A stretch of DNA of 64,000 bases from Agrococcus jenensis (GTDB taxonomy: Bacteria; Actinomycetota; Actinomycetes; Actinomycetales; Microbacteriaceae). Shown one piece after another: positions 1 through 64,000 of the stretch. The stretch is taken from contig NZ_RKHJ01000001.1 in NCBI RefSeq assembly GCF_003752465.1, positions 868,001-932,000 on the forward strand, in the 5' to 3' direction. Position 1 is the first letter of the stretch, and each line of letters begins with the position of its first letter. Under the pieces are notes generated by a model. It searched no databases. It saw only the letters and a program-made list of their open reading frames with translations, and was not told the origin of the DNA. Position numbers and translations under genes: made by a program.

Positions 1-141
1 GAGCCGCACCAGCCGCTCGATGTGCTCGGCGTCGGCAGGGCCCGGGTCGACGACGACCTGCCCGCCCAGCACGTAGGTGTTCGTGCCGTCCAGCGTCATG
101 GGGCCGGGGTTGGGTGCCAGGATGCGCTCGATCTCGACCAT
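1..141 (-). CDS. MBL-fold metallo-hydrolase, N-terminal part only
   Basis: The reading frame is open from an ATG at 141 down to the window edge, giving 47 residues that begin MVEIERILAPNPGPMTLDG and continue with TNTYVLG and VVVDPGP. This N-terminus (NPGPMTLDGTNTY followed by a strand and a DPGP turn) is typical of the LACTB2-like metallo-beta-lactamase-fold hydrolases. The zinc-binding HxHxDH motif would lie outside the window, so activity cannot be judged. It is divergent from rmuC, 81 nt away. The call rests on the N-terminal signature only. Confidence 0.7.
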   Translation of the reverse strand, partial: MVEIERILAPNPGPMTLDGTNTYVLGGQVVVDPGPADAEHIERLVRL

Positions 142-222
142 GCGTCGACCCTACGACGCCGGGCATCCGCCCCGCTGGCGCGTCCCGGCGACGATGTCAC
201 CGGCCTCTGGTCCCATGGACCC

Positions 223-1671
223 ATGGAGCCGCTCGTCATCGTCGCCGCACTCGCCGCCGTGCTGCTCGCCGGCGCGCTCGGCGCGCTGCTCGGCACGCGG
301 ATCGGGCACGCGCGCGCCACCGCCGACAGCGCCGCGACCACGGGCGACCTGCTGGCCGCGCGGAGCCGGCTCGAGGTGCTCGAGGCCGAGCGCATCCGGG
401 AGCGCGACATCGCGGAGCGCCGTCACGCCGCCCAGCTCGAGGAGGTGCGCGACGAGGCGCAGCGCCGCGTCGCGGAGGAGCGGGAGCGCGGCAGGGAGGT
501 GCTCGCCGAGCTGCAGCAGGATGCGCAGCGCCGCGCCGACGAGTTCGCCGCGCTCAGCAGCGCGGCGCTCGAGCGCAACTCCGCCGTCTTCCTCGAGCAG
601 GCGGAGGAGCGGCTGCGGCGATCGCAGACCGAGGGCGCGGCCGAGCTCGCGAAGCGCGAGGCCGCGGTGCAGCAGCTCGTCGAGCCGCTGTCGAAGTCGC
701 TCGAGTCGGTGCGCGGCGAGGTGACGGCGGCCGAGCAGGCGCGCGCGCAGGCGAACGCCGCGCTTGCCGAGCAGCTGCGGGCCATGCGCGCATCGTCCGA
801 GCAGCTGACCGTCGAGACGCGGCAGCTCGTCACCGCGCTCCGCGCGCCGCAGGTGCGCGGGCGCTGGGGCGAGCTGCAGCTGCGGCGCGTCGTCGAGTCG
901 GCCGGCATGCTCGAGCACGTCGACTTCACCGAGCAGGCCCACCACGCCACCGACGACGGCGCGCTGCGCCCCGACATGCTCGTGCACCTGCCGGGCGACA
1001 AGCAGGTGATCGTCGACGCGAAGGTCGCGTTCAGCGGCTACCTCGAGGCCATGGAGGCGCGCGACGACGCGACCCGCGACAAGCGCCTCGACGCCCACGC
1101 GCGCCACATGCGCGACCACATCGACCAGCTGGGCTCGAAGGCCTACTGGGAGGCGGTGCCCGGCACTCCCGAGTTCGTGGTCATGTTCGTGCCCGCGGAG
1201 CCGTTCCTCAACGCGGCGCTCGAGCGCGACCCCACGCTGTTCGAGCGCGCCTTCGCTCGGAACGTCATCCTCGCCACACCCGCGACGCTCGTGGCGCTGC
1301 TCCGCACGGTCGGCTACACCTGGCGGCAGGAGCAGCTCGCCGGCGAGGCCATGCAGGTGCTCGAGGTCGGCCGCGAGCTGCACAAGCGGCTCGGCACGAT
1401 GGGGTCGCACCTCACGACGCTGGGCAAGCGCCTCAACAGCACGGTCGAGGCGTACAACGCGTTCAACGCATCGCTCGACCGCAACGTCGTCACGCAGGCG
1501 CGGCGGTTCTCGAGCCTGCAGGGGCTCGATCCGTCGCTCGATCGCACGCCGCCCCTCGAGGTGCTCGCCGTGCCGGCGCAGAAGCCCGACCTGCACGCGG
1601 TCTCGGTGACGCAGATCCGCGAGCATCCCGGCATTGCAGACGCGGATGAGGCCTCCTCAGCGATAGCGTGA
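223..1671 (+). CDS. rmuC: DNA recombination protein RmuC
   Basis: The 482-residue product has an N-terminal hydrophobic anchor (about residues 3-24), a long charged coiled coil rich in Glu, Arg and Ala (about 40-220) and then the conserved RmuC domain, including RGRWGELQLRRVVE and a DAKVAFSGYL segment, as in the restriction-endonuclease-like core of the family. RmuC is a membrane-anchored, nuclease-like protein reported to limit inversions at short inverted repeats. The frame is open further upstream (to position 22), but the ATG at 223 gives the normal hydrophobic N-terminus, so I chose it. The downstream NUDIX gene begins 4 nt after the stop, so the two are probably cotranscribed. Confidence 0.9.
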   Translation: MEPLVIVAALAAVLLAGALGALLGTRIGHARATADSAATTGDLLAARSRLEVLEAERIRERDIAERRHAAQLEEVRDEAQRRVAEERERGREVLAELQQDAQRRADEFAALSSAALERNSAVFLEQAEERLRRSQTEGAAELAKREAAVQQLVEPLSKSLESVRGEVTAAEQARAQANAALAEQLRAMRASSEQLTVETRQLVTALRAPQVRGRWGELQLRRVVESAGMLEHVDFTEQAHHATDDGALRPDMLVHLPGDKQVIVDAKVAFSGYLEAMEARDDATRDKRLDAHARHMRDHIDQLGSKAYWEAVPGTPEFVVMFVPAEPFLNAALERDPTLFERAFARNVILATPATLVALLRTVGYTWRQEQLAGEAMQVLEVGRELHKRLGTMGSHLTTLGKRLNSTVEAYNAFNASLDRNVVTQARRFSSLQGLDPSLDRTPPLEVLAVPAQKPDLHAVSVTQIREHPGIADADEASSAIA

Positions 1672-1675
1672 GTCC

Positions 1676-2320
1676 GTGACCGTCATCCCGACCGCCGCCA
1701 CGCTCGTGCTCATGCGCGACGGCGCGGGCGCGATCGAGGTGCTGCTGCTGCAGCGGCCCGACCGCGGCGCGTTCGCGGGTGCCTGGGTGTTCCCCGGCGG
1801 CAAGGTCGAGCCGGTCGATCGCGTCGACGACGAGGAGACCACCGCGCGCAACGCCGCGGTGCGCGAGACGGCCGAGGAGTCGGGCCTCGTCGTGACGCCC
1901 GACGCGCTCGTGCCGCTCTCGCACTGGTCGCCGCCCGAGCAGCTCGCGACGAAGTTCATCACCTGGTTCTTCGTCGCCGAGGCGCCCGCGGGCGAGGTCG
2001 TGGTGCAGCAGGCCGAGGCCGTGGCCGCGCGGTGGATCCGCCCGGCGGATGCGCTCAAGCAGCACGGCGCCGGCACGCTCCGGCTGTTCCCGCCCACCTG
2101 GGTGACGCTCGACACGCTCATGGCCTACCCGACCGTCGATGCGGCGATCGCGGGCATCGGGCGGCACGAGCTGCGGCGCTACGCGACGAAGCAGGACCCC
2201 GAGCGCGGGCTTGCGATCTGGGCGGGCGATGAGGCCTACGACGGCCTGCCCGACACCGAGGAAGGCCCCCGCCACCGCCTCCACGTGGGGGCGCTCCCCT
2301 GGCGGTTCGAGCACCGCTGA
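1676..2320 (+). CDS. NUDIX hydrolase (NUDT7/19-like)
   Basis: The product is 214 residues with a GTG start 4 nt after rmuC. The Nudix box runs from Gly42 (FPGGKVEPVD) to RETAEESGL at about 63-71; the spacing between the first Gly and REUxEE is longer than in the standard box, as in the NUDT7/NUDT19-like subgroup that hydrolyses CoA-type or other nucleoside-diphosphate derivatives. The substrate cannot be read from the sequence. It probably shares a transcript with rmuC. Confidence 0.85.
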   Translation: MTVIPTAATLVLMRDGAGAIEVLLLQRPDRGAFAGAWVFPGGKVEPVDRVDDEETTARNAAVRETAEESGLVVTPDALVPLSHWSPPEQLATKFITWFFVAEAPAGEVVVQQAEAVAARWIRPADALKQHGAGTLRLFPPTWVTLDTLMAYPTVDAAIAGIGRHELRRYATKQDPERGLAIWAGDEAYDGLPDTEEGPRHRLHVGALPWRFEHR

Positions 2321-2352
2321 GACGAGGGCCCCGCCGAGGTGCGGGCATCCAC

Positions 2353-2358
2353 TAGCAT
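2353..2358 (+). promoter_or_regulatory. -10 box of a leaderless promoter
   Basis: TAGCAT followed by 7 nt and the ATG of the lipoprotein gene at 2366. No Shine-Dalgarno sequence fits between, so transcription probably begins at or next to the start codon. Confidence 0.5.
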
Positions 2359-2365
2359 CGCGCCC

Positions 2366-3109
2366 ATGGCCGCCCCCGGTGCGTCGCGATCGATCGGTGC
2401 GTCGCGATCGATCGGCGCGTCGCGCTCGATCGGTGCGGCGGCGCTGCTCGCCGTGGCGGTGCTCTGCGGCTGCGCAGCGGACCCGGTGGTCGACGACTCC
2501 TCGACGCCGCCCTCATCGTCGCCGACCGCATCCCCGGCGGCATCCGCATCGAGCTCGCCCACGTCGATCGAGACCGAGCCGGACTGCCCCGCGCCGGCCC
2601 CGCCCGCCGCCGGCACCGCGTTCGACCAGGCGCTGCACGACGAGCTGGTGGCGATGCTGGAGCGCGATCAGGCCGGACGGCTCGGCACCGGCCCCGACGA
2701 GGAGGGCGATGCGGCGCGCACGGAGCGGCTCGCCGAGATCATCGCGGAGCACGGGTGGCCGACGTTCGACCTCGTGGGCGAGGACGGCGAGGACGCGGCG
2801 TGGGCGATCGCCCAGCACGCCGACCTCGATCCGGGGTTCCAGCGGTGCGCGCTCGAGCACCTGCGCGTCGCCGTCGACGCGGGCCAGGGGTCGCCCGGCA
2901 ACCTCGCCTACCTCGACGACCGCATCCAGGCCGCGGCGGGTGCGCCTCAGCGGTACGGCACCCAGGTCGCCTGCACGGACGACGGGCCGGTGCCCGCGAC
3001 GCCGCTCTCTGACCCCGACGGCATCGAGCGGATCCGCGCAGAAGCGGGGCTCGCGCCGTACGCCGACTACCTCGCCGAGATGGCCGAGATCTGCGCGCAG
3101 CCGGGATGA
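2366..3109 (+). CDS. DUF6624-type lipoprotein
   Basis: The 247-residue product has an Arg-containing n-region, a hydrophobic stretch and the lipobox LCGC, then a Ser/Thr/Pro/Ala-rich linker and a globular domain. That domain contains AEHGWPTFDLVGEDG, AAWAIAQHADLDPGFQ, NLAYLDDRI and RYGTQ, the recognisable pattern of the uncharacterised DUF6624 family. It is therefore a probable surface-anchored protein of unknown role. The n-region is expanded by three copies of Gly-Ala-Ser-Arg-Ser-Ile, encoded by an 18-bp tandem repeat. A GTG at 2339 is in frame, but the ATG at 2366 fits the leaderless promoter and is preferred. Confidence 0.75.
   Translation: MAAPGASRSIGASRSIGASRSIGAAALLAVAVLCGCAADPVVDDSSTPPSSSPTASPAASASSSPTSIETEPDCPAPAPPAAGTAFDQALHDELVAMLERDQAGRLGTGPDEEGDAARTERLAEIIAEHGWPTFDLVGEDGEDAAWAIAQHADLDPGFQRCALEHLRVAVDAGQGSPGNLAYLDDRIQAAAGAPQRYGTQVACTDDGPVPATPLSDPDGIERIRAEAGLAPYADYLAEMAEICAQPG
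2379..2432 (+). repeat. 18-bp tandem repeat, three units
   Basis: Units at 2379-2396 and 2397-2414 are identical; the third at 2415-2432 differs at two bases. Each encodes one Gly-Ala-Ser-Arg-Ser-Ile copy in the signal-peptide n-region and contains the self-complementary core CGATCG. Confidence 0.9.
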
Positions 3110-3149
3110 CGGGGGCGCGGCGCGACCGTCCGCCCCGCACGGGGCCGGT

Positions 3150-3593
3150 TCAGGAGGTCGCGCCCGTCCCGTCCGACACGCGCTCCCAGCCCTCGATGCC
3201 GCCCGCCTCCACGACGAAGCACGGATGCGGCAGCGCGCGCACCGCGAGCGGCAGGCGGTCGGGGCTGCGCCCCGCGAGCTTCGCGCGCAGGTGCTGCAGC
3301 TCGTGCTCGAGCTGGCCGTCGGTGACCGCCATGAGCGGCGCCGGCCCCGGACGGTCGATGCGCGTCCGGTCGTAGGTGTAGCCGCGCGCATCCGCCTCGT
3401 CGGCGACGCGCGCGAGGTAGGCGCCGATGCTCGCGAGCGGATCCGGCTGCGCGCGGAAGCGCTCGAGCTGCGGGTGCCGCAGGTAGCCCTTCGTGCGCCC
3501 GGCGAGCACCGCCTGCGCGAGCAGTCCCTCCCGCCAGCAGGCGGTCAGCCCTTGGCGGTCGAGCAGCGCGGGGTGCAGCGACCAGATCCTCAT
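3150..3593 (-). CDS. Pyrimidine dimer DNA glycosylase/endonuclease V family protein
   Basis: The 147-residue product begins MRIWSLHPALLDRQGL and contains WREGLLAQAVL and HPQLERF, the pattern of Pfam Pyr_excise proteins named after T4 endonuclease V. T4 endonuclease V attacks UV photoproducts using the amino group of Thr2; here residue 2 is Arg, so that chemistry cannot be assumed. The gene starts 10 nt after the SDR gene at the end of the carotenoid operon, but a TAGCAT-N7-ATG arrangement overlapping that gene's stop codon suggests its own leaderless promoter. The family call is solid; the enzymatic function is uncertain. Confidence 0.7.
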   Translation of the reverse strand: MRIWSLHPALLDRQGLTACWREGLLAQAVLAGRTKGYLRHPQLERFRAQPDPLASIGAYLARVADEADARGYTYDRTRIDRPGPAPLMAVTDGQLEHELQHLRAKLAGRSPDRLPLAVRALPHPCFVVEAGGIEGWERVSDGTGATS

Positions 3594-3600
3594 CTGCTCG

Positions 3601-3606
3601 ATGCTA
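3601..3606 (-). promoter_or_regulatory. -10 box overlapping the upstream stop codon
   Basis: On the minus strand TAGCAT includes the TAG stop of the SDR gene and lies 7 nt before the ATG of the UV-endonuclease-family gene, a leaderless promoter arrangement. Confidence 0.45.
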
Positions 3607-5085
3607 GCCGCGCGAGGATCGCTCCGACGCCTCCGCGACCCCGACGAGGCGGCTCGCCATCGCCTCGAAGATCACGTGGTGCGCGGGCACGAGCGACCAC
3701 CAGTAGAGGCGGCCGGTGAGGCCGCTCGGCAGGAAGATCGCGCGCTGGCGGTAGTGCGCCCCGTCGCCCTCCGGGGTCACCTCGAACTCGATCCACGCTC
3801 GTCCCGGCACCTTCATCTCGGCGCGCAGCCGCAGCAGCCGTCCGCGGTCGATGCGCTCGACGCGCCACCAGTCGACCGTGTCGCCCTCGCGCAGCCGGTC
3901 GGGGTCGCGGCGGCCGCGGCGCAGTCCGACGCCGCCGACGAGCCGGTCCGCGAGGCCGCGGAGGCTCCAGAGCAGCGGCACGGAGTACCAGCCGCGAGCG
4001 CCGCCGATCGACTCGACGACCGCCCAGACCGCAGCGGGTGACGCCGACGTGGTGCGCTCCCGCGCATCCTCGAACACCGTCGTGCCCGACCAGCGCGGAT
4101 CGGTGGGCAGCGGATCCGACGGCGCGCCGGCCGCCGACGCCGAGCGCCAGCTCGACTCGATGTCGCCAGAGCGCTCGCGCGCGAGCGCGAGGCGCACAGC
4201 CCTGCGGTAGCCGGTGAGGCCGCCCTCGGGCGGCGGGATGACCGCGTCGATGCGCCGCTCCTCGACCACGCAGTCGTGCAGCAGCGAACCGATCAGCGGG
4301 ATCGCGATCGCGCGCGGCACGGGGGTCACGAGGTTGACCCACTGGGAGGCGAGCCACGGCGTGAGCACCGGCAGCGGCGCGATCGGCCGCTGCGGCAGCC
4401 CGGCCTCGACCGCGTAGCCGTTCATCACCTGGCCGTAGCGCAGCACGTCCGGGCCGCCGATGTCGAAGGTGCCGTGCACGTCGCCGGGCACCGAGGCAGC
4501 CTCGACGAGGTAGTGCAGCACGTCGCGCACCGCGATCGGCTGCACGAAGTTGCGCACCCAGCGGGGCGCGGGCATGTAGGGCAGCACGTCGGTGAGGTGC
4601 CGGATCATCTCGAAGGAGGCGGAGCCCGAGCCGATCACGATGCCCGCCTCGAGCACGATCGTCGGCACGCCGGAGGCGAGCAGCACGTCGCCCACCGCGA
4701 CGCGCGACGCGAGGTGCTTCGACAGGTGCTCCCCCTCGGGGTGCAGCCCCGACAGGTAGACGATGCGCTGCACGCCCGCCGCCTTCGCCGCCGCAGCGAC
4801 GTGCCGGGCCTGCACGAGCTCGGCCTTCGCGAAGTCGCCGCCGGCGCCCATCGCGTGCACGAGGTGGTAGACGACGTCGATGCCCTCCATGACGCGCTGC
4901 ACGTCAGCCGGCGCCTCGAGGTCCCCGCGGACGATCTCGACCGCATCCGCCCACGCGGCGTCGCGCAGCCGCCCGGGGTCGCGGGCGAGCACGCGCACGG
5001 TGTGCCCCGCCTCGACGAGGCGCGGGGCGAGGCGGCCGCCGACGTAGCCGGTGGCGCCGGTGACGAGCACGTGTCGGCCGGTCAT
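3604..5085 (-). CDS. SDR-family NAD(P)-binding protein with C-terminal DUF2867 domain
   Basis: The 493-residue product begins MTGRHVLVTGATGYVGGRLA, a Rossmann fold of the atypical/extended SDR (NmrA-like) type, followed by YLSGLHPEG and other NAD(P)-binding-fold elements to about residue 300. The C-terminal 170 residues (VWAVVESIGGARGWYS, WRVERIDRGRLLRLRAEMK, then RQRAIFLPSGLTG) match the DUF2867 polyketide-cyclase-like domain often fused to such SDRs. Its ATG overlaps the crtEb stop as ATGA, so it is the last translationally coupled gene of the carotenoid operon. A role in modifying carotenoid end groups is possible, but the family also occurs elsewhere; the substrate is unknown. Confidence 0.8.
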   Translation of the reverse strand: MTGRHVLVTGATGYVGGRLAPRLVEAGHTVRVLARDPGRLRDAAWADAVEIVRGDLEAPADVQRVMEGIDVVYHLVHAMGAGGDFAKAELVQARHVAAAAKAAGVQRIVYLSGLHPEGEHLSKHLASRVAVGDVLLASGVPTIVLEAGIVIGSGSASFEMIRHLTDVLPYMPAPRWVRNFVQPIAVRDVLHYLVEAASVPGDVHGTFDIGGPDVLRYGQVMNGYAVEAGLPQRPIAPLPVLTPWLASQWVNLVTPVPRAIAIPLIGSLLHDCVVEERRIDAVIPPPEGGLTGYRRAVRLALARERSGDIESSWRSASAAGAPSDPLPTDPRWSGTTVFEDARERTTSASPAAVWAVVESIGGARGWYSVPLLWSLRGLADRLVGGVGLRRGRRDPDRLREGDTVDWWRVERIDRGRLLRLRAEMKVPGRAWIEFEVTPEGDGAHYRQRAIFLPSGLTGRLYWWSLVPAHHVIFEAMASRLVGVAEASERSSRG

Positions 5086-5969
5086 CGCACGCCCATCGCC
5101 CACAGGATGCAGACCATCGTCACCACGAAGCCGGCGGCGTAGTTGACCCACAGGAACCGCCGCCAGCCGCGGTTGGCGGCGGCGCTCGCAGCGTCGGTGA
5201 CGCTCCAGAACGGCGCGGCGAGCACGATGTAGGGCAGCGCGACGGCGGCCGCGACCCACGCGGGCCACGGCGTGAGCAGCGTGAGCGCGCCGGCGGCCGC
5301 CCAGAGCGCGATCGCGAGCCGCACGGTCGCGCGGGCGCCGAGCGCGGTCGCGATCGAGCCGATCCCGGCCTCGCGGTCGGGCACGACGTCCTGCACGGCG
5401 CCGAAGGCGTGGCTCGCCATCCCCCAGCAGAAGAAGGCGGCGAGCACCGCGGCGAGCTGCGGGCTCCAGTCGGCGCCCGCGAGCACGAGGCCGTAGACGG
5501 CGGGGCTGACGAAGTGGGTGCTCGAGGTGATCGAGTCGAGCAACGGCACCTCCTTGAAGCGCAGCCCCTTCGCGGAGTAGGCGACGACCGCGAAGAGGCT
5601 CACCGCGAGCACCGCCCACGACCCGGGCCCACCGAGCGCGAGGAGCACGAGCACGAACGGCGCCGCGAGCCCGACAGACCACGCGAGCGTCGCGCGGTGC
5701 GTCGAGGGCGGCAGCAGCGCGCCCTCGACGCCGCCCTTCCGCGGGTTCTTCGCGTCGGACTCGTAGTCGAAGACGTCGTTGATGCCGTACATCGCGAGGT
5801 TGTACGGCACGAGGAAGAAGAGCGTGCCGATGACGAGCCGGGCGTCGACCTCGCCGGTGGTGAGCAGCATCGCGGCGGCGAACGGGAAGGCGGTGTTGAC
5901 CCAGCTGACCGGCCGGGAGGCGAGCAGCAGGCGGCGACCGAGGCCGGCCGCGCGATCGACCTCAGGCAT
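5082..5969 (-). CDS. crtEb: Lycopene elongase (UbiA-family prenyltransferase) CrtEb
   Basis: The 295-residue integral membrane protein has UbiA-type Asp-rich motifs: NDVFDYESD at 64-72 followed by NPRKGGVEGA, and a second DVVPDREAG. It has about eight hydrophobic segments. CrtEb-type enzymes add two C5 units to lycopene, giving C50 flavuxanthin-type carotenoids. Its position after crtYf and crtYe is the same as in actinobacterial decaprenoxanthin or sarcinaxanthin clusters. The start overlaps the crtYf stop by 8 nt. Confidence 0.9.
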   Translation of the reverse strand: MPEVDRAAGLGRRLLLASRPVSWVNTAFPFAAAMLLTTGEVDARLVIGTLFFLVPYNLAMYGINDVFDYESDAKNPRKGGVEGALLPPSTHRATLAWSVGLAAPFVLVLLALGGPGSWAVLAVSLFAVVAYSAKGLRFKEVPLLDSITSSTHFVSPAVYGLVLAGADWSPQLAAVLAAFFCWGMASHAFGAVQDVVPDREAGIGSIATALGARATVRLAIALWAAAGALTLLTPWPAWVAAAVALPYIVLAAPFWSVTDAASAAANRGWRRFLWVNYAAGFVVTMVCILWAMGVR

Positions 5970-6333
5970 CCGCGCGCTCCCCGGCTCCCGCGCCGCCGGG
6001 CGCGCGCTCCGCCCAGCTAGCGCGCGCCGCGCGCGACGAGCGGATGCGCGTCGGCAGCAGCCGCCAGAGCGCGACCACGACGAAGAGGGCGATGAGCGCG
6101 TAGGCGAGGTCCTCGACGGGGGCGAGGCCGAGGCGCGGGCCGAGGAGCAGGGCGTCGTCGTAGCGGAAGAGGTCGATCGCGATCATGGCCGAGTCGAAGG
6201 CGATCGTGAGGGTGAGCAGGATCGCGGCGGCGATCGCGAGCGACGCCCAGCTGCGGCGACGGCGGCGGAGCGCGACGACGACCGCGACGATCGCGGCCGC
6301 CAGCAGCGGCGCGAGCAGCAGCGCGTAGGTCAC
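5962..6333 (-). CDS. crtYf: C50 carotenoid epsilon/gamma-cyclase subunit CrtYf
   Basis: The 123-residue membrane protein has three hydrophobic segments and the lycopene-cyclase-domain pattern FRYDDALLLGPRLGLAPVED followed by LAYALI. It is one half of the heterodimeric cyclase that closes the rings of C50 carotenoids; the other half is the adjacent gene. The GTG start overlaps the upstream stop (GTGA). Which of the two small genes is Ye or Yf is assigned from gene order. Confidence 0.85.
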   Translation of the reverse strand: MTYALLLAPLLAAAIVAVVVALRRRRRSWASLAIAAAILLTLTIAFDSAMIAIDLFRYDDALLLGPRLGLAPVEDLAYALIALFVVVALWRLLPTRIRSSRAARASWAERAPGGAGAGERADA

Positions 6334-6662
6334 GACGCCTCCCTCGTCCGGCGCGACACGAGCACGCGCTCCGCGCCGGTGAAGGCGACGAGCGCGACGT
6401 ATGCGAGGAAGAGCAGGAAGGCCAGCTCCTCGATCGGCAGGTGCGGCAGCACCTCGATGCCCGTCATCCAGGGCGACGCGCCGAGCCGGAAGTTGCCGGT
6501 CGCGATGGCTGCGAGGTCGAAGCCGACCATCACGAGCGCGGTCAGCACCACCGCGAGCAGGGTGCGCGGGGCGTCGCGGAAGAGGGCGAGGCGGTAGCGG
6601 GCGTCGAGCGCGCCGGTGCCGAGCGCCGCGACGGCGATCGCGCCGAGGTACGCGAGGCTCAT
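6330..6662 (-). CDS. crtYe: C50 carotenoid cyclase subunit CrtYe
   Basis: The 110-residue protein has three hydrophobic segments with GFDLAAIATGNFRLGASPW and LPHLPIEELAFL, a lycopene-cyclase domain containing the conserved Pro-Ile-Glu-Glu. It pairs with CrtYf. Its ATG overlaps the crtI stop (ATGA), so it is translationally coupled within the operon. Confidence 0.87.
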   Translation of the reverse strand: MSLAYLGAIAVAALGTGALDARYRLALFRDAPRTLLAVVLTALVMVGFDLAAIATGNFRLGASPWMTGIEVLPHLPIEELAFLLFLAYVALVAFTGAERVLVSRRTREAS

Positions 6663-8236
6663 CGGGTGCCCTCGGCCGCGGGCGCGAGCGGCTGCAGCGG
6701 GCCCGTCGAGCGGTCGCCCCGCACGTGCTTCACGACGAGCTCCGCGGAGATCAAGCACATCGGCACGCCGATCCCCGGCACGGTCGTCGAGCCGGCGAGC
6801 AGCAGGTCGCGCACGCGCGGGTGCTTCGTCGAGCCGCGCAGGAACGCGCTCTGCCGCAGCGTGTGCGCGGGGCCGAGGGCGGTGCCCCGCCACGCGTCGA
6901 AGTCGGCGGCGAAGTCGGCGGGGCCGACCGTGCGGCGCGTGACGATGCGGCCGGCGAGGTCGTCGATGCCCGCCCACTCGGCGATCTGCGCGATCGCCCG
7001 GTCGGCGATGGCCTCGACAGCCGCGTCGCCCGCGCCGTCGACGCCGCCGGCGCCCAGGCGCACGTCGGCGGGCACGGGCACGAGCACGAAGAGCGCCTCG
7101 TGGCCCGCCGGTGCGACCGAGGGGTCGGTCGCGGAGGTGCGGCTGACGTAGAGCGACGCGGGATCGGTCACGCCGTCGGCGGGGTCGGCGGCGGGCGGCC
7201 CGAAGATGCGGCGGAAGCCCTCCTCCCAGTCGCGCGTGAAGAGCAGCGTGTGGTGCTCGAGCTCGGGGACCTGCCCCTCGACGCCGAGCATGACGAGCAC
7301 GGCGGACGGGCCGGCGACACCGCGCGCCCAGCGGCGGCGCCCGCGCTCGGCGAGGCCCGGCACGTGCGCCAGCAGCTTCGTGTCGGTCGCGTGGCCGTCG
7401 GCGGCGGACACCACGAGGTCGGCGTCGATGCGCTCGCCGCCGGCGAGCACGACGCCCCGCGCCGCGCCGTCCTCGACGAGGATGCGCTCGACGCGCGAAC
7501 CGGTGCGGAGCGTCGCGCCCGCCTCGGTCGCGAGCCGCGCGACGGCCTCCACGATCCGCGTGAAGCCGCCCTGCGGGTACCAGACGCCCTCGACGAGGTC
7601 GAAGTGGCTCATCAGGTGGTACATCGAGGGCGCAGACCTCGGCTCCGTGCCCAGGAACACGGCCGGGTAGCCGAGCGCCTGCCGCAGCCGCCGGTCGCGG
7701 AACGAGCGCGCGATGCGCGACTCGAGCGACTCCACGAGCAGCCGGGCGAGGGTCGGGAAGCGGCGCGCGAGCCCCATCCCGGCGAACGCGCTGGGCGAGT
7801 CGAACCGGTTGGAGAGCAGGCCGCCGGTCGCGAGCGCCGCGGTCTCGGTCGCGGAGTCGAGGTAGCGGCGCAGGCGCGCGCCGGCACCCGGCTCGATCGC
7901 CTCGACGCGCTCGATCGTGGTCGCGAGGTCGCCCGAGATCTCGAGCGCCTCGGGCTCGCCCTCGAACAGCACCTTGTAGGCGGGGTCGAGGCGCACGACG
8001 TCGAGCTCGGCGTCGAGGCTCGATCCGAGCATCCGGAAGGCCTGCTCGTACGGCTCGCGCATGAGCATCCACGACGGGCCGGTGTCGAACGTGAAGCCGC
8101 GCGAGCGCCACACCCCTGCGCGGCCGCCGAGCGCGTCCGACTGCTCGACGAGCGTGACGTCGTGCCCGTCGCGCGCGAGCAGGCCGGCGCTCGCGAGCCC
8201 GGCGATGCCGCCGCCGATGACGACGATGCGGCTCAT
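6659..8236 (-). CDS. crtI: Phytoene desaturase CrtI
   Basis: The 525-residue flavoprotein begins MSRIVVIGGGIAGLASAGLL with the FAD-binding GxGxxG fold, then EQSDALGGRAG and FDTGPSWML, and ends with the family C-terminal signature LLLAGSTTVPGIGVPMCLI. It converts phytoene to lycopene by four desaturations. The start overlaps the crtB stop (ATGA). Length and motifs are normal for bacterial CrtI. Confidence 0.95.
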   Translation of the reverse strand: MSRIVVIGGGIAGLASAGLLARDGHDVTLVEQSDALGGRAGVWRSRGFTFDTGPSWMLMREPYEQAFRMLGSSLDAELDVVRLDPAYKVLFEGEPEALEISGDLATTIERVEAIEPGAGARLRRYLDSATETAALATGGLLSNRFDSPSAFAGMGLARRFPTLARLLVESLESRIARSFRDRRLRQALGYPAVFLGTEPRSAPSMYHLMSHFDLVEGVWYPQGGFTRIVEAVARLATEAGATLRTGSRVERILVEDGAARGVVLAGGERIDADLVVSAADGHATDTKLLAHVPGLAERGRRRWARGVAGPSAVLVMLGVEGQVPELEHHTLLFTRDWEEGFRRIFGPPAADPADGVTDPASLYVSRTSATDPSVAPAGHEALFVLVPVPADVRLGAGGVDGAGDAAVEAIADRAIAQIAEWAGIDDLAGRIVTRRTVGPADFAADFDAWRGTALGPAHTLRQSAFLRGSTKHPRVRDLLLAGSTTVPGIGVPMCLISAELVVKHVRGDRSTGPLQPLAPAAEGTR

Positions 8237-9147
8237 CGGACGGGCTCCGGCCGCGGCATCCGGACCGACGACGCAGAGGCGCGCGCCAGGCCCGCGCCGA
8301 GCGCCGCCCGGGCGATGATCGCCGCCTTCTCGGTGCGCGGCACGCTGATCCGCCGCGCCGGCAGCTCGGCCGCGGGGGTCGCCCGGATGCGGCGCGCGAG
8401 CGAGGCGAAGAGGTCGTGCGCCGCCGTGACGGCGGGCCGTGCCTCCCGCGGCAGGCTCGGGATCGTGCCACGGGCGATGCGCAGCTCGCCCTCGAGCCGG
8501 TCGAGCACGCGACCCACGGCCTCGTCGGTGGGATGCGCTGGGTCGAGCCCCGGCAGGTACGTGCGGCCGAGCCCCTGGGCGTCGGCGCCGAGGTCGCGCA
8601 GGAAGTTGACGACCTGGAAGGCGCTGCCGAGCGCTCGGGCGCCGCGCGCCACCCGCCGCGCCTCGGCGTCGGGCAGGCTGTGGCCGACGGTGAAGCAGCG
8701 CACGCACATGATGCCCACCACCTCGGCGGAGCCGTAGACGTACTGCCGCAGCTCGCGGTCGTCGGCGAACGCGACGGGGTCGAGGTCGCGGCGCATGGCG
8801 GCGAAGAACGGCGCGGTCTGCCCGCGGTCGATGCCGACCCTGCGGGCTGTCTCTGCGAACGCGTGGACGACGAGGTCGGCGCTGAAGCCGGTCGCGATCG
8901 CGCGCTCGACCTCCTGCTCGAGCCCGTCGAGCACGCGGCGGCACGCGGCCACGTCGAGCCCCGACTCGGCGCCCGGGCCGTCGACGATCTCGTCGGCGAC
9001 GCGCACGAGGGCGTAGACCGTCTGGATGTCGCCGCGCATCGCGGGCGGCAGCAGCCGGCTCGCCATGCCGAACGAGGTCGAGTATGCGGCGATCACCGCG
9101 GAGCTCGCCCGCCGCGCGGTCGCGGTGTAGAGCTCCAGGCCCGTCAT
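8233..9147 (-). CDS. crtB: Phytoene synthase CrtB
   Basis: The 304-residue squalene/phytoene synthase family enzyme has the first Asp-rich motif ADEIVD (51-56), YVYGSAEVVG, and the second motif with FQVVNFLRDLGADAQGLGR. It condenses two geranylgeranyl diphosphates to phytoene. The ATG overlaps the crtE stop (ATGA), continuing the coupled operon. Confidence 0.95.
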   Translation of the reverse strand: MTGLELYTATARRASSAVIAAYSTSFGMASRLLPPAMRGDIQTVYALVRVADEIVDGPGAESGLDVAACRRVLDGLEQEVERAIATGFSADLVVHAFAETARRVGIDRGQTAPFFAAMRRDLDPVAFADDRELRQYVYGSAEVVGIMCVRCFTVGHSLPDAEARRVARGARALGSAFQVVNFLRDLGADAQGLGRTYLPGLDPAHPTDEAVGRVLDRLEGELRIARGTIPSLPREARPAVTAAHDLFASLARRIRATPAAELPARRISVPRTEKAAIIARAALGAGLARASASSVRMPRPEPVR

Positions 9148-10163
9148 CGTCCGCGCTCCGCGCAGCGGCCGACGATCGTGGTCAGCTCGGCTCGCAGGCG
9201 CTCCTCGATCGGTGCGGCCTCGAGCAGCGCCTTCACGGCCGCGCACTCGGCGTCGATGCGCCGCTCGACCTCGTCGAGCGCCCCGCTGCCGCGCATGACG
9301 GCGCGGATGCGGGCTGCGGCGCCCTCGTCGGCCGTCGGGTCGCCGTAGTGGTGCGCAACGCGCGCCCACGACGGGTCGCGGCTCGCGAGCGCCGAGAGCA
9401 GCGTCGGCGCTCCGGCGCGGATGTCGCTGAGCACGCTCTTGCCCGTGACCGCCTCGTCGCCGAAGACGCCGAGCACGTCGTCGCGCAGCTGGTAGAGCAC
9501 GCCCATCCGCAGGCCGATCGCGCCGAGCTCGGCGATCACAGCCTCGTCGCGACCACCGAGCACCGCGCCCAGCTCGAGCGGTGCGCGGAAGGAGTAGTCG
9601 GCCGTCTTGCCCTCGAGGATGCGGCCGATCGCCGCCTCGTCGGGCACGGCGCCGGCGAACAGGACGTCGTCGTGCTCGCCCTCCGCCGCCCGCACCATCG
9701 CGCGCTCGACGATGTCGGCGAGCCGGATGCGCACGGCCGTCGGCACGTCGAGGCGCGCGAGCGCTGCGATCGCGCGCACGAGCAGGGCGTCGCCCGCGAC
9801 GATCGCCGTGGTCATGCCGATGCGCGCGGCGGTCGCGGCGGGGATGCCGGCGGCGATCGCGGTGTCGGCGGCGGCGCGGGACAGCGACGGCTGGCCCCGG
9901 CGCTCGTCGTCGGCGTCGATGACGTCGTCGTGGACGAGCAGCGCCGCGTGCAGCAGCTCGACCACCGCGGCGGTCGCGATCACCGCCTCGCGATCGGCGC
10001 CCTCGCCCGCGGCCGCGACGACGAGCCGCGGGCGCAGCAGCTTGCCGCCCGCGACGGCGTGCTGGGCGGCGACCTGCACGGGGTGCTGCCCCGTCGGCGC
10101 CGCGAGCAGCGCGATCCGCTGCTCGACCTCGGCGAGCAGCGTCGGGGTGTCGACGGCGGTCAC
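9144..10163 (-). CDS. crtE: Geranylgeranyl diphosphate synthase CrtE
   Basis: The 339-residue trans-isoprenyl diphosphate synthase has GGKLLRPRLV, the first Asp-rich motif HDDVID at 78-83 and a second motif YQLRDDVLGVFGD. It makes the GGPP used by CrtB. The GTG start overlaps the idi stop (GTGA). In Corynebacterium glutamicum GGPP is also the ligand of the divergent regulator CrtR, so this enzyme may also set the signal for its own operon. Confidence 0.92.
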   Translation of the reverse strand: MTAVDTPTLLAEVEQRIALLAAPTGQHPVQVAAQHAVAGGKLLRPRLVVAAAGEGADREAVIATAAVVELLHAALLVHDDVIDADDERRGQPSLSRAAADTAIAAGIPAATAARIGMTTAIVAGDALLVRAIAALARLDVPTAVRIRLADIVERAMVRAAEGEHDDVLFAGAVPDEAAIGRILEGKTADYSFRAPLELGAVLGGRDEAVIAELGAIGLRMGVLYQLRDDVLGVFGDEAVTGKSVLSDIRAGAPTLLSALASRDPSWARVAHHYGDPTADEGAAARIRAVMRGSGALDEVERRIDAECAAVKALLEAAPIEERLRAELTTIVGRCAERGR

Positions 10164-10708
10164 GGCGCACCCACGAGCGCGGGCAGCTGCTCGGCCTGCA
10201 GCACGAGCCAGGGGCTGAACGCCCACGGCGTGGCACGGATGCCCGCGAGCAGCTGGTCGGGCTCGACCCACTGCCACTCGGCCACCTCGGTCGGATCCGG
10301 GTCGAGCGCGCCGACGACGCGGGCGACGAAGACGGGGCAGACCTCGTTCTCGACGATGCCGCTCGCGTCGACCGCGCGGTAGGCGAAGTCCGGGAGCGCG
10401 AGCTCGAGCTGGCCCACCTCGGCGCCGAGCTCGTGCTGCAGCCGGCGGCGCACGGCCGCCTCCATCGACTCGCCGGGCGCGGGGTGGCCGCAGCAGGAGT
10501 TCGTCCACACCCCGGGCCACGCGACCTTGGAGAGCGCACGACGGGTGACGAGCATGCGACCGTCGTCGTCGAGCACGTGGCACGAGAACGCGAGGTGGAG
10601 CGCGGTCGAGGTCGTGTGCACCGTCGCCTTCGGGGCGGAGCCGATCGGCTCGCGTCGCTCGTCGAGGAGGACGACGAGCTCCTGCTCGAGCGGCTCGATG
10701 ATCGTCAT
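10160..10708 (-). CDS. idi: Isopentenyl-diphosphate delta-isomerase, type I
   Basis: The 182-residue product has the type I IDI pattern: FSCHVLDDDGRMLVTRR, TNSCCGHPAPGE with the active-site Cys, and the Nudix-like helix AAVRRRLQHELG. It interconverts IPP and DMAPP and is the first gene of the carotenoid operon. I chose the ATG at 10708 over the upstream candidate at 10741 because the latter would run through the putative operator. Confidence 0.93.
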   Translation of the reverse strand: MTIIEPLEQELVVLLDERREPIGSAPKATVHTTSTALHLAFSCHVLDDDGRMLVTRRALSKVAWPGVWTNSCCGHPAPGESMEAAVRRRLQHELGAEVGQLELALPDFAYRAVDASGIVENEVCPVFVARVVGALDPDPTEVAEWQWVEPDQLLAGIRATPWAFSPWLVLQAEQLPALVGAP

Positions 10709-10724
10709 GACGACACCGTAGCAA

Positions 10725-10745
10725 ATAGTGAGCCTACGCAACTAT
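10725..10745. promoter_or_regulatory. Candidate MarR/CrtR operator between idi and crtR
   Basis: An inverted repeat with arms ATAGT and ACTAT and 11 nt between them sits in the divergent promoter region; a third half-site ACTAT lies at 10760-10764, inside the -10 box of the regulator. MarR dimers bind such sites, so this is a likely site of repression for both directions. Confidence 0.5.
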
Positions 10746-10758
10746 GAGTCTTTCGTCC

Positions 10759-10764
10759 TACTAT
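10759..10764 (+). promoter_or_regulatory. -10 box of the crtR-like gene
   Basis: TACTAT followed by 6 nt and ATG at 10771; no Shine-Dalgarno sequence is present, consistent with leaderless transcription. Confidence 0.5.
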
Positions 10765-10770
10765 GGGCAC

Positions 10771-11340
10771 ATGATGCGCCCAGAGGACATCCCCGCCGAG
10801 CAGCGAGCGATGCTCGACCCCCGGCGCCTCGACGCATCCGCCGAGCTCGTGACCGAGCTCGGGATGAGCGACGCCGACGTCGAGGAGGTCATGGACCTCT
10901 TCCACGCCCTCCGGCGCTGGCACCAGGCGTCCGAGGCGCACAGCGAGGCCACCCGGCGCTTCATGAAGCTCAACGAGAACGACATGCGGGCGGTCCGCTT
11001 CCTCATGGTCGCCCGACGCGAGGGGCGCATCGTCACCTCGACGATGCTCGCCGAGCACCTCGGGATCACCGGGCCCTCGGTGACCAAGCTGCTCGACCGC
11101 CTGGAGCACGCCGGGCACATCCGCCGCGAGGCGCATCCGACCGATCGCCGCGCGCTCTCGATCGTCGTGACCGACGAGACGCGGGAGACCGCGACCGCAT
11201 CGGTCGGCAGGGACCACACGCGCCGCTTCGCGGTGGCCGCGGCGATGTCGAGCGAGGAGCGGCGGGCGGCGACCCGCTTCCTGCGGGAGCTCGCGGCGCT
11301 GCCGGTGCTCGACCACAGCGCCCCTCCCGTCGCGCGCTGA
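10771..11340 (+). CDS. crtR: MarR-family regulator of the carotenoid operon (CrtR-like)
   Basis: The 189-residue product has a winged helix-turn-helix: TSTMLAEHLGITGPSVTKLL, DRLEHAGHIRREAHPTDRRA and then SIVVTDE, the canonical MarR recognition helix and wing. It is divergent from idi-crtE, the same arrangement as crtR in C. glutamicum, whose product represses the crt operon and is released by GGPP. Starts at 10744 and 10774 are also in frame; 10771 fits the leaderless promoter best. The family is certain; the target is inferred from position. Confidence 0.85.
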   Translation: MMRPEDIPAEQRAMLDPRRLDASAELVTELGMSDADVEEVMDLFHALRRWHQASEAHSEATRRFMKLNENDMRAVRFLMVARREGRIVTSTMLAEHLGITGPSVTKLLDRLEHAGHIRREAHPTDRRALSIVVTDETRETATASVGRDHTRRFAVAAAMSSEERRAATRFLRELAALPVLDHSAPPVAR

Positions 11341-11344
11341 GCCG

Positions 11345-12748
11345 CTAGAAGGGCGGCGGCGCGTCGGAGGCGAAGGCGTCGACGCGGTCGCGACGATCCT
11401 CCTCCGCGGCCGTCTCGGCCGGCGCGGCATCGCGCGCCGGTTCCTGGCGCAGGTCGTCGCGCGCGGCGCGCGCCGCGTCGCGCGCGCGCACCTCGTGGAT
11501 GAAGCGGCGCACGCGCTGGTCGACGATGATGTCGGCGGGCCGCAGCGGCCGGGTCAGGTACAGGCCAGCGAGCGACGTGAGCCGCGACAGCGCCACGTAG
11601 GTCTGGCCGGGCGCGAACGCGCGCGTGCCGAGGTCGACGACCGCCCGGTCGAAGGTCTTGCCCTGCGACTTGTGGATCGTGACCGCCCACGCGAGCCGCA
11701 GCGGGAACTGCGTGAACTCGGCCACCACGTTGCGCTTGATCTCCTTCGTGGTCGGCGAGTAGGAGTAGCGGTACTGCTCCCAGACGGCCGGCTCGACCTC
11801 GTGCTGCTGACCGTCGACCTCGACCCACACGGTGCCGCCGATGTCGACGACCTTGCCGAGCGAGCCGTTGACCCAGCGCCCCTCCGCGTCGTTGCGCAGG
11901 AACATCACCTGCGCGCCCAGCTTGATCTGCAGCTCGGCGTCGGCCGGATACTGCCGGCCGCCGAAGTCGCCGGAGATCTCTGCCATCGCCGTCTTGTGCC
12001 TGCCGGGGAGGCGCGCGAGCTCGCGCGCGTTGATGCGGTTGACGGTGTCATTGCGGGTCGCGAGCGTGAGCACGTCGTCGCCGGGCGGCGTGCGCGCGCC
12101 GGCGTCGTTGAGCAGCTGCGCGATGTCGGCCGTCACCGTGCCGTGCCGCACCGCGTTGAGCGCCTGCTTGAACTCCAGGTCGGTCTGGCGGTGGATGTGC
12201 ACGAGCTCGACGACCGTGAGGTCGCACTCCTCGCGCCACACGCGCGCGTCGAAGAACCACATCGACTCGTAGTGGTCGGCGAAGTAGGCGCGCTCCTCGG
12301 CATCGCCGGGCACCGGGGCGAGCTGGTAGGGATCGCCGAACATCACGACCTGCACGCCGCCGAACGGCACCGACCGCACGCCGCGGGCCTGGCGCAGCGA
12401 CCGGTCGATCGCATCCATGAGGTCGGCGTTCACCATCGATATCTCGTCGATGACGAGCAGGTCGAGCTTGCCCAGCATGCGCTTGAGCTCGGCGCTCTGC
12501 CGCAGCGGCGCGTCGGCGATCACGCCGAGCGGCAGCTTCAGCAGCGAGTGGATCGTCTGGCCGCCGACGTTGAGCGCGGCGACGCCGGTCGGAGCGCACA
12601 CGATGATCTGCTTCTTCGAGTGCTCGGTGAGGTGCCGCAGCAGCGTCGACTTGCCCGTGCCGGCGCGGCCGGTGATGAACAGGTGGCCGTCGCCGTCCTC
12701 GATGGATGCGAAGATCGCCAGCTGCTCCGGGGTGAGCTCGACGGTCAT
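11345..12748 (-). CDS. PIF1/RecD-like ATP-dependent DNA helicase
   Basis: The 467-residue SF1 helicase has Walker A GRAGTGKST near residue 28, then CAPTGVAALNVGG, Walker B DLLVIDEISM, VVMFGDPYQLAPVPG (motif III) and the C-terminal VTIHKSQGKTFDRAVVDLG (motif V/VI region) with VALSRL. This is the PIF1-like layout that acts as a 5'-3' helicase. The C-terminal 50 residues are charged and probably disordered. The SD GGAGG precedes the ATG. It is convergent with crtR, with 4 nt between the stops. Confidence 0.88.
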   Translation of the reverse strand: MTVELTPEQLAIFASIEDGDGHLFITGRAGTGKSTLLRHLTEHSKKQIIVCAPTGVAALNVGGQTIHSLLKLPLGVIADAPLRQSAELKRMLGKLDLLVIDEISMVNADLMDAIDRSLRQARGVRSVPFGGVQVVMFGDPYQLAPVPGDAEERAYFADHYESMWFFDARVWREECDLTVVELVHIHRQTDLEFKQALNAVRHGTVTADIAQLLNDAGARTPPGDDVLTLATRNDTVNRINARELARLPGRHKTAMAEISGDFGGRQYPADAELQIKLGAQVMFLRNDAEGRWVNGSLGKVVDIGGTVWVEVDGQQHEVEPAVWEQYRYSYSPTTKEIKRNVVAEFTQFPLRLAWAVTIHKSQGKTFDRAVVDLGTRAFAPGQTYVALSRLTSLAGLYLTRPLRPADIIVDQRVRRFIHEVRARDAARAARDDLRQEPARDAAPAETAAEEDRRDRVDAFASDAPPPF

Positions 12749-12892
12749 CCCACCATCCTCCCGCATCCGGGCGCGACAGCCGGGAGCGCCGCCGCGCGGC
12801 TGTGGGTCGGCCTGTGTGACCGAGTGTGACGACGCATCCGACATCGGCGCGCAGGATGCGAGAGGATGGAGGGGACGGAGAGGGGGAAGACC

Positions 12893-13699
12893 ATGTGCAG
12901 ACTGCTGGCGCACGTCTCCCCCGCGCCTGCCACCACGAAGGACGTGATCGGCGCTCGCGCCGCCGTCGAGTGGCAGCGGCTCGGCCGACTGCACACCGAC
13001 GGCTGGGGCACCGCGTGGCTCGACGGCGACGCCGTGCGCCGCTACCGCGACCCCGTGCGCGGCCTCGACAACCCCGACCTCACCGACGCGCTCGGCGACA
13101 CGCCCTCGCGCGCTCGCCTCACGCACCTGCGGCTCGCGACCGAGGGCTTCGCGAGCCGCGTGCAGAACACGCACCCGTTCCGCGTCGACGAGATCGTGCT
13201 CGCGCACAACGGCTCCGTCACGCCCTTCGCCCGGCTGCGCGCGAAGGTGACGGACGAGGAGCTCGCCCGCGTGGGCGGCGAGACCGACACCGCGGTCGTC
13301 TTCGCGCTCATCCTGCGCCGGCACGACGCCGGCGAGCCGCTGTTCGACGCCGTCACCGCGACGGTGACCGAGCTGCGGCGCGAGTTCCCGACCTCGGCGC
13401 TCAACCTGCTGGTGCTCTCGCCCCGAGAGCTCATCGCGGTGCACGCCAACGAGGGCGCGCCGATCCCCCACGAGCTGTTCGAGGAGTCGGGCCTCGGCGA
13501 CGACCTGCCGGCCGGCCACGTCGACCACTACTACCAGCTCTCCTGGCGTCGCTCGGAGGACGGCTCGATCGCCGTGACCTCGAGCGGGCTGACGGGCGAC
13601 GGCTGGAACCGCATGGCGCCGGAGACGGCGGTGCGCGTCGACCTCGCCGAGCTCACCGTCGACCGCCGCGAGCTGCGCCCGGTCGAGGCCGCAGCCTAG
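12893..13699 (+). CDS. Class II glutamine amidotransferase (GATase_4/EgtC-like)
   Basis: The 268-residue product starts MCRLLAHVSP, so removal of Met leaves the N-terminal nucleophile Cys. HTDGWGTAWL, HLRLATEG and NTHPFR followed by LAHNGSV are the other conserved Ntn-glutaminase elements. It resembles EgtC and the stand-alone amidohydrolases of that group. No other ergothioneine genes are nearby, so the substrate is open. A purine-rich SD precedes the ATG; an upstream in-frame ATG at 12866 would bury the catalytic Cys and is rejected. Confidence 0.85.
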   Translation: MCRLLAHVSPAPATTKDVIGARAAVEWQRLGRLHTDGWGTAWLDGDAVRRYRDPVRGLDNPDLTDALGDTPSRARLTHLRLATEGFASRVQNTHPFRVDEIVLAHNGSVTPFARLRAKVTDEELARVGGETDTAVVFALILRRHDAGEPLFDAVTATVTELRREFPTSALNLLVLSPRELIAVHANEGAPIPHELFEESGLGDDLPAGHVDHYYQLSWRRSEDGSIAVTSSGLTGDGWNRMAPETAVRVDLAELTVDRRELRPVEAAA

Positions 13700-13750
13700 G
13701 AGCCGCCGATCGCGGCGCTCGAGCACGTCGCGCTCATCCACCGCGGTGCC

Positions 13751-14968
13751 GTGCTCGTGGATGCGACGGGTGCGCTGCCGGTACTGCCCGACCTGCCTGC
13801 CGACCACGACGGCCACGCGCTCGCCGACGTCCTCGCCCTGGTCGGCGCCGACATCCCGCTCGCCCCCACCGCGAAGCTCGCCGACGGCGGCTTCGTGCAC
13901 CTCGTGGGCATGCGGGGCGGCGCGCCCGAGGGCGCCCTCGTCGCACCCGACGCCCTCGCGGACCCCGCCCACGCCGCCGTGGTGGCGCCCGCGCTCGCCG
14001 AGCTCGACCCCCGGCGGTCACCGGTGCTGCGTCCCGACTGGTTCCGCCCGGGTTGGTTCGACCTCGTCGAGGCGTGGATCGACGCCGTGCTCGCGCCGAG
14101 CGGGCGGCGACGCACGGGGCCGGTCGAGCCGTTCCGGCTGTGGAGCATCTCGGCCGTCGTGCGCGTGCCGACGGACGGCGGCGAGCTGTGGTGCAAGGCG
14201 TCGTGCGACCACTTCCGGCGCGAGGCCAGCATCCACGCCGCGGTCGAGCGCCTGCTGCCCGACCTCGTGCCGCGGCTCGTCGCGATCGAGCGCGACGAGG
14301 GCTGGCTGCTCATGGAGCCGATGGACGGCACGGAGCAGGACGAGCAGCCCGCGGGCACCGCGGCGGAGGTCGCGCAGCGGTGGGCGGCCGCGCAGCTCGA
14401 GGCGATCGAGCACGTGCCCGCGCTGCTGGCCGCGGGCCTCGAGCACCGGGGCGCCGACGCGACCATCGCCGCCTTCCTGCGCCTCCTCGCCACGAGCGCC
14501 GAGCTCGAGCTGCTCACGGATGCCGAGCTGGCCGACGTGCGCGCCGCCGCCGACCGCGCGGTCGCCCTGACGCGCGCGTGCTGGGAGGCCGGCATCCCGG
14601 AGACCCTCGCGCACGGCGACCTGCACCTGGGCAACGTCGCGTGGGACGGCCGCGCGCTGCGCATCTTCGACTGGACGGACGGCTGCGTGAGCCATCCGTT
14701 CCTGGATGCGACGCACCTCACGCGCTTCGCCGACGACGCCTCGGCGTCGGCCGCGAAGGCGGTCTACGCCGCGGTCTGGCGCGACGCGCTCCCGAGCGTC
14801 GACGTCGACCGCGCGCTGCGGCTCGCGCCGCTCGCCGACCTGGTCTTCCAGACCGTCACCTTCGAGGCGATCGCCGCGGCGACGGAGCAGCAGTCCGCGT
14901 GGGAGCTCGGCGGCGTCGTGGCGCGCAACCTGCGGCTGCTCCCGGGCCTCGTGGTCGAGGTCGGCTGA
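13751..14968 (+). CDS. Aminoglycoside phosphotransferase/choline-kinase-family protein
   Basis: The 405-residue product has a kinase-like C-terminal domain: LAHGDLHLGNVAWDG (Brenner motif, catalytic Asp) and IFDWTDGCVSHPF with the metal-binding Asp. ELWCKASC resembles the Lys-bearing strand, and LLMEPMDG the hinge. The first 130 residues are a separate domain of unknown role. The frame stays open and protein-like back to just after the stop of the preceding gene, with GGAG ahead of an ATC at 13709, so the true start may be upstream of this GTG. The substrate is unknown. Confidence 0.75.
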   Translation: MLVDATGALPVLPDLPADHDGHALADVLALVGADIPLAPTAKLADGGFVHLVGMRGGAPEGALVAPDALADPAHAAVVAPALAELDPRRSPVLRPDWFRPGWFDLVEAWIDAVLAPSGRRRTGPVEPFRLWSISAVVRVPTDGGELWCKASCDHFRREASIHAAVERLLPDLVPRLVAIERDEGWLLMEPMDGTEQDEQPAGTAAEVAQRWAAAQLEAIEHVPALLAAGLEHRGADATIAAFLRLLATSAELELLTDAELADVRAAADRAVALTRACWEAGIPETLAHGDLHLGNVAWDGRALRIFDWTDGCVSHPFLDATHLTRFADDASASAAKAVYAAVWRDALPSVDVDRALRLAPLADLVFQTVTFEAIAAATEQQSAWELGGVVARNLRLLPGLVVEVG

Positions 14969-14980
14969 CCGCGCGAGCGC

Positions 14981-15214
14981 CTACCTGCGGCCGAAGATCG
15001 CGAGGGCGATGCCGCCCAGCACGAGTACGGCGACACCGGCGGCGCCGGCGATCCAGGGCGTCGGGTCCTCGTTGTAGGAGTCCTGCGCCTTGCCCACCAC
15101 GCGGTCCGCGACCTTCCTGGGGTTGACGCGGTCCTCGATCTCGTTGAGGTGCTGGCGCAGCTCCTCGCGCTTGCGGTCGATCTCGCGCTGGTCGATCTCG
15201 CGCTGCTCGGTCAT
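14981..15214 (-). CDS. DUF3618 small membrane protein
   Basis: The 77-residue product has a charged N-terminus with a repeated EIDQREIDRKRE, then HLNEIEDRVNPRKVADR, the DUF3618 signature, and one C-terminal hydrophobic segment (about 54-73) ending GRR. It is the last gene of a three-gene unit with overlapping stops and starts (ATGA) and is probably an envelope-associated protein. Confidence 0.8.
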   Translation of the reverse strand: MTEQREIDQREIDRKREELRQHLNEIEDRVNPRKVADRVVGKAQDSYNEDPTPWIAGAAGVAVLVLGGIALAIFGRR

Positions 15215-15690
15215 CGCACGTCTCCGTTCGTCCTGGGCGCCGCGACCGTCGCCCCGCTGCTCGACGGCGCGGGCAGATCGTCGAGCGGGTTCGTGCCATC
15301 GGCCGCGTAGCCGAGCCCGCGCACCATGTTCACGTCGTCCTTGATGCTGTCGACGGCCTCGAGGTCATCGAAGTCCTTGTTCTTCTTGATCGAGCTCAGG
15401 CCCGCGAGCGCCAGGATCGCGACCACGATCAGCAGCACCGCCGAGACGATGAGCGCCGAGAGCCAGGGCGCGAAGACCACGTTGAGTCCCTCGAAGCCCG
15501 CGTAGATGAGCCATGCGAAGAGGAAGATCGCGAAGAAGCCGGCGGCGGCGAGCAGTGCCGCGCCCACCCCGATCCCCTTGGCCTTCTCCGAGATCTCGCC
15601 CTTCAGGTGCGCGATCTCGGCCTTGACGAGGTCGACGATGAGCTGCGGCGTCTCCGAGAGGAGGTCGCCGAGCGACTTGCGCTGCACCAT
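15211..15690 (-). CDS. Phage-holin-family/Holin-X-like membrane protein
   Basis: The 159-residue product has LGDLLSETPQLIVDLVKAEI, an amphipathic helix, and two transmembrane segments (about 43-67 and 78-100), the layout of actinobacterial Holin-X (superfamily III) proteins. No phage genes surround it and such genes are common chromosomal envelope genes, so the holin name is a family label only. It is translationally coupled to both neighbours. Confidence 0.75.
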   Translation of the reverse strand: MVQRKSLGDLLSETPQLIVDLVKAEIAHLKGEISEKAKGIGVGAALLAAAGFFAIFLFAWLIYAGFEGLNVVFAPWLSALIVSAVLLIVVAILALAGLSSIKKNKDFDDLEAVDSIKDDVNMVRGLGYAADGTNPLDDLPAPSSSGATVAAPRTNGDVR

Positions 15691-15977
15691 CAGACGTCCT
15701 CGGGGCGCGCGATCTCGGTGCCGTGGTCGCCGCGGCGGCCCTTGCGCTTCGTCACCTTGCCGATGGCGTCGCCTGCAGCGCCCGTCGCGGTCTCGACGAG
15801 CTTGGGCGCCTTCGTCTCGACGAAGTGCTGCACCTCGTGGCGCTGCTTCTTGACGCTCGGGGAGTTCCACAGCTTGTCGGCGGTGCTCGCGATCTGCTCG
15901 TACCGCTGACGTCCGGCCTTCGCTCCGAGCACGTAGCCCGCGCCGAGGCCGATCACGAAGAGGATCCTGCCGCGCAT
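15690..15977 (-). CDS. YtxH-like small membrane protein
   Basis: The 95-residue product begins MRGRILFVIGLGAGYVLGAK, a single hydrophobic segment with a glycine-rich YVLGAKAGRQRYEQI exit, typical of YtxH-type stress or envelope proteins, followed by a charged tail. The SD AGGAG lies upstream of the ATG, which supports this start over the longer frame beginning near 16037. First gene of the trio. Confidence 0.7.
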   Translation of the reverse strand: MRGRILFVIGLGAGYVLGAKAGRQRYEQIASTADKLWNSPSVKKQRHEVQHFVETKAPKLVETATGAAGDAIGKVTKRKGRRGDHGTEIARPEDV

Positions 15978-16026
15978 GTTCGCTCCTGACGTTCGGGGGC
16001 CAGCTGTGCTGGACCTGGTCGCCCCA

Positions 16027-16032
16027 ACGATA
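16027..16032 (-). promoter_or_regulatory. Candidate -10 box for the small-membrane-protein trio
   Basis: TATCGT on the minus strand about 50 nt upstream of the YtxH-like ATG, in the 127-nt gap after the M13 peptidase. The rest of the gap holds GC-rich palindromes around 16088-16104 that could end peptidase transcription. Confidence 0.3.
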
Positions 16033-16104
16033 CCCACGCGAGACCGCGGCGCGCTCCCAGGTTCGTCCCCCGACCGGGGCGCGGGGCGGGCGCGCGGCCG
16101 CGCG

Positions 16105-18042
16105 TCACCAGATGGTGACGCGCGCCGCCGGATCGAGCCACAGCTCGTCGCCCGGACGCACGTCGAAGGCCTCGACGAACGCGTCGAGGTTCTTCACCAC
16201 CTGGTTCGTGCGGTGCTCGTTCGGCGAGTGCGGGTCCAGGGACGCGAGACGGATGGCCTCCTCGGTGCGGATCTTCAGCTGCCACGCGTACGCCCACGAC
16301 AGGAAGAAGCGCTGGGCGCCGGTGTAGCCGTCGATGACCGGCGCATCCTCGCCGCCGAGCGACGCGACGTAGGCCTTCCACGCGATGCCGAGCCCGCCCA
16401 GGTCGCCGATGTTCTCGCCGATGGTGAGCGCCCCGTTCACCGTGGTGCCGGGCGCCGCGACGGGCTCGAGCGCGTCGTACTGCGCGATGAGCGAGCCGGT
16501 CCGCTCCTCGAAGGCGGCCCGGTCGTCGTCGGTCCACCAGTCGGACAGCCGGCCCTCGCCGTCGTACTTCGAGCCCTGGTCGTCGAAGCCGTGGCCGATC
16601 TCGTGGCCGATGACCGCGCCGATCGCGCCGAAGTTCGACGCGGCGTCACGCCCGGCGTCGAAGAACGGCGGCTGCAGGATCGCCGCGGGGAACACGATCT
16701 CGTTGAACCCCGGGTTGTAGTACGCGTTGACGGTCTGCGGGTTCATGAACCACTCGTCGCGGTCGATCGGCCTGCCGATCTTCGCGAGCTCGCGGTCGTG
16801 CTCGAACCGGGTCGCCGCCTGCACGTTGGCGACGAGGTCGTCGCCGATCTCGAGCGAGCCGTAGTCGCGCCAGCGTGCGGGGTAGCCGATCTTCGGCGTG
16901 AACTGCTCGAGCTTCTCGAGCGCGCGCGCCCTGGTGCCCTCGCTCATCCACTCCAGCGCCGCGATCGACTCGCGGTAGGCGCCCACGAGGTGCTCGATGA
17001 GCACGTCCATCGCCGCCTTCGCGTGCGGCGGGAAGTGCCGCTCGACGTAGATCTTGCCGACCGCGTCGCCGAGCAGCCCCTCGACGAGCGAGACGCCGCG
17101 CTTCCAGCGCTCGCGCTGCACGCTCGCGCCGGTGAGCACCGTGCCGTAGAACGCGAACTGGTCGCGCGAGATCTGCGTCGTGAGGTAGGAGGCGAAGGCG
17201 TGCAGGATGCTCATCCGCAGCCACGCCTTCCACTCGTCGAGCCGCTCCTCGACGAGCATCGTCGCGAGCCCCTCGAAGTAGCTGGGCTGGCGCACGACGA
17301 CCTCGTCGAAGACGCCCTCAGGCGCGCGGATCGCCCTCAGCCAGGGCTGCAGGTGCGGGTGCGCCTCGGCGGGCCGCTGCAGGTTGTAGGTCTTCTCGTC
17401 GTCGCGCGAGGCGACGCGGTCCCAGTGGTGGGTCGCGAGCTCGGTCTCGAGCGCGAACACCGTCGCGGCGTCGGCCTCCGCGTGCTCGGAGCCGAGGTGG
17501 CCGAACATCGTCGTCAGGTGCGCCAGGTAGGCCTCGCGCACCTCGGCGAAGCTCTCCTCCCGGTAGTACGACTCATCGGGCATGCCCAGGCCGCCCTGGC
17601 TCATCTGCACGATGTAGCGACCGGGGTCCCCCGGGTCGGTGTCGACCCACTGCCCGGCGATGCTCGGCCCGCCGATGGACTCGAGGTCGCCGATGAGGGC
17701 GAGCAGGCCCTCGATGTCGGTCACCTGCTCGACGCGCTCGAGCAGCGGCCGGATCGGGTCGATGCCCTTCGCGTCGGCCGCCGCCTCGTCGAGGAACGAC
17801 GCGTAGAGGTCGCCCACCTTGCGCGCGTCGGTGCCCGGCTCGGCCTCCTGCATCTCGATCACGATCTCGCGCACGGCTCGCTCGGCCTCCTCGGCCAGCA
17901 CGGCGAAGGAGCCCCAGCGCGCCTTGTCGTCGGGGATCTCGGTGCGCTCGAGCCAGCGCTCGTGCACGTGGAGGAAGAGGTCGTCCTGCGGCCGGATGCG
18001 GTCGCTGAAGTCGTCGACGGGGAGGCCGGAGGGCAGAGTCAT
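16105..18042 (-). CDS. M13-family zinc metallopeptidase (PepO/neprilysin-like)
   Basis: The 645-residue product contains VIGHEIGHGFDDQGSKYD with the zinc motif HEIGH at 480-484, GENIGDLGG supplying the third zinc ligand, and NAYYNPGFNEIVFPAAIL upstream. The final residues PAARVTIW match the family C-terminus. There is no signal peptide, so it is likely a cytosolic oligopeptidase. It has a leaderless promoter (TAGGCT-N6-ATG) and is divergent from the MATE gene. Confidence 0.93.
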   Translation of the reverse strand: MTLPSGLPVDDFSDRIRPQDDLFLHVHERWLERTEIPDDKARWGSFAVLAEEAERAVREIVIEMQEAEPGTDARKVGDLYASFLDEAAADAKGIDPIRPLLERVEQVTDIEGLLALIGDLESIGGPSIAGQWVDTDPGDPGRYIVQMSQGGLGMPDESYYREESFAEVREAYLAHLTTMFGHLGSEHAEADAATVFALETELATHHWDRVASRDDEKTYNLQRPAEAHPHLQPWLRAIRAPEGVFDEVVVRQPSYFEGLATMLVEERLDEWKAWLRMSILHAFASYLTTQISRDQFAFYGTVLTGASVQRERWKRGVSLVEGLLGDAVGKIYVERHFPPHAKAAMDVLIEHLVGAYRESIAALEWMSEGTRARALEKLEQFTPKIGYPARWRDYGSLEIGDDLVANVQAATRFEHDRELAKIGRPIDRDEWFMNPQTVNAYYNPGFNEIVFPAAILQPPFFDAGRDAASNFGAIGAVIGHEIGHGFDDQGSKYDGEGRLSDWWTDDDRAAFEERTGSLIAQYDALEPVAAPGTTVNGALTIGENIGDLGGLGIAWKAYVASLGGEDAPVIDGYTGAQRFFLSWAYAWQLKIRTEEAIRLASLDPHSPNEHRTNQVVKNLDAFVEAFDVRPGDELWLDPAARVTIW

Positions 18043-18048
18043 GCCGCC

Positions 18049-18054
18049 AGCCTA
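18049..18054 (-). promoter_or_regulatory. -10 box of the M13 peptidase gene
   Basis: TAGGCT on the minus strand with 6 nt to the ATG at 18042; leaderless arrangement in a 41-nt divergent intergenic region. Confidence 0.5.
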
Positions 18055-18071
18055 GAGCGAGCGTGCCCCGC

Positions 18072-18077
18072 TAGCGT
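18072..18077 (+). promoter_or_regulatory. -10 box of the MATE gene
   Basis: TAGCGT with 6 nt to the GTG at 18084; leaderless arrangement, back-to-back with the peptidase promoter. Confidence 0.5.
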
Positions 18078-18083
18078 TGGCGG

Positions 18084-19403
18084 GTGCGGAGGCGGGCGGA
18101 TGGGCTGGATCGGGAGATCCTCGCCCTCGCCGTCCCCGCGCTCGGCGCGCTCGTGGCCGAGCCCGCGTTCCTGCTCGTCGACACCGCGCTCGTCGGCCAC
18201 CTCGGTGCGGAGGAGCTCGCGGGCGTCGGCATCGGCGTCGCGGTGCTCTCGACCGTCGTCGGGCTGCTGATCTTCCTCGCGTACGGCACCACGCCGGCGG
18301 TCGCGCGGCTGCTCGGCGCGGGCGACCGGCCGGGTGCGATCCGCGCCGGCATCGATGGCATCTGGCTCGCGATCGTCGCCGGCATCGCGCTGCTCGCGAC
18401 CGCCCCGCTCGCGGGTCCGGTCGTCGCCCTCTTCGGCGCCGCATCCGCCGTCACCGAGCACGCCGCGGTCTACCTCGGCATCTCGATCCTGGGCCTGCCG
18501 GCGATGCTCATCGTGCTCGCCGCGACCGGGCTGCTGCGCGGGCTGCAGGACACCCGCACGCCGCTCGTCGTCGCCGCGATCGGCTTCGCGGCGAACGCGG
18601 TGCTCAACGTCGCGCTCATCTACGGCGTGGGGCTCGGCGTCGCGGGGAGCGCGCTCGGCACGGTGATCGCGCAGTGGGGCATGGCCGCGTTCTTCATCTG
18701 GTTCGCAGTGCGCGCCGCGATCCGGGAACGGGTGCCGCTCGGCATCCGCTGGGGCGACCTCGGGCGCACCGCGTCGACCGGTGGCTGGCTCTTCGTGCGC
18801 ACGCTCTCGCTGCGGGCGGCCCTGCTCGCCACCACCGCGGTCGCGACGCAGGCGGGCACCACCGCGCTCGCCGCGACGCAGATCGCGTTCACCCTCTTCT
18901 CGACGCTCGCGTTCGCCCTCGACGCACTCGCGATCGCGGGGCAGGCGATGGTGGGCAAGGCGCTCGGCGCGCACGACGCTGCGCAGGCGCGCGCGGTGAC
19001 CCGACGGCTGCAGGGCTGGGGCGTTGGCTTCGGATGCGTCGTCGGTGCGCTGCTGCTCTCGGTCGCCTGGGTGCTCGGCGGCGTCTTCACCACCGACGCC
19101 GACGTGCGCTCGGCGCTGCCGGTCGCGCTCGTGCTGCTCGCGCTCGCGCAGCCGATCGCCGGCTTCGTCTTCGTGCTCGACGGCGTGCTGATCGGCGCCG
19201 GCGACGCGCGCTACCTCGCCTGGACCGGCGTCGTGAACCTCGCGGTGTTCCTGCCGCTGCTGCTGCTCGCGCTCGTCCCGGGCTGGGATGCGCTCGCCGT
19301 CATCTGGGCGGCGTTCTCGTTCGGCTACCTGGGCGCCAGGGCGGTCACGCTCGGGCTCCGCGCGCGCTCGGACGCCTGGCTGCGCCTCGGCGCGGTGCGC
19401 TGA
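18084..19403 (+). CDS. MATE-family efflux transporter (DinF-like)
   Basis: The 439-residue protein has about 12 hydrophobic helices in two related halves, beginning LDREILALAVPALGALVAEP and VDTALVGHLGAEELAG, typical of the DinF branch of MATE exporters. These use ion gradients to extrude cationic compounds. The GTG start is set by the leaderless -10 box. The gene converges on the ABC exporter operon, with a large inverted repeat between the two stops. Confidence 0.9.
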   Translation: MRRRADGLDREILALAVPALGALVAEPAFLLVDTALVGHLGAEELAGVGIGVAVLSTVVGLLIFLAYGTTPAVARLLGAGDRPGAIRAGIDGIWLAIVAGIALLATAPLAGPVVALFGAASAVTEHAAVYLGISILGLPAMLIVLAATGLLRGLQDTRTPLVVAAIGFAANAVLNVALIYGVGLGVAGSALGTVIAQWGMAAFFIWFAVRAAIRERVPLGIRWGDLGRTASTGGWLFVRTLSLRAALLATTAVATQAGTTALAATQIAFTLFSTLAFALDALAIAGQAMVGKALGAHDAAQARAVTRRLQGWGVGFGCVVGALLLSVAWVLGGVFTTDADVRSALPVALVLLALAQPIAGFVFVLDGVLIGAGDARYLAWTGVVNLAVFLPLLLLALVPGWDALAVIWAAFSFGYLGARAVTLGLRARSDAWLRLGAVR

Positions 19404-19414
19404 GCAGCGCCAGC

Positions 19415-19506
19415 GCACAACGCAAGCCCTGCATCCGTCATCCCTGCCGGATCCGCGTCGTCCGCCCGTGCTCCCGCTCAGCGGAGCTGCCGGGCTTGCG
19501 TCGTGC
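19415..19506. terminator. Large inverted repeat between convergent genes
   Basis: Fifteen-base arms at 19415-19429 and 19492-19506 pair with one mismatch (core CGCAAGCCC/GGGCTTGCG) around a 62-nt loop that holds further partial hairpins. Its position between two convergent stops suggests a bidirectional terminator, though no T-tract follows. Confidence 0.5.
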
Positions 19507-19525
19507 GGGCGGTGGGCGTGGAACG

Positions 19526-21169
19526 TCAGACGAGGGCGTCGCGGCGGCGGAAGCGCAGCACCGACGCGGCGAGCAGCACCGCCGCGACGCCCAGCAGCCA
19601 CCAGCTGCCGGTCCAGTCGGGATCGGCGGCCAGCGGGTTCGCGACCCAGTGGAACGGGCTGATGTTCTCGATCCACGCCCACGCATCGCCGAACAGCGGC
19701 GCGAACTCGCCCACGAGCATGAGGCCGACGAGCAGCACCCAGCCGAGCCACGTGACCGTCGACGGCAGGAAGGCGACGAGCGCCGCGCCGACGGCGAGGT
19801 AGATCGCGACGAGCGGCAGGTGCGTGACGGCGATGTCGACGAGCTGCCGCCAGCGGTCGTCGTCGCTCGCGGCCAGCGACGCGCCGGTCACCACGGTGAA
19901 GCCCGCGAGCGTCGTGAGCGCCGCGAGCGCCCCGAGCAGCAGGTGGCTGCCGAGCCACCCGGACCGCCGCACGGGCGTCGCGAGCAGCAGCTCGCCGTGC
20001 GCCTGCTCCTCGTGCCGCAGCCGCAGCACCGCCTGCATGGCGGCGGCGCACGCGATCACGCCGAGGATGCCCGCGAGCGCCGTGATGAAGGTGGCCTCGG
20101 CGTCGCCGCCGCCCTCCTCGCCGAGCCTGCTCACGAGCGCCGCCAGCGCCGGGTTGTCGTCGAGCGCGCTCGCGATGATCGGCGCGAGGCGGCCCGCCAT
20201 CACGCCGAGCGCGAGGCCGACGACGGTCCAGCCCACGGTCGCGCCGAGCAGCAGCCGCCCGGTGAGCCCGACCGGCGCACCGCCCGGGTGACAGCCTAGC
20301 AGGGCACTGCCGGCGCCCCGCCCCGGCCGCTCCGGCAGCAGCGAGCGCCCCAGCTCCCGCCGCGCCTCGAGCACCAGCACGATCGCGCCCAGCAGGACGG
20401 CGGCCGCGACGAAGAGCAGCAGCGGCGTGCCGTCGGGCGCCCACGGCTCGTCGGCGTACGGATGCGCCAGGGCGCCCCAGCCGATCGGCGACGCCCAGCT
20501 GAGCCACGCGGACTCGACGCGCGTGAGGTCGGCGCTCGGCTCGCCCAGCGCATCCCCGATGCCGCGCACGAAGAACCACACGCCGACGACGATCGCCGCC
20601 GCGCCGTTCGCGGCGCGGGAGGTCGGGAAGACCTGCCCTGCCAGCAGCCCGACGAGCATCGCGGCCACCCCGACGCCCGCGAGCGCCGCCGCCAGCAGCA
20701 GCGAGCCGAGTGGCGGCAGGCCGAGCGCCACCGATGCCGCGAGGGTGACGCCGCACACGACGGCCAGCTCGATCGCGCCGGCGAGCAGCGTCGCGACGAG
20801 CGGCGCCCAGCGCCCGACCGCGGTGCCGCGGACGAGCTCCGCGCGCCCCGCATCCTCGTCGCCGCGCGAGTGCCGCACCGCGAAGAACGTCATCATGAAC
20901 GCCACCATCACCGCGAGGTACGCGTAGGTCGACACCAACATGACCGCGCCGAGGCCGGTGCCGGCCGGCGCGCCGCGCGCGAGCAGCAGCGCCGGCTGCG
21001 CCGACAGCAGCGCGACGAGCCCGCGCCTGGCCGACTCGTCGAACGCCGCGCCGACGCCGCCGACGCCCGCGGCCCAGAGGCCGGCGATGCCGACGACCCA
21101 CAGCACGACGACGAGGCGGTCGCGCCGCAGCGCCGCCGCGAGCAGCAATCCGGTGCCGGTCACGCTCAC
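19526..21169 (-). CDS. ABC transporter permease (drug-export type)
   Basis: The 547-residue integral membrane protein has about 12 hydrophobic segments in two repeats, as in the actinobacterial permeases annotated as polyketide-antibiotic exporters. GTGA overlaps the ATPase stop, so it is translated with it. Segments such as FFAVRHSRGDEDAGRAELVR and LRLRHEEQAHGELLLATPVR are the paired cytoplasmic EExxG-type coupling loops of this family. The substrate is unknown. Confidence 0.85.
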   Translation of the reverse strand: MSVTGTGLLLAAALRRDRLVVVLWVVGIAGLWAAGVGGVGAAFDESARRGLVALLSAQPALLLARGAPAGTGLGAVMLVSTYAYLAVMVAFMMTFFAVRHSRGDEDAGRAELVRGTAVGRWAPLVATLLAGAIELAVVCGVTLAASVALGLPPLGSLLLAAALAGVGVAAMLVGLLAGQVFPTSRAANGAAAIVVGVWFFVRGIGDALGEPSADLTRVESAWLSWASPIGWGALAHPYADEPWAPDGTPLLLFVAAAVLLGAIVLVLEARRELGRSLLPERPGRGAGSALLGCHPGGAPVGLTGRLLLGATVGWTVVGLALGVMAGRLAPIIASALDDNPALAALVSRLGEEGGGDAEATFITALAGILGVIACAAAMQAVLRLRHEEQAHGELLLATPVRRSGWLGSHLLLGALAALTTLAGFTVVTGASLAASDDDRWRQLVDIAVTHLPLVAIYLAVGAALVAFLPSTVTWLGWVLLVGLMLVGEFAPLFGDAWAWIENISPFHWVANPLAADPDWTGSWWLLGVAAVLLAASVLRFRRRDALV

Positions 21170-22239
21170 CTCGAGTGGCGGCCGTGCCCGGTCGGATGCA
21201 CGGGCGCGGCGTTCGCGCCGGCATCGTCGGCCGCGCGGACATCCTCGGCGGCGCGGACATCCTCGTCCGTACCGGATGCCTCGACGACCGCCGTCGCATC
21301 CGCGTGCCGATCGCCGATCGCGCGCTCTGCGCGCGCCCGGTCGACCCGCGGCTCGTCGCCGTAGTGGCGGAGGAACAGCTCCTCGAGGCTCGGCGGCGTG
21401 AGCGTGACGCCCTGCGCCCCGCGCTCTCCGAGCCAGCGGAGCACCGCCGGCACGTCCGCCCCCGCGATCGAGCCGCGCACGCGCTCGCCGTCGATCGAGA
21501 CGTCGGCGATCGGCACGCCCTCCGGCACCGGCCCCCGGTAGGCCACCACGGTGTGCTGGAGGTGGCGCAGCTCGTCGAGCGTGCCGGACTCGACGATCGA
21601 GCCGTCGCGGATGATCGACACCCGCGAGCAGAGCCGCTCGACCTCGCTCAGGATGTGGCTCGAGAGCAGCACGGTGGCCCCGCGGTCGGCGATCCGCCGC
21701 ACCTCCGCCTGGAAGACGCTCTCCATGAGCGGGTCGAGCCCGCTCGTCGGCTCGTCGAGGATGTAGAGGTCGGCCTCGCTCGCGAACGCCGCGATGAGCG
21801 CGACCTTCTGCCGGTTGCCCTTCGAGTAGGTCTTGGCCTTCCTGCGCGGGTCGAAGTCGAAGGCGCTGATGAGCCGGGCGCGGTCCGCGGCGGGCGCCAG
21901 GTGGCCGCGCAGCCGCGTGATCGTGTCGATCGCCTCGCCGCCGGTCAGGGTCGGCCAGAGGGTCACGTCGCCGGGCACGTAGGCGACGCGTCGGTGGATC
22001 GCCACGGTGTCGTGCCACGGATCCATGCCGAGCACACGCGCCTCGCCGCCGGTCGCGCGCAGCATCCCGAGCAGCACCCGGATGGCCGTCGACTTGCCGG
22101 CGCCGTTCGGCCCCAGGAAGCCGTGCACGTCGCCCCGCTCGACGACGAGGTCGAGCCCGTCGAGCGCTCGCACGCGCCCGAACCGCTTGTCGAGACCCGA
22201 GGTCCGGATGACGGGGGTCCCGATGACCGTGCCTGCCAC
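21166..22239 (-). CDS. ABC transporter ATP-binding protein (drug-export type)
   Basis: The 357-residue product has Walker [10 protein letters not shown], an unusual signature [12 protein letters not shown] in place of LSGGQ, and Walker [14 protein letters not shown] followed by [12 protein letters not shown]. Degenerate signatures of this kind are common in this exporter subfamily. The C-terminal 50 residues are acidic and low-complexity, including an EDVRAA repeat encoded by an 18-bp direct repeat (21233-21268). I chose the GTG at 22239 because TAGCGT-N7 precedes it. It forms an exporter with the overlapping permease. Confidence 0.87.
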
Positions 22240-22246
22240 GATCCCG

Positions 22247-22252
22247 ACGCTA
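22247..22252 (-). promoter_or_regulatory. -10 box of the ABC exporter operon
   Basis: TAGCGT on the minus strand, 7 nt before the GTG at 22239; leaderless arrangement. Confidence 0.45.
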
Positions 22253-22328
22253 CTCCTCGGAGCCCCGGGCGCGACGTGGCAGTGCGGCCGAGCGTGCGCC
22301 GTGGCACCGCGCACGGCAGAATGTCGGA

Positions 22329-23507
22329 GTGCCCCCTCTGATCGCCTGGCGGAATGCCGTCTTCGCCGCCTTCTTCACCATGGGCTTCGGCTTCGCCAGC
22401 TGGATGGCGCGGATCCCCCACGTGCGCGACGTGCTCGGCGTCTCGACCGGCGAGATGGGCCTCCTGCTGCTCGGCATCTCGATCGGGTCGATCACCGGGC
22501 TGCTCGTCGCGAGCCACGTGATCCACGCGATCGGCACGCGGATCGTCGCCTCGTTCGGCATGATTGCCGTCTCCGGCGGCCTCGCCATCGCGGGCTGGGC
22601 CGCGGAGGCGTCGCTGCCGTGGCTCGTGGTGGCGGGCTTCATCGTCGGCGGCAGCCTGACCGGCATCACCGACGTGGCGATGAACATCTCCGGGGCCGCG
22701 AACGAGCGCGCCGCGGGCAAGCCGATCATGCCGATCTTCCACGCCTTCTTCTCGATCGGCACCGTGGCCGGCGCGGGGCTCGGCGGGCTGTGCGAGCTGC
22801 TCGGCGTCACGCTCGGCTGGCAGGCGACCCTGGTGGCCGCGCTCACGGTCGCGCTCGGCGTCGTCGTCTACCGCCACCTCCCCGAGGACGCGGTCGAGGA
22901 GCACGAGGAGCCCGTCACCCTCCGCGAGCGCCTCGCCGTCTGGAAGGACCCCCGCACGCTGCTGCTCGGCCTGCTCGTGCTCGGCATGGCGCTCACCGAG
23001 GGCAGCGCCAACGACTGGCTCGCGCTCGTGATGGTCGACGGCCACGGCTTCACGTTCGAGGGCGGCGCCTTCACGCTGGCGCTCTTCCTCACCGCGATGA
23101 CGGCAGGCCGGCTGCTCGGCGTCTGGCTGCTCGCGCGCTTCGGCCGCGTGCCGGTGCTGCGCGGCACAGCGGCGCTCGCCGCGATCGGGCTGCTGCTCGT
23201 GATCTTCGCCGACCACCCGGCGCTCGTCATCACCGGGGTCGTGCTCTGGGGCCTCGGCGCGAGCCTCGGCTTCCCGGTCGGCATGAGCGCCGCCGCCGAC
23301 GAGCCGCGGCTCGCCGCCGCCCGCGTCGGCACGGTCTCGGCGATCGGCTACATCGCCTTCCTCGCCGGACCGCCGCTGCTCGGCCTGCTCGGCGACCTCG
23401 TGGGGCTGCGCACCGCGATGCTCGCGGTGCTCGCCTTCGTGCTGCTCTCGCTGCTCACCAGCCACGTCGCGCGGGAGCGCGACCGCGTCCAGGAGGTGCG
23501 GTCGTGA
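22329..23507 (+). CDS. MFS transporter (YbjJ-like)
   Basis: The 392-residue protein has 12 predicted transmembrane helices, beginning [19 protein letters not shown] and [20 protein letters not shown], the characteristic opening of the YbjJ-type MFS branch of unknown substrate. GTG start; CAGAAT lies 6 nt upstream as a weak leaderless -10. GTGA overlap with nucS means the two are cotranscribed. Confidence 0.88.
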
Positions 23508-24199
23508 GGATCGTCGTCGCCCACTGCTCCGTCGACTACGCGGGCCGGCTGTCCGCCCACCTGCCGCTCGCCCCGCGCGTGCTCATGCTCAAGGCCGACG
23601 GCTCGATCCTCGTGCACTCCGACGGCGGCTCGTACAAGCCGCTCAACTGGATGAGCCCGCCCGCCGTCTTCCACGCATCCGAGCCCGACGAGGCGCAGCG
23701 GGACGCGGGCATCACGGAGGTGTGGACCGTGACGCACAAGAAGACCGGCGACTCGCTCATCGTCTCGGTGCACGAGGTGCTCTCCGACTCGAGCCACGAG
23801 CTGGGCGTCGACCCGGGCCTCGTGAAGGACGGCGTCGAGGCGCACCTGCAGGTGCTGCTCGCCGAGCAGATCGAGCGGCTCGGCGACGGCTACGAGCTGT
23901 GGCGGCGCGAGTACATGACGCCCATCGGCCCGGTCGACATCCTGGCGAAGGACGAGGCCGGCGTCACGGTCGCGGTCGAGATCAAGCGCCGCGGCGAGAT
24001 CGACGGCGTCGAGCAGCTCACCCGCTACCTCGAGCTGCTCAACCGCGACCCGCGCATCGCGCCGGTGAGCGGGATCTTCGCCGCCCAGGAGATCAAGCCG
24101 CAGGCCCGCACGCTCGCCGAGGACCGCGGCATCCGCTGCGTCGTGCTCGACTACGACGAGATGCGCGGCATCGACTCCGGGCACGCGCGGCTGTTCTGA
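23504..24199 (+). CDS. nucS: Mismatch endonuclease NucS (EndoMS)
   Basis: The 231-residue product begins [20 protein letters not shown] and contains [22 protein letters not shown], and the C-terminal nuclease motif [10 protein letters not shown] followed by [17 protein letters not shown], with the catalytic Asp-Glu-Lys set. It cleaves both strands at mismatches and provides the non-MutS mismatch repair of Actinobacteria, acting with the beta clamp. It is translationally coupled to the MFS gene, an unusual but common type of housekeeping pairing. Confidence 0.95.
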
Positions 24200-24218
24200 T
24201 CGCGGCCGCGCCGCGGCA

Positions 24219-25073
24219 TCAGTCGTCGTCGCGGCTGCCGGGCGGCCAGCCCTCCTCCTCGGCGTCGGTGAAGTCGCTCGTGAAGCTCCAGCGCGCGTCG
24301 ACCGCCTCGCCGGGCACGGCGTCGGCCCCGTCGTCGACGGGCGGGATGCCCGCGGATGCCGGGTCGACGGGCGCCTCGTCGGCGGGCGAGCCGCTGTACG
24401 GCTCGACCCGCTCGCGCCACGCGCCGGTCGCCTGCGGCAGCTGGTCCTGGCGCGACGCATAGGGGTCGACGTGGTCGCGGCCGGGCGCGGATGCCGGCGG
24501 CAGGTCGTGCGCGCGCGACGCGTAGGGCTCGACGCGGTCGGGCGTGACGGGTCCGCCGGCGGGCAGCGGGTCCTCCCGCGAGGCGTACGGCTCGACGTGG
24601 TCGGGCGTCGGGGCGGACGGCGGCGGGAGCGCGTCGTCGCGCGACGAGTACGGCTCGACGCGATCGCGCCAGCCGTCGCCGCTCGCGGCACCGCCGAAGT
24701 CCTCGTCGACGAACGGCGACGCCTCCGCGCCGTCCGGCGGCGCGTGCGACGATCCGGTGTCCGGTCGCACCTCGTGCGCATCCGTCATGGTGACCTCCCA
24801 TCGTTCCCGGGGCGGGCTGCTGAAGCTCACGGCGAAGGGGTGCTCGGTGGTCGCGGGCGCCTGCGGCGCCTCGAGCGCGACGCCCTGGGCGTCGGCGCGC
24901 GTGCCGCAGACCGGGCACTGGAGCGCCGCGACGCGGCCGTCGTCGTCGACGTCGATGACGCATCCGCCGATCACCACGTCGCCGGCGTCCTCGACGTCGG
25001 CGATCGTGCCGTACCCCCACACGATCTCGCGCATGGGGGTGCCGCAGCTCGGGCACCTCGGCGACGTCGCCAT
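24219..25073 (-). CDS. Zinc-ribbon protein with 21-residue tandem repeats
   Basis: The 284-residue product has an N-terminal zinc ribbon (CPSCG at 7-11, CPVCG at 53-57) with REIVWGYGTI between, as in stand-alone actinobacterial zinc-ribbon proteins. Residues 137-220 are four exact-period 21-residue repeats of the form D-(R/H)-V-(E/D)-P-Y-(A/S)-S-R plus a Leu-Pro and a Pro-rich spacer; a fifth is partial. Met96 at 24788 is preceded by GGGAGG with 5 nt spacing, so a second product starting MTDAHEVRPD is likely: either an internal start or two genes fused in frame. The function is unknown. Confidence 0.65.
   Translation of the reverse strand: MATSPRCPSCGTPMREIVWGYGTIADVEDAGDVVIGGCVIDVDDDGRVAALQCPVCGTRADAQGVALEAPQAPATTEHPFAVSFSSPPRERWEVTMTDAHEVRPDTGSSHAPPDGAEASPFVDEDFGGAASGDGWRDRVEPYSSRDDALPPPSAPTPDHVEPYASREDPLPAGGPVTPDRVEPYASRAHDLPPASAPGRDHVDPYASRQDQLPQATGAWRERVEPYSGSPADEAPVDPASAGIPPVDDGADAVPGEAVDARWSFTSDFTDAEEEGWPPGSRDDD
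24414..24665 (-). repeat. 63-bp coding tandem repeat, four units
   Basis: Four consecutive 63-bp units encode the 21-residue repeats of the zinc-ribbon protein; the units have diverged in sequence but keep exact length and the VEPYASR core. Confidence 0.85.
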
Positions 25074-25117
25074 GCCGCCACGCTAGTCCGCGGGCGGTCG
25101 TCCGCCTAGAGCCAGGG

Positions 25118-26422
25118 TCAGACGGCGGTCGCCGCCGCTGCCGCGCGCGCCGCTCCCGGCAGCGCGTCGACGATGCGGCCGAGCGCCGCCTCGTCGTGCG
25201 CGGCGGTGACGAACCACGCCTCGAACACGCTCGGCGGCAGGCTCACGCCCGCGTCGAGCATCGCGTGGAAGAACGGCGGGTAGCGGAAGGCGTCCTGCGC
25301 CTTCACCTCGTCGAAGTTCCGCGGGGCGCCGTCGCGGAACGCGACCGAGAACAGGCTGCCGACGCGCGAGATGGCGTGCGCGACGCCCTCCGCCCGCAGG
25401 GCGTCCGTGAGCGCGCCGGTGATGACGTCGGCCGCGTGGTCGAGCCTGCGGTAGACGTCGTCGGTCGCGAGGCGCAGCGTCGTGAGGCCGGCCGCGACCG
25501 CGACCGGGTTCCCCGACAGCGTGCCAGCCTGGTAGACGGGGCCGAGCGGCGCGAGCAGCTCCATGAGGTCGCGGCGACCGCCGAGCGCGGCGAGCGGCAT
25601 GCCGCCGCCGATGACCTTGCCGAACGTCAGGAGGTCGGGGGCGTCGTCGCCCGTCCACTGCTCGATCCCCCACATGCCGGAGCGGTGCACGCGGAAGCCG
25701 GTGAGCACCTCGTCGCTGATGAGCAGCGCGCCGTGGGCGTGGGCCGTGCGGGCGAGGAAGGCGTTGAAGTCGCCGTCGGGCTCGACGAGGCCCATGTTCG
25801 CCGCCGCCGCCTCGACGATGATCGCGGCGATCTCGCTGCCGCGCTCGGCGAAGAGCTGCTCGATCGCAGCGCGGTCGTTGTAGGGGACCACGACCGTCGT
25901 GGCCGCGACGGCGGCGGGGATGCCCGCCGACCCGGGCATCGCGAGCGTCGCGAGGCCGGAGCCCGCTGCGACGAGCAGGCCGTCGGAGTGCCCGTGGTAG
26001 TGCCCGTCGAACTTCACGAGCAGGTCGCGGCCGGTCGCGCCGCGCGCGAGCCGGATCGCGGTCATGGTCGCCTCGGTGCCGGTGGAGACGAGCCGCAGCC
26101 GCTCGACCGGGCCGACGCGCCGCTCCACCTCCTCGGCGAGCAGCGCCTCGGCGGGCGTCGAGGCGCCGAACGAGAGCCCGTGCGCTGCGGCGTCCTGCAC
26201 CGCCTCGACGACCTCCGGATGCGCGTGGCCGAGGATCGCCGGGCCCCAGCTCGCGACCAGGTCGACGAGGTCGCGCCCCTCGGCGTCGGTCACGTGGGCG
26301 CCCTTGGCGCGCACGAGGAACGCGGGCGTGCCGCCGACCGAGCCGAAGGCGCGCACGGGGCTGTTGACGCCGCCCGGGATCGCGAGCTTCGCCCGCTCGA
26401 ACAGCTCGGCGTTCGTGCTCAT
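25118..26422 (-). CDS. hemL: Glutamate-1-semialdehyde 2,1-aminomutase HemL
   Basis: The 434-residue PLP enzyme contains [47 protein letters not shown] and the PLP Lys269 in [10 protein letters not shown]. It converts glutamate-1-semialdehyde (the product of HemA) to 5-aminolevulinate. ATGA overlap with hemB shows coupling. The enzyme that uses its product lies immediately upstream in the transcript, while hemA is 24 kb away. Confidence 0.96.
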
Positions 26423-27429
26423 CGTCCTGCTCCCGTCGTCGGCGCGCCGAGCCCGTGGGTGCCCAGCAGCTGTGCGTGCTCGATCGCCCAGTACGTGAGC
26501 ACGACGTCGGCGCCCGCGCGCACGATGCTCGTCAGGCTCTCGGCGATCATCCGGTCGCGGTCGATCCAGCCGTTCGCGGCGGCCGCCTCGACCATCGCGT
26601 ACTCGCCGGAGACCTGGTAGGCCCACACCGGCACGTCGGAGGCCGCGGCGACGTCGGCGAGCACGTCGAGGTAGAGGCTCGCCGGCTTCACCATCACGAT
26701 GTCGGCGCCCTCGGCGATGTCGAGCAGCGCCTCGCGCAGGCCCTCGCGGCGGTTCGCCGGGTCCTGCTGGTAGGTCTTGCGGTCGCCGGTGAGGCTCGAG
26801 TCGACGGCCTCGCGGAACGGCCCGTAGAGCGCGGTCGCGTACTTCGCCGAGTAGGCGAGGATGGCGGTGTCGAGGTGCCCGGCCGCGTCGAGGGCGGTGC
26901 GGACGTGCTCGACCTGGCCGTCCATCATGCCGCTGAGCCCCAGGATCTGTGATCCGGCCTCCGCCTGCGCGATCGCCATGGCCGCGTAGCGCTCGAGCGT
27001 CGCGTCGTTGTCGACCGCGCCGCGCTCGTCGAGCACGCCGCAGTGGCCGTGGTCGGTGAACTCGTCGAGGCACAGGTCGGTCTGCACGACCGTCGCGTCG
27101 CCGAAGCGCTCGGCGAGGAAGCGCGTCGCCACGTTGAGGATGCCGTCGGGGTCGGTCGCGCCGGAGCCGACCGCATCCTTCGCCGTCGGCACGCCGAAGA
27201 GCATGATGCCGCCGACGCCCGCGGCGATGGCGCGCTCGACCTCGCGCGCCGCGGAGTCGAGCGTGTGCTGCACCTGCCCGGGCATCGAGCGGATCGCGCG
27301 GGGCTCATCGATCCCCTCGGCGACGAACATCGGGAGCACGAGCTGCGCCGGGTGGATGCGGGTCTCGGCCACGAGGCGGCGCATGGGAGCGCTCTGCCGC
27401 AGCCTGCGGGGGCGGAGGGTGGGAGGCAT
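26419..27429 (-). CDS. hemB: Porphobilinogen synthase HemB
   Basis: The 336-residue enzyme has the two Schiff-base lysines Lys196 (YSAKYAT) and Lys248 (MVKPAS) and the metal site [14 protein letters not shown], the mixed Cys/Asp form usual in Actinobacteria. It condenses two 5-aminolevulinates. It starts its own transcript: TACCCT lies 7 nt before the ATG. hemB-hemL is separated from the rest of the heme operon by 12 kb. Confidence 0.96.
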
Positions 27430-27436
27430 CCTCCCA

Positions 27437-27442
27437 AGGGTA
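27437..27442 (-). promoter_or_regulatory. -10 box of hemB-hemL
   Basis: TACCCT on the minus strand, 7 nt before the hemB ATG; GGGAGG also sits directly at the start, so either leaderless or very short-leader translation is possible. Confidence 0.4.
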
Positions 27443-27477
27443 CTCTCGCGCTGCAGCGGAGCGCTGTCGGGCGTGGG

Positions 27478-28779
27478 CTACCGGTCGAGCGCGCGGTGCA
27501 GTGCCGCGGCCTGGTGCCGGTGCCCGATCGCCTCGTAGCCGACGATCACGACGAGCGGCGCGCAGGCCGTGAGCACGATGCCCGTGCCCATGCTCGCCCC
27601 CGCGACGACCGCGAGCACCGCGGCGGCCAGCGTTGCCACGCTGAGGGCGAAGAGCAGGATGTGGAACCGGTCCAGCTCGCGCAGCAGGAGCGAGTAGATC
27701 GCGAACAGTGCGATGAGGAACACGCCGACCGGCACGGCGACCGTGACCATCGCCGCCACGTGGTCGATGTGGGCCACCCCCTGGATCTCGTACGCCGCGA
27801 CGTGCAGGCCGGCGCCGGTCGCCGCGATCGAGCCGAAGATCGCCAGGTGCCCGTACCCCCAGGTGAATCCGCGCGCACGGAACCGGTGCAGCACCTTCCC
27901 CGACGGCATCGTGAAGTAGACCCACCACATGCAGAACGCGAGCGCCGTGCCGCCGAAGGCGACGAGCGCGGCCTCGACGCTCCAGCCCTGCTCCTCCACG
28001 ACGGCCGAGATCGCGAGGATGGTGCCGAGGATGACCTCGCCGATCGTGATGATGACGAGCAGGGCGTAGCGCTCGGCGATGTGGTGCGCGTGCCACGGCG
28101 TGCTGCCCACGCGGCGCTCGATCACGTAGGGGCCGAGCAGCTCGAGGGTGCCGAGCACCACGAAGATCCCCAGCATGACGGGCAGTGCGGGATTGATGAC
28201 GATGGTCGTCGCCCAGCCGACCTGGATGAGCCCGATGACACCCGCGTAGGCGAGCGCGGATCGACGCTGCGCCGGCGCGTGTCGCGCGACCCGGAGCCAC
28301 ATCGCGACGGTGGCGACGCGCATGATCACGTAGCCGCCGACCAGCACGCCGTTGTCGAGATGCTCGCCCTCGTCGATCGAGTGGAACGCGGGTGGGAGCC
28401 CGAGGGCGAGCACGAGCACGCCGATCATCTGCACCATGGTCGCGACGCGGAAGAAGATGTCGTCGTTGTCGAACGCCGAGGCGAGCCACGAGTAGTTGAT
28501 CCAGGCGAGGCAGATCGCGAAGACGGCGATCGTGAAGCCGATGATCGCCGGCACGACGTGCCCGATCTCGAGCAGGTGTGCGGCCTGGGTCCCGGCTTGG
28601 CTGAACGCGACGACGAACGTCAGGTCGAAGAGCAGCTCGAGCGGTGTCGCGCTGCGGTGCGGCTCATCGGGGTCGCGGCCGACCATGCGCCGGAGCCGGT
28701 GGTCGAGCGGTGGGTGCGCGGATGCCCCCGCTCCCCCTCCGGCTCCCGTCTCGAGGCGATGCGGCTGGCTCCCGGTCAT
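27478..28779 (-). CDS. ltrA: Low temperature requirement protein A (LtrA)
   Basis: The 433-residue protein has about 11 hydrophobic segments and the LtrA-family opening TPLELLFDLTFVVAFSQAG, with HHIAERYALLVIITIGEVIL in the middle. The family was named for cold growth in Listeria, but the biochemical role is not known. The gene is alone on the minus strand, at the left edge of the block that separates hemB from hemD. Confidence 0.85.
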   Translation of the reverse strand: MTGSQPHRLETGAGGGAGASAHPPLDHRLRRMVGRDPDEPHRSATPLELLFDLTFVVAFSQAGTQAAHLLEIGHVVPAIIGFTIAVFAICLAWINYSWLASAFDNDDIFFRVATMVQMIGVLVLALGLPPAFHSIDEGEHLDNGVLVGGYVIMRVATVAMWLRVARHAPAQRRSALAYAGVIGLIQVGWATTIVINPALPVMLGIFVVLGTLELLGPYVIERRVGSTPWHAHHIAERYALLVIITIGEVILGTILAISAVVEEQGWSVEAALVAFGGTALAFCMWWVYFTMPSGKVLHRFRARGFTWGYGHLAIFGSIAATGAGLHVAAYEIQGVAHIDHVAAMVTVAVPVGVFLIALFAIYSLLLRELDRFHILLFALSVATLAAAVLAVVAGASMGTGIVLTACAPLVVIVGYEAIGHRHQAAALHRALDR

Positions 28780-28911
28780 GCTGCTCCCCTCCGTCGGCGC
28801 GCGGCCGGCGCCCGTCGCATCATGCTGGCACGCGTCGGAGCGCGGCGCGCATGTGCGGATCGGGCGCCGGACGCTGCTCCGCGGTGGACGAGGCAGTCGC
28901 GGTCGCGGCGG

Positions 28912-29889
28912 TCAGCGGGCGACGAGCGCCGCGAACACCGCCGGGTCGATGTTCCCGCCGGTCGCGATCGCAGCGACGGTGCCGTCGCCGATCGTGGCGG
29001 CGTGCTCGAGGACGGCCGCGGCAGCCACCGCGCCGCTCGGCTCCACCGCGAGGCCGGTCGCGTCGGACAGCCACCGCATCGCCTCGACGATCGACGCCTC
29101 GGAGACCGTCACGACGTCGTCCACGAGCGCCTGGATGTGCACCCACGGCAGGTCGCCGACGTTGGTGGATCGGAGGCCGTCGGCGATCGTGCGACCGGTC
29201 ACGTCCCTGGACCAGCGCTTCCGCTCGCCCGCGGCGAACCCCTCGGCGAGGTCGCCCGCGAGCGCGGGCTCGACCGCGATCACCCGGACCTGCGGTCGCA
29301 GGCGCTTGAGCACCACCGCGATGCCGGAGATGAGGCCGCCGCCGCCGACGGGCACGAGCACGACGTCGAGCTCGTCGATCTGCTCGAGCAGCTCGAGCCC
29401 GATCGTGCCCTGCCCGGCGATGATGTGCGGGTCGTCGTCCGGAGGGACGACCGTCAGCCCGAGCGTGAGGGCGAGGTGCTTCGCGTGCGCCGTGGTCTCG
29501 GTCGGCGGGCGCAGGATCACCGTCGCGCCCTCCTCCCTCGTGCCGCGGACCTTCGCCTCGGGCGCCGCGTCGGGCATGACGATCGTCGCGGCGACGCCGG
29601 CCAGGCGGGCCGCCCGCGCGAGCCCGCGGCCGTGGTTCCCCGCCGAGTAGCCCACGACACCCGCCGCTCTCGCGTCGGGGCCGAGGGCGGCGATCGCGTT
29701 GGTGGCGCCGCGGAGCTTGAAGGAGCCCGTGTGCTGCAGCGACTCCGCCTTGATCCAGAGCGACCGCCCGCCCGGCGCGTGCGGCTGCGCGAGCATGACG
29801 GGCGTGCGCAAGCAGTGCTCGCCGATGCTCGCTCGCGCCCGCTGCACGTCCTCGAGCGAGATCAAGCCGTCCTGCAGGATGCTCGCCAT
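28912..29889 (-). CDS. Threonine/serine dehydratase (PLP fold type II)
   Basis: The 325-residue enzyme has the PLP lysine in GSFKLRGATNAI, SAGNHGRGLA, and the phosphate-binding loop VPVGGGGLISG. It lacks a C-terminal ACT regulatory domain, which points to a catabolic threonine dehydratase or serine racemase-like enzyme rather than feedback-inhibited IlvA. The ATG at 29889 has the SD GGAGGA upstream; an ATG at 29913 is also in frame but less well placed. A LysR gene is divergent and may regulate it. Confidence 0.87.
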   Translation of the reverse strand: MASILQDGLISLEDVQRARASIGEHCLRTPVMLAQPHAPGGRSLWIKAESLQHTGSFKLRGATNAIAALGPDARAAGVVGYSAGNHGRGLARAARLAGVAATIVMPDAAPEAKVRGTREEGATVILRPPTETTAHAKHLALTLGLTVVPPDDDPHIIAGQGTIGLELLEQIDELDVVLVPVGGGGLISGIAVVLKRLRPQVRVIAVEPALAGDLAEGFAAGERKRWSRDVTGRTIADGLRSTNVGDLPWVHIQALVDDVVTVSEASIVEAMRWLSDATGLAVEPSGAVAAAAVLEHAATIGDGTVAAIATGGNIDPAVFAALVAR

Positions 29890-29997
29890 GCTCGGTCCTC
29901 CGTCGCAGATCATGAGCGACGGAGCGGTCGTCCGCGCCCACCCACGGTGGCAGGGCCGGGCGTGAAGGACCAGCGGCCATTCGTGCACAGCATCCGG

Positions 29998-30003
29998 TAG
30001 CGT
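29998..30003 (+). promoter_or_regulatory. -10 box of the LysR gene
   Basis: TAGCGT with 6 nt to the ATG at 30010; leaderless arrangement in the 120-nt divergent region shared with the dehydratase. Confidence 0.5.
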
Positions 30004-30009
30004 CGCTTC

Positions 30010-30912
30010 ATGATCGACACCGGAGCACTGCAGGCGCTCGCCGCCGTCGAGCACCACGGCACCGTCGCCGCGGCATCCGAGGCGCTGGGCTTCAGCCCCT
30101 CGGCGGTGTCGCAGCAGATCAAGAAGCTCGAGCGCCAGACGGGCTTCCCGGTGCTCGAGCGGCGAGGGCGGGGCGTGCTCCTGACGGAGCGCGGGATGGC
30201 GCTCGCGGCGTACGGGCGCAAGCTCCTGGCCGAGCTCGAGGAGCTCGAATCCACGCTGCTGACCGACCCGACGAAGCCGCAGGGGCGGATCCGCATGGCG
30301 GCGTTCTCCACGGCGTGCCGCGGACTCGTCGCGCCGATGCTCGCCGCGCTCGCCGCCGACGGCGCGGAGCTCGACGTGCACGTGCTCGCGGAGGACCCGC
30401 GAGAGGCCATCGCCCGCGTCGCGGCGGCGGAGGCCGACATCGGCATCGTGCACGACTGGAGCTCTGTGCCGCTGCCGGAGCCGGAGCACCTCGTGCTCGA
30501 GTGGATCTGCGAGGACGTCGCCGACCTGCTGGTGCACCGCAGCCACCCTCTGGCGGCGCGCGAGGCGGTGGGCGCCGCCGACCTGCTCGACGAGCGCTGG
30601 GTGAGCTCGACGCGGGGTGCGATCTGCCACGAGGCGCTGCTGCGGATCTTCGCCGACCTCGGCCGCGTGCCCGACATCAGGGTCTACGACCCCGACTTCG
30701 CGACCCACGTCGCGCTCGTGGAGCAGGCGGTGGTCGTCGCGCTCGTGCCTCGGCTCGGCAGGCCCACGCTCCCCGAGGGCGTCGTCGCCGTGCCGGTGGA
30801 CGATCCGCTCCCCGCGCGGCGGGTGGGCATCGTGCACCGCAGGACGATGACCGGCAGCCCCGGCATCCAGCACGTGGCGCGGCTGCTCCGGGCGATCGCC
30901 GCATCGCGCTGA
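30010..30912 (+). CDS. LysR-family transcriptional regulator
   Basis: The 300-residue product has an N-terminal winged HTH (VAAASEALGFSPSAVSQQIK, KLERQTGFPVLER) and a periplasmic-binding-like effector domain from about residue 90 (GRIRMAAFST). Divergence from the threonine dehydratase gene suggests it controls that enzyme in response to an amino acid or related ligand; this is positional inference. Confidence 0.88.
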   Translation: MIDTGALQALAAVEHHGTVAAASEALGFSPSAVSQQIKKLERQTGFPVLERRGRGVLLTERGMALAAYGRKLLAELEELESTLLTDPTKPQGRIRMAAFSTACRGLVAPMLAALAADGAELDVHVLAEDPREAIARVAAAEADIGIVHDWSSVPLPEPEHLVLEWICEDVADLLVHRSHPLAAREAVGAADLLDERWVSSTRGAICHEALLRIFADLGRVPDIRVYDPDFATHVALVEQAVVVALVPRLGRPTLPEGVVAVPVDDPLPARRVGIVHRRTMTGSPGIQHVARLLRAIAASR

Positions 30913-30921
30913 CGCCGGTCG

Positions 30922-31821
30922 CTACCCGCCCGTGCCGGCGGTCCGGCGGTCGACCGACGCCGCGGCGGGCTCGGACGCCGCCCAGCTCGCGAGCAGTCGC
31001 AGCGCCCCGTCGGACGCGGAGCCGGGCTCGGCGGTGAACGCGATCAGCTGCAGCCCCCGCTCCGTGCTGACGTCGAGCGCCTCGAACGAGAGGTCGATCT
31101 CGCCGACGAGCGGATGCGTGACCGCCTTCACGCCCGTCCGGTGCTCGCGCACGTCATGCGACGCCCACAGGGCGCGGAACGTGTCGCTGCAGGTCGCGAG
31201 CTCGCCCACGAGGTCGCTGAGGTCGCGGTCGCGCGGGGCGCGCCCGGCCTCGGCGCGCAGCAGGGCGACGATCTGCTGGGCCGAGTCGTCCCACTGCCGG
31301 TAGAACCGGGGCGCGCGCGGATCGAGGAAGAGGTAGCGGGCGAAGTTCGCCGGCTGGCGCGGGCTGTCGAAGAGCTCGGAGAACAGCGCGCGACCCAGGG
31401 CGTTGACGCCCACGACGTCGAGCCGTCCGCTCTGCACCACCACCGGGATGCCGTGCATCGCGTCGAGGAGCTGCTGCATGCCGGGCCGGATCGCCTGCGT
31501 CCGGGGCCGTGCTCGACGCCGCGCGGGAGCCGCGCCGTCGTTCGCGGCGCGCACGAGGTCGTGGAGGTGCTGGACCTCCGCGTCGTCGAGCCGCAGGGCG
31601 CGGGCGACGCCCTCGAGCACCGACGCCGAGACGCCCGTCGCGTTGCCGCGCTCGAGGCGCACGTAGTACTCGACGCTCACGCCCGCGACGAGCGCGACCT
31701 CCTCGCGGCGGAGGCCCGCGACGCGGCGACGGCCGCCGAAGTCCGGCAGCCCCAGGTCGGCAGGGGTGAGCCGCGCCCGACGCGTGGTCAGGAACTCGCG
31801 GATGTCGTCCCGGATGTCCAT
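30922..31821 (-). CDS. XRE-family regulator with MmyB-like ligand-binding domain
   Basis: The 299-residue product has an N-terminal HTH (RRVAGLRREEVALVAGVSVE, YYVRLERG) and a C-terminal PAS-like MmyB domain (VGVNALGRALFSEL, NFARYLFLDPRAPRFY, WDDSAQQIVALLR). Regulators of this type usually control an adjacent, divergent oxidoreductase operon, which is exactly what lies here. Leaderless TAGCGT-N7-ATG start. Confidence 0.9.
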   Translation of the reverse strand: MDIRDDIREFLTTRRARLTPADLGLPDFGGRRRVAGLRREEVALVAGVSVEYYVRLERGNATGVSASVLEGVARALRLDDAEVQHLHDLVRAANDGAAPARRRARPRTQAIRPGMQQLLDAMHGIPVVVQSGRLDVVGVNALGRALFSELFDSPRQPANFARYLFLDPRAPRFYRQWDDSAQQIVALLRAEAGRAPRDRDLSDLVGELATCSDTFRALWASHDVREHRTGVKAVTHPLVGEIDLSFEALDVSTERGLQLIAFTAEPGSASDGALRLLASWAASEPAAASVDRRTAGTGG

Positions 31822-31828
31822 GGGGTCG

Positions 31829-31834
31829 ACGCTA
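31829..31834 (-). promoter_or_regulatory. -10 box of the XRE/MmyB regulator gene
   Basis: TAGCGT on the minus strand, 7 nt before the ATG at 31821. The remaining divergent region to 31977 holds a TTGACT at about 31912, a possible -35 element for the oxidoreductase operon, without a clear -10. Confidence 0.45.
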
Positions 31835-31977
31835 GGCCACCCCCGGCGCCCCAGGGAGGTACGGCCAGTGACCCTATCGACCGGGTCTCCCTCGGGCCGC
31901 GGCGCGCACGTTGACTGGGGGCATCCGCAACGGACACCGGCCGCTGGGCCGACACCCGAGAGAAGGAAGCACCCACC

Positions 31978-34621
<2,644 letters not shown>

Positions 34622-34629
34622 CGCGGCGC

Positions 34630-35082
34630 TCAGGCGATCTCGACGACCTCCACCTCCGCGCCCCGGGAGGCGGAGCGGAGCGGCATGCCCGGGCGGTCGA
34701 CGGCGAACCAGAACGTGCTGGTGCCGTCGGCCCGCTGCACGTCGTACCGCAGGCAGTCGACCTCGCCGACGGCGAGCCGGATGCGCTCGGGCGTCACGGT
34801 GGTCGCCGCCTCCGGGAACGCGGCGTGCGCCTGCAGCTCGCGCCAGGTGACGCGCGAGGTGCGCGGGTCGTCGACGGGCGTGCCCGACGCATCCGTCACG
34901 ACCTGCGAGAGCACGCAGCCGTCGGTGTCGCCGTCCTGGAAGCTGTCGCAGTGGTAGGTCGTGCGCCCCTCGAGCCGGGTGCGCACGAGCAGCCTGCGGC
35001 CGTCGGGATTGCCGGCGCGGATCTCGTCGGCGGTGAACGGCGTCGGCGCCAGGTCAGGGCCGAGCACGTGCGGGTCGCTCAC
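34630..35082 (-). CDS. Uncharacterised conserved-looking protein
   Basis: The 150-residue protein has no signal peptide or membrane segment. It contains Trp and Tyr spaced through beta-rich sequence (LVRTRLEGRTTYHCDSFQDG, VTWRELQAHAAFP, STFWFAVDRPG), which suggests a small beta-barrel or lipid-binding-type fold. I do not recognise the family. Its GTG overlaps the stop of the serine hydrolase gene (GTGA), so the two are translated together. Confidence 0.6.
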   Translation of the reverse strand: MSDPHVLGPDLAPTPFTADEIRAGNPDGRRLLVRTRLEGRTTYHCDSFQDGDTDGCVLSQVVTDASGTPVDDPRTSRVTWRELQAHAAFPEAATTVTPERIRLAVGEVDCLRYDVQRADGTSTFWFAVDRPGMPLRSASRGAEVEVVEIA

Positions 35083-36095
35083 GCGCCGAGCTCCGCGTCG
35101 ATCGCGTCGGCGAGCGCGAAGATGACGGGCCAGCCGCCCTCCGAGCTGTTGCCGAGCACGCTCACCGTCGTCCGGCTCGCGACGAGGTGCGTCGAGCGGA
35201 AGGAGGCGCCGGCGTCGTAGCCCTCGAGGATGAGCGCGTCGTGGGTCGGGTGCAGCCAGAAGCCCATCCCGTACCGCTTGCGCTCGTCGGGCACGTCGAA
35301 GCGGGGCCGGATCATCGCCTCGACGCTGCCCTGCGACACGATGCGGCCGTCGAGCAGCGCGAGCCAGAAGCGGTGCAGGTCGGCGGCAGTCGTGAATGCG
35401 CCGCCGTCGCCGTTGCCGAGCACCGGCAGGTGCAGCGTGTTCATGAGGTCGCCCGCGTCTGCCACGTAGCCGGGCGCCGCATCCGCCGGCAGGTCGTTGA
35501 GCGGCAGGAAGCCGGTGCGCTCGAGGCCCGCCGGCTCCAGCACGAGCCGGCGCACCACGTCGTGGTAGCCCTCGTCCGTGACGCGCTCGAGCAGCACGGC
35601 GAGCACCATGTAGCCGCCGTTGCAGTACGAGAACCGCTCCCCCGGCGGGAGCTTCTGGTCGTGGCCGTCGAGCATCGGCAGGAACGCCGCGGCGCTCGTG
35701 AGCTCGTGGGACGGCACCGTGAGCACGTAGTCCTCGGGCTCCCAGTCGGCCTCCTCGTCGAGGTAGTCGCCGATGCCGGAGGTGTGGGTCAGCAGCTGCT
35801 CGATCGTGACGGCGTCGTCGATGCGCGGCAGGTCGTCGCCGAGCAGCTCGCGCACCCGCTGGTCGAGGCGCAGGCGGCCGTCCTCGACGAGGCGCATCAC
35901 GGCGAGCGCGGTGAGCGCCTTGCTGCCGCTCGCGATCGCGATGCGCGCCTCCGCGGTCATCGGCACCCGCAGCGCCCGGTGGAGGAAGCCCTCGCAGCGC
36001 TCGAGCGTGCGCCGGTCGCCCACATCGATCGTCGCGACGCCGGTGAACGCGTGCTTCGCGACGGCGGCGTCGAGCGCTGCAGGATCCACGTGCAT
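35079..36095 (-). CDS. Serine hydrolase of the class C beta-lactamase-related family
   Basis: The 338-residue enzyme has the SxxK motif SGSK (56-59) and the second motif YCN (157-159) of penicillin-recognising or esterase-type serine hydrolases, with LLTHTSGIGDYL and GGYMVLA around them. There is no signal peptide, so it is likely a cytosolic esterase or D-aminopeptidase rather than a true beta-lactamase. Confidence 0.85.
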   Translation of the reverse strand: MHVDPAALDAAVAKHAFTGVATIDVGDRRTLERCEGFLHRALRVPMTAEARIAIASGSKALTALAVMRLVEDGRLRLDQRVRELLGDDLPRIDDAVTIEQLLTHTSGIGDYLDEEADWEPEDYVLTVPSHELTSAAAFLPMLDGHDQKLPPGERFSYCNGGYMVLAVLLERVTDEGYHDVVRRLVLEPAGLERTGFLPLNDLPADAAPGYVADAGDLMNTLHLPVLGNGDGGAFTTAADLHRFWLALLDGRIVSQGSVEAMIRPRFDVPDERKRYGMGFWLHPTHDALILEGYDAGASFRSTHLVASRTTVSVLGNSSEGGWPVIFALADAIDAELGA

Positions 36096-36130
36096 GGCTG
36101 CCCCCTCGTGCTGGTCGGATCGTACGCCGG

Positions 36131-37741
36131 TCAGGCCGGGCGGTCGATGAGCCGGCCGCCGTCGATCGTCCACCGGCGGGTGAGCCCCAGGCGCTCGAGG
36201 AACGCGGCGTCGTGGCTCACGACCACGACCGCGCCCTCGAAGGCGGTGAGCGCATCCACGAGCCCGTCGATGCTGTCGAGGTCCAGCGAGTTCGTCGGCT
36301 CGTCGAGCAGCAGCAGTTGCGGCGGCGGGTCGGCGAGCAGCAGCCGCGCGAGCGCGAGCCGGAAGCGCTCGCCACCCGACAGCTCGCGCACCCGCTGCTC
36401 GGCGCGCGCACCGCGGAAGAGGAACCGCGCGAGCTGCGCCCGCACCTCCTGCGGCGGCCGGGTCGGCGCCGTCTCGCGCACCGCGTCGACGAGCGTCGCG
36501 TCGTCGTCGGCGAAGCGGATGCGCTGGGGCAGCATCGCGGTCTGCCGGATGCGGTGCGTCACCTCGGCGATCGGATCCGGCCGTCCGGGCGGCGGCTCGA
36601 GGCCGGCGATCGCGTCGAGCAGCGTCGTCTTGCCCGCGCCGTTCCCGCCCGTGAGCGCGATGCGCTCGGCGCCCCGCACCAGCACGTCGCCGGTGCTCGT
36701 GCGCAGCGCGAGCACGTCGCGGCCGGGTGGCACGCGCGTGCCGGGCAGGTCGATGCGGATCGACCGGTCGTCGCGGAGCCGCTCCTCGGCCAGCTCGAGC
36801 GCCGCCTCGGCGGTCGCCTCCCGCCCCTCGTGCAGCGCCTTGGACCGGGCGCTCGTGCGCTCGGCCCTGCGCTGCAGGCCGCCGGCGACGATCTTCGGGA
36901 TGCCGCCCGCCTGGCCCGCGCGGCGGCCGGCCGCCTCGGCCTTCGACCGCTGCTCCGCGGCGTCGAGGCGGTCGCGGTGCTCGCGCCGGACGAGCTGCTC
37001 GGCGTCGCGCATCGCATGCGCGGCCGCCGCCTGCTCCGCCTCGACCGCGCTGCGGTAGACCGAGTAGGGACCCTCGAAGGTGCGCAGCGCCGATCCGTGC
37101 AGCTCGGCGATGCGGTCGACTCGCTCGAGCAGCTCGATGTCGTGGCTCACGACGAGCAGCGAGCCGCGCCACGCCGCGACGGCGTCGTGCAGGCGGCGGC
37201 GCGCCCCGGCATCCAGGTTGTTCGTGGGCTCGTCGAGCAGCGCGATGTCGGCGCGCTGCAGCCGGATCGCGGCGAGCCCGACGAGCACGGCCTCGCCGCC
37301 GGAGAGCGTGGCGATCGGGCGCCGCAGCAGCGCCTCGTCGCCCGCGAGGCCGAGCGCCGCCAGCTCGCCGAGCGCCTCGGCCTCGACGCCCCAGCGGTCG
37401 CCGACCGCGTCGAAGCGCCGCGTCGCGACGTCGCCGCGCTCGATGGCGGCGATCGCGTCGAGCACCGGGGCGATGCCGAGCGCATCCGCGACGGTGCCGG
37501 GCCCGAGGTCGAGCTGCTGCGGCAGCGTCGCGACGCTGCCGTGCACGACGAGCTCGCCGGAGGCCGGCTCGAGCCGGCCCTCGATGAGCCCGAGCAGCGT
37601 CGACTTGCCGGCGCCGTTGCGGCCGACGATGCCCGTGCGGCCGTGGCCGAGCGCGCCGGAGACGCCCGGGGCGCCGAAGACGCCGGTGCCGTCCGGCCAG
37701 TGGAAGGTGACGCGCGAGAGCGCGATGACAGGGTGTGCCAA
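36131..37741 (-). CDS. ABC-F family ATPase (ribosome-protection type)
   Basis: The 536-residue soluble protein has two ABC domains: Walker A GRNGAGKS and GGNGAGKT, signatures LSGGEAVL and LSGGERFR, Walker [11 protein letters not shown] and [11 protein letters not shown] charged interdomain linker sits near residues 235-320. No transmembrane segments are present. ABC-F proteins act on ribosomes, many protecting them from antibiotics. It begins with TTG after GGAGGATCTCTC and is preceded by a leader with an 11-residue uORF, the arrangement seen for inducible ABC-F genes. Whether it gives resistance cannot be read from the sequence. Confidence 0.88.
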
Positions 37742-37902
37742 GAGAGATCCTCCGAGAGCGGATGAGCGCTGACGGATGCGTCGACGATGCGTGGTCGTCG
37801 GGTCAGCGCGCTGTCGCGGCTCCGCGGATCTCGGTCATCTCGGCTGCTTCCTGGCGTGGGGCGTCGGCGCTGACACCGCCGACGATTGCGCGAGCGATGC
37901 TA
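37742..37902 (-). promoter_or_regulatory. ABC-F leader: -10 box, uORF and alternative hairpins
   Basis: On the minus strand, a -10 TAGCAT (37897-37902) gives a leader of about 150 nt. It contains the uORF (37803-37838). Pairings: GCGCTGAC (37802-37809) with GTCAGCGC (37766-37773), enclosing a CGACGA/TCGTCG hairpin; and GAGATCC within the uORF (37826-37832) with GGATCTC (37744-37750), which overlaps the SD of the TTG start. A ribosome held in the uORF would free the SD. This is inference from base pairing. Confidence 0.55.
37803..37838 (-). CDS. Leader peptide upstream of the ABC-F gene
   Basis: An 11-codon ORF encodes [11 protein letters not shown], with AGGAAG about 8 nt upstream of the ATG. 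It ends 61 nt before the ABC-F start. Its codons 3-5 can pair with the ABC-F SD and its stop codon lies in the arm of a second stem. The peptide itself resembles nothing I know; the position is what suggests regulation. Confidence 0.5.
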
Positions 37903-37992
37903 CGCGCTCGAGCGGCCCAGCGCATCCCTCAGCTGATGGCAGTGGCGCCTCCCCCAAGCGATGACGCCGTGTGCGGTCCGCTCGGCCAGTCG

Positions 37993-37998
37993 TAGCAT
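37993..37998 (+). promoter_or_regulatory. -10 box of the leader-ORF/secreted-protein transcript
   Basis: TAGCAT, with a predicted start about 7 nt downstream, giving a leader of about 40 nt before the ATG at 38043; divergent from the ABC-F promoter 90 nt away. Confidence 0.4.
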
Positions 37999-38042
37999 GC
38001 GCCCATCGGCGGCGGACGCCGCCGCAATCGAAGGAGAAGACG

Positions 38043-38081
38043 ATGCTGCACACGCGTGTCCTCGATCGGCTCGTGCCATGA
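38043..38081 (+). CDS. Leader ORF overlapping the secreted-protein start
   Basis: A 12-codon ORF encodes MLHTRVLDRLVP after a strong SD AAGGAGA (from 38031) with good spacing. Its TGA overlaps the ATG of the next gene (ATGA), which has no usable SD of its own. The likely role is translational coupling or leader-peptide control of the secreted protein. Confidence 0.55.
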   Translation: MLHTRVLDRLVP

Positions 38082-38626
38082 GGACTCGTCTCAGGAGCGC
38101 CATCGTGGCGCTGCTCGCAGCCGGAGCGCTCGTCGCCGCTCCGACCGCCGCGGGAGCCGCAGGGCACACGCCCTCGGCCTACAACAGCGATCTGGCCGAG
38201 CTCCGTGCCTCGATCGCGCAGTACCACAACACCGATCACGCGATGGCGGACGGCTACCTGCCCCCGGAGGAGGGCACCCTGCTCGACGCGTGCTTCACCC
38301 TGCCGGACGCCGGCATGGGCGTGCACTGGGCGGACTGGTCGCTCTACGACACCACCGCCGAGGTGGGCGCGCCGGAGCTGCTCGTGTACGAGCCGATGCG
38401 CAACGGCGGGCTGCGGCTCGTCGCGGTCGAGTACATCGTGCCGCAGGCCGAGTGGGATGCGGAGCACGACGACCCGCCGATGCTCTTCGACCGCGTCATG
38501 CAGGTGGTCGCCCCGCCCGGGACAGCGCCGTTCTACGCGCTGCACGCCTGGGTGTTCAAGCACAACCCCTGGGGCATGCACGCCGACTTCAACCCGGACG
38601 TCACGTGCGAGCACTGGGAGGGCTGA
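38078..38626 (+). CDS. Secreted protein of an uncharacterised family
   Basis: The 182-residue product has a signal peptide (MRTRLRSAIVALLAAGALVA, Ala-rich c-region AGAAG), and a mature part containing GMGVHWADWSLYD, ELLVYEPMRNGG, LRLVAVEYIVP and HAWVFKHNPWGMHADFNP. I recognise this as a widespread secreted family whose members keep the YEP, VEY and NPxGMxADFNP segments, but no function is known. There is no lipobox. Translation appears to depend on the overlapping upstream leader ORF. Confidence 0.75.
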   Translation: MRTRLRSAIVALLAAGALVAAPTAAGAAGHTPSAYNSDLAELRASIAQYHNTDHAMADGYLPPEEGTLLDACFTLPDAGMGVHWADWSLYDTTAEVGAPELLVYEPMRNGGLRLVAVEYIVPQAEWDAEHDDPPMLFDRVMQVVAPPGTAPFYALHAWVFKHNPWGMHADFNPDVTCEHWEG

Positions 38627-38712
38627 GCTGACGGGAGCGGGGCGGCTGCCGAGCCGCCCCGCTGCCGCCGTCCGGGCGGCGCCGCGGCAACGCCGTCCCG
38701 CGGCACCGGGAC

Positions 38713-38718
38713 TACCGT
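38713..38718 (+). promoter_or_regulatory. -10 box of the 90-residue protein gene
   Basis: TACCGT with 6 nt to the ATG at 38725; leaderless arrangement. Confidence 0.45.
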
Positions 38719-38724
38719 CGAGGC

Positions 38725-38997
38725 ATGGAGGATGCGCCGGACGACCTCGACGCGCTCGTCGCGCGCGTGCCGCTCGGCTGGAGCCGGCAGCGCATCGACG
38801 GGCGCGCCTGGGGCATCACGCGGGTCGACCGCGCGGACGGCCGTTCGAGCACGATCGACGGCGAGGAGCTCGGCGGTGCGCGCCGGATGAGCGCCAACGT
38901 CTGGCGCACCCGAGCCGGCACGCTGCTGCGGCCGTGCGAGATGCCCGCCGAGCAGGTTCTCGAGGTGCTGCGGGCGCTCGACGAGCCGCCCGCCTGA
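38725..38997 (+). CDS. Small conserved protein of unknown function
   Basis: The 90-residue soluble protein has WSRQRIDGRAWGITRVDRAD, SANVW and LLRPCEMP. Similar small actinobacterial proteins are sometimes labelled peptide methionine sulfoxide reductase, but the MsrA or MsrB active-site motifs are absent, so I do not use that name. It stands alone between the secreted protein and YbaK. Confidence 0.6.
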   Translation: MEDAPDDLDALVARVPLGWSRQRIDGRAWGITRVDRADGRSSTIDGEELGGARRMSANVWRTRAGTLLRPCEMPAEQVLEVLRALDEPPA

Positions 38998-39008
38998 CGC
39001 AGTCCCGG

Positions 39009-39479
39009 TCAGACCTCGTGCTCGGTGACGTCGGCGACCTGCGCGTTCAGGTGCGCGACGAGGGCGTCGCCGTCGAGCGTCGCCGCGACGCCGTGCTCAC
39101 CGCCGCCGATCGACACGCGGTGCCCGAGCACGCGCTCGTCGGCGACGATCGGCAGCGGGGTCGTCGTGCCGAACGGCGTGATCGTGCCGCGCCGGAACCC
39201 CGTCACGGCGAAGGCGGCGTCGGCGTCGGGCATCGACAGGCGGCTGACGCCGAGCAGCTGCCGCAGCTTCGGCCAGGCGATCGTGCGGTCGCCCGGCACG
39301 AGCACGAGCAGGTGGTCGCCCTCCCCTCGGCGCACGACCATCGTCTTGATGACCTCGGCGGGCCTGACCCCGCGGGCCTCGGCGGCCTCCGCGAGCGACG
39401 ACACGCGACCGTGGCGGGTGATCTCATGCTCGAGCCCGGATGCGGCGAGCGCCTCGAGCGCGGGGTTCGTGTCGGCCAT
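39009..39479 (-). CDS. ybaK: YbaK/EbsC-family aminoacyl-tRNA deacylase
   Basis: The 156-residue product has the YbaK/ProX fold: AEVIKTMVVRRG, LLVLVPGDRTIAWPKLRQLL, and GTTTPLPIVADERVLGH with GGG. Family members hydrolyse mischarged tRNAs such as Cys-tRNA(Pro). It has a leaderless TAGCCT-N6-ATG start, so it is independent of the heme operon that ends 87 nt upstream. Confidence 0.88.
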   Translation of the reverse strand: MADTNPALEALAASGLEHEITRHGRVSSLAEAAEARGVRPAEVIKTMVVRRGEGDHLLVLVPGDRTIAWPKLRQLLGVSRLSMPDADAAFAVTGFRRGTITPFGTTTPLPIVADERVLGHRVSIGGGEHGVAATLDGDALVAHLNAQVADVTEHEV

Positions 39480-39485
39480 GCCGCC

Positions 39486-39491
39486 AGGCTA
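39486..39491 (-). promoter_or_regulatory. -10 box of ybaK
   Basis: TAGCCT on the minus strand, 6 nt before the ATG at 39479, just after the large hairpin behind hemD. Confidence 0.5.
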
Positions 39492-39498
39492 TGCCGGT

Positions 39499-39563
39499 TC
39501 TCAACGTCGCGGGTGGTCGTACGAGGCGATATCGCCGGTGTGCGACCACCCGCGACGTTGAGA
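39499..39563. terminator. Perfect 21-bp-arm hairpin behind hemD
   Basis: Arms at 39499-39519 and 39543-39563 are exact inverse complements (core CAACGTCGCGGGTGGTCG). The 23-nt loop contains the perfect palindrome GGCGATATCGCC (39525-39536). It lies 2 nt after the hemD stop, so it probably ends the heme operon transcript. The arm length and the loop palindrome are more than a simple terminator needs, and no T-run follows. Confidence 0.6.
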
Positions 39564-39565
39564 TC

Positions 39566-40465
39566 TCAGCGGGCGGTAGCGACGAGGGCCGCGACGAGCG
39601 CCTGCGCGTTCGGGCGCTGCGCGATGCCCGCGACCTGCAGGCCGTACTTGCGGCAGTCCTCCGCCGTCTGCTCGCCGATCGCGATGATGCGGGTCTCGGC
39701 CGCGAGGCCGAGCCGCGCGACCTGCTTCGCCACCGAGCCGGAGGTGACGAGCACCGCGTCGATGGGCGTCTCCGCGGGCTCGACGGCCGTGAGCACGGCG
39801 TCGTGGGCGCCCTGCTCCGTGACGTGGTCCCTGTCCTGCTGCTCGCGGGCGTCCTGCTCGCGGGCGTCCCGCTCGGCCGCCGCGGGGCCCTGTGCGGCCT
39901 GCTGCTCCTGCGCGTCCGTCCTCGCGGGATGCGCCGGGGCACCGACGATCGGGATCGCTCCGGTCTGCGTCGTCACGGCCTCGACGAGCTGCTCGCCCGA
40001 CTCGAACACCGGCACCGTGCGGTAGGCGACCACCTCGGTGACCTGCATGCCGTGCTGGCGCAGCCCGCTCGCGATCGTCGGCCGCGCGTCGAGCGCGTGC
40101 GGCCACAGCACCCGGCCCTCGCGGATCGGCCACTCGTCGACGAGCCCGGCCGCGGACTGCCGCGTGGGGATGAACGCGACCGGCACCCCGCGCTCGCGCA
40201 GCGATGCCGCCGTCACCGAGCCGACGGCCGCGACCTGCACGGACGAGGGCACGCGCGGCAGCACCCGCACGGTCGACTGGCTCGTGACGACCAGCCAGTC
40301 GAAGCGGCCCTCCGCGAGCTGCCCGAGGATCTGCTGCAGCCGCTGCTGGTCCTCGGCGGGCTCGATCTGCACGAGCGGCAGGATGAGCGGCTCGAGGCCG
40401 GCATCGGTGACGAGCTCGGCCACCTCGTCGCCCCAGGTGCCGCCTCGGGGGATCAGGACGCGCAT
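39566..40465 (-). CDS. hemD: Uroporphyrinogen-III synthase HemD with low-complexity insertion
   Basis: The 299-residue product has HemD elements: MRVLIPRGG, DWLVVTSQSTVRVL, VAAVGSVTA, VVAYRTVP and, in the second half, DAVLVTSGSVAKQVA and IAIGEQTAEDCRKYG. HemD closes the tetrapyrrole ring with inversion of ring D. About residues 170-232 are an extra segment rich in Gln, Asp, Glu and Arg, including a DAREQ repeat, placed in the second domain between YRTVP and the next strand. The SD GGAGGAA precedes the ATG. Last gene of the heme operon, 116 nt after hemC. Confidence 0.88.
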   Translation of the reverse strand: MRVLIPRGGTWGDEVAELVTDAGLEPLILPLVQIEPAEDQQRLQQILGQLAEGRFDWLVVTSQSTVRVLPRVPSSVQVAAVGSVTAASLRERGVPVAFIPTRQSAAGLVDEWPIREGRVLWPHALDARPTIASGLRQHGMQVTEVVAYRTVPVFESGEQLVEAVTTQTGAIPIVGAPAHPARTDAQEQQAAQGPAAAERDAREQDAREQQDRDHVTEQGAHDAVLTAVEPAETPIDAVLVTSGSVAKQVARLGLAAETRIIAIGEQTAEDCRKYGLQVAGIAQRPNAQALVAALVATAR

Positions 40466-40581
40466 GGGTTCCTCCGGAATCGGTGGTGGGTGCTCCGCAT
40501 CCTCGCAGACCCAGCCGGGCTCGTGGTCACGGCCCGTCGTCACAGGGGTGGTCGCTGCACGCGGCCGCGCTCGGCCGGCGG

Positions 40582-41522
<941 letters not shown>

Positions 41523-41526
<4 letters not shown>

Positions 41527-42836
41527 GGCTGCAGCCCCGCGATCGCCGGCCGGAACCCGAGGCGCGGGTTCTCGCAGCAGCCCGGCCGGCAGACGTCGTA
41601 CCAGGTGTGGATCGAGGTGACCGACTTGCGCTCGGCCTCCGGCCGGCCCTCGAGGCGCTCCTGCACGAGGTCGACGAGCGCGCCCACGTACTGCGGATCG
41701 ATGCCGGGGGTCGGCGCGCGGCGCGCCCACAGCCCCGCCTCGGTGGCCGTCTCGATGGCCTCCTCGTCGAGGTCCCACATGACCTCCATGTGGTCGCTCA
41801 CGAAGCCGAGCGGCACGATCACGATGGCCTTGCGCGACTCGAGCGCCTCGATTGCGTCGTTGATGTCGGGCTCGAGCCACGGCTGCGACGCGGGGCCGGA
41901 GCGCGACTGGTAGACGAGCTGCCAGGCGATGCCGGGCGCCGCCTCCGCCATCACGTGCTCGGCGGCGGCGAGGTGCTGGCCCTCGTAGCCGCCGCCCGGC
42001 CCCCACTCGTGCAGGTCGGGTGCGCCGGAGCGCTCCGCGTCGGCGGTCGGGATCGAGTGGGTCGCGAAGAGCACCTCGATCTCGGCGTCGGCGAAGCCCG
42101 CCTCGCGCGCCTCGGCGACGGATGCGCGCACGCCGTCGACGAAGGTCGCCAGGAAGCCCGGGTGGTTGAAGAACTGCCGCACCTTGTCGATCTGCATCGA
42201 CGCCTGCAGGCCGGTCGCCTCGAGCGCATCCGCCCAGTCCTCGCGGTACTGGCGGCACGACGAGTAGGACGAGTAGGCCGAGGTGGGGATGGCGATCAGG
42301 CGCGTGGCGCCCGCGTCGGCGGCCTGCTGCAGCGCCTCGTCGAGGTAGGGCGCCCAGTTGCGGTTGCCCCAGTAGACGGGCAGGTCGACGCCGGCGGCCG
42401 CGAGCGCGCCCTCGAGCGCCGCCTTGAGCTCGCGGTTCTGCTCGTTGATGGGGCTCACGCCGCCGAAGTGGCGGTAGTGGCCCGCGACCTCCTCGAGGCG
42501 CTCGTCGGGGATGCCGCGGCCGCGCGTGACGTTGCGGAGGAAGGGGATGACGTCGTCCTGCCCCTCCGGGCCGCCGAAGCCCGACAGCAGGATGCCGTCG
42601 TAGGCGACCGGCTCCTCCACGTGCTCGGGGCCCGCCTGCGCAGCCGGGCTCGCGCTCGGCACGGCGGCACCCGGCTCGAGGTGCACGGAGGTCGCTGCCG
42701 GCGCCTTCGTCTCGCGCCGCTGCGGTGCCTGCTGCTCCGCCTGCTGCTGCTCGCCCTGCTGCTGCACGGCATTCGATGCGGACGTGCCGCAGCACCCACC
42801 GCCGCAGCAGCCGCCGGTCGTCGTCGTGTCGCTCAT
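41523..42836 (-). CDS. hemH: Coproporphyrin ferrochelatase CpfC/HemH with Cys-rich tail
   Basis: The 437-residue product has the ferrochelatase core from about residue 77 (DGILLSGFGGPEGQDDVIPF, PINEQNR, VYWGNRNWAP, FATHSIP with the catalytic His, QSRSGP). Cys in SSYSSCRQY and three Cys near the C-terminus (DVCRPGCCENPR) match the [2Fe-2S] ligands of actinobacterial enzymes. The first 76 residues are extra: GGCCGGGCCG followed by a Gln-rich stretch and a Pro/Ala linker. It inserts iron into coproporphyrin III in the coproporphyrin-dependent pathway. Coupled to hemQ (ATGA). Confidence 0.9.
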
Positions 42837-43555
42837 GCGAGCACCTCCTCGATCTCGTCGGCCGCGATCCGGCGGCCCGTGAAGAATGGGATCTCGTCGC
42901 GCACGTGCATGCGCGCCTCGACGGCCCGCAGCTCGCGCATCATGTCGACGAGCTCGGTCAGCTCGTCCGCCTCGAGCGGCAGGATCCACTCGTAGTCGCC
43001 GAGCGCGAACGCCGAGACGGTGTTCGCCACGACGCCGCGGTAGGCGGCGCCGGCGCGGCCGTGCTCGGCGAGCATCCGGCCGCGGTCCTCGGCCGGCAGC
43101 AGGTACCAGTCGTACGAGCGGTTGAACGGGTAGACCGTCACCCACCGCTTCGGCTCGATGCCGCGCATGTAGCCCGGCACGTGCCGCTTGTTGAACTCGG
43201 CGTCGCGGTGCACGCCCATCGCGCCCCACGTCTGCGTGGTGCCCGCGAGCTCGCGGGTGCGGCGCACCCGGCGCACGGCCGCCTGCAGCGCCTGCGGCTC
43301 GAGGGCGGCGCCGGGCGCCCCGTGCATCCACACCATCACGTCGGCGTCGTGGCGCATGCCTGAGACGTCGTAGATGCCGCGGACGACGATGCCCTCGCGC
43401 TCGAGCGCGGCGATCTCGTCGGCCAGCGACGTGCCCGCGCCCGAGGCGCCGTCGGCGGTCGCGCCGCGGCGGTGGACGCTCCAGATCGTGTAGCCGTCGT
43501 CCTGCTGCTGGTCGGCCTGCTCCTGACCGGCCTGCTGCGGCGTGTGCTCGCTCAT
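42833..43555 (-). CDS. hemQ: Coproheme decarboxylase HemQ (ChdC)
   Basis: The 240-residue chlorite-dismutase-family protein has GIYDVSGMRHDADVMVWMHG, FNKRHVPGYMRGIEPKRWVT, VYPFNRSYDWYLLP with the reactive Tyr, and VSAFALGDYEWIL. It oxidatively decarboxylates coproheme to heme b using peroxide. The N-terminal 20 residues are Gln-rich and unlike the core. It sits between hemY and hemH, with both junctions overlapping. Confidence 0.93.
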   Translation of the reverse strand: MSEHTPQQAGQEQADQQQDDGYTIWSVHRRGATADGASGAGTSLADEIAALEREGIVVRGIYDVSGMRHDADVMVWMHGAPGAALEPQALQAAVRRVRRTRELAGTTQTWGAMGVHRDAEFNKRHVPGYMRGIEPKRWVTVYPFNRSYDWYLLPAEDRGRMLAEHGRAGAAYRGVVANTVSAFALGDYEWILPLEADELTELVDMMRELRAVEARMHVRDEIPFFTGRRIAADEIEEVLA

Positions 43556-45183
43556 GCGTCTCCTCGCTCGTCTGCGTCTCGTGCTGCGGTGGCGGATGCG
43601 GCGGGCGGCGCCGCCCCGTCCGTCTCGTGGTGCGCGGCCCCCTCGGGGGCCACCTCGTCGGTCCACGGGGTGCCGGGCACCGCGAAGCGCTCGCGGCGGA
43701 TGCCGAGCGCCGCCCGCCGTGCGTCCGGCACGACCTGCGCGAGGCCGGTGCCCGCGACCGCGGCGCCGACCAGGACCAGGTTGCGGTGCGCGTCGGCGGC
43801 TTCGCGCAGCGCCTGGTGGCGGCCGCGCGCGCCGACCACGGTCGTCGGCTGCCCCTGCTCCCACCGCACGCGCGCGCTCGCGACCGGCTCCGGGAGGTCG
43901 CGGCCGAGGATCGCGCGCGCGTCCTGCAGCGCGAGCGCCGCGGCCGCGTCGTCGTCGAGTCCCTCGGTCGCCGGGGCGGCGGCGCCGGAGCCGTACGACA
44001 GCCGCACGACCTCGCGGCCATCGGCAGCGTCGCGCAGCCACGGCCACTTCGCGCTCGCGTGCGTCAGCGCCTTCGCCCGGATGCCGGGGGCGTCGGCCGC
44101 GACGAGCACGCCCGTGCCGCGCGGGTCGCCCGAGATCGCGCCGGGCGGGAGGACGAGCGTGACGAGCTCGACCGTGACGCCGGTCGCGTCGGTCGCGAGC
44201 GGCGCGAAGCCGTCGAGCCCGCCCAGCACGCGCAGCGCCTCCGGCTCCGGCAGCGCGACGACGAGCGACGAACCCGCGAAGGCGCCCGCATCCGTCTCGA
44301 CGGCCCAGCCGGTCGGCGTCGGCGACGCCGCGGTCACGCGCACCCCGGTGCGCAGGTCGGCGTGGTGCGCGCGAGCGCGCTCCGCGAGCGCCGCCGTGAT
44401 CCGGTGGACGCCGCCGCGGATGCCCTGCACCGCCGAGCCGGGCCGCTGCGCGTTGCTGGGCGCGGCGTCGCCGCGCGCCACGGCGGCGGCACGCTCCTCC
44501 AGCACGACGGCGACGGCGCCCGAGAGCGAGCCCGCCTGCGTGAGCGCGTTGTTGAGCCCCGGCGCGACCGTCGCGACGTCGAGCCGCTCGACGTCGGCGG
44601 AGTAGACGCCGCCCGCGAGCGGCGCCACGAGCCGGTCGAGCGCCTTGCGCCCCATGCGTCGCCGCACGAGCGGGCCGAGCGCGTCGTCCTTGCCGATGCG
44701 CAGCACCGGCATCAGCCGGTCCGCGTAGGCGCGGATCGCGCCGCCCCAGCCGAGCGCGTCGATGACGTCGCGGGCGAGCGGCGACGAGGGGATGCCGAGC
44801 AGGCTCGCCTTCGGCAGCGGCACCGCGCGGTCGCCCAGCTGCAGCCACGCGCCCGCCGGGTTCGGCGAGACGATGTCGTCGGCGAGGCCGAGCTCCGCAG
44901 CGAGCTCGGCGACGGCGCCGCCGCGGGTGGCGAACGACTCGGCGCCGGCGTCGAGCGCGAGCCCCGCGACGTCGATGCCGGTGGCCACGCCGCCCAGACG
45001 ATCGGAGGCCTCGAGCACGAGCACGCGGTAGCCCCGTCCGGCGAGGTCGTGCGCGACGGTCAGGCCGGCGGCGCCGGCGCCGACGACGATCGAGTCCCAC
45101 CGCTGCCCCTCGGGCAGCGGGGTCTCCGGCAGCGAGCCCTCGGGCAGCGGGGTCGCGTCCGCCTGCCCAGCGTCAGCGGTCAC
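43552..45183 (-). CDS. hemY: Coproporphyrinogen III oxidase CgoX/HemY with terminal tails
   Basis: The 543-residue flavoenzyme has an FAD Rossmann motif (IVVGAGAAGLTVAHDL, LEASDRLGG), AESFATRGG, and the C-terminal family segment LVLVGAAVAGTGLAQVVPDA. It makes coproporphyrin III from coproporphyrinogen III. The first 28 residues contain the repeat PLPEGSLPETPLPEGQRW and about 45 residues at the C-terminus are Ala/Glu/Asp-rich; both look disordered. GTG start overlapping the hemE stop. Confidence 0.92.
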   Translation of the reverse strand: MTADAGQADATPLPEGSLPETPLPEGQRWDSIVVGAGAAGLTVAHDLAGRGYRVLVLEASDRLGGVATGIDVAGLALDAGAESFATRGGAVAELAAELGLADDIVSPNPAGAWLQLGDRAVPLPKASLLGIPSSPLARDVIDALGWGGAIRAYADRLMPVLRIGKDDALGPLVRRRMGRKALDRLVAPLAGGVYSADVERLDVATVAPGLNNALTQAGSLSGAVAVVLEERAAAVARGDAAPSNAQRPGSAVQGIRGGVHRITAALAERARAHHADLRTGVRVTAASPTPTGWAVETDAGAFAGSSLVVALPEPEALRVLGGLDGFAPLATDATGVTVELVTLVLPPGAISGDPRGTGVLVAADAPGIRAKALTHASAKWPWLRDAADGREVVRLSYGSGAAAPATEGLDDDAAAALALQDARAILGRDLPEPVASARVRWEQGQPTTVVGARGRHQALREAADAHRNLVLVGAAVAGTGLAQVVPDARRAALGIRRERFAVPGTPWTDEVAPEGAAHHETDGAAPPAASATAARDADERGDA

Positions 45184-46304
45184 CGCGCGTGCACCGCCTG
45201 CACGACGCGCGTCAGCACATCCGGGTCGGTCGACGGCGGCACGCCGTGGCCGAGGTTGAACACGTGCGCGCGGGCGACGGAGCCGGCCATCATCACGTGG
45301 TCGATCGCCGCCTCGACGATCTCCCACGGGGCGCCGAGCACGGCGGGGTCGAGGTTGCCCTGCACCGTCACGTCGGAGCCGATGCGCTCGAGCGCGACGT
45401 CGAGCGGCACGCGCCAGTCGACGCCGACGCAGTCGACGTCGAGGTCCATCGCGCCGTAGAGCTCGCCCGCGCCGACGCCGAAGTGCACGAGCGGCACCCG
45501 GCGGCCGGAGGCGTCGACGAGGTCGCGCACGGCGTCGAGCGCGATGCGCGAGGCCGGCGCGACGTGCTCGCGGTACTGCTCGAGCGGCAGCGAGCCCGCC
45601 CACGAGTCGAAGAGCTGGGCCGCCGAGGCGCCCTCCTCGACCTGCGCGCGGAGGAAGCGCCCGGTGACGTCGGCGGTCCAGCGCGCGAGCCGGTCCCAGG
45701 CATCCGGGAACGCACGCATGAGCGTGCGGGCCTCGAGGTGGTCCTTCGAGGGACGCCCCGCGACGAGGTAGGCGGCGAGCGTGAACGGAGCGCCCGCGAA
45801 GCCGATGAGCGGGGTCGAGCCGTCGCCGATCGCGGCGAGGCCGGCGACCGTCTGCCGCACGCCCTCGCGCACAGGCTCGAGCGCGCCGTCGAGCGTTGCC
45901 GGGTCGAGCGAGACGAGCCGCTCGACGTCCTCCGGCGTGCGGATCGGCTGCGCGACCACCGGGCCGACGCCCGGCTCGATCTTCACGTCGACGCCCGCGA
46001 GCCGCAGCGGCACCATGATGTCGCTGAAGAAGATGGCGGCGTCGACGCCGTGGCGGCGCACCGGCTGCAGCGTGATCTCGCTCGCGAGCGCGGGGTCGAG
46101 GCACGTGTCGAGCATGTCGCGCTCCGGGCCGTCGGTGCGGCGGCGCAGCTCGCGGTACTCGGGCAGCGATCGACCGGCCTGCCGCATGAACCAGACGGGG
46201 GTCACCGCGGGGCGGTCGCCGCGGTACGCCCGCACCAGCCCGGACGAGCCGGTGCGGGTGCTGAGCGGGTGGTCTTCGCGGAGAGCAGGCATCCCCTCCA
46301 TCAT
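45180..46304 (-). CDS. hemE: Uroporphyrinogen decarboxylase HemE
   Basis: The 374-residue product has PVWFMRQAGRSLPEYRELR, FFSDIMVPL, GFAGAPFTLAAYLV and FNLGHGVPPSTDP. It decarboxylates uroporphyrinogen III to coproporphyrinogen III and is the first gene of the operon hemE-Y-Q-H-C-D. ATGs at 46304, 46301 and 46292 are possible; the first is listed. It follows the Asp23-family gene by 33 nt on the same strand, so some transcription may read through from the sigma-factor operon. Confidence 0.94.
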   Translation of the reverse strand: MMEGMPALREDHPLSTRTGSSGLVRAYRGDRPAVTPVWFMRQAGRSLPEYRELRRRTDGPERDMLDTCLDPALASEITLQPVRRHGVDAAIFFSDIMVPLRLAGVDVKIEPGVGPVVAQPIRTPEDVERLVSLDPATLDGALEPVREGVRQTVAGLAAIGDGSTPLIGFAGAPFTLAAYLVAGRPSKDHLEARTLMRAFPDAWDRLARWTADVTGRFLRAQVEEGASAAQLFDSWAGSLPLEQYREHVAPASRIALDAVRDLVDASGRRVPLVHFGVGAGELYGAMDLDVDCVGVDWRVPLDVALERIGSDVTVQGNLDPAVLGAPWEIVEAAIDHVMMAGSVARAHVFNLGHGVPPSTDPDVLTRVVQAVHAR

Positions 46305-46337
46305 CCCACCTCGTACGTGGGGCCGCGCCGTGCGCGC

Positions 46338-46652
46338 TCAGCCGTGCGCGTCGACCTCCGGCTGCTCGATGCGGCGCACCTGCACGCGCACCGCGGCGTC
46401 GCCCCAGTCCTCCGGCAGCGCGTCGCGCACCGCGCGGGCGACGTCGGAGGCCACGACGCGCGAGTCGTCGACCTCGGCCACGCCCACGCTCACGGCCACC
46501 CGTCGGGGCAGCAGCGTGACGTGCGCGAGCACGCTCGAAGGCGCCGCCCTGCCGGCGACGGTCGGCACGGCGCGGTAGGCGCGCGCGACGCTCGGATGCG
46601 CGGCGACCGCCGCGTCGACGAGCTCGGCCACGCGCTGCGGGCTCTCAGGCAT
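46338..46652 (-). CDS. Asp23/Gls24-like small protein
   Basis: The 104-residue protein has no membrane segment. SSVLAHVTLLPRRVAVSVGV and VASDVARAVRDALPEDWG followed by VRVQVRRIE resemble the alternating strand-helix pattern of Asp23 domains. It overlaps the preceding Asp23/anti-sigma gene by 8 nt and is the last gene of the sigma-factor operon. The family assignment is by context and pattern. Confidence 0.55.
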   Translation of the reverse strand: MPESPQRVAELVDAAVAAHPSVARAYRAVPTVAGRAAPSSVLAHVTLLPRRVAVSVGVAEVDDSRVVASDVARAVRDALPEDWGDAAVRVQVRRIEQPEVDAHG

Positions 46653-47202
46653 CCAGCACCCCCGCGTCGAAGACGTCGTCGATCACCACGTCGATCTCGC
46701 GCACCGGTGCCGGCGCGTGCGCGGCGAGGGCGGCGCCGATGGCCGCGCGCACGGCGTCGGCCCTGGCGCGCATGGGCGAGCCGAACCGCACCCCGATGGT
46801 CACGCGCACGTGCAGCGCCGGCGCCTCGTCGATGCGCAGCTCGACGCTGCCGACGAGCACGTCGTCGACCTCGTCGCCCGCGCGGCGGACGAGCTCGCGC
46901 AGCGCCCCTTCGGTGACGGTCGTCTCGGTGCGGTCGTCGATCGCCTCGAGCGGCAGGTCGCGGCCGGCGCGCACCTCGTCCCGCACCACGGCCAGCACGC
47001 GGTCGACCCACCCGGCGTCCACCGCGCCCGACTCCTCGACGACGAGCGCCCGCGTCAGGCGCGACAGGCGCTCCATCGAGGCGAGCATGGCGCGGCACTC
47101 CGCGTCCTCCTCGATGGCGACGACCCGCGGCGACCTGCCCGCGTCGAAGTAGGCGGACAGCTCCTCGAGCGTCCGGCCGGATCCTCCGATCGTGTCGTCC
47201 AT
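46645..47202 (-). CDS. Anti-sigma-like N-terminus fused to an Asp23-type domain
   Basis: The 185-residue product begins with LEELSAYFDAGRSPRVVAIE and CRAMLASMERLSRL, resembling the short helical N-terminus of anti-sigma factors, then an Asp23-like domain (ALRELVRRAGDEVDDVLVGS, ALHVRVTIGVRFG, REIDVVIDDV). It lies 2 nt after the ECF sigma gene, whose end supplies its SD GGAGGTGA. The position and N-terminus suggest it controls the sigma factor; no transmembrane helix is present. Confidence 0.6.
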   Translation of the reverse strand: MDDTIGGSGRTLEELSAYFDAGRSPRVVAIEEDAECRAMLASMERLSRLTRALVVEESGAVDAGWVDRVLAVVRDEVRAGRDLPLEAIDDRTETTVTEGALRELVRRAGDEVDDVLVGSVELRIDEAPALHVRVTIGVRFGSPMRARADAVRAAIGAALAAHAPAPVREIDVVIDDVFDAGVLDA

Positions 47203-47204
47203 GG

Positions 47205-47759
47205 TCACCTCCACTCTGCCATCGCCGCGAGCACCGCACCCCGGGCGCGTGCCAGCCGACCGCGCACGGTGGCGGGGCTGACCTCGAGCCGTGCCGCGAT
47301 CTCGTCGTAGGAGAGCTCCGCCATCTCGCGCAGCAGCCACACCTCGCGCTGGTCCTCGGGGAGCGCCGCCAGGACGTCCCCGAGCGCTCGCGTCGCCGCC
47401 CTGCCCTCGGCGACCGCGTCCGGCTGCGGCGAGGTCGCCGGGCCCTCCTCGTCGGGCAGCGGCTGCACGTCGCGGCGCGCCCGCGTGCGCAGCACGTCGG
47501 TCGCCCGCCTCGCCACCGACGTCGCGAGCCACGATCGCACGCGCGCGGGGTCGCGCAGCTCGTCGAGCTGCCGCCAGGCGGTGACGAGCGCCTCCTGCAC
47601 GACGTCGTCGGCGTCGCTCGAGCCGCCCAGGTAGCGGGTCGCGAACGCGATGAGGAACGGCGAGTGCCGCCGCACGAGCACGGCGAACGCCCGCTCGTCG
47701 CCGTCCTTCGCGCGCTGCGCGAGGAGTGCGTCGGGTGCCGTCTCCAGCTGCACGCTCAT
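47205..47759 (-). CDS. ECF-type RNA polymerase sigma factor
   Basis: The 184-residue product has region 2 (FAVLVRRHSPFLIAFATRYL, DADDVVQEALVTAWRQ) and region 4 (LPEDQREVWLLREMAELSYD, EIAARLEVSPATVRGRL). It probably directs the envelope-stress cluster around it. I chose the ATG at 47759: TACGCT lies 8 nt upstream and the longer frame has an unlikely Cys/Trp-rich N-terminus. Divergent from the asp23 operon. Confidence 0.9.
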   Translation of the reverse strand: MSVQLETAPDALLAQRAKDGDERAFAVLVRRHSPFLIAFATRYLGGSSDADDVVQEALVTAWRQLDELRDPARVRSWLATSVARRATDVLRTRARRDVQPLPDEEGPATSPQPDAVAEGRAATRALGDVLAALPEDQREVWLLREMAELSYDEIAARLEVSPATVRGRLARARGAVLAAMAEWR

Positions 47760-47848
47760 CTGCTCGGAGCGTAGCCGGAGTCGCCGCGAGCGACGCCCGC
47801 GACCCGACGCGGGATCCGCGGAGGCGATCCGTGACGAATCCATCGCTC

Positions 47849-47880
47849 GTGACGTCACAGTCACGGAGGGCGGATCCGCC
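47849..47880. promoter_or_regulatory. Palindromes between sigma factor and asp23 operon
   Basis: Two perfect palindromes, GTGACGTCAC (47849-47858) and GGCGGATCCGCC (47869-47880), with extra GTGAC/GTCAC copies at 47831 and 47860, sit in the 140-nt divergent region. They are candidate regulator-binding sites for one or both operons. Confidence 0.35.
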
Positions 47881-47899
47881 CCCGGAACCGGAGGACACC

Positions 47900-48316
47900 A
47901 TGAGCAGCACCACACCGACCGACGGGCGCACCGCCGACGGCGTCCAGGGCACCACGACCGTCGTCGACCCGGTCGTCGCGAAGATCGCCGGCATCGCCGC
48001 GCGCGAGGTGCCCGGCGTGCACGCGCTCGGCGGCGGCGCGGCGCGCGTGGTCGGCGCCGTCCGCGACGCGCTCGGGCAGAGCGACCTCGGTCAGGGCGTG
48101 CGCGTCGAGGTCGGCGAGCGCCAGGTGGCCGCCGACGTCACGATCGTCGTCGCCTACCCCGAGCAGCTGCACATCGTGGCCGAGAACGTGCGCCGCGCGG
48201 TGAGCACCGCGATCGTCGAGCTCATCGGCATGGAGGTCGCCGAGGTCAACGTGACCGTCTCCGACGTGCACATCCCGGGCGAGGACGACGAGCCCGACGA
48301 GCCGCGCGCCGCATGA
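47900..48316 (+). CDS. Asp23/Gls24-family envelope stress protein
   Basis: The 138-residue product has a clear Asp23 domain: DPVVAKIAGIAAREVPGVHA, ARVVGAVRDALG, VTIVVAYPEQLHIVAENVRR, VSTAIVELIGMEVAEVNVTV, SDVHIPGED. Asp23 proteins attach to the membrane through AmaP-type anchors and respond to alkaline or cell-wall stress. First gene of the plus-strand arm; SD CCGGAGG precedes the ATG. Confidence 0.9.
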   Translation: MSSTTPTDGRTADGVQGTTTVVDPVVAKIAGIAAREVPGVHALGGGAARVVGAVRDALGQSDLGQGVRVEVGERQVAADVTIVVAYPEQLHIVAENVRRAVSTAIVELIGMEVAEVNVTVSDVHIPGEDDEPDEPRAA

Positions 48317-48501
48317 ACGCCATCACGGTCGGCGTCCTGACCGGGCTCGCCCTCGCAGCGCTCGCGCTCGCGTTCGGCTTCGGGGGCTTCCTCCTCGGCC
48401 TCGCGCTCGCGGCCCTCGGCGCCCTCGTCGGCGCGGTCGCGACCAGGAGGCTCGACCTGCGGGCGGCTGTGGACGCCGCCCGGGGCAGGAGCGTCGGGTG
48501 A
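48313..48501 (+). CDS. Small membrane protein of the asp23 operon (DUF2273-like)
   Basis: The 62-residue protein has one long Gly/Ala/Leu-rich hydrophobic stretch (VGVLTGLALAALALAFGFGG and onward, probably two short helices) and a positively charged end. Small proteins of this kind accompany Asp23 genes. ATGA overlap upstream, GTGA overlap downstream. Confidence 0.7.
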   Translation: MNAITVGVLTGLALAALALAFGFGGFLLGLALAALGALVGAVATRRLDLRAAVDAARGRSVG

Positions 48502-48806
48502 CCGACGTGCCCGGCGCGATCACGATCGCCCCCCGCGCGCTGCGCGCCACCGTGCGCGCGGCCGCGGCGGAGGCGTTCGGCGCCCCGCGCGCCGACGTCC
48601 GGGCCGACGTGGTCGAGCGCGGACCGTCGCTCGACCTCCGCATCACCACCCCCATCGGCCTCGGCGACGAGACCGTGCTGGCCGCTGCCGAGCGTGCCAG
48701 GCGGCAGCTGCTCGAGCGGGCGGGCACCCTCACCGGCGCGACGCTCGGCGCGTGCGAGGTCCGCATCACGGGCTGCTCGGTGCCCGAGCGCTCGCGCGTC
48801 CGCTGA
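48498..48806 (+). CDS. Second Asp23-like protein
   Basis: The 102-residue soluble protein has APRALRATVRAAAAEAFGAP, DVVERGPSLDLRITTPIGLG and ACEVRITGC, an Asp23-type order of elements in shorter form. GTG start overlapping the previous stop. Part of a locus with several diverged Asp23-type proteins. Confidence 0.6.
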   Translation: MTDVPGAITIAPRALRATVRAAAAEAFGAPRADVRADVVERGPSLDLRITTPIGLGDETVLAAAERARRQLLERAGTLTGATLGACEVRITGCSVPERSRVR

Positions 48807-48835
48807 GCGCTCCACCCCCCAGGAAGGACACCCCC

Positions 48836-49435
48836 ATGACCCCGCAGTCGAGTCCCCCGGCGAGCGCTCCAGCCCCGGATGCGCGCGAGCTCCGGCGCCT
48901 CGAGCGGCGCGAGCTGCACCGCTCGCGCTCCCTCTCCGCGAGCATCGCGCTGTGGCTGACCGCCCTCGCCGTCGCTGCCGTCGCGGCGCTGCTGCTGCTC
49001 GAGCGCACGGGCACGACCGTGCCCGGTGCGACGCTGCCGGGGAGCGCGGAGCTCGCCTCGCTCGCGGGCGGCGCCGGTGCCGTCGGCATCGGGATCGGCG
49101 CTGCCGCCGGGCTCGTCGGGCTCGCGATGCTCGCCCTGGCGCTCGCCCCCGGGCGACGCTCGCGGCGAGCGCTGCAGCGCGAGGGCGTTGCGATCGTCGC
49201 CGACGACGCCGTGCTCGCGAGCGCCATCTCGCGAACCGCGGCGCTCGCGTCGAGAGCGCCGGTCGACCGCACCCGCACGACGCTCGGCAGGACCTCGGCG
49301 GAGGTCGCGCTGCGGCCGCCGAGCGGCTTCGGCACCGACACCGCCGCCGCCGACGAGGCAGCCCGCGCGCTCATCGAGGCGCTGCGGCCGCGACCGACGG
49401 TGCGCGTCGTCGTCCGAGAGGAGCGCGACGCGTGA
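48836..49435 (+). CDS. Membrane protein of the asp23 operon (DUF6286-like)
   Basis: The 199-residue product has a charged N-terminus (RRLERRELHRSRSLS), two transmembrane segments (about 35-58 and 78-104) and a cytoplasmic domain of about 90 residues (AIVADDAVLASAISRTAALA, TVRVVVREER). This layout fits actinobacterial DUF6286-type proteins that accompany Asp23 genes. SD AGGAAGG precedes the ATG. Confidence 0.6.
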   Translation: MTPQSSPPASAPAPDARELRRLERRELHRSRSLSASIALWLTALAVAAVAALLLLERTGTTVPGATLPGSAELASLAGGAGAVGIGIGAAAGLVGLAMLALALAPGRRSRRALQREGVAIVADDAVLASAISRTAALASRAPVDRTRTTLGRTSAEVALRPPSGFGTDTAAADEAARALIEALRPRPTVRVVVREERDA

Positions 49436-49980
49436 GCCGCTCGTCGAGGACCCTCAACCGGATGCTGCTCGCCCTCCTGGGCACCGCGTGGCTCGCGCTG
49501 GGCGCGGTCGTCGTGCTCTGGCACGTGCGACCCGACCTCGTGCACGCCGCCCTCTCGCCCTTGGCCGCGACGGCGGCGGCGCTCGACTGGACGATCGTCG
49601 CGGCCGCGGCCGGCGCCGTCCTCGTGCTGCTCGCGGCGGTGCACGGCGCGACCCGCGGCCGCGGCCGCAGCGGCGACGCGGTGGCCGACCACGGCATCGC
49701 CGTCGACAAGCACGCCGTCCGCGACCTCTACCGGCTCGAGCTCGGCACGATGCCCGACGTGCTCGACGTCGACGTGCAGCCCTGGTGGGCTCGGCGCGGC
49801 CGGCCGGCGTGGCGCATCGCGCTCCACGTGCGGCACGGCGCGCGGCTCGACGAGGTCGTGGAGCGCGCCGCGACCGCCGCCGAGCGCACGCAGCAGCGGC
49901 TCGGCGCGCAGGTGCCGATCCTCATCCACGTCAGCGGCGGGCTGCGCGCCGCCGTCGCGAGCGCCCGCCGGGCCGAGTGA
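49432..49980 (+). CDS. AmaP-like alkaline-shock membrane anchor
   Basis: The 182-residue product has two transmembrane helices near the N-terminus (LLALLGTAWLALGAVVVLWH; about 50-70) followed by a soluble domain with GRPAWRIALHVRHGARLDEV and VPILIHVSGGLRAAVA, resembling AmaP, which tethers Asp23 to the membrane. GTG start overlapping the previous gene (GTGA). Last gene of the asp23 arm. Confidence 0.65.
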   Translation: MSRSSRTLNRMLLALLGTAWLALGAVVVLWHVRPDLVHAALSPLAATAAALDWTIVAAAAGAVLVLLAAVHGATRGRGRSGDAVADHGIAVDKHAVRDLYRLELGTMPDVLDVDVQPWWARRGRPAWRIALHVRHGARLDEVVERAATAAERTQQRLGAQVPILIHVSGGLRAAVASARRAE

Positions 49981-50049
49981 CCGACCTCTGCGGCGCGATC
50001 GCGCCGCAGCCATCGCGCGATCCCGCGCATCCTACGAAGGAGGCCCGAC

Positions 50050-50235
50050 ATGGGCACGGACGACAAGATGAGCCACAAGGTCGAGGAGCTCGGCGGCAAG
50101 GCCAAGGAGGTCTTCGGCGCCGCGACCGGCGACGAGCGCCTCGAGGCCGAGGGCAAGGCCCAGCAGGCGAGCGCGAACGCCAAGCAGGCGGGCGAGCACG
50201 TCAAGGACGCCGCGAAGGACGCCTTCGGCAAGTGA
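50050..50235 (+). CDS. csbD: CsbD-family stress protein
   Basis: The 61-residue hydrophilic protein has MSHKVEELGGKAKEVFGAAT and GDERLEAEGKAQQA, the CsbD signature of general-stress proteins of unknown biochemical role. The SD GAAGGAGG precedes the ATG. It follows the asp23 arm by 69 nt and may share its stress regulation. Confidence 0.88.
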   Translation: MGTDDKMSHKVEELGGKAKEVFGAATGDERLEAEGKAQQASANAKQAGEHVKDAAKDAFGK

Positions 50236-50326
50236 GGCCGGCGGAGCGGCCCGGGCGAGCGCCCGGGCCGCTCCCGTTCGCGCTGGGCGGAGGCGCACGT
50301 GCTCCGCGGGCACCCCTGGGGGACAG

Positions 50327-50332
50327 TAGGAT
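50327..50332 (+). promoter_or_regulatory. -10 box of hemA
   Basis: TAGGAT with 6 nt to the GTG at 50339; leaderless arrangement. Confidence 0.5.
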
Positions 50333-50338
50333 GGTCTG

Positions 50339-51697
50339 GTGCTCATCTGCCTGACGGCGAGTCACAAGAACGCCGACTTCACTGCCCTCGAGGCACTGTC
50401 GACGGCTGACGCCTCACAGCTGCCCAGCTCCTTCGCCTCGCACCCCGCTGTCGACGGGGCGGTCGTCGTCTCGACCTGCAACCGCTTCGAGGTGTACCTC
50501 GACATCGACGCCGAGGCGGATGACGCGGCCGGCATCGCGCAGACCGTCGCGGCCGACGCGCTCGGCTTCCACCAGCCCGAGACGCTCGAGCCGCTCGCCG
50601 ACGTCGAGGCCGCGGAGCACCTGTTCGCCGTCGCCGCCGGCCTCGAGTCGGTCGTCGTGGGCGAGGGCGAGATCGCCGGCCAGGTGCGACGGGCGCTGCA
50701 GTCGGCGCAGGTCGCCGGCACCACGTCGCCGCACCTCGAGCGCCTCTTCCAGCGCGCCTCCGAGACGCAGCGCGGCATCAAGAACCGCACGGGCATCGGC
50801 GAGGCCGGCCGCTCGATCGTGCGCCTCGCGCTCGACCTCGCGAGCGCGCGCGTCGACTTCGTGGACGCTCGCGTGCTGCTCGTCGGCACCGGCCGCTTCG
50901 CGGGCGTCTCGCTCGCCGAGCTGCGTCGCCGCGGCGCGAAGCACATCGAGGTCTGGAGCCCGTCCGACCGCGGCGAGGGCTTCGCCCGCAGCCACGCGAT
51001 CGGTCACGTCGACGCGCGCGACGCCGCGCTCGCCGCAGCGTCCGCCGACGTCATCGTCACCTGCACGAGCGCCGACCGGTTCGTCGTCGACGCCGCCCTG
51101 CTGCACGCCGGCCGCGCGCGGCTCGCGACGCACGACTTCCCCGGTCAGGCGCACGACGCCGCGACCTGCCCCGTCGCCCTCGGCGGCACGAGCGCGGGAT
51201 GCCCGATGCACGCCGCCGGCGCGACGGTGGCGGGCTGCCCGGTCGAGCACGGCCGCGGCGCGCAGCTCGTCATCGACATGGGCATGCCCCGCAACGTCGA
51301 CCCGGATGTCGCGACGGTCGCCGGGGTCGAGGTGCTCGACCTCGAGACCATCCGCCTGCACGCGCCGCTCGAGCACCTGACCGCCGCCGCCGATGCCCGC
51401 GACCTCGTGCGCAAGGCCGCGCGCCGGTTCGAGCGCGGCACGGAGGAGCGCCGCCTGGGACCCGCGATCGCCGCGCTGCGCCAGCACGTCGAGGAGGCCA
51501 TGGAGGCCGAGCTCGCCCGCGTCGCGAAGCGCGGCAGCGAGGAGGAGCGGCGCGCCGCCGAGCAGGCCCTGCGCCACTTCGCCGGGGTGCTCCTGCACAA
51601 GCCGACGGTGCGCGCGCGCGAGCTCGCCGCCGAGGGCCGTCACGACGACTTCCTGTCGGCGATCGACGCGCTCTACGGCATCGACGACGTGGCGTGA
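50339..51697 (+). CDS. hemA: Glutamyl-tRNA reductase HemA with Cys-Pro-rich insertion
   Basis: The 452-residue product has the catalytic Cys47 in VVSTCNRFEVY, the substrate-domain motif VVGEGEIAGQVRRAL, and VLLVGTGRFAGVSLAELRRR in the NADPH domain, then GMPRNVDPDV and a helical dimerisation domain. It makes glutamate-1-semialdehyde from Glu-tRNA, the first committed step. Residues about 260-308, in the NADPH domain before the VIDMGMPRN strand, carry three Cys-Pro pairs: TCPV (Cys277), GCPM (Cys288) and GCPVEH (Cys300), like heme regulatory motifs. Feedback by heme is a reasonable hypothesis. GTG start, leaderless. Confidence 0.95.
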   Translation: MLICLTASHKNADFTALEALSTADASQLPSSFASHPAVDGAVVVSTCNRFEVYLDIDAEADDAAGIAQTVAADALGFHQPETLEPLADVEAAEHLFAVAAGLESVVVGEGEIAGQVRRALQSAQVAGTTSPHLERLFQRASETQRGIKNRTGIGEAGRSIVRLALDLASARVDFVDARVLLVGTGRFAGVSLAELRRRGAKHIEVWSPSDRGEGFARSHAIGHVDARDAALAAASADVIVTCTSADRFVVDAALLHAGRARLATHDFPGQAHDAATCPVALGGTSAGCPMHAAGATVAGCPVEHGRGAQLVIDMGMPRNVDPDVATVAGVEVLDLETIRLHAPLEHLTAAADARDLVRKAARRFERGTEERRLGPAIAALRQHVEEAMEAELARVAKRGSEEERRAAEQALRHFAGVLLHKPTVRARELAAEGRHDDFLSAIDALYGIDDVA

Positions 51698-53118
51698 CCG
51701 GCCAGGACGAGAGCACGGCGACCGGCGACCACGCGATCCTGCCGCCCGCCGGGGTCGAGACCGACCCGCGCGAGACGGCCGGCGCACCCGCGCCCGCGAA
51801 GCGCCGACGGCTCGTCGACCTCGCACCGCTGACGGCCTCCCCCGTCTTCGCCCGGCTGTGGATCGGCAACGCGATCAGCGGCATCGGCGCGCAGATGACC
51901 GTCGTCGCGGTCGGCCTGCAGATCTTCGACATGACCGGCAGCACCATGGCGGTCGCCCTCGTCGGCGGCATCGCCCTGCTGCCGATGGTGGTCGCGGGCC
52001 TCTGGGGCGGGATGATCGCCGACGCCTTCGACCGCCGCGCCGTGCTCATCGTCTCGAGCCTCGTCGGCTGGGCGGCGGTGCTGGGCCTCGTGGCGCTCTC
52101 GACCTGGGACGCGGCGCTCGTCGCCGACGGGGAGCGCGCGCTCGTCTGGCCGTTCTACGTGCTCACGACGCTCAACACCGTCGCCGCGACCGTCTCGGGG
52201 GCGACGCGCTCGGCCGTCACGCCGCGCATCCTGCCCGCGCACCTGATCTCGCGCGCGACCGCGCTCAACGGCATCGCGATCGGCATCATGCTGACCGTCG
52301 GGCCGGCGCTCGCGGGCGTGCTCGTCGCCGGCGTCGGCCTGCCGATCACGTTCGCGATCGACGCGGTGCTCTTCACCGCCGGGTTCGTCGGCATCCTCGG
52401 GCTGCCGCGGTTGCCGCCGCTCGGCGCGGTCGCGAAGCCCGGCCTCGAGTCGCTGCTCGACGGTTGGCGGTTCCTGCGGCAGGCGCCGAACATCCGGATG
52501 TCGTTCCTCGTCGACATCATCGCCATGTCGTTCGGCCGCCCCTTCGCGCTGCTCCCGGCGGTCGGCGCGATCGCGATCGGCGGCGGCCCGATCACCGTCG
52601 GCGTGCTCACCGCCGCCGCTGCGGTCGGCACGCTGCTCGCGAGCCTCTTCTCCGGCCCCGTCGCGCACGTGCACCGGCACGGCGTCGCCGTCGCCCGGGC
52701 GATCACCGTCTACGGCGCGTTCGTCGCGCTCTTCGGCGCCGTGCTGCTCGCGATGTCGCTCGGATGGGGCGGCCCGGTCGGCGCGGACTGGTCGCAGGTC
52801 GCGTGGCCGGCGCTCGCCGTCTCGGCGCTCGCGCTCGCCGGCATGGGCGCGAGCGACGAGATCAGCGCCATCTTCCGCTCGACCATGATGCTGACCGCCG
52901 CACCCGACGAGATGCGCGGGCGCACGCAGGGGCTGTTCACCGTGGTCGTCGCGGGCGGACCGCGCATCGGCGACCTCTACGCGGGCGCCGCCGCGAGCCT
53001 CGTCGCCCTGTGGTGCCCGCCGCTCATCGGCGGGCTCCTCATCGTCGCGCTCATCGCGGTCGTCACGCGCGCGCAGCGCTCCTTCCTCGCCTACGACGCC
53101 CGCACGCCGACGCCGTAG
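51694..53118 (+). CDS. MFS transporter, coupled to hemA
   Basis: The 474-residue protein has a 45-residue hydrophilic N-terminus and about 11-12 transmembrane helices (FARLWIGNAISGIGAQMTVV, GLWGGMIADAFDRRAVLIVS, TRSAVTPRILPAHLISRATA), the pattern of the MFS_3/enterobactin-exporter-like branch. GTGA overlap with hemA makes it part of the hemA transcript. A link to tetrapyrrole or siderophore export is possible but only positional. Confidence 0.85.
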   Translation: MTGQDESTATGDHAILPPAGVETDPRETAGAPAPAKRRRLVDLAPLTASPVFARLWIGNAISGIGAQMTVVAVGLQIFDMTGSTMAVALVGGIALLPMVVAGLWGGMIADAFDRRAVLIVSSLVGWAAVLGLVALSTWDAALVADGERALVWPFYVLTTLNTVAATVSGATRSAVTPRILPAHLISRATALNGIAIGIMLTVGPALAGVLVAGVGLPITFAIDAVLFTAGFVGILGLPRLPPLGAVAKPGLESLLDGWRFLRQAPNIRMSFLVDIIAMSFGRPFALLPAVGAIAIGGGPITVGVLTAAAAVGTLLASLFSGPVAHVHRHGVAVARAITVYGAFVALFGAVLLAMSLGWGGPVGADWSQVAWPALAVSALALAGMGASDEISAIFRSTMMLTAAPDEMRGRTQGLFTVVVAGGPRIGDLYAGAAASLVALWCPPLIGGLLIVALIAVVTRAQRSFLAYDARTPTP

Positions 53119-53181
53119 CGGTCCGCCCAGCACCCGGTCGCTGCGTGGGGCGGTTGCGCGGGCGGTTGAGCCTCCCGTGCG

Positions 53182-53202
53182 CCAAGGCTGAGGGCGCCTT
53201 GG
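53182..53202. repeat. Inverted repeat upstream of the debranching-family gene
   Basis: CCAAGGC (53182-53188) and GCCTTGG (53196-53202) form 7-bp arms with a 7-nt loop in the 149-nt gap after the MFS gene. It could end that transcript or bind a regulator; a TAGCGT -10-like box follows at 53226-53231. Confidence 0.35.
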
Positions 53203-53267
53203 GCGCTGCCCTCCGACGCCGCGGCTAGCGTGACGAGTGCCGCAGCACGGCGACGATAGGACATCCG

Positions 53268-55196
53268 ATGCATCCCGAGCTCGATGCGAAGACCGGCAGA
53301 CCGCCGCTCCTCCACGACGAGCTCGTCGCGCTCTCGGCGCCGACGCAGGTGTGGTCGCGCCGGGACGGCACGATGGGCGGCGCCGCCGACGGCATCTTCC
53401 ACGGCGACTGGCGCTGGGTGCGCAGCCTCGAGCTGCTCGTCGACGGCCGGCCGATCGAGCACCTCACGACCGCGGACGACCGCGACAGCACCGTCTTCCG
53501 CGCCGTCGCACGGCAGCTCGACGGCGACTCGTCGACCCCGCGCGTGCTCGTCGAGCGGATGCGCGCCGTCGAGCCCGGCGGCTTCGTCGAGCGCGTGACG
53601 ATCGTCAACGGCCGCGACGTCGAGGTCACCGCGCTCCTCGAGCTGCGCCTCGACCTCGAGCTCGCGCCGCTCGCCTCCGTGCACGCCGGCAGGCCGGAGG
53701 CCGTGCCGATCGACCTCCGCCTCGACGATGGCGCTGCGGTGGCGACGGACGGCACCCGCACGCTGCGATGCGCGAGCGCCAAGGGCGCGATCGAGATCGA
53801 CGGCCACCGCGTCACGGCGTCGCGCAGCGTCGTCGTGCGACCGGGCGACTGGGCGACCCTCTCGATCGAGCTCGCGGTCGACGACGCGCAGCTCGCCGAG
53901 CCGGGGCCGCCGACCGCGTCCCTCCCCCCGCTCCGCGCGACCGGCGTCGCAGCCCTCGATCGCTGGGCCGGGCGTGCCGTGGCCGATCTCGACGACCTCT
54001 CCCTCGACGTCGGCCACGGCCCGTTCCTCGCCGCCTCCGCGCCCTGGCAGCTGACGCTGCTGTCGCGCGAGGCGCTCGTGGCCGCGCGCCTCGCGCTGCC
54101 GCAGACCGCCGCGATCGCCGAGGGCACGCTGCGCACGCTCGCGACCCGGCAGGGGGTGCTCCACGACGCCGAGACGGGCGAGGAGCCCGGGCGCATCCCG
54201 CACGAGGTGCGCCAGGACGGCAGCGCGCCCGTCTTCCGCGCATCGGTGGAGGCGACGCCGCTCTGGATCGTGCTCCTCCACGAGACGTGGCTCGCCGGCA
54301 TGCCCACCGAGACCGCCCGCGAGCTGCGCACCGCGCTGCACGCCGCGCTCGGCTGGCTCGCCGTGCGCACCGGTGACGGCTTCCTCGCAGATCCCGACGA
54401 CGACGAGGTGAGCGCGGCCGTGCAGGCGATCGCCTGCCGAGCCGCCGTCGGCGCGGCAGACCTGCTCGACGCGCTCGGCGACGACGGCGACGAGTGGCGG
54501 GCGTGGGCGGCTCGGCTGCGCTCGCGCTTCCGCGACGCCTTCTGGAGCGGCGACGGCTCCGCGCGCACCCCCTCGCTCGCCATCGACCACGACGGCGCAC
54601 CGCACGACCGCCTCGGCGCGGAGCTCGGCCAGCTGCTCGGCACCCGGATCCTCGACGAGCACGAGGAGTCGATCGTCGCGCGGATGCTGCTCGACGAGGC
54701 GATCGCCTCCGGCTTCGGGCTGCGCTCGCTCGCCGCGGACGACCGGGACTACTGGCCGCTGCTCGAGCGCGGCGGCGCGATCCATCCGCACGAGACGGCC
54801 CTCGCGATCGAGGGGCTGCTGCGCGCGGGCTTCCGCGACGAGGCACGCGCGCTCGCCGAGCGGCTCCTCGCCGCGGCCGACGCGTTCCACGGGCGGCTGC
54901 CGGCGGCCTTCGCGGGCTTTGGCCTCGAGGACGTCACGATGCCGGTGCCGCTGCCGGGAGCGGGGAGCCCGCACGCCGCGAGCGCCGCCGCCGTCGTCGT
55001 CGTCCACCGCGCGCTCGAGGCGCGGGCCAGCCGGCCGAAGCAGCGCATCGACACCGGCGAGCGGCACCTCGCGGCGGTCGAGCGCGTGCAGCGGCACGAC
55101 ACCGGTCCGGTGCAGCTGCCGCTCCTGCGGGGCACGGGCAGCGGCGATCGGTCGACCCAGCGGCCGCGGCTGCGGCTGGTGGACCCGGAGGGGTGA
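53268..55196 (+). CDS. Glycogen-debranching-family protein lacking the family motifs
   Basis: The 642-residue product aligns along its length with the gene at 59658 (shared N-terminus P-L-L-x-D/N-x-L-V-x-L-x-A-P-T-Q, GVFHGDWR versus GIFHGDWR, AEGTLRTLA, QLLGT). It has the N-terminal beta domain and the C-terminal alpha/alpha toroid of amylo-alpha-1,6-glucosidase-like enzymes. But where the paralog has GRDSL it has SREAL (from residue 266), the GWKDSGDS segment is missing, and YHCGSVWPHDT is RGGAIHPHET. It is probably catalytically impaired, possibly a binding or regulatory protein. Convergent with the sugar ABC operon. Confidence 0.75.
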   Translation: MHPELDAKTGRPPLLHDELVALSAPTQVWSRRDGTMGGAADGIFHGDWRWVRSLELLVDGRPIEHLTTADDRDSTVFRAVARQLDGDSSTPRVLVERMRAVEPGGFVERVTIVNGRDVEVTALLELRLDLELAPLASVHAGRPEAVPIDLRLDDGAAVATDGTRTLRCASAKGAIEIDGHRVTASRSVVVRPGDWATLSIELAVDDAQLAEPGPPTASLPPLRATGVAALDRWAGRAVADLDDLSLDVGHGPFLAASAPWQLTLLSREALVAARLALPQTAAIAEGTLRTLATRQGVLHDAETGEEPGRIPHEVRQDGSAPVFRASVEATPLWIVLLHETWLAGMPTETARELRTALHAALGWLAVRTGDGFLADPDDDEVSAAVQAIACRAAVGAADLLDALGDDGDEWRAWAARLRSRFRDAFWSGDGSARTPSLAIDHDGAPHDRLGAELGQLLGTRILDEHEESIVARMLLDEAIASGFGLRSLAADDRDYWPLLERGGAIHPHETALAIEGLLRAGFRDEARALAERLLAAADAFHGRLPAAFAGFGLEDVTMPVPLPGAGSPHAASAAAVVVVHRALEARASRPKQRIDTGERHLAAVERVQRHDTGPVQLPLLRGTGSGDRSTQRPRLRLVDPEG

Positions 55197-55273
55197 GGCG
55201 CGCGATCGCCTCGACCCGCTGACGCCGGAGGGCGCGGTGCGGCGCTGCCGCCCGCGCCCTCCGGCGTCCGGCA

Positions 55274-56104
55274 TCACCCCTTCTCGGCGCCCTCCGTCGT
55301 CGACATGATGCGCCTCTGGAAGATGAAGAACACGATCGCCACCGGGATCGTCATCAGCACCGCCGCCGCGAGCTTGAGCGGGAACTGCGTGCCGGAGCCC
55401 AGCGCCCCCGACACGAGCGAGCCGACACCGGTCGTGAGCGTGTGCAGCTCGGGGCTCTGCCGCGAGATGACGAAGTGCCCGAACTCGTTCCAGGAGCCCT
55501 GGAACGACAGGATCGTCAGCGTGATGAGCGCCGGCGAGGCCATCGGGAGCGTCACCGACCAGAAGGTGCGGAACACGCCCGCGCCGTCGATCCGGGCGGC
55601 CTCCTCGATGGAGACCGGGATCGAGTCGAAGAACTGCTTCATGATGAAGACGCCGGCAGCGGTCGCCAGCAGCGGGATGATCATGCCGCCGTAGGTGTCG
55701 TAGAGCCCGAGCTCCTTGATCACCAGGAAGCGCGGGATCATCAGCACCACCGACGGCACGGCGAGCACCGCGATGAACACCGCGAACACGAAGCCGCGGC
55801 CGCGGAACTTCAGCCGCGACAGCGCGTAGCCCGCCAGCGAGTCGAAGAACACCCGGAACACGGTCACCACGATCGTGATGAACGCCGAGTTCGCCGCCCA
55901 CAGGGGCAGGTCGCCGGTGAACAGCCGCTCGTAGGCGGCGTACGTGAACGTCTGCGGGATGAGCGACATCGGATCCCCGTTGGCCTCCGCATCCGTCTTG
56001 AACGAGCCGCTCACGGCGATCACGAACGGGTAGATGTAGACCAGCGCCAAGATGACGAGGATGACGTAGCCGACGATCAGGCCGCCGCTGACGCGCTCCT
56101 TCAT
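55274..56104 (-). CDS. Sugar ABC transporter permease (MalG-type)
   Basis: The 276-residue protein has six transmembrane helices and the EAA loop VSIEEAARIDGAGVFRTFWS followed by VTLPMASPAL, typical of carbohydrate uptake class 1 permeases. It overlaps the second permease gene (ATGA) and is last in the operon LacI-SBP-permease-permease. Confidence 0.93.
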   Translation of the reverse strand: MKERVSGGLIVGYVILVILALVYIYPFVIAVSGSFKTDAEANGDPMSLIPQTFTYAAYERLFTGDLPLWAANSAFITIVVTVFRVFFDSLAGYALSRLKFRGRGFVFAVFIAVLAVPSVVLMIPRFLVIKELGLYDTYGGMIIPLLATAAGVFIMKQFFDSIPVSIEEAARIDGAGVFRTFWSVTLPMASPALITLTILSFQGSWNEFGHFVISRQSPELHTLTTGVGSLVSGALGSGTQFPLKLAAAVLMTIPVAIVFFIFQRRIMSTTEGAEKG

Positions 56105-57258
56105 GTGAGTCCACCTCCCGTGGTGCTCTGCGGACCGGCTTCGAGCCGCACCGCGCCCTCTGCGAGCAGCGGTGCCTCGCGGTCGCGCCCCTTGCGCCGC
56201 TTGCCCATGCCGCTCTCGTCCCGCTCCCCCAGCACCAGCCGCTGGATGAGCGTCATGGCGATGATGATGAGGAACAGCACGAAGGCGATGGCCGCGGCGA
56301 TGCCGGGCTCGTTGTTCTCGAACGCCTGGTTGAAGGCGAGGTACGCCGGGCTGGAGAGCGTCGGTGCCGCGGGGGTGCCGCGCGTCAGGTAGATCTGGTC
56401 GAACACCTGCCACGTGCCGATGAGCCCGAGCGTCAGCACCGTGAAGAGCGTCGGTCGGAGCATCGGCAGCGTCACCGAGAAGAAGGTGCGGATGGGGCCC
56501 GCGCCGTCCATCACCGCCGCCTCGCCGACCTCGGCGCCGATGTTCTGCAGCCCCGCGAGAAACAGCAGCATGAACGTGCCGGAGGTGGTGAAGATCACCA
56601 TGGCGATGATCACGACCATGGCGACCGACGGTCCCGCCATCCACTCCCACGGCGTGACGCCCAGGAACCCGGGCGAGTCGAGCCCGGGTGGCGCTGCGGT
56701 GCTGCGGAAGAGGATGTGGAACACCCCGCGCGGATCCGCGAACCAGTTCGGGCCGTCGACGCTGAGCGCCCCGAGCACGCGGTTGACCACGCCCGTGGCC
56801 GCGAAGAGGAAGAGGAAGACGCCCGTGATCGCGATCGACGAGGTCACCGACGGGAAGTAGAACGCGGTGCGGAAGAAGCCCTTGCCCTTCAGCAGCCGCC
56901 GGTTCACCTGCACGGCGAGGAAGAGCGCGAGCGCCGTCTGGAGCGGCACGACGAAGAGCACGAAGTAGACGGTGTTGCGGATCGAGCGGCCGAACAGCTC
57001 GCGCGTGAGCGAGTCGTCGGTCGTGATCGCCGCGTAGTTCTCGAGGCCGACGACGTCGACGCTCTCGTTGAACAGCGGTGAGTTGCGGCCGTTCCAGTCG
57101 GTGAACGAGACCCACAGCGCGAGGGCGATCGGCGCGATCAGGAAGACGCCGATGATGAGGATCGCCGGCAGCGTGAAGAGCCAGCCGGCGACCGCCTCAC
57201 CGCCCCGCGCGCCCCCGCGCCGCTTGCGCGGCGCGGGGGCGGTCGAGACGGAGCTCAT
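56101..57258 (-). CDS. Sugar ABC transporter permease (MalF-type)
   Basis: The 385-residue protein has about six to seven transmembrane helices and the EAA loop GAEVGEAAVMDGAGPIRTFF followed by SVTLPMLRPTL. The C-terminal 50 residues form a charged tail. Coupled by overlaps with the binding-protein gene and with the MalG-type permease. No ATPase gene is present; such transporters often share the housekeeping ATPase MsiK. Confidence 0.93.
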   Translation of the reverse strand: MSSVSTAPAPRKRRGGARGGEAVAGWLFTLPAILIIGVFLIAPIALALWVSFTDWNGRNSPLFNESVDVVGLENYAAITTDDSLTRELFGRSIRNTVYFVLFVVPLQTALALFLAVQVNRRLLKGKGFFRTAFYFPSVTSSIAITGVFLFLFAATGVVNRVLGALSVDGPNWFADPRGVFHILFRSTAAPPGLDSPGFLGVTPWEWMAGPSVAMVVIIAMVIFTTSGTFMLLFLAGLQNIGAEVGEAAVMDGAGPIRTFFSVTLPMLRPTLFTVLTLGLIGTWQVFDQIYLTRGTPAAPTLSSPAYLAFNQAFENNEPGIAAAIAFVLFLIIIAMTLIQRLVLGERDESGMGKRRKGRDREAPLLAEGAVRLEAGPQSTTGGGLT

Positions 57259-58496
57259 CAGCCCTGCGACGACTCGTAGGCGGCCTCGAGCTGCGTCTGC
57301 AGCTCGTCGAGCGCGGCCTGCGGGTCAGCGCCCTGCAGCGTCGTGATCGTGTTGTTGAACTCGGTCACGACGTCGGCCGCGCCGGAGAAGTTCACGGGGC
57401 CGACCGCGTAGTCGGCACCCGCGACGAACGCGGCGTTCTCCGGGTAGGTCTCGGCGTAGGTGGCGGCTGCCCCCTGCGTCGAGGGGATGACGCCGAAGGC
57501 GTCGGCGAACTCGAGCTGCTGCTCATCGCTCGTCAGGAAGGCGACGAGCTCCTGCGCGGTGGCCGCGGTGTCCTGCCCCTGCGGGATGCCCCAGCAGTTC
57601 GAGAACGAGAAGGTGCCGGGACCGGCCGGTCCCTCCGGCAGCTCCGCCACCAGGAACTCCACGTCCGGGAAGTCGGCCTCGAGCGCACCGCGGATCCACG
57701 GCCCCTCGATCACCATCGCCGCTGCGCCGTTGCCGAACGCCTCGCCGCCCCAGCCGGCCCCGAGGTCGGCCGGCCACTTGAGCGAGCCCGCCTCGAGCAG
57801 GCCCTGCACGTACTCGAGCGCCTCGACGTTCTCAGGCGAGCTCGCGGTCACGGTGTCGCCGTCCATGAGCCCGCCGCCCGCCTGCTCCATGAAGACGCCG
57901 ACGCGCGCGTACTCCGCGCCCATCGAGAGCCCCACGGTGTCGCCGGTCGTCAGCGTCTGGGCGACGGTCTGCAGCTCCTCCCACGTCGTCGGCACGTCGG
58001 CGTCGGTGAGGCCCGCGGCCTCCCACAGCTGCGTGTTGATGACGAGGCCGAGCGTCGAGAAGTCCTTCGGGGCGCACACGAACTCGCCGTCGAAGGTGAA
58101 GGTGTCGACGAGCGCCGGGTAGAAGTCGCCCGCGTTCGCGAGGTCGCCCGCGTAGGGCTCGAGGTAGTCGTCGCCCGCGTAGGTCTGGAACTGGTCCCAG
58201 CCCATGTAGAAGACGTCGGGTGCCGAGTCGCCCGCGAAGCCCTGCGCGAGCTCCTGGTTGAGGTCGGACGCCGCGATGACCTCGACGGTGGTGCCCGACT
58301 CGGCGCTCCAGGCGTCGGCCGCGGCCTGCACGGCCGCCGTCTCCGCCTCGCCGGACGAGCCGATGAGCATCGTCAGCGCCTCGGCGGGCGCTTCGGGCTC
58401 TCCGCTGGAGCCGGTGCTGCCACCCCCGGAGCAGGAGGCCAGGGCGAGGGCGAGCGTGCCGGCGAGGGCGACGCTGCCCAGCTTGCTGTGTCGCAT
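57258..58496 (-). CDS. Extracellular sugar-binding lipoprotein
   Basis: The 412-residue product has a signal peptide with lipobox LASC (Cys22), a Gly/Ser linker and a solute-binding protein family 1 fold (APDVFYMGWDQFQTYAGDDY, GLVINTQLWEAAGLTDADVP, TTWEELQTVAQTL, GNGAAAMVIEGPWI). It binds a sugar outside the cell for the adjacent permeases; which oligosaccharide is unknown, but the debranching-type enzymes suggest a glucan or related polymer. The ATG has the SD AAAGGAA and is 11 nt after lacI. Confidence 0.93.
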   Translation of the reverse strand: MRHSKLGSVALAGTLALALASCSGGGSTGSSGEPEAPAEALTMLIGSSGEAETAAVQAAADAWSAESGTTVEVIAASDLNQELAQGFAGDSAPDVFYMGWDQFQTYAGDDYLEPYAGDLANAGDFYPALVDTFTFDGEFVCAPKDFSTLGLVINTQLWEAAGLTDADVPTTWEELQTVAQTLTTGDTVGLSMGAEYARVGVFMEQAGGGLMDGDTVTASSPENVEALEYVQGLLEAGSLKWPADLGAGWGGEAFGNGAAAMVIEGPWIRGALEADFPDVEFLVAELPEGPAGPGTFSFSNCWGIPQGQDTAATAQELVAFLTSDEQQLEFADAFGVIPSTQGAAATYAETYPENAAFVAGADYAVGPVNFSGAADVVTEFNNTITTLQGADPQAALDELQTQLEAAYESSQG

Positions 58497-58507
58497 GGTT
58501 GTTCCTT

Positions 58508-59530
58508 TCAGGATGGGGAGGGTCCCCGGTCGGCGGCGGGGGCGATCCCCCACCGTGCGTCGTCCCGCCGCACGAGGTGCGGCCGGACGATGGTCGTGAC
58601 GGCGCCCGGCTGGGCGTCGATCGCGGCGAGCGCCGCGGTGGCCACCTCGCCGAGGCTCTGGTCGACGCTCGGGAAGCCGAGCCCCGCGGCGAGCGAGGTG
58701 TTGTCGAAGCCGATGACCGGCAGCCGGATCCCCAGCTGCGACGCCGCGCCGATGCCGCCGGTCGCGAGCGAGTCGGACGCGCAGACGAGCGCGGTGACGC
58801 CCCGCTCGAGGAGCGGTCCGGCGGCGACCAGCGCATCCGCGACGCGGTCCTGGCAGCGCGCGGTCAGGGCGTCGAGGGCATCGCCGCCGACGCCGAGCCG
58901 CTCGGCCATCGCCTCGGCCCAGCCGCGTCGCCGGTCGTCGCCGGACCCGCTGCCCGCGGGCCAGCCGAGGAAGCCGATGCGCCGGTGACCGGCGTCGAGC
59001 AGCGCATCCGTCGCGGCGCGCGTGCCCGCGGCGCCGTCGACGTCGACCCAGTTGTGCTCGCGCGCGGCCCCCCAGGGCCGGCCGAACGCGGCGAACGGCA
59101 GTCCCTCGTCGAGCAGCGAGGTGACGCGCGCGTCGCCGAGGTGGGTCGACGTGAGCAGGAAGCGGTCGGCGACCCGCTGGCTCGCGAGCTCGCGGATCTT
59201 GCGCACCTCCTCCTCGTCGTCCACGGCGGTGAAGAGCAGCACGTGCCTGCCCTGCGCGTCGGCGCGGGCGGTGAGCTCGTGCAGGAATCGGTCGAGCAGC
59301 GACGCGGCGACGTTCTCGGTGAGCGGGTCGATGCGCAGCCCGATCGTCGCGACGGTCTGCTGCCGCAGGCGCCTCGCCTGGAGGTTCGGCGAGTAGTCGA
59401 GGTCGTCGACGGCGGCGAGCACGCGGTCGAGCGTCGACCGCTTGAGCAGCCCCGGGTTGTTGAGCGCGTTGGAGACGGTCTGCACCGAGACGCCGGCATG
59501 CGCCGCGACGTCGGCGAGGGTCGTCCCCAT
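58508..59530 (-). CDS. LacI-family regulator of the sugar locus
   Basis: The 340-residue product has the N-terminal HTH TLADVAAHAGVSVQTVSNAL and NNPGLLKRSTLDRV with hinge region, and a periplasmic-binding-like core (HNWVDVDGAAGTRAATDALL, HRRIGFLGWPAG, LPVIGFDNT). It heads the transporter operon and is divergent from the second debranching gene, whose promoter carries a matching palindrome, so it likely represses both until sugar is present. Confidence 0.92.
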   Translation of the reverse strand: MGTTLADVAAHAGVSVQTVSNALNNPGLLKRSTLDRVLAAVDDLDYSPNLQARRLRQQTVATIGLRIDPLTENVAASLLDRFLHELTARADAQGRHVLLFTAVDDEEEVRKIRELASQRVADRFLLTSTHLGDARVTSLLDEGLPFAAFGRPWGAAREHNWVDVDGAAGTRAATDALLDAGHRRIGFLGWPAGSGSGDDRRRGWAEAMAERLGVGGDALDALTARCQDRVADALVAAGPLLERGVTALVCASDSLATGGIGAASQLGIRLPVIGFDNTSLAAGLGFPSVDQSLGEVATAALAAIDAQPGAVTTIVRPHLVRRDDARWGIAPAADRGPSPS

Positions 59531-59589
59531 CAGCTGCTCCTCGGTCTCACACCCTTGTGATGCCTTCGACCCGCGCGGCGAAAGCCCGC

Positions 59590-59603
59590 TTGGATCGTTC
59601 CAA
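59590..59603. promoter_or_regulatory. Candidate LacI-family operator
   Basis: TTGGATCGTTCCAA: 5-bp arms (TTGGA/TCCAA) around 4 nt, covering the -35 box of the debranching gene and lying 60 nt upstream of lacI. Binding here would block the promoter. Confidence 0.6.
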
Positions 59604-59618
59604 TCCTGACGGTAGCGT
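59590..59618 (+). promoter_or_regulatory. Promoter of the debranching enzyme gene
   Basis: -35 TTGGAT (59590-59595), 17-nt spacer, -10 TAGCGT (59613-59618). The predicted 5' leader of about 33 nt ends with the SD GGGAGG before the ATG at 59658, so this gene is not leaderless. Confidence 0.6.
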
Positions 59619-59657
59619 ATCGATCGTCCGAAGTGAACCCCGGTCGGGAGGCCCAGG

Positions 59658-61550
59658 ATGAGCAGTGCAGCTCCAGCGTCGGATCGCGGTCGACAGCCGC
59701 TGCTGAACGACGCCCTCGTGGTGCTCGAGGCGCCGACGCAGTCGTGGTCGGACCCGTCCGGCGAGATGGGCGGCGCGGCGATCCACGGGGTGTTCCACGG
59801 CGACTGGCGCTACGTGCGCGGCCTGTCGCTGCGCGTCGGCGGCGAACCGGTCGAGGCGACCGGCACCGCCCGGTCCGCCGGTCGCGTCGTGTTCCACGGG
59901 GTCGCCCGCGCGATCGACGACGAGACCCCCGACCCGCGGGTGCTCGTCGAGCGCGAGCGCACCGTCGCGGCCGGCGCGCTCGAGGAGCGCGTGCGCATCC
60001 GCAACGGCCTCGACGCAGCCGTCACCGCCGACGTGGAGCTCGCGGTCGACGTCTCGATCGCCGAGCTCTCGACGGTGAAGGCGGGGCTGGCCGCGCCGAT
60101 GCCGCTCTCGTGGCGCGAGCAGGGGCCGGGAGCCCTCGAGGCCGGCGACGGGACGCGCGCGCTGGCGCTCGCCGCGCCGGGCGCCGATGTCTCGCGCGAC
60201 GGCGACCGCGTCGTCGTGCGCTGGCGGCTGCAGGTGGCGCCCGGCTCCGTGGCGGATGCGGGCCTCACGATCGGGCTCCACGACCCGACCGCCGTCGTCG
60301 GGCCGGCCGCCGACCGCCCGCTGGCCGCGCTCGAGCCGAGCGGCGACGCCGCGCTCGACCGCTGGGCCGTCCGCGCCGCCGACGACCTGCAGGCGCTGCT
60401 GCTCGACGCCGGCCAGGGGCCGTTCGCGGCGGCCGGCGCCCCGTGGTTCATGACGCTCTTCGGGCGGGACTCGCTCATCACCGCCCGCCTGCTGCTGCCG
60501 CTCTCGCTCGAGCTCGCCGAGGGCACGCTCCGCACGCTCGCCGCCCGCCAGGGGGTCGTCGTCGACGCCGCGACCGCGGAGCAGCCGGGCAAGATCCTGC
60601 ACGAGCTGCGGCAGTCGACGTTCACGATGCCCGGCGAGGGCATCGTCCTGCCGCCCGTGTACTTCGGCACGATCGACGCGACGCCGCTCTGGGTCGTGCT
60701 GCTGCACGACGCCTGGCGCGCCGGCCTGCCGATCGCGACGGTGCGCGAGCTGCGCCCGGCGCTCGAGGGCGCGCTCGGCTGGCTGCGCGACCACGGCAGC
60801 CCCGATGGCTCCGGCTTCCTGAAGTACATCGACGAGACGGGCACCGGGCTCGCGAACCAGGGCTGGAAGGACTCGGGCGACTCCGTGCGCTTCCGCGACG
60901 GCCGCATCGCGGAGGGGCCGATCGCGCTCTGCGAGGTGCAGGCGCAGGCGTGCCAGGCGGCGGAGGGCGGCGCGGCGCTGCTCGAGGCGCTCGGCGACAC
61001 CGAGGGCGCCGACGAGTGGCGCGCGTGGGCCGAGGGGATGCGCGAGCGCTTCCGCGCCACGTTCTGGGTCGAGCGCGACGGCGAGCGCTACCCGGCGATC
61101 GCGCTCGACGGCGCGGGCGAGCCGGTCGACGCGAAGACCTCGAACATGGGTCAGCTGCTCGGCACGACGCTGCTCACCGCCGAGGAAGAGGCGCAGATCG
61201 CGCGGCTGCTCGTCGACGAGCGCTTCGCCTCCGGCTGGGGGCTGCGGACGATGTCGACCGACCAGGGCGGCTACTGGCCGCTGTCGTACCACTGCGGGTC
61301 GGTGTGGCCGCACGACACCGGCGTGGTGATCGAGGGGATGCTGCGGGCCGGCCTCGGCGACGCGGCCCGCGTGCTCGCCGCGCAGCTCGTGCGCACGGCC
61401 GACGCGTTCGACGGCCGGCTGCCGGAGCTCTTCGCCGGCTTCAGCCGCGACGAGGCCTCCTCCCCCGTCGCCTACCCGGCGTCGTGCCGCCCGCAGGCGT
61501 GGAGCGCCGCGGCGGTCGTGCCGGTGCACCGGGCGCTCGCCGGCAGCTGA
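59658..61550 (+). CDS. Glycogen debranching (amylo-alpha-1,6-glucosidase-like) enzyme
   Basis: The 630-residue product has the N-terminal beta domain and an alpha/alpha-toroid C-terminal domain with the family motifs GRDSL (269-273), GWKDSGDS from residue 402, TSNMGQLLGT, SYHCGSVWPHDT and SCRPQAWSA. These enzymes hydrolyse alpha-1,6 or related glucosidic linkages in oligosaccharides. There is no signal peptide, so it acts on imported sugar. Divergent from lacI and controlled by an operator-overlapped promoter. A paralog lacking these motifs lies at the other end of the transporter locus. Confidence 0.9.
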   Translation: MSSAAPASDRGRQPLLNDALVVLEAPTQSWSDPSGEMGGAAIHGVFHGDWRYVRGLSLRVGGEPVEATGTARSAGRVVFHGVARAIDDETPDPRVLVERERTVAAGALEERVRIRNGLDAAVTADVELAVDVSIAELSTVKAGLAAPMPLSWREQGPGALEAGDGTRALALAAPGADVSRDGDRVVVRWRLQVAPGSVADAGLTIGLHDPTAVVGPAADRPLAALEPSGDAALDRWAVRAADDLQALLLDAGQGPFAAAGAPWFMTLFGRDSLITARLLLPLSLELAEGTLRTLAARQGVVVDAATAEQPGKILHELRQSTFTMPGEGIVLPPVYFGTIDATPLWVVLLHDAWRAGLPIATVRELRPALEGALGWLRDHGSPDGSGFLKYIDETGTGLANQGWKDSGDSVRFRDGRIAEGPIALCEVQAQACQAAEGGAALLEALGDTEGADEWRAWAEGMRERFRATFWVERDGERYPAIALDGAGEPVDAKTSNMGQLLGTTLLTAEEEAQIARLLVDERFASGWGLRTMSTDQGGYWPLSYHCGSVWPHDTGVVIEGMLRAGLGDAARVLAAQLVRTADAFDGRLPELFAGFSRDEASSPVAYPASCRPQAWSAAAVVPVHRALAGS

Positions 61551-61567
61551 TGCACGAGAAGTCCCAC

Positions 61568-62857
61568 TCAGTGACTGATCGGGCCAGAGAGGGCGCCCTC
61601 TGGCCAGCTGCCAACTGACTGCAAGTACTCGGTGGCGGCGGCCTCCTCGTCGAACTCGAGCAGGTTGCCGACCTGCGCCATGAGGACCGTCCGCACCTCC
61701 TGAGGTGTCGCGAAGAAGAACTCCTTGCGATTATTCGCGACATTGAGCGCGCGAGATCTGAAGTGACGATGCAACTCTGCTTCGAGTCCCACTGCGTCGT
61801 CTGAGAAGTACAGGGCGTGCACGTCAAACCTGAACGGGACTGACGCTCCGCTGAGCTCTGAGATGCGTTCAAGCGGGTCCAGACGCCGTGTCAGGCCGAT
61901 CTTCACGACCTGACGCCCGAATGCCCCCCGGTTGGAGATCACGTAGACGTAACCGGCTCGGATATTCGCCGCGCGGAAATCGTTCTGCTCGATCGCCGCG
62001 TCGATCTCGCTAAGCCGCGCCCGCAGCTCTACACCCTCGTCCGAATCAACACCCACCGCAGCGAGAGCGTTGAGGAAGTGCGCGCGCTCCTTCTCGAGCA
62101 GCTCGCGTTGCTCCGCGAGCTCCCGCTCCACCCGCTTCTGCTCCTTGAGTGCGGCGCGCTGTTCACGGGCCTCTTCGCGCTCTTCCTGCTTCTTCATCAG
62201 CCAGTCCGCTGTGAGCTCGAGCTCACGAACGCGAAGCTCGTGGTACTGGTCGCTGACCCGCATCTCCATTCGCGCGCCGTATTTTGAGATTCTCCGACGG
62301 CAGGCCTCCAGTCGGCGCTTGGCGATCTCAACGTTGCCGGCTCGCAGCGTCCGGACGCAGTTATCAGCCTCAGCGTTATAGGCGGACAGCATCAGCTTGG
62401 CGAGGTCGGCGGACATGCGCCGCCCCTCGGCGAGCGAGTTGTTCAGCGTGAACAAGTTGGAGCGCAGGATGGCGCTGTCGTCCTTGACCGACGCGGCCAC
62501 TTCCTTCTGGAGGTCTTCCAGTGCCGCCGCAAACGCTGGCGCAGACTCGAGCGGGTGGTGGTACCGATAGATCCCAACCGACTGCAGCACTCGCTCGTCG
62601 TCGAGGTCGATGACCGACAGCTCGTCGTCCGCGGAATCACTCGGCGGAGCCTGCTGGACGGCCCCCGCTAGCGTCTCATCTCTGAGTTGAGCCTCCGGAA
62701 CGGCCGCAGGGCGCGCAGTCCCGGATGCTAGGTCATCGTCAACCCAGAGCTGCCAACCCTCCGGCGCTGCACCCCAGGACGGCTCCGGCGTCCAGGTGGG
62801 TGGCGGCTGCCAGCCAGCAGGTGGCTGCGGCCAATTGGGCGGCGGATTGAACCTCAC
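61568..62857 (-). CDS. T5orf172 (GIY-YIG-type) protein with DUF4041-like coiled coil
   Basis: The 429-residue product has an N-terminal Pro/Trp module (PPPNWPQPPAGWQPPP, GAAPEGWQLWV), a central coiled-coil domain resembling DUF4041 (SNLFTLNNSLAEGRRMSADL, KRRLEACRRRISKYG) with a long Glu/Arg helix, and a C-terminal T5orf172/Mug113 domain of the GIY-YIG superfamily: GYVYVISN, VVKIGLTRRLDPLERI, LHRHFRSRAL, NRKEFFF. Such proteins occur in phages and mobile DNA. GTG start 3 nt after the upstream gene. Codons are more A/T-rich than in the rest of the window, which suggests acquisition. Confidence 0.75.
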   Translation of the reverse strand: MRFNPPPNWPQPPAGWQPPPTWTPEPSWGAAPEGWQLWVDDDLASGTARPAAVPEAQLRDETLAGAVQQAPPSDSADDELSVIDLDDERVLQSVGIYRYHHPLESAPAFAAALEDLQKEVAASVKDDSAILRSNLFTLNNSLAEGRRMSADLAKLMLSAYNAEADNCVRTLRAGNVEIAKRRLEACRRRISKYGARMEMRVSDQYHELRVRELELTADWLMKKQEEREEAREQRAALKEQKRVERELAEQRELLEKERAHFLNALAAVGVDSDEGVELRARLSEIDAAIEQNDFRAANIRAGYVYVISNRGAFGRQVVKIGLTRRLDPLERISELSGASVPFRFDVHALYFSDDAVGLEAELHRHFRSRALNVANNRKEFFFATPQEVRTVLMAQVGNLLEFDEEAAATEYLQSVGSWPEGALSGPISH

Positions 62858-62860
62858 CTG

Positions 62861-64000
62861 CTACTCCCCCGCGTACGAGCGAACGCCGTTGGCGTCCACA
62901 CCCTTCAGCAGGTACGGCTGCTTCGCCACTGCCGCGCCCAATAGCTCCAGGGTGGCGGCGGGGACGACCGCACCGAGGTTGAACTCTCCGAATCGATCAC
63001 GGTCTGCGGCGACCGCGACGAAGCGGATGAACGTGTCTCTGCCGGTCGCAGGGTGCTGCGTAAGCGTGCCCACCTCGAGCGAGACGGAGCGAATCAAGTT
63101 CCTTCGGTCCGCCTCGAACACCTCGTGAAGGGAGCGAAGTGCAACCTGATGGACGATGGACGCGTACCGCTCGCGCGACTCTTTCTGCGTCTGCGCGACG
63201 GCAACGATCTCGTCGCTCGCTCTCACGTACTTGAATGCCCGATCGGTCGGGACCGCAGCCGGGTCCGGGATGCTGACTCTGAGGACGAGTTCGCCGCTCG
63301 AAGCATCGAAGTTCGCGTCATGCTCGACGTCGAAGCCTTCTGGATAGACAGAGTTGGCAAGCACGATGGTGACGTACTCGTCGACGGCCGAGGGAACTCC
63401 GTAAGCCAGGCCCGCGACGAGGGCGTCGATCTCCTCGTGCTGCTTTGCTGCTTGGGCGATTCGCGCCTCGGATTGCGCGTGATATGCGGTCCGAGCTTGG
63501 GACAAGGCGGTCAGGCGTTCCCGTTCCGCCTGCTCGTGAAGTCGCACATTGGCGTCACGCAGTGACGCCAGGCGTGCGCGTTCGCCGTTCCACTGCGCGA
63601 GCGCGGCACTGTGCCGATGCTCGGCTTCGGCCTTCGCGAGCTCCCACTTCTTCTGCTTGCCGAAGAGCGCCTTGGGTTCCGGCACTGGCTCGAGCACAGG
63701 CATCGGCGGGTCCGGGAATTCGGGCGGGCTCGCTATCGGCGACTCCAGATCCCACCGCGGGAACGGCGGGTGCACTACTGGCTGCTTCAGCGCCTCCAGA
63801 TCGACGAAGTCATCGATGGACAGCGTCGCTGCAAGCAGCGAATCAAGGGCCTGCAGGTGATCCTGCAGCTCTTGCGTCCTGAACTCTGCTTCTTCGAGCA
63901 TTGCTGCTTGATGAGCCGCAGCGGCTTCCTTCTCGAGACGCTTCCGGTCCGCTTCAGAGGCGCGCGCGAACGCAGCATCCGCGCGCGCCTCCGCGGCCCG
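62861..64000 (-). CDS. Coiled-coil protein, N-terminus beyond the window
   Basis: The frame is open through the window edge, so at least 379 residues are C-terminal to an unseen part. The visible portion begins with an Ala/Glu/Arg-rich helix, a Pro-rich segment (PPEFPDPPMPVLEPVPEPKA), a second coiled coil, and a C-terminal globular domain (YPEGFDVEHDANFDASSGEL, HEVFEADRRNLIRSVSLEVG, PYLLKGVDANGV). Proteins with a similar C-terminus are often annotated as restriction-endonuclease-like in Actinobacteria; the nuclease domain, if any, would be upstream. Lower-GC codons; forms a unit with the T5orf172 gene. Confidence 0.5.
   Translation of the reverse strand, partial: RAAEARADAAFARASEADRKRLEKEAAAAHQAAMLEEAEFRTQELQDHLQALDSLLAATLSIDDFVDLEALKQPVVHPPFPRWDLESPIASPPEFPDPPMPVLEPVPEPKALFGKQKKWELAKAEAEHRHSAALAQWNGERARLASLRDANVRLHEQAERERLTALSQARTAYHAQSEARIAQAAKQHEEIDALVAGLAYGVPSAVDEYVTIVLANSVYPEGFDVEHDANFDASSGELVLRVSIPDPAAVPTDRAFKYVRASDEIVAVAQTQKESRERYASIVHQVALRSLHEVFEADRRNLIRSVSLEVGTLTQHPATGRDTFIRFVAVAADRDRFGEFNLGAVVPAATLELLGAAVAKQPYLLKGVDANGVRSYAGE

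Follow-up and report, generated by a model that had tools for sequence, protein, structure and literature searches.

Cysteine-proline (CP) motifs are kept on variable parts of actinomycete glutamyl-tRNA reductase (GluTR, HemA) far above chance, and at three nonequivalent regions of the enzyme: an insert in the NADPH domain, the C-terminal tail, and the interdomain linker. Judging from the sequences, it is fairly probable that the motif serves heme feedback on this first enzyme of the C5 pathway, reducing ALA synthesis by way of a flexible tether.

The hemA gene lies in a window of 64,000 nucleotides of Agrococcus jenensis DNA (Table 1). Its product scored 437 bits against the NCBIfam model NF000750 (cut-off, 289), matched the Pfam domains GlutR_N, Shikimate_DH, and GlutR_dimer, and has its nearest named relatives, among the matches listed, in Agrococcus. 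A protein query against the single 2.96-Mb contig returned one hemA copy in the genome. Three CP motifs within an insertion of HemA had been predicted, and translation reproduced their positions and residues exactly: TGC-CCN codons at positions 51167, 51200, and 51236 correspond to C277, C288, and C300, with spacings of 11 and 12 residues. The residues at +2 after these cysteines are V, M, and V, and a His is close to motifs 2 and 3, not to motif 1. Besides these, HemA contains C4, C242, and C47, the last of which lies in the TCNR stretch and is taken here to be the expected catalytic cysteine of GluTR. No CXXCH sequence, the site of covalent heme attachment, was found in the HemA translation.

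Alignment of HemA to 1gpj with phmmer gave two stretches, the first ending at 1gpj residue 242 and the second starting at residue 257, with the insert between them. From VTCTS to DMGMPRN, the loop of the window HemA measures 68 residues; CP-free loops are mostly 17 to 30 residues long, and some reach 86. Inserts appear rich in A, G, P, and S, and from their varying length and composition we infer that the insert is flexible and surface exposed.

Table 1. Features of the window, with the Streptomyces catalase/peroxidase gene found by motif scan (positions on its own locus)
Feature	Position	Strand	Basis or remark
hemA, glutamyl-tRNA reductase (GluTR), 452 aa, GTG start	50339..51697	+	Translation, NCBIfam, Pfam
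TCNR with C47	50474..50485	+	Intact; invariant across 81-row alignment
Variable NADPH-domain insert, residues about 262-308	51122..51262	+	Between VTCTS strand and QLVIDMGMPRN strand
CP motif 1, C277-P-V (TCPV)	51167..51175	+	Translation; relatives
CP motif 2, C288-P-M-H (GCPMH)	51200..51211	+	Translation; genome pattern scan
CP motif 3, C300-P-V-E-H (GCPVEH)	51236..51250	+	Translation; genome pattern scan; relatives
MFS transporter gene; top-scoring models (EntS, H+ antiporter) fall below their cut-offs	51694..53118	+	Start overlaps hemA stop
hemE, hemY, hemQ/chdC, hemH/cpfC, hemC, probable hemD	39566..46304	-	Profile matches; directed away from hemA
hemH/cpfC, starts MSDTTTTGGCCGGGCCG: CC-x3-CC cluster, then Q-rich stretch	41523-42836	-	CRPGCC near C-terminus
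Streptomyces catalase/peroxidase, GCPVDHGR near N-terminus	L401 1900-4131	+	1277 bits, cut-off 981

HemA was present in all 24 genomes of the genus searched. In the 23 read through, the insert carries three CP pairs in 17, two in 3, and one in 3; genome G401, where HemA reads in two frames, was left out of this count. The two reading frames of the G401 gene (loci L081 and L087) diverge within the insert. Among the first 33 listed matches to the window HemA, 32 have three CP pairs and 1 has two, with spacings of 10 to 59 between the first and second and of 10 to 13 between the second and third. The last motif reads CP[VI]xHGR in 42 of the 43 first-listed matches, the exception having C-T in place of C-P. 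When all 120 listed matches were considered, at least one loop CP was seen in 101, 18 had no loop Cys, and 1 had a Cys without Pro. Across Agrococcus, the CP pairs persist although the linkers differ in length and sequence. Conservation among close relatives with the insert had been proposed as a check on the original prediction, and these relatives did retain the CP pairs despite drift of the surrounding residues.

The distribution of the motif was then read across actinomycetes. Genomes were searched in five sets (genomes with a match in parentheses): 199 Microbacteriaceae (177), 196 class-wide (175), 24 from the genus (24), 20 split-match (20), and 120 Micrococcaceae (120). GluTRs were read from part of these, giving 309 sequences from 143 genera, after G401 and G331, in which the end of the locus cuts hemA, had been dropped. 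Microbacteriaceae contributed 162 rows, drawn from the first three sets, of which 23 are from Agrococcus, an oversampled genus; Micrococcaceae contributed 70 of 120 genomes, 30 of them top scoring and 40 chosen for genus coverage. A CP motif was found in one variable region in 129 genomes, in two regions in 1, and in none in 179. The motif is thus dispensable, since those 179 GluTRs include 101 of 162 Microbacteriaceae and all 51 from the remaining actinomycete groups (0 of 42 genera). CP-bearing sequences were found in 61 Microbacteriaceae genomes and 20 of 63 genera of that family, located in the insert in 50, the C-terminal tail in 10, and both in 1. In Micrococcaceae (f2), 50 of 70 genomes and 22 of 31 genera carry the motif, which lies in the tail in 49 and in the linker in 1 (CPP, genome G430). 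A linker CP occurs in 6 of 9 genomes and 4 of 6 genera of the Nocardiopsis-containing family (f18), and a Streptomyces-containing genus group (g100) has CP in 13 of 17 genomes, with an NADPH-domain insert of 116 to 169 residues. The original prediction had suggested a possible heme sensor in the insertion; the CP pairs are indeed kept in relatives, but they are not tied to this insertion, being found at the C terminus or in the linker elsewhere.

The 120 listed Micrococcaceae matches, retrieved with a query that itself carries CPVDH, have one tail Cys each, always as CP, with CPVDH in 95 and a tail that varies; because they are the nearest relatives of that query, the family is more fairly represented by 49 of 70. 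For the 120 listed Nocardiopsis-type matches, the linker held CP in 53, Cys without CP in 3, and neither in 64, many of the last being anchor failures with a CP beside and the rest sequences without CP or Streptomyces rows. Genus g78 displays a change of place, with the motif in the insert in three genomes, in the C-terminal tail in one, and absent from one; HemA of G125 terminates in GCPVEHA, the Agrococcus motif at a different site; and G030 has CS where CP is expected. In genus g167 (loci L342 and L343), the tail reads FCRHH or FCQHH where relatives carry the CP motif, perhaps a different ligand arrangement. A second strong GluTR match was observed in the Micrococcaceae genomes G200, G468, and G435. 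NF000750 found no match in 22 of 199 Microbacteriaceae genomes and HemH none in 8 of 60, a possible sign of heme auxotrophy; in G012, HemH was matched and NF000750 was not.

Pro stood next to 169 of the 184 variable-region cysteines, compared to a mean of 19.0 and a maximum of 30 in 500 within-region shuffles, the regions having been defined by alignment columns after the motifs had been seen. In the core, which has its own constraint, 3 of 1044 cysteines are followed by Pro. With one genome per genus, 47.3 CP were counted against 5.4 after shuffling, which answers the oversampling of Agrococcus, and among the 50 genera with a variable-region Cys, CP was the majority state in 44, tied in 3, and the minority in 3. 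On a FastTree phylogeny of the core columns, the fewest site changes needed were 23, compared to 109 to 123 in 20 label shuffles, where changes do not separate gain from loss; counted by region, they were 10 for the insert, 13 for the tail, and 2 for the linker. The trait therefore tracks descent yet has changed many times.

The residues around the dipeptide are also restricted. At +2 after Cys, 149 distinct sites show V (96), A (15), L (13), M (9), I (8), and others (8), so that one of V, I, L, or M occupies 126 of 149 against a background of 17%. A His at +2 to +5 is found in 80 of 149 sites (expected, 8%) and is absent in 69. The predicted CP-hydrophobic-His anatomy is borne out statistically across the 149 sites, although motif 1 of the window HemA has no close His. 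This grammar resembles that of described CP heme regulatory motifs, including the motif of Irr.

The strong evidence against chance is this conservation. A DNA pattern for GCP[LIVM] followed by His within 0 to 6 bases matched 10 times in the 2.96-Mb genome, compared to 8 times in the reversed control; 2 of the 10 fall in hemA, 36 bp apart and in frame, and the other 8 were judged by eye to be out of frame of any recognizable gene. Without the leading Gly, 117 matches were obtained in both genome and control, at chance level; the genome is therefore not rich in CP-His motifs. Ten other proteins of the window contain 2 CP among 19 Cys, a count that used open reading frame starts, so that the CP of a sigma-factor frame may precede the true start. 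A CP-rich proteome is unsupported, with CP[VILM]-His at the control level and CP this infrequent in the other window proteins. A GC-restricted exact scan of genome contigs for [GA]CPV[ED]HGR, which is not a census, yielded 5 matches. Two are in a gene frame, one in HemA of Agrococcus terreus and one at the N terminus of a Streptomyces catalase/peroxidase, and the other 3 lie, by eye, outside any gene's frame.

The window also holds heme genes on the opposite strand, 4 to 11 kb from hemA; hemD was under all its cut-offs. With hemE, hemY, hemQ, hemH, hemC, and a probable hemD, the organism possesses genes belonging to the coproporphyrin route. The protein profile scan of HemH/CpfC ran from residue 13. 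Its Cys-rich N terminus was considered as a family-wide partner of the HemA motifs and discarded, as CC-x3-CC occurs in both Agrococcus loci compared and in none of the N-terminal stretches from 28 other Microbacteriaceae loci, a comparison of 30 loci out of 52 genomes with a HemH match. A CsbD stress gene lies directly upstream of hemA; Asp23-like genes nearby are our own reading, as Pfam named none. Among the 23 other Agrococcus genomes, 17 have the MFS gene after hemA, namely 16 with three CP pairs and G401. It was not found in the flanks covered for the 6 Agrococcus genomes with one or two CP pairs, although the contigs of two of these (G396 and G405) extend 222 and 645 bases past the hemA match. 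This co-occurrence with three CP pairs may reflect descent alone.

Several points count against heme feedback: in our judgment, a CP dipeptide by itself predicts heme binding poorly; the motif is missing from 179 of 309 GluTRs; 69 of 149 sites have no close His; and the CP-His pattern is not enriched in the genome. Heme is proposed as the ligand because CP has been much studied as a transient heme ligand, GluTR is first in the heme pathway, and ALAS bears CP motifs (PMC6154995, PMC12856317, PMC6356037). In the model we propose, the insert would be a flexible tether bearing CP-type heme regulatory motifs. At higher levels of labile heme, GluTR would bind heme through the cysteine thiolates and, in some motifs, a His close by, and we infer that binding lowers the abundance or activity of the enzyme. 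Less ALA would then be made, either because heme-bound GluTR is marked for proteolysis or because the NADPH domain is held off the catalytic domain; alternatively, the tether may deliver heme to the GluTR core. Control of abundance seems slightly likelier than direct inhibition, as the location of the motif on the enzyme seems of little matter. Since long stretches of chain separate the three regions, a position-independent effect fits better than a local effect on the loop; likewise, the occurrence of the motif at the C terminus or in the linker of relatives makes a tethered, position-independent mechanism likelier than a loop-specific one. The three motifs of Agrococcus may give higher avidity or a graded response. 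The chances are about even that a heme-sensing CP motif has repeatedly been gained, lost, or relocated among three flexible sites of actinomycete GluTR, as a C5 counterpart of the ALAS motifs with a position-independent tether and three copies in Agrococcus.

Other roles for these cysteines were weighed against heme feedback. The motif could be a docking element or degron recognized, independently of heme, by a partner such as a protease adaptor, HemL, GluRS, or ferrochelatase. A short linear motif found in any of three variable regions, and nearly always in just one, is docking-like; its consensus, however, fits the heme regulatory motif described for Irr, GCPWHD (PMC11442138), and a partner of GluTR would not account for CPVDHGR at the N terminus of a catalase/peroxidase, so that we regard docking as unlikely. 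A thiol redox switch, in which oxidative stress modifies or cross-links the cysteines and tunes ALA synthesis without heme, would suit the variable and probably exposed location of the cysteines, the CsbD stress gene next to hemA, and the two g167 genomes that have a tail Cys with HH and no Pro. Such a switch needs no Pro, hydrophobic residue, or His, all of which are strongly enriched, and outside the multi-CP Agrococcus lineages there is mostly one Cys per region; on balance, it is improbable.

Little weight is given to a structural or iron-sensing metal site, whether Zn or an Fe-S cluster, and we think it very improbable. The three Cys and the His of the window HemA could in principle ligate a metal. 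A Zn or Fe-S site would, however, call for about four Cys/His ligands kept among relatives, and CP-bearing relatives other than the multi-CP lineages mostly retain a single Cys of this kind in the region, which leaves few ligands for tetrahedral coordination. It is just as improbable that the insert is neutral and of low complexity, its CP pairs being a compositional accident or a product of shared ancestry. An A/G/P/S-rich appearance, GC-rich DNA that favors CCN codons, and a trait that follows descent on the core tree are in keeping with neutrality, but composition-preserving shuffles yielded 19 CP against 169 (one genome per genus, 5.4 against 47.3), which rejects compositional accident, and at least 23 site changes on the core tree make shared ancestry alone insufficient. 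The counts already render a neutral insert unlikely, unless the choice of regions was biased.

Heme feedback through the CP motif can be compared with several known systems. Salmonella HemA and the Chlorobium GluTR are reportedly heme-binding GluTRs. In Staphylococcus aureus, GtrR is described as able to bind heme, but this binding reportedly did not matter for heme homeostasis (PMC10991733), which weighs against the proposal. These three proteins share with our proposal a GluTR as the heme target, but their descriptions, in the parts available, mention no CP insert. In the Gram-positive bacteria treated there, control of GluTR by heme is described as acting via HemX or two-component systems (PMC10991733). 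No description of a CP motif on GluTR was found among the listings and passages of open-access literature examined, PMC12670364 included. The Streptomyces catalase/peroxidase, a heme enzyme with its own heme pocket, has near its N terminus a CPVDHGR stretch of the same type as the third HemA motif.

Cys-based peptides are reported to bind heme with dissociation constants of 0.4 to 6.4 μM, generally more tightly with an additional Tyr or His, and CP peptides to be five-coordinate whether or not another potential ligand is available (PMC6356037); the His near CP may therefore serve another role. The heme regulatory motif of Bradyrhizobium Irr is given as Gly-Cys-Pro-Trp-His-Asp, a bacterial GCP-hydrophobic-His sequence close to GCPMH and GCPVEH of HemA (PMC11442138). 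Irr, however, is described as a Fur-family transcription regulator that is degraded on a heme signal, whereas HemA is an enzyme (PMC3570980). Vertebrate ALAS1 and ALAS2, with which heme synthesis starts, reportedly bear several CP motifs, some in extensions, and heme reduces their import or activity (PMC12856317, PMC6154995). ALAS belongs to the C4 pathway and is unrelated to the C5 GluTR, where the motif occupies three regions and the effect of heme is putative. If the proposal is true, a sequence-encoded sensor, testable by substitution of Cys or Pro, would be present on GluTR in many Micrococcaceae, Microbacteriaceae, Streptomyces, and Nocardiopsis relatives; it would be a parallel, on an unrelated enzyme, to the regulation of ALAS and would offer a handle on ALA and porphyrin production.
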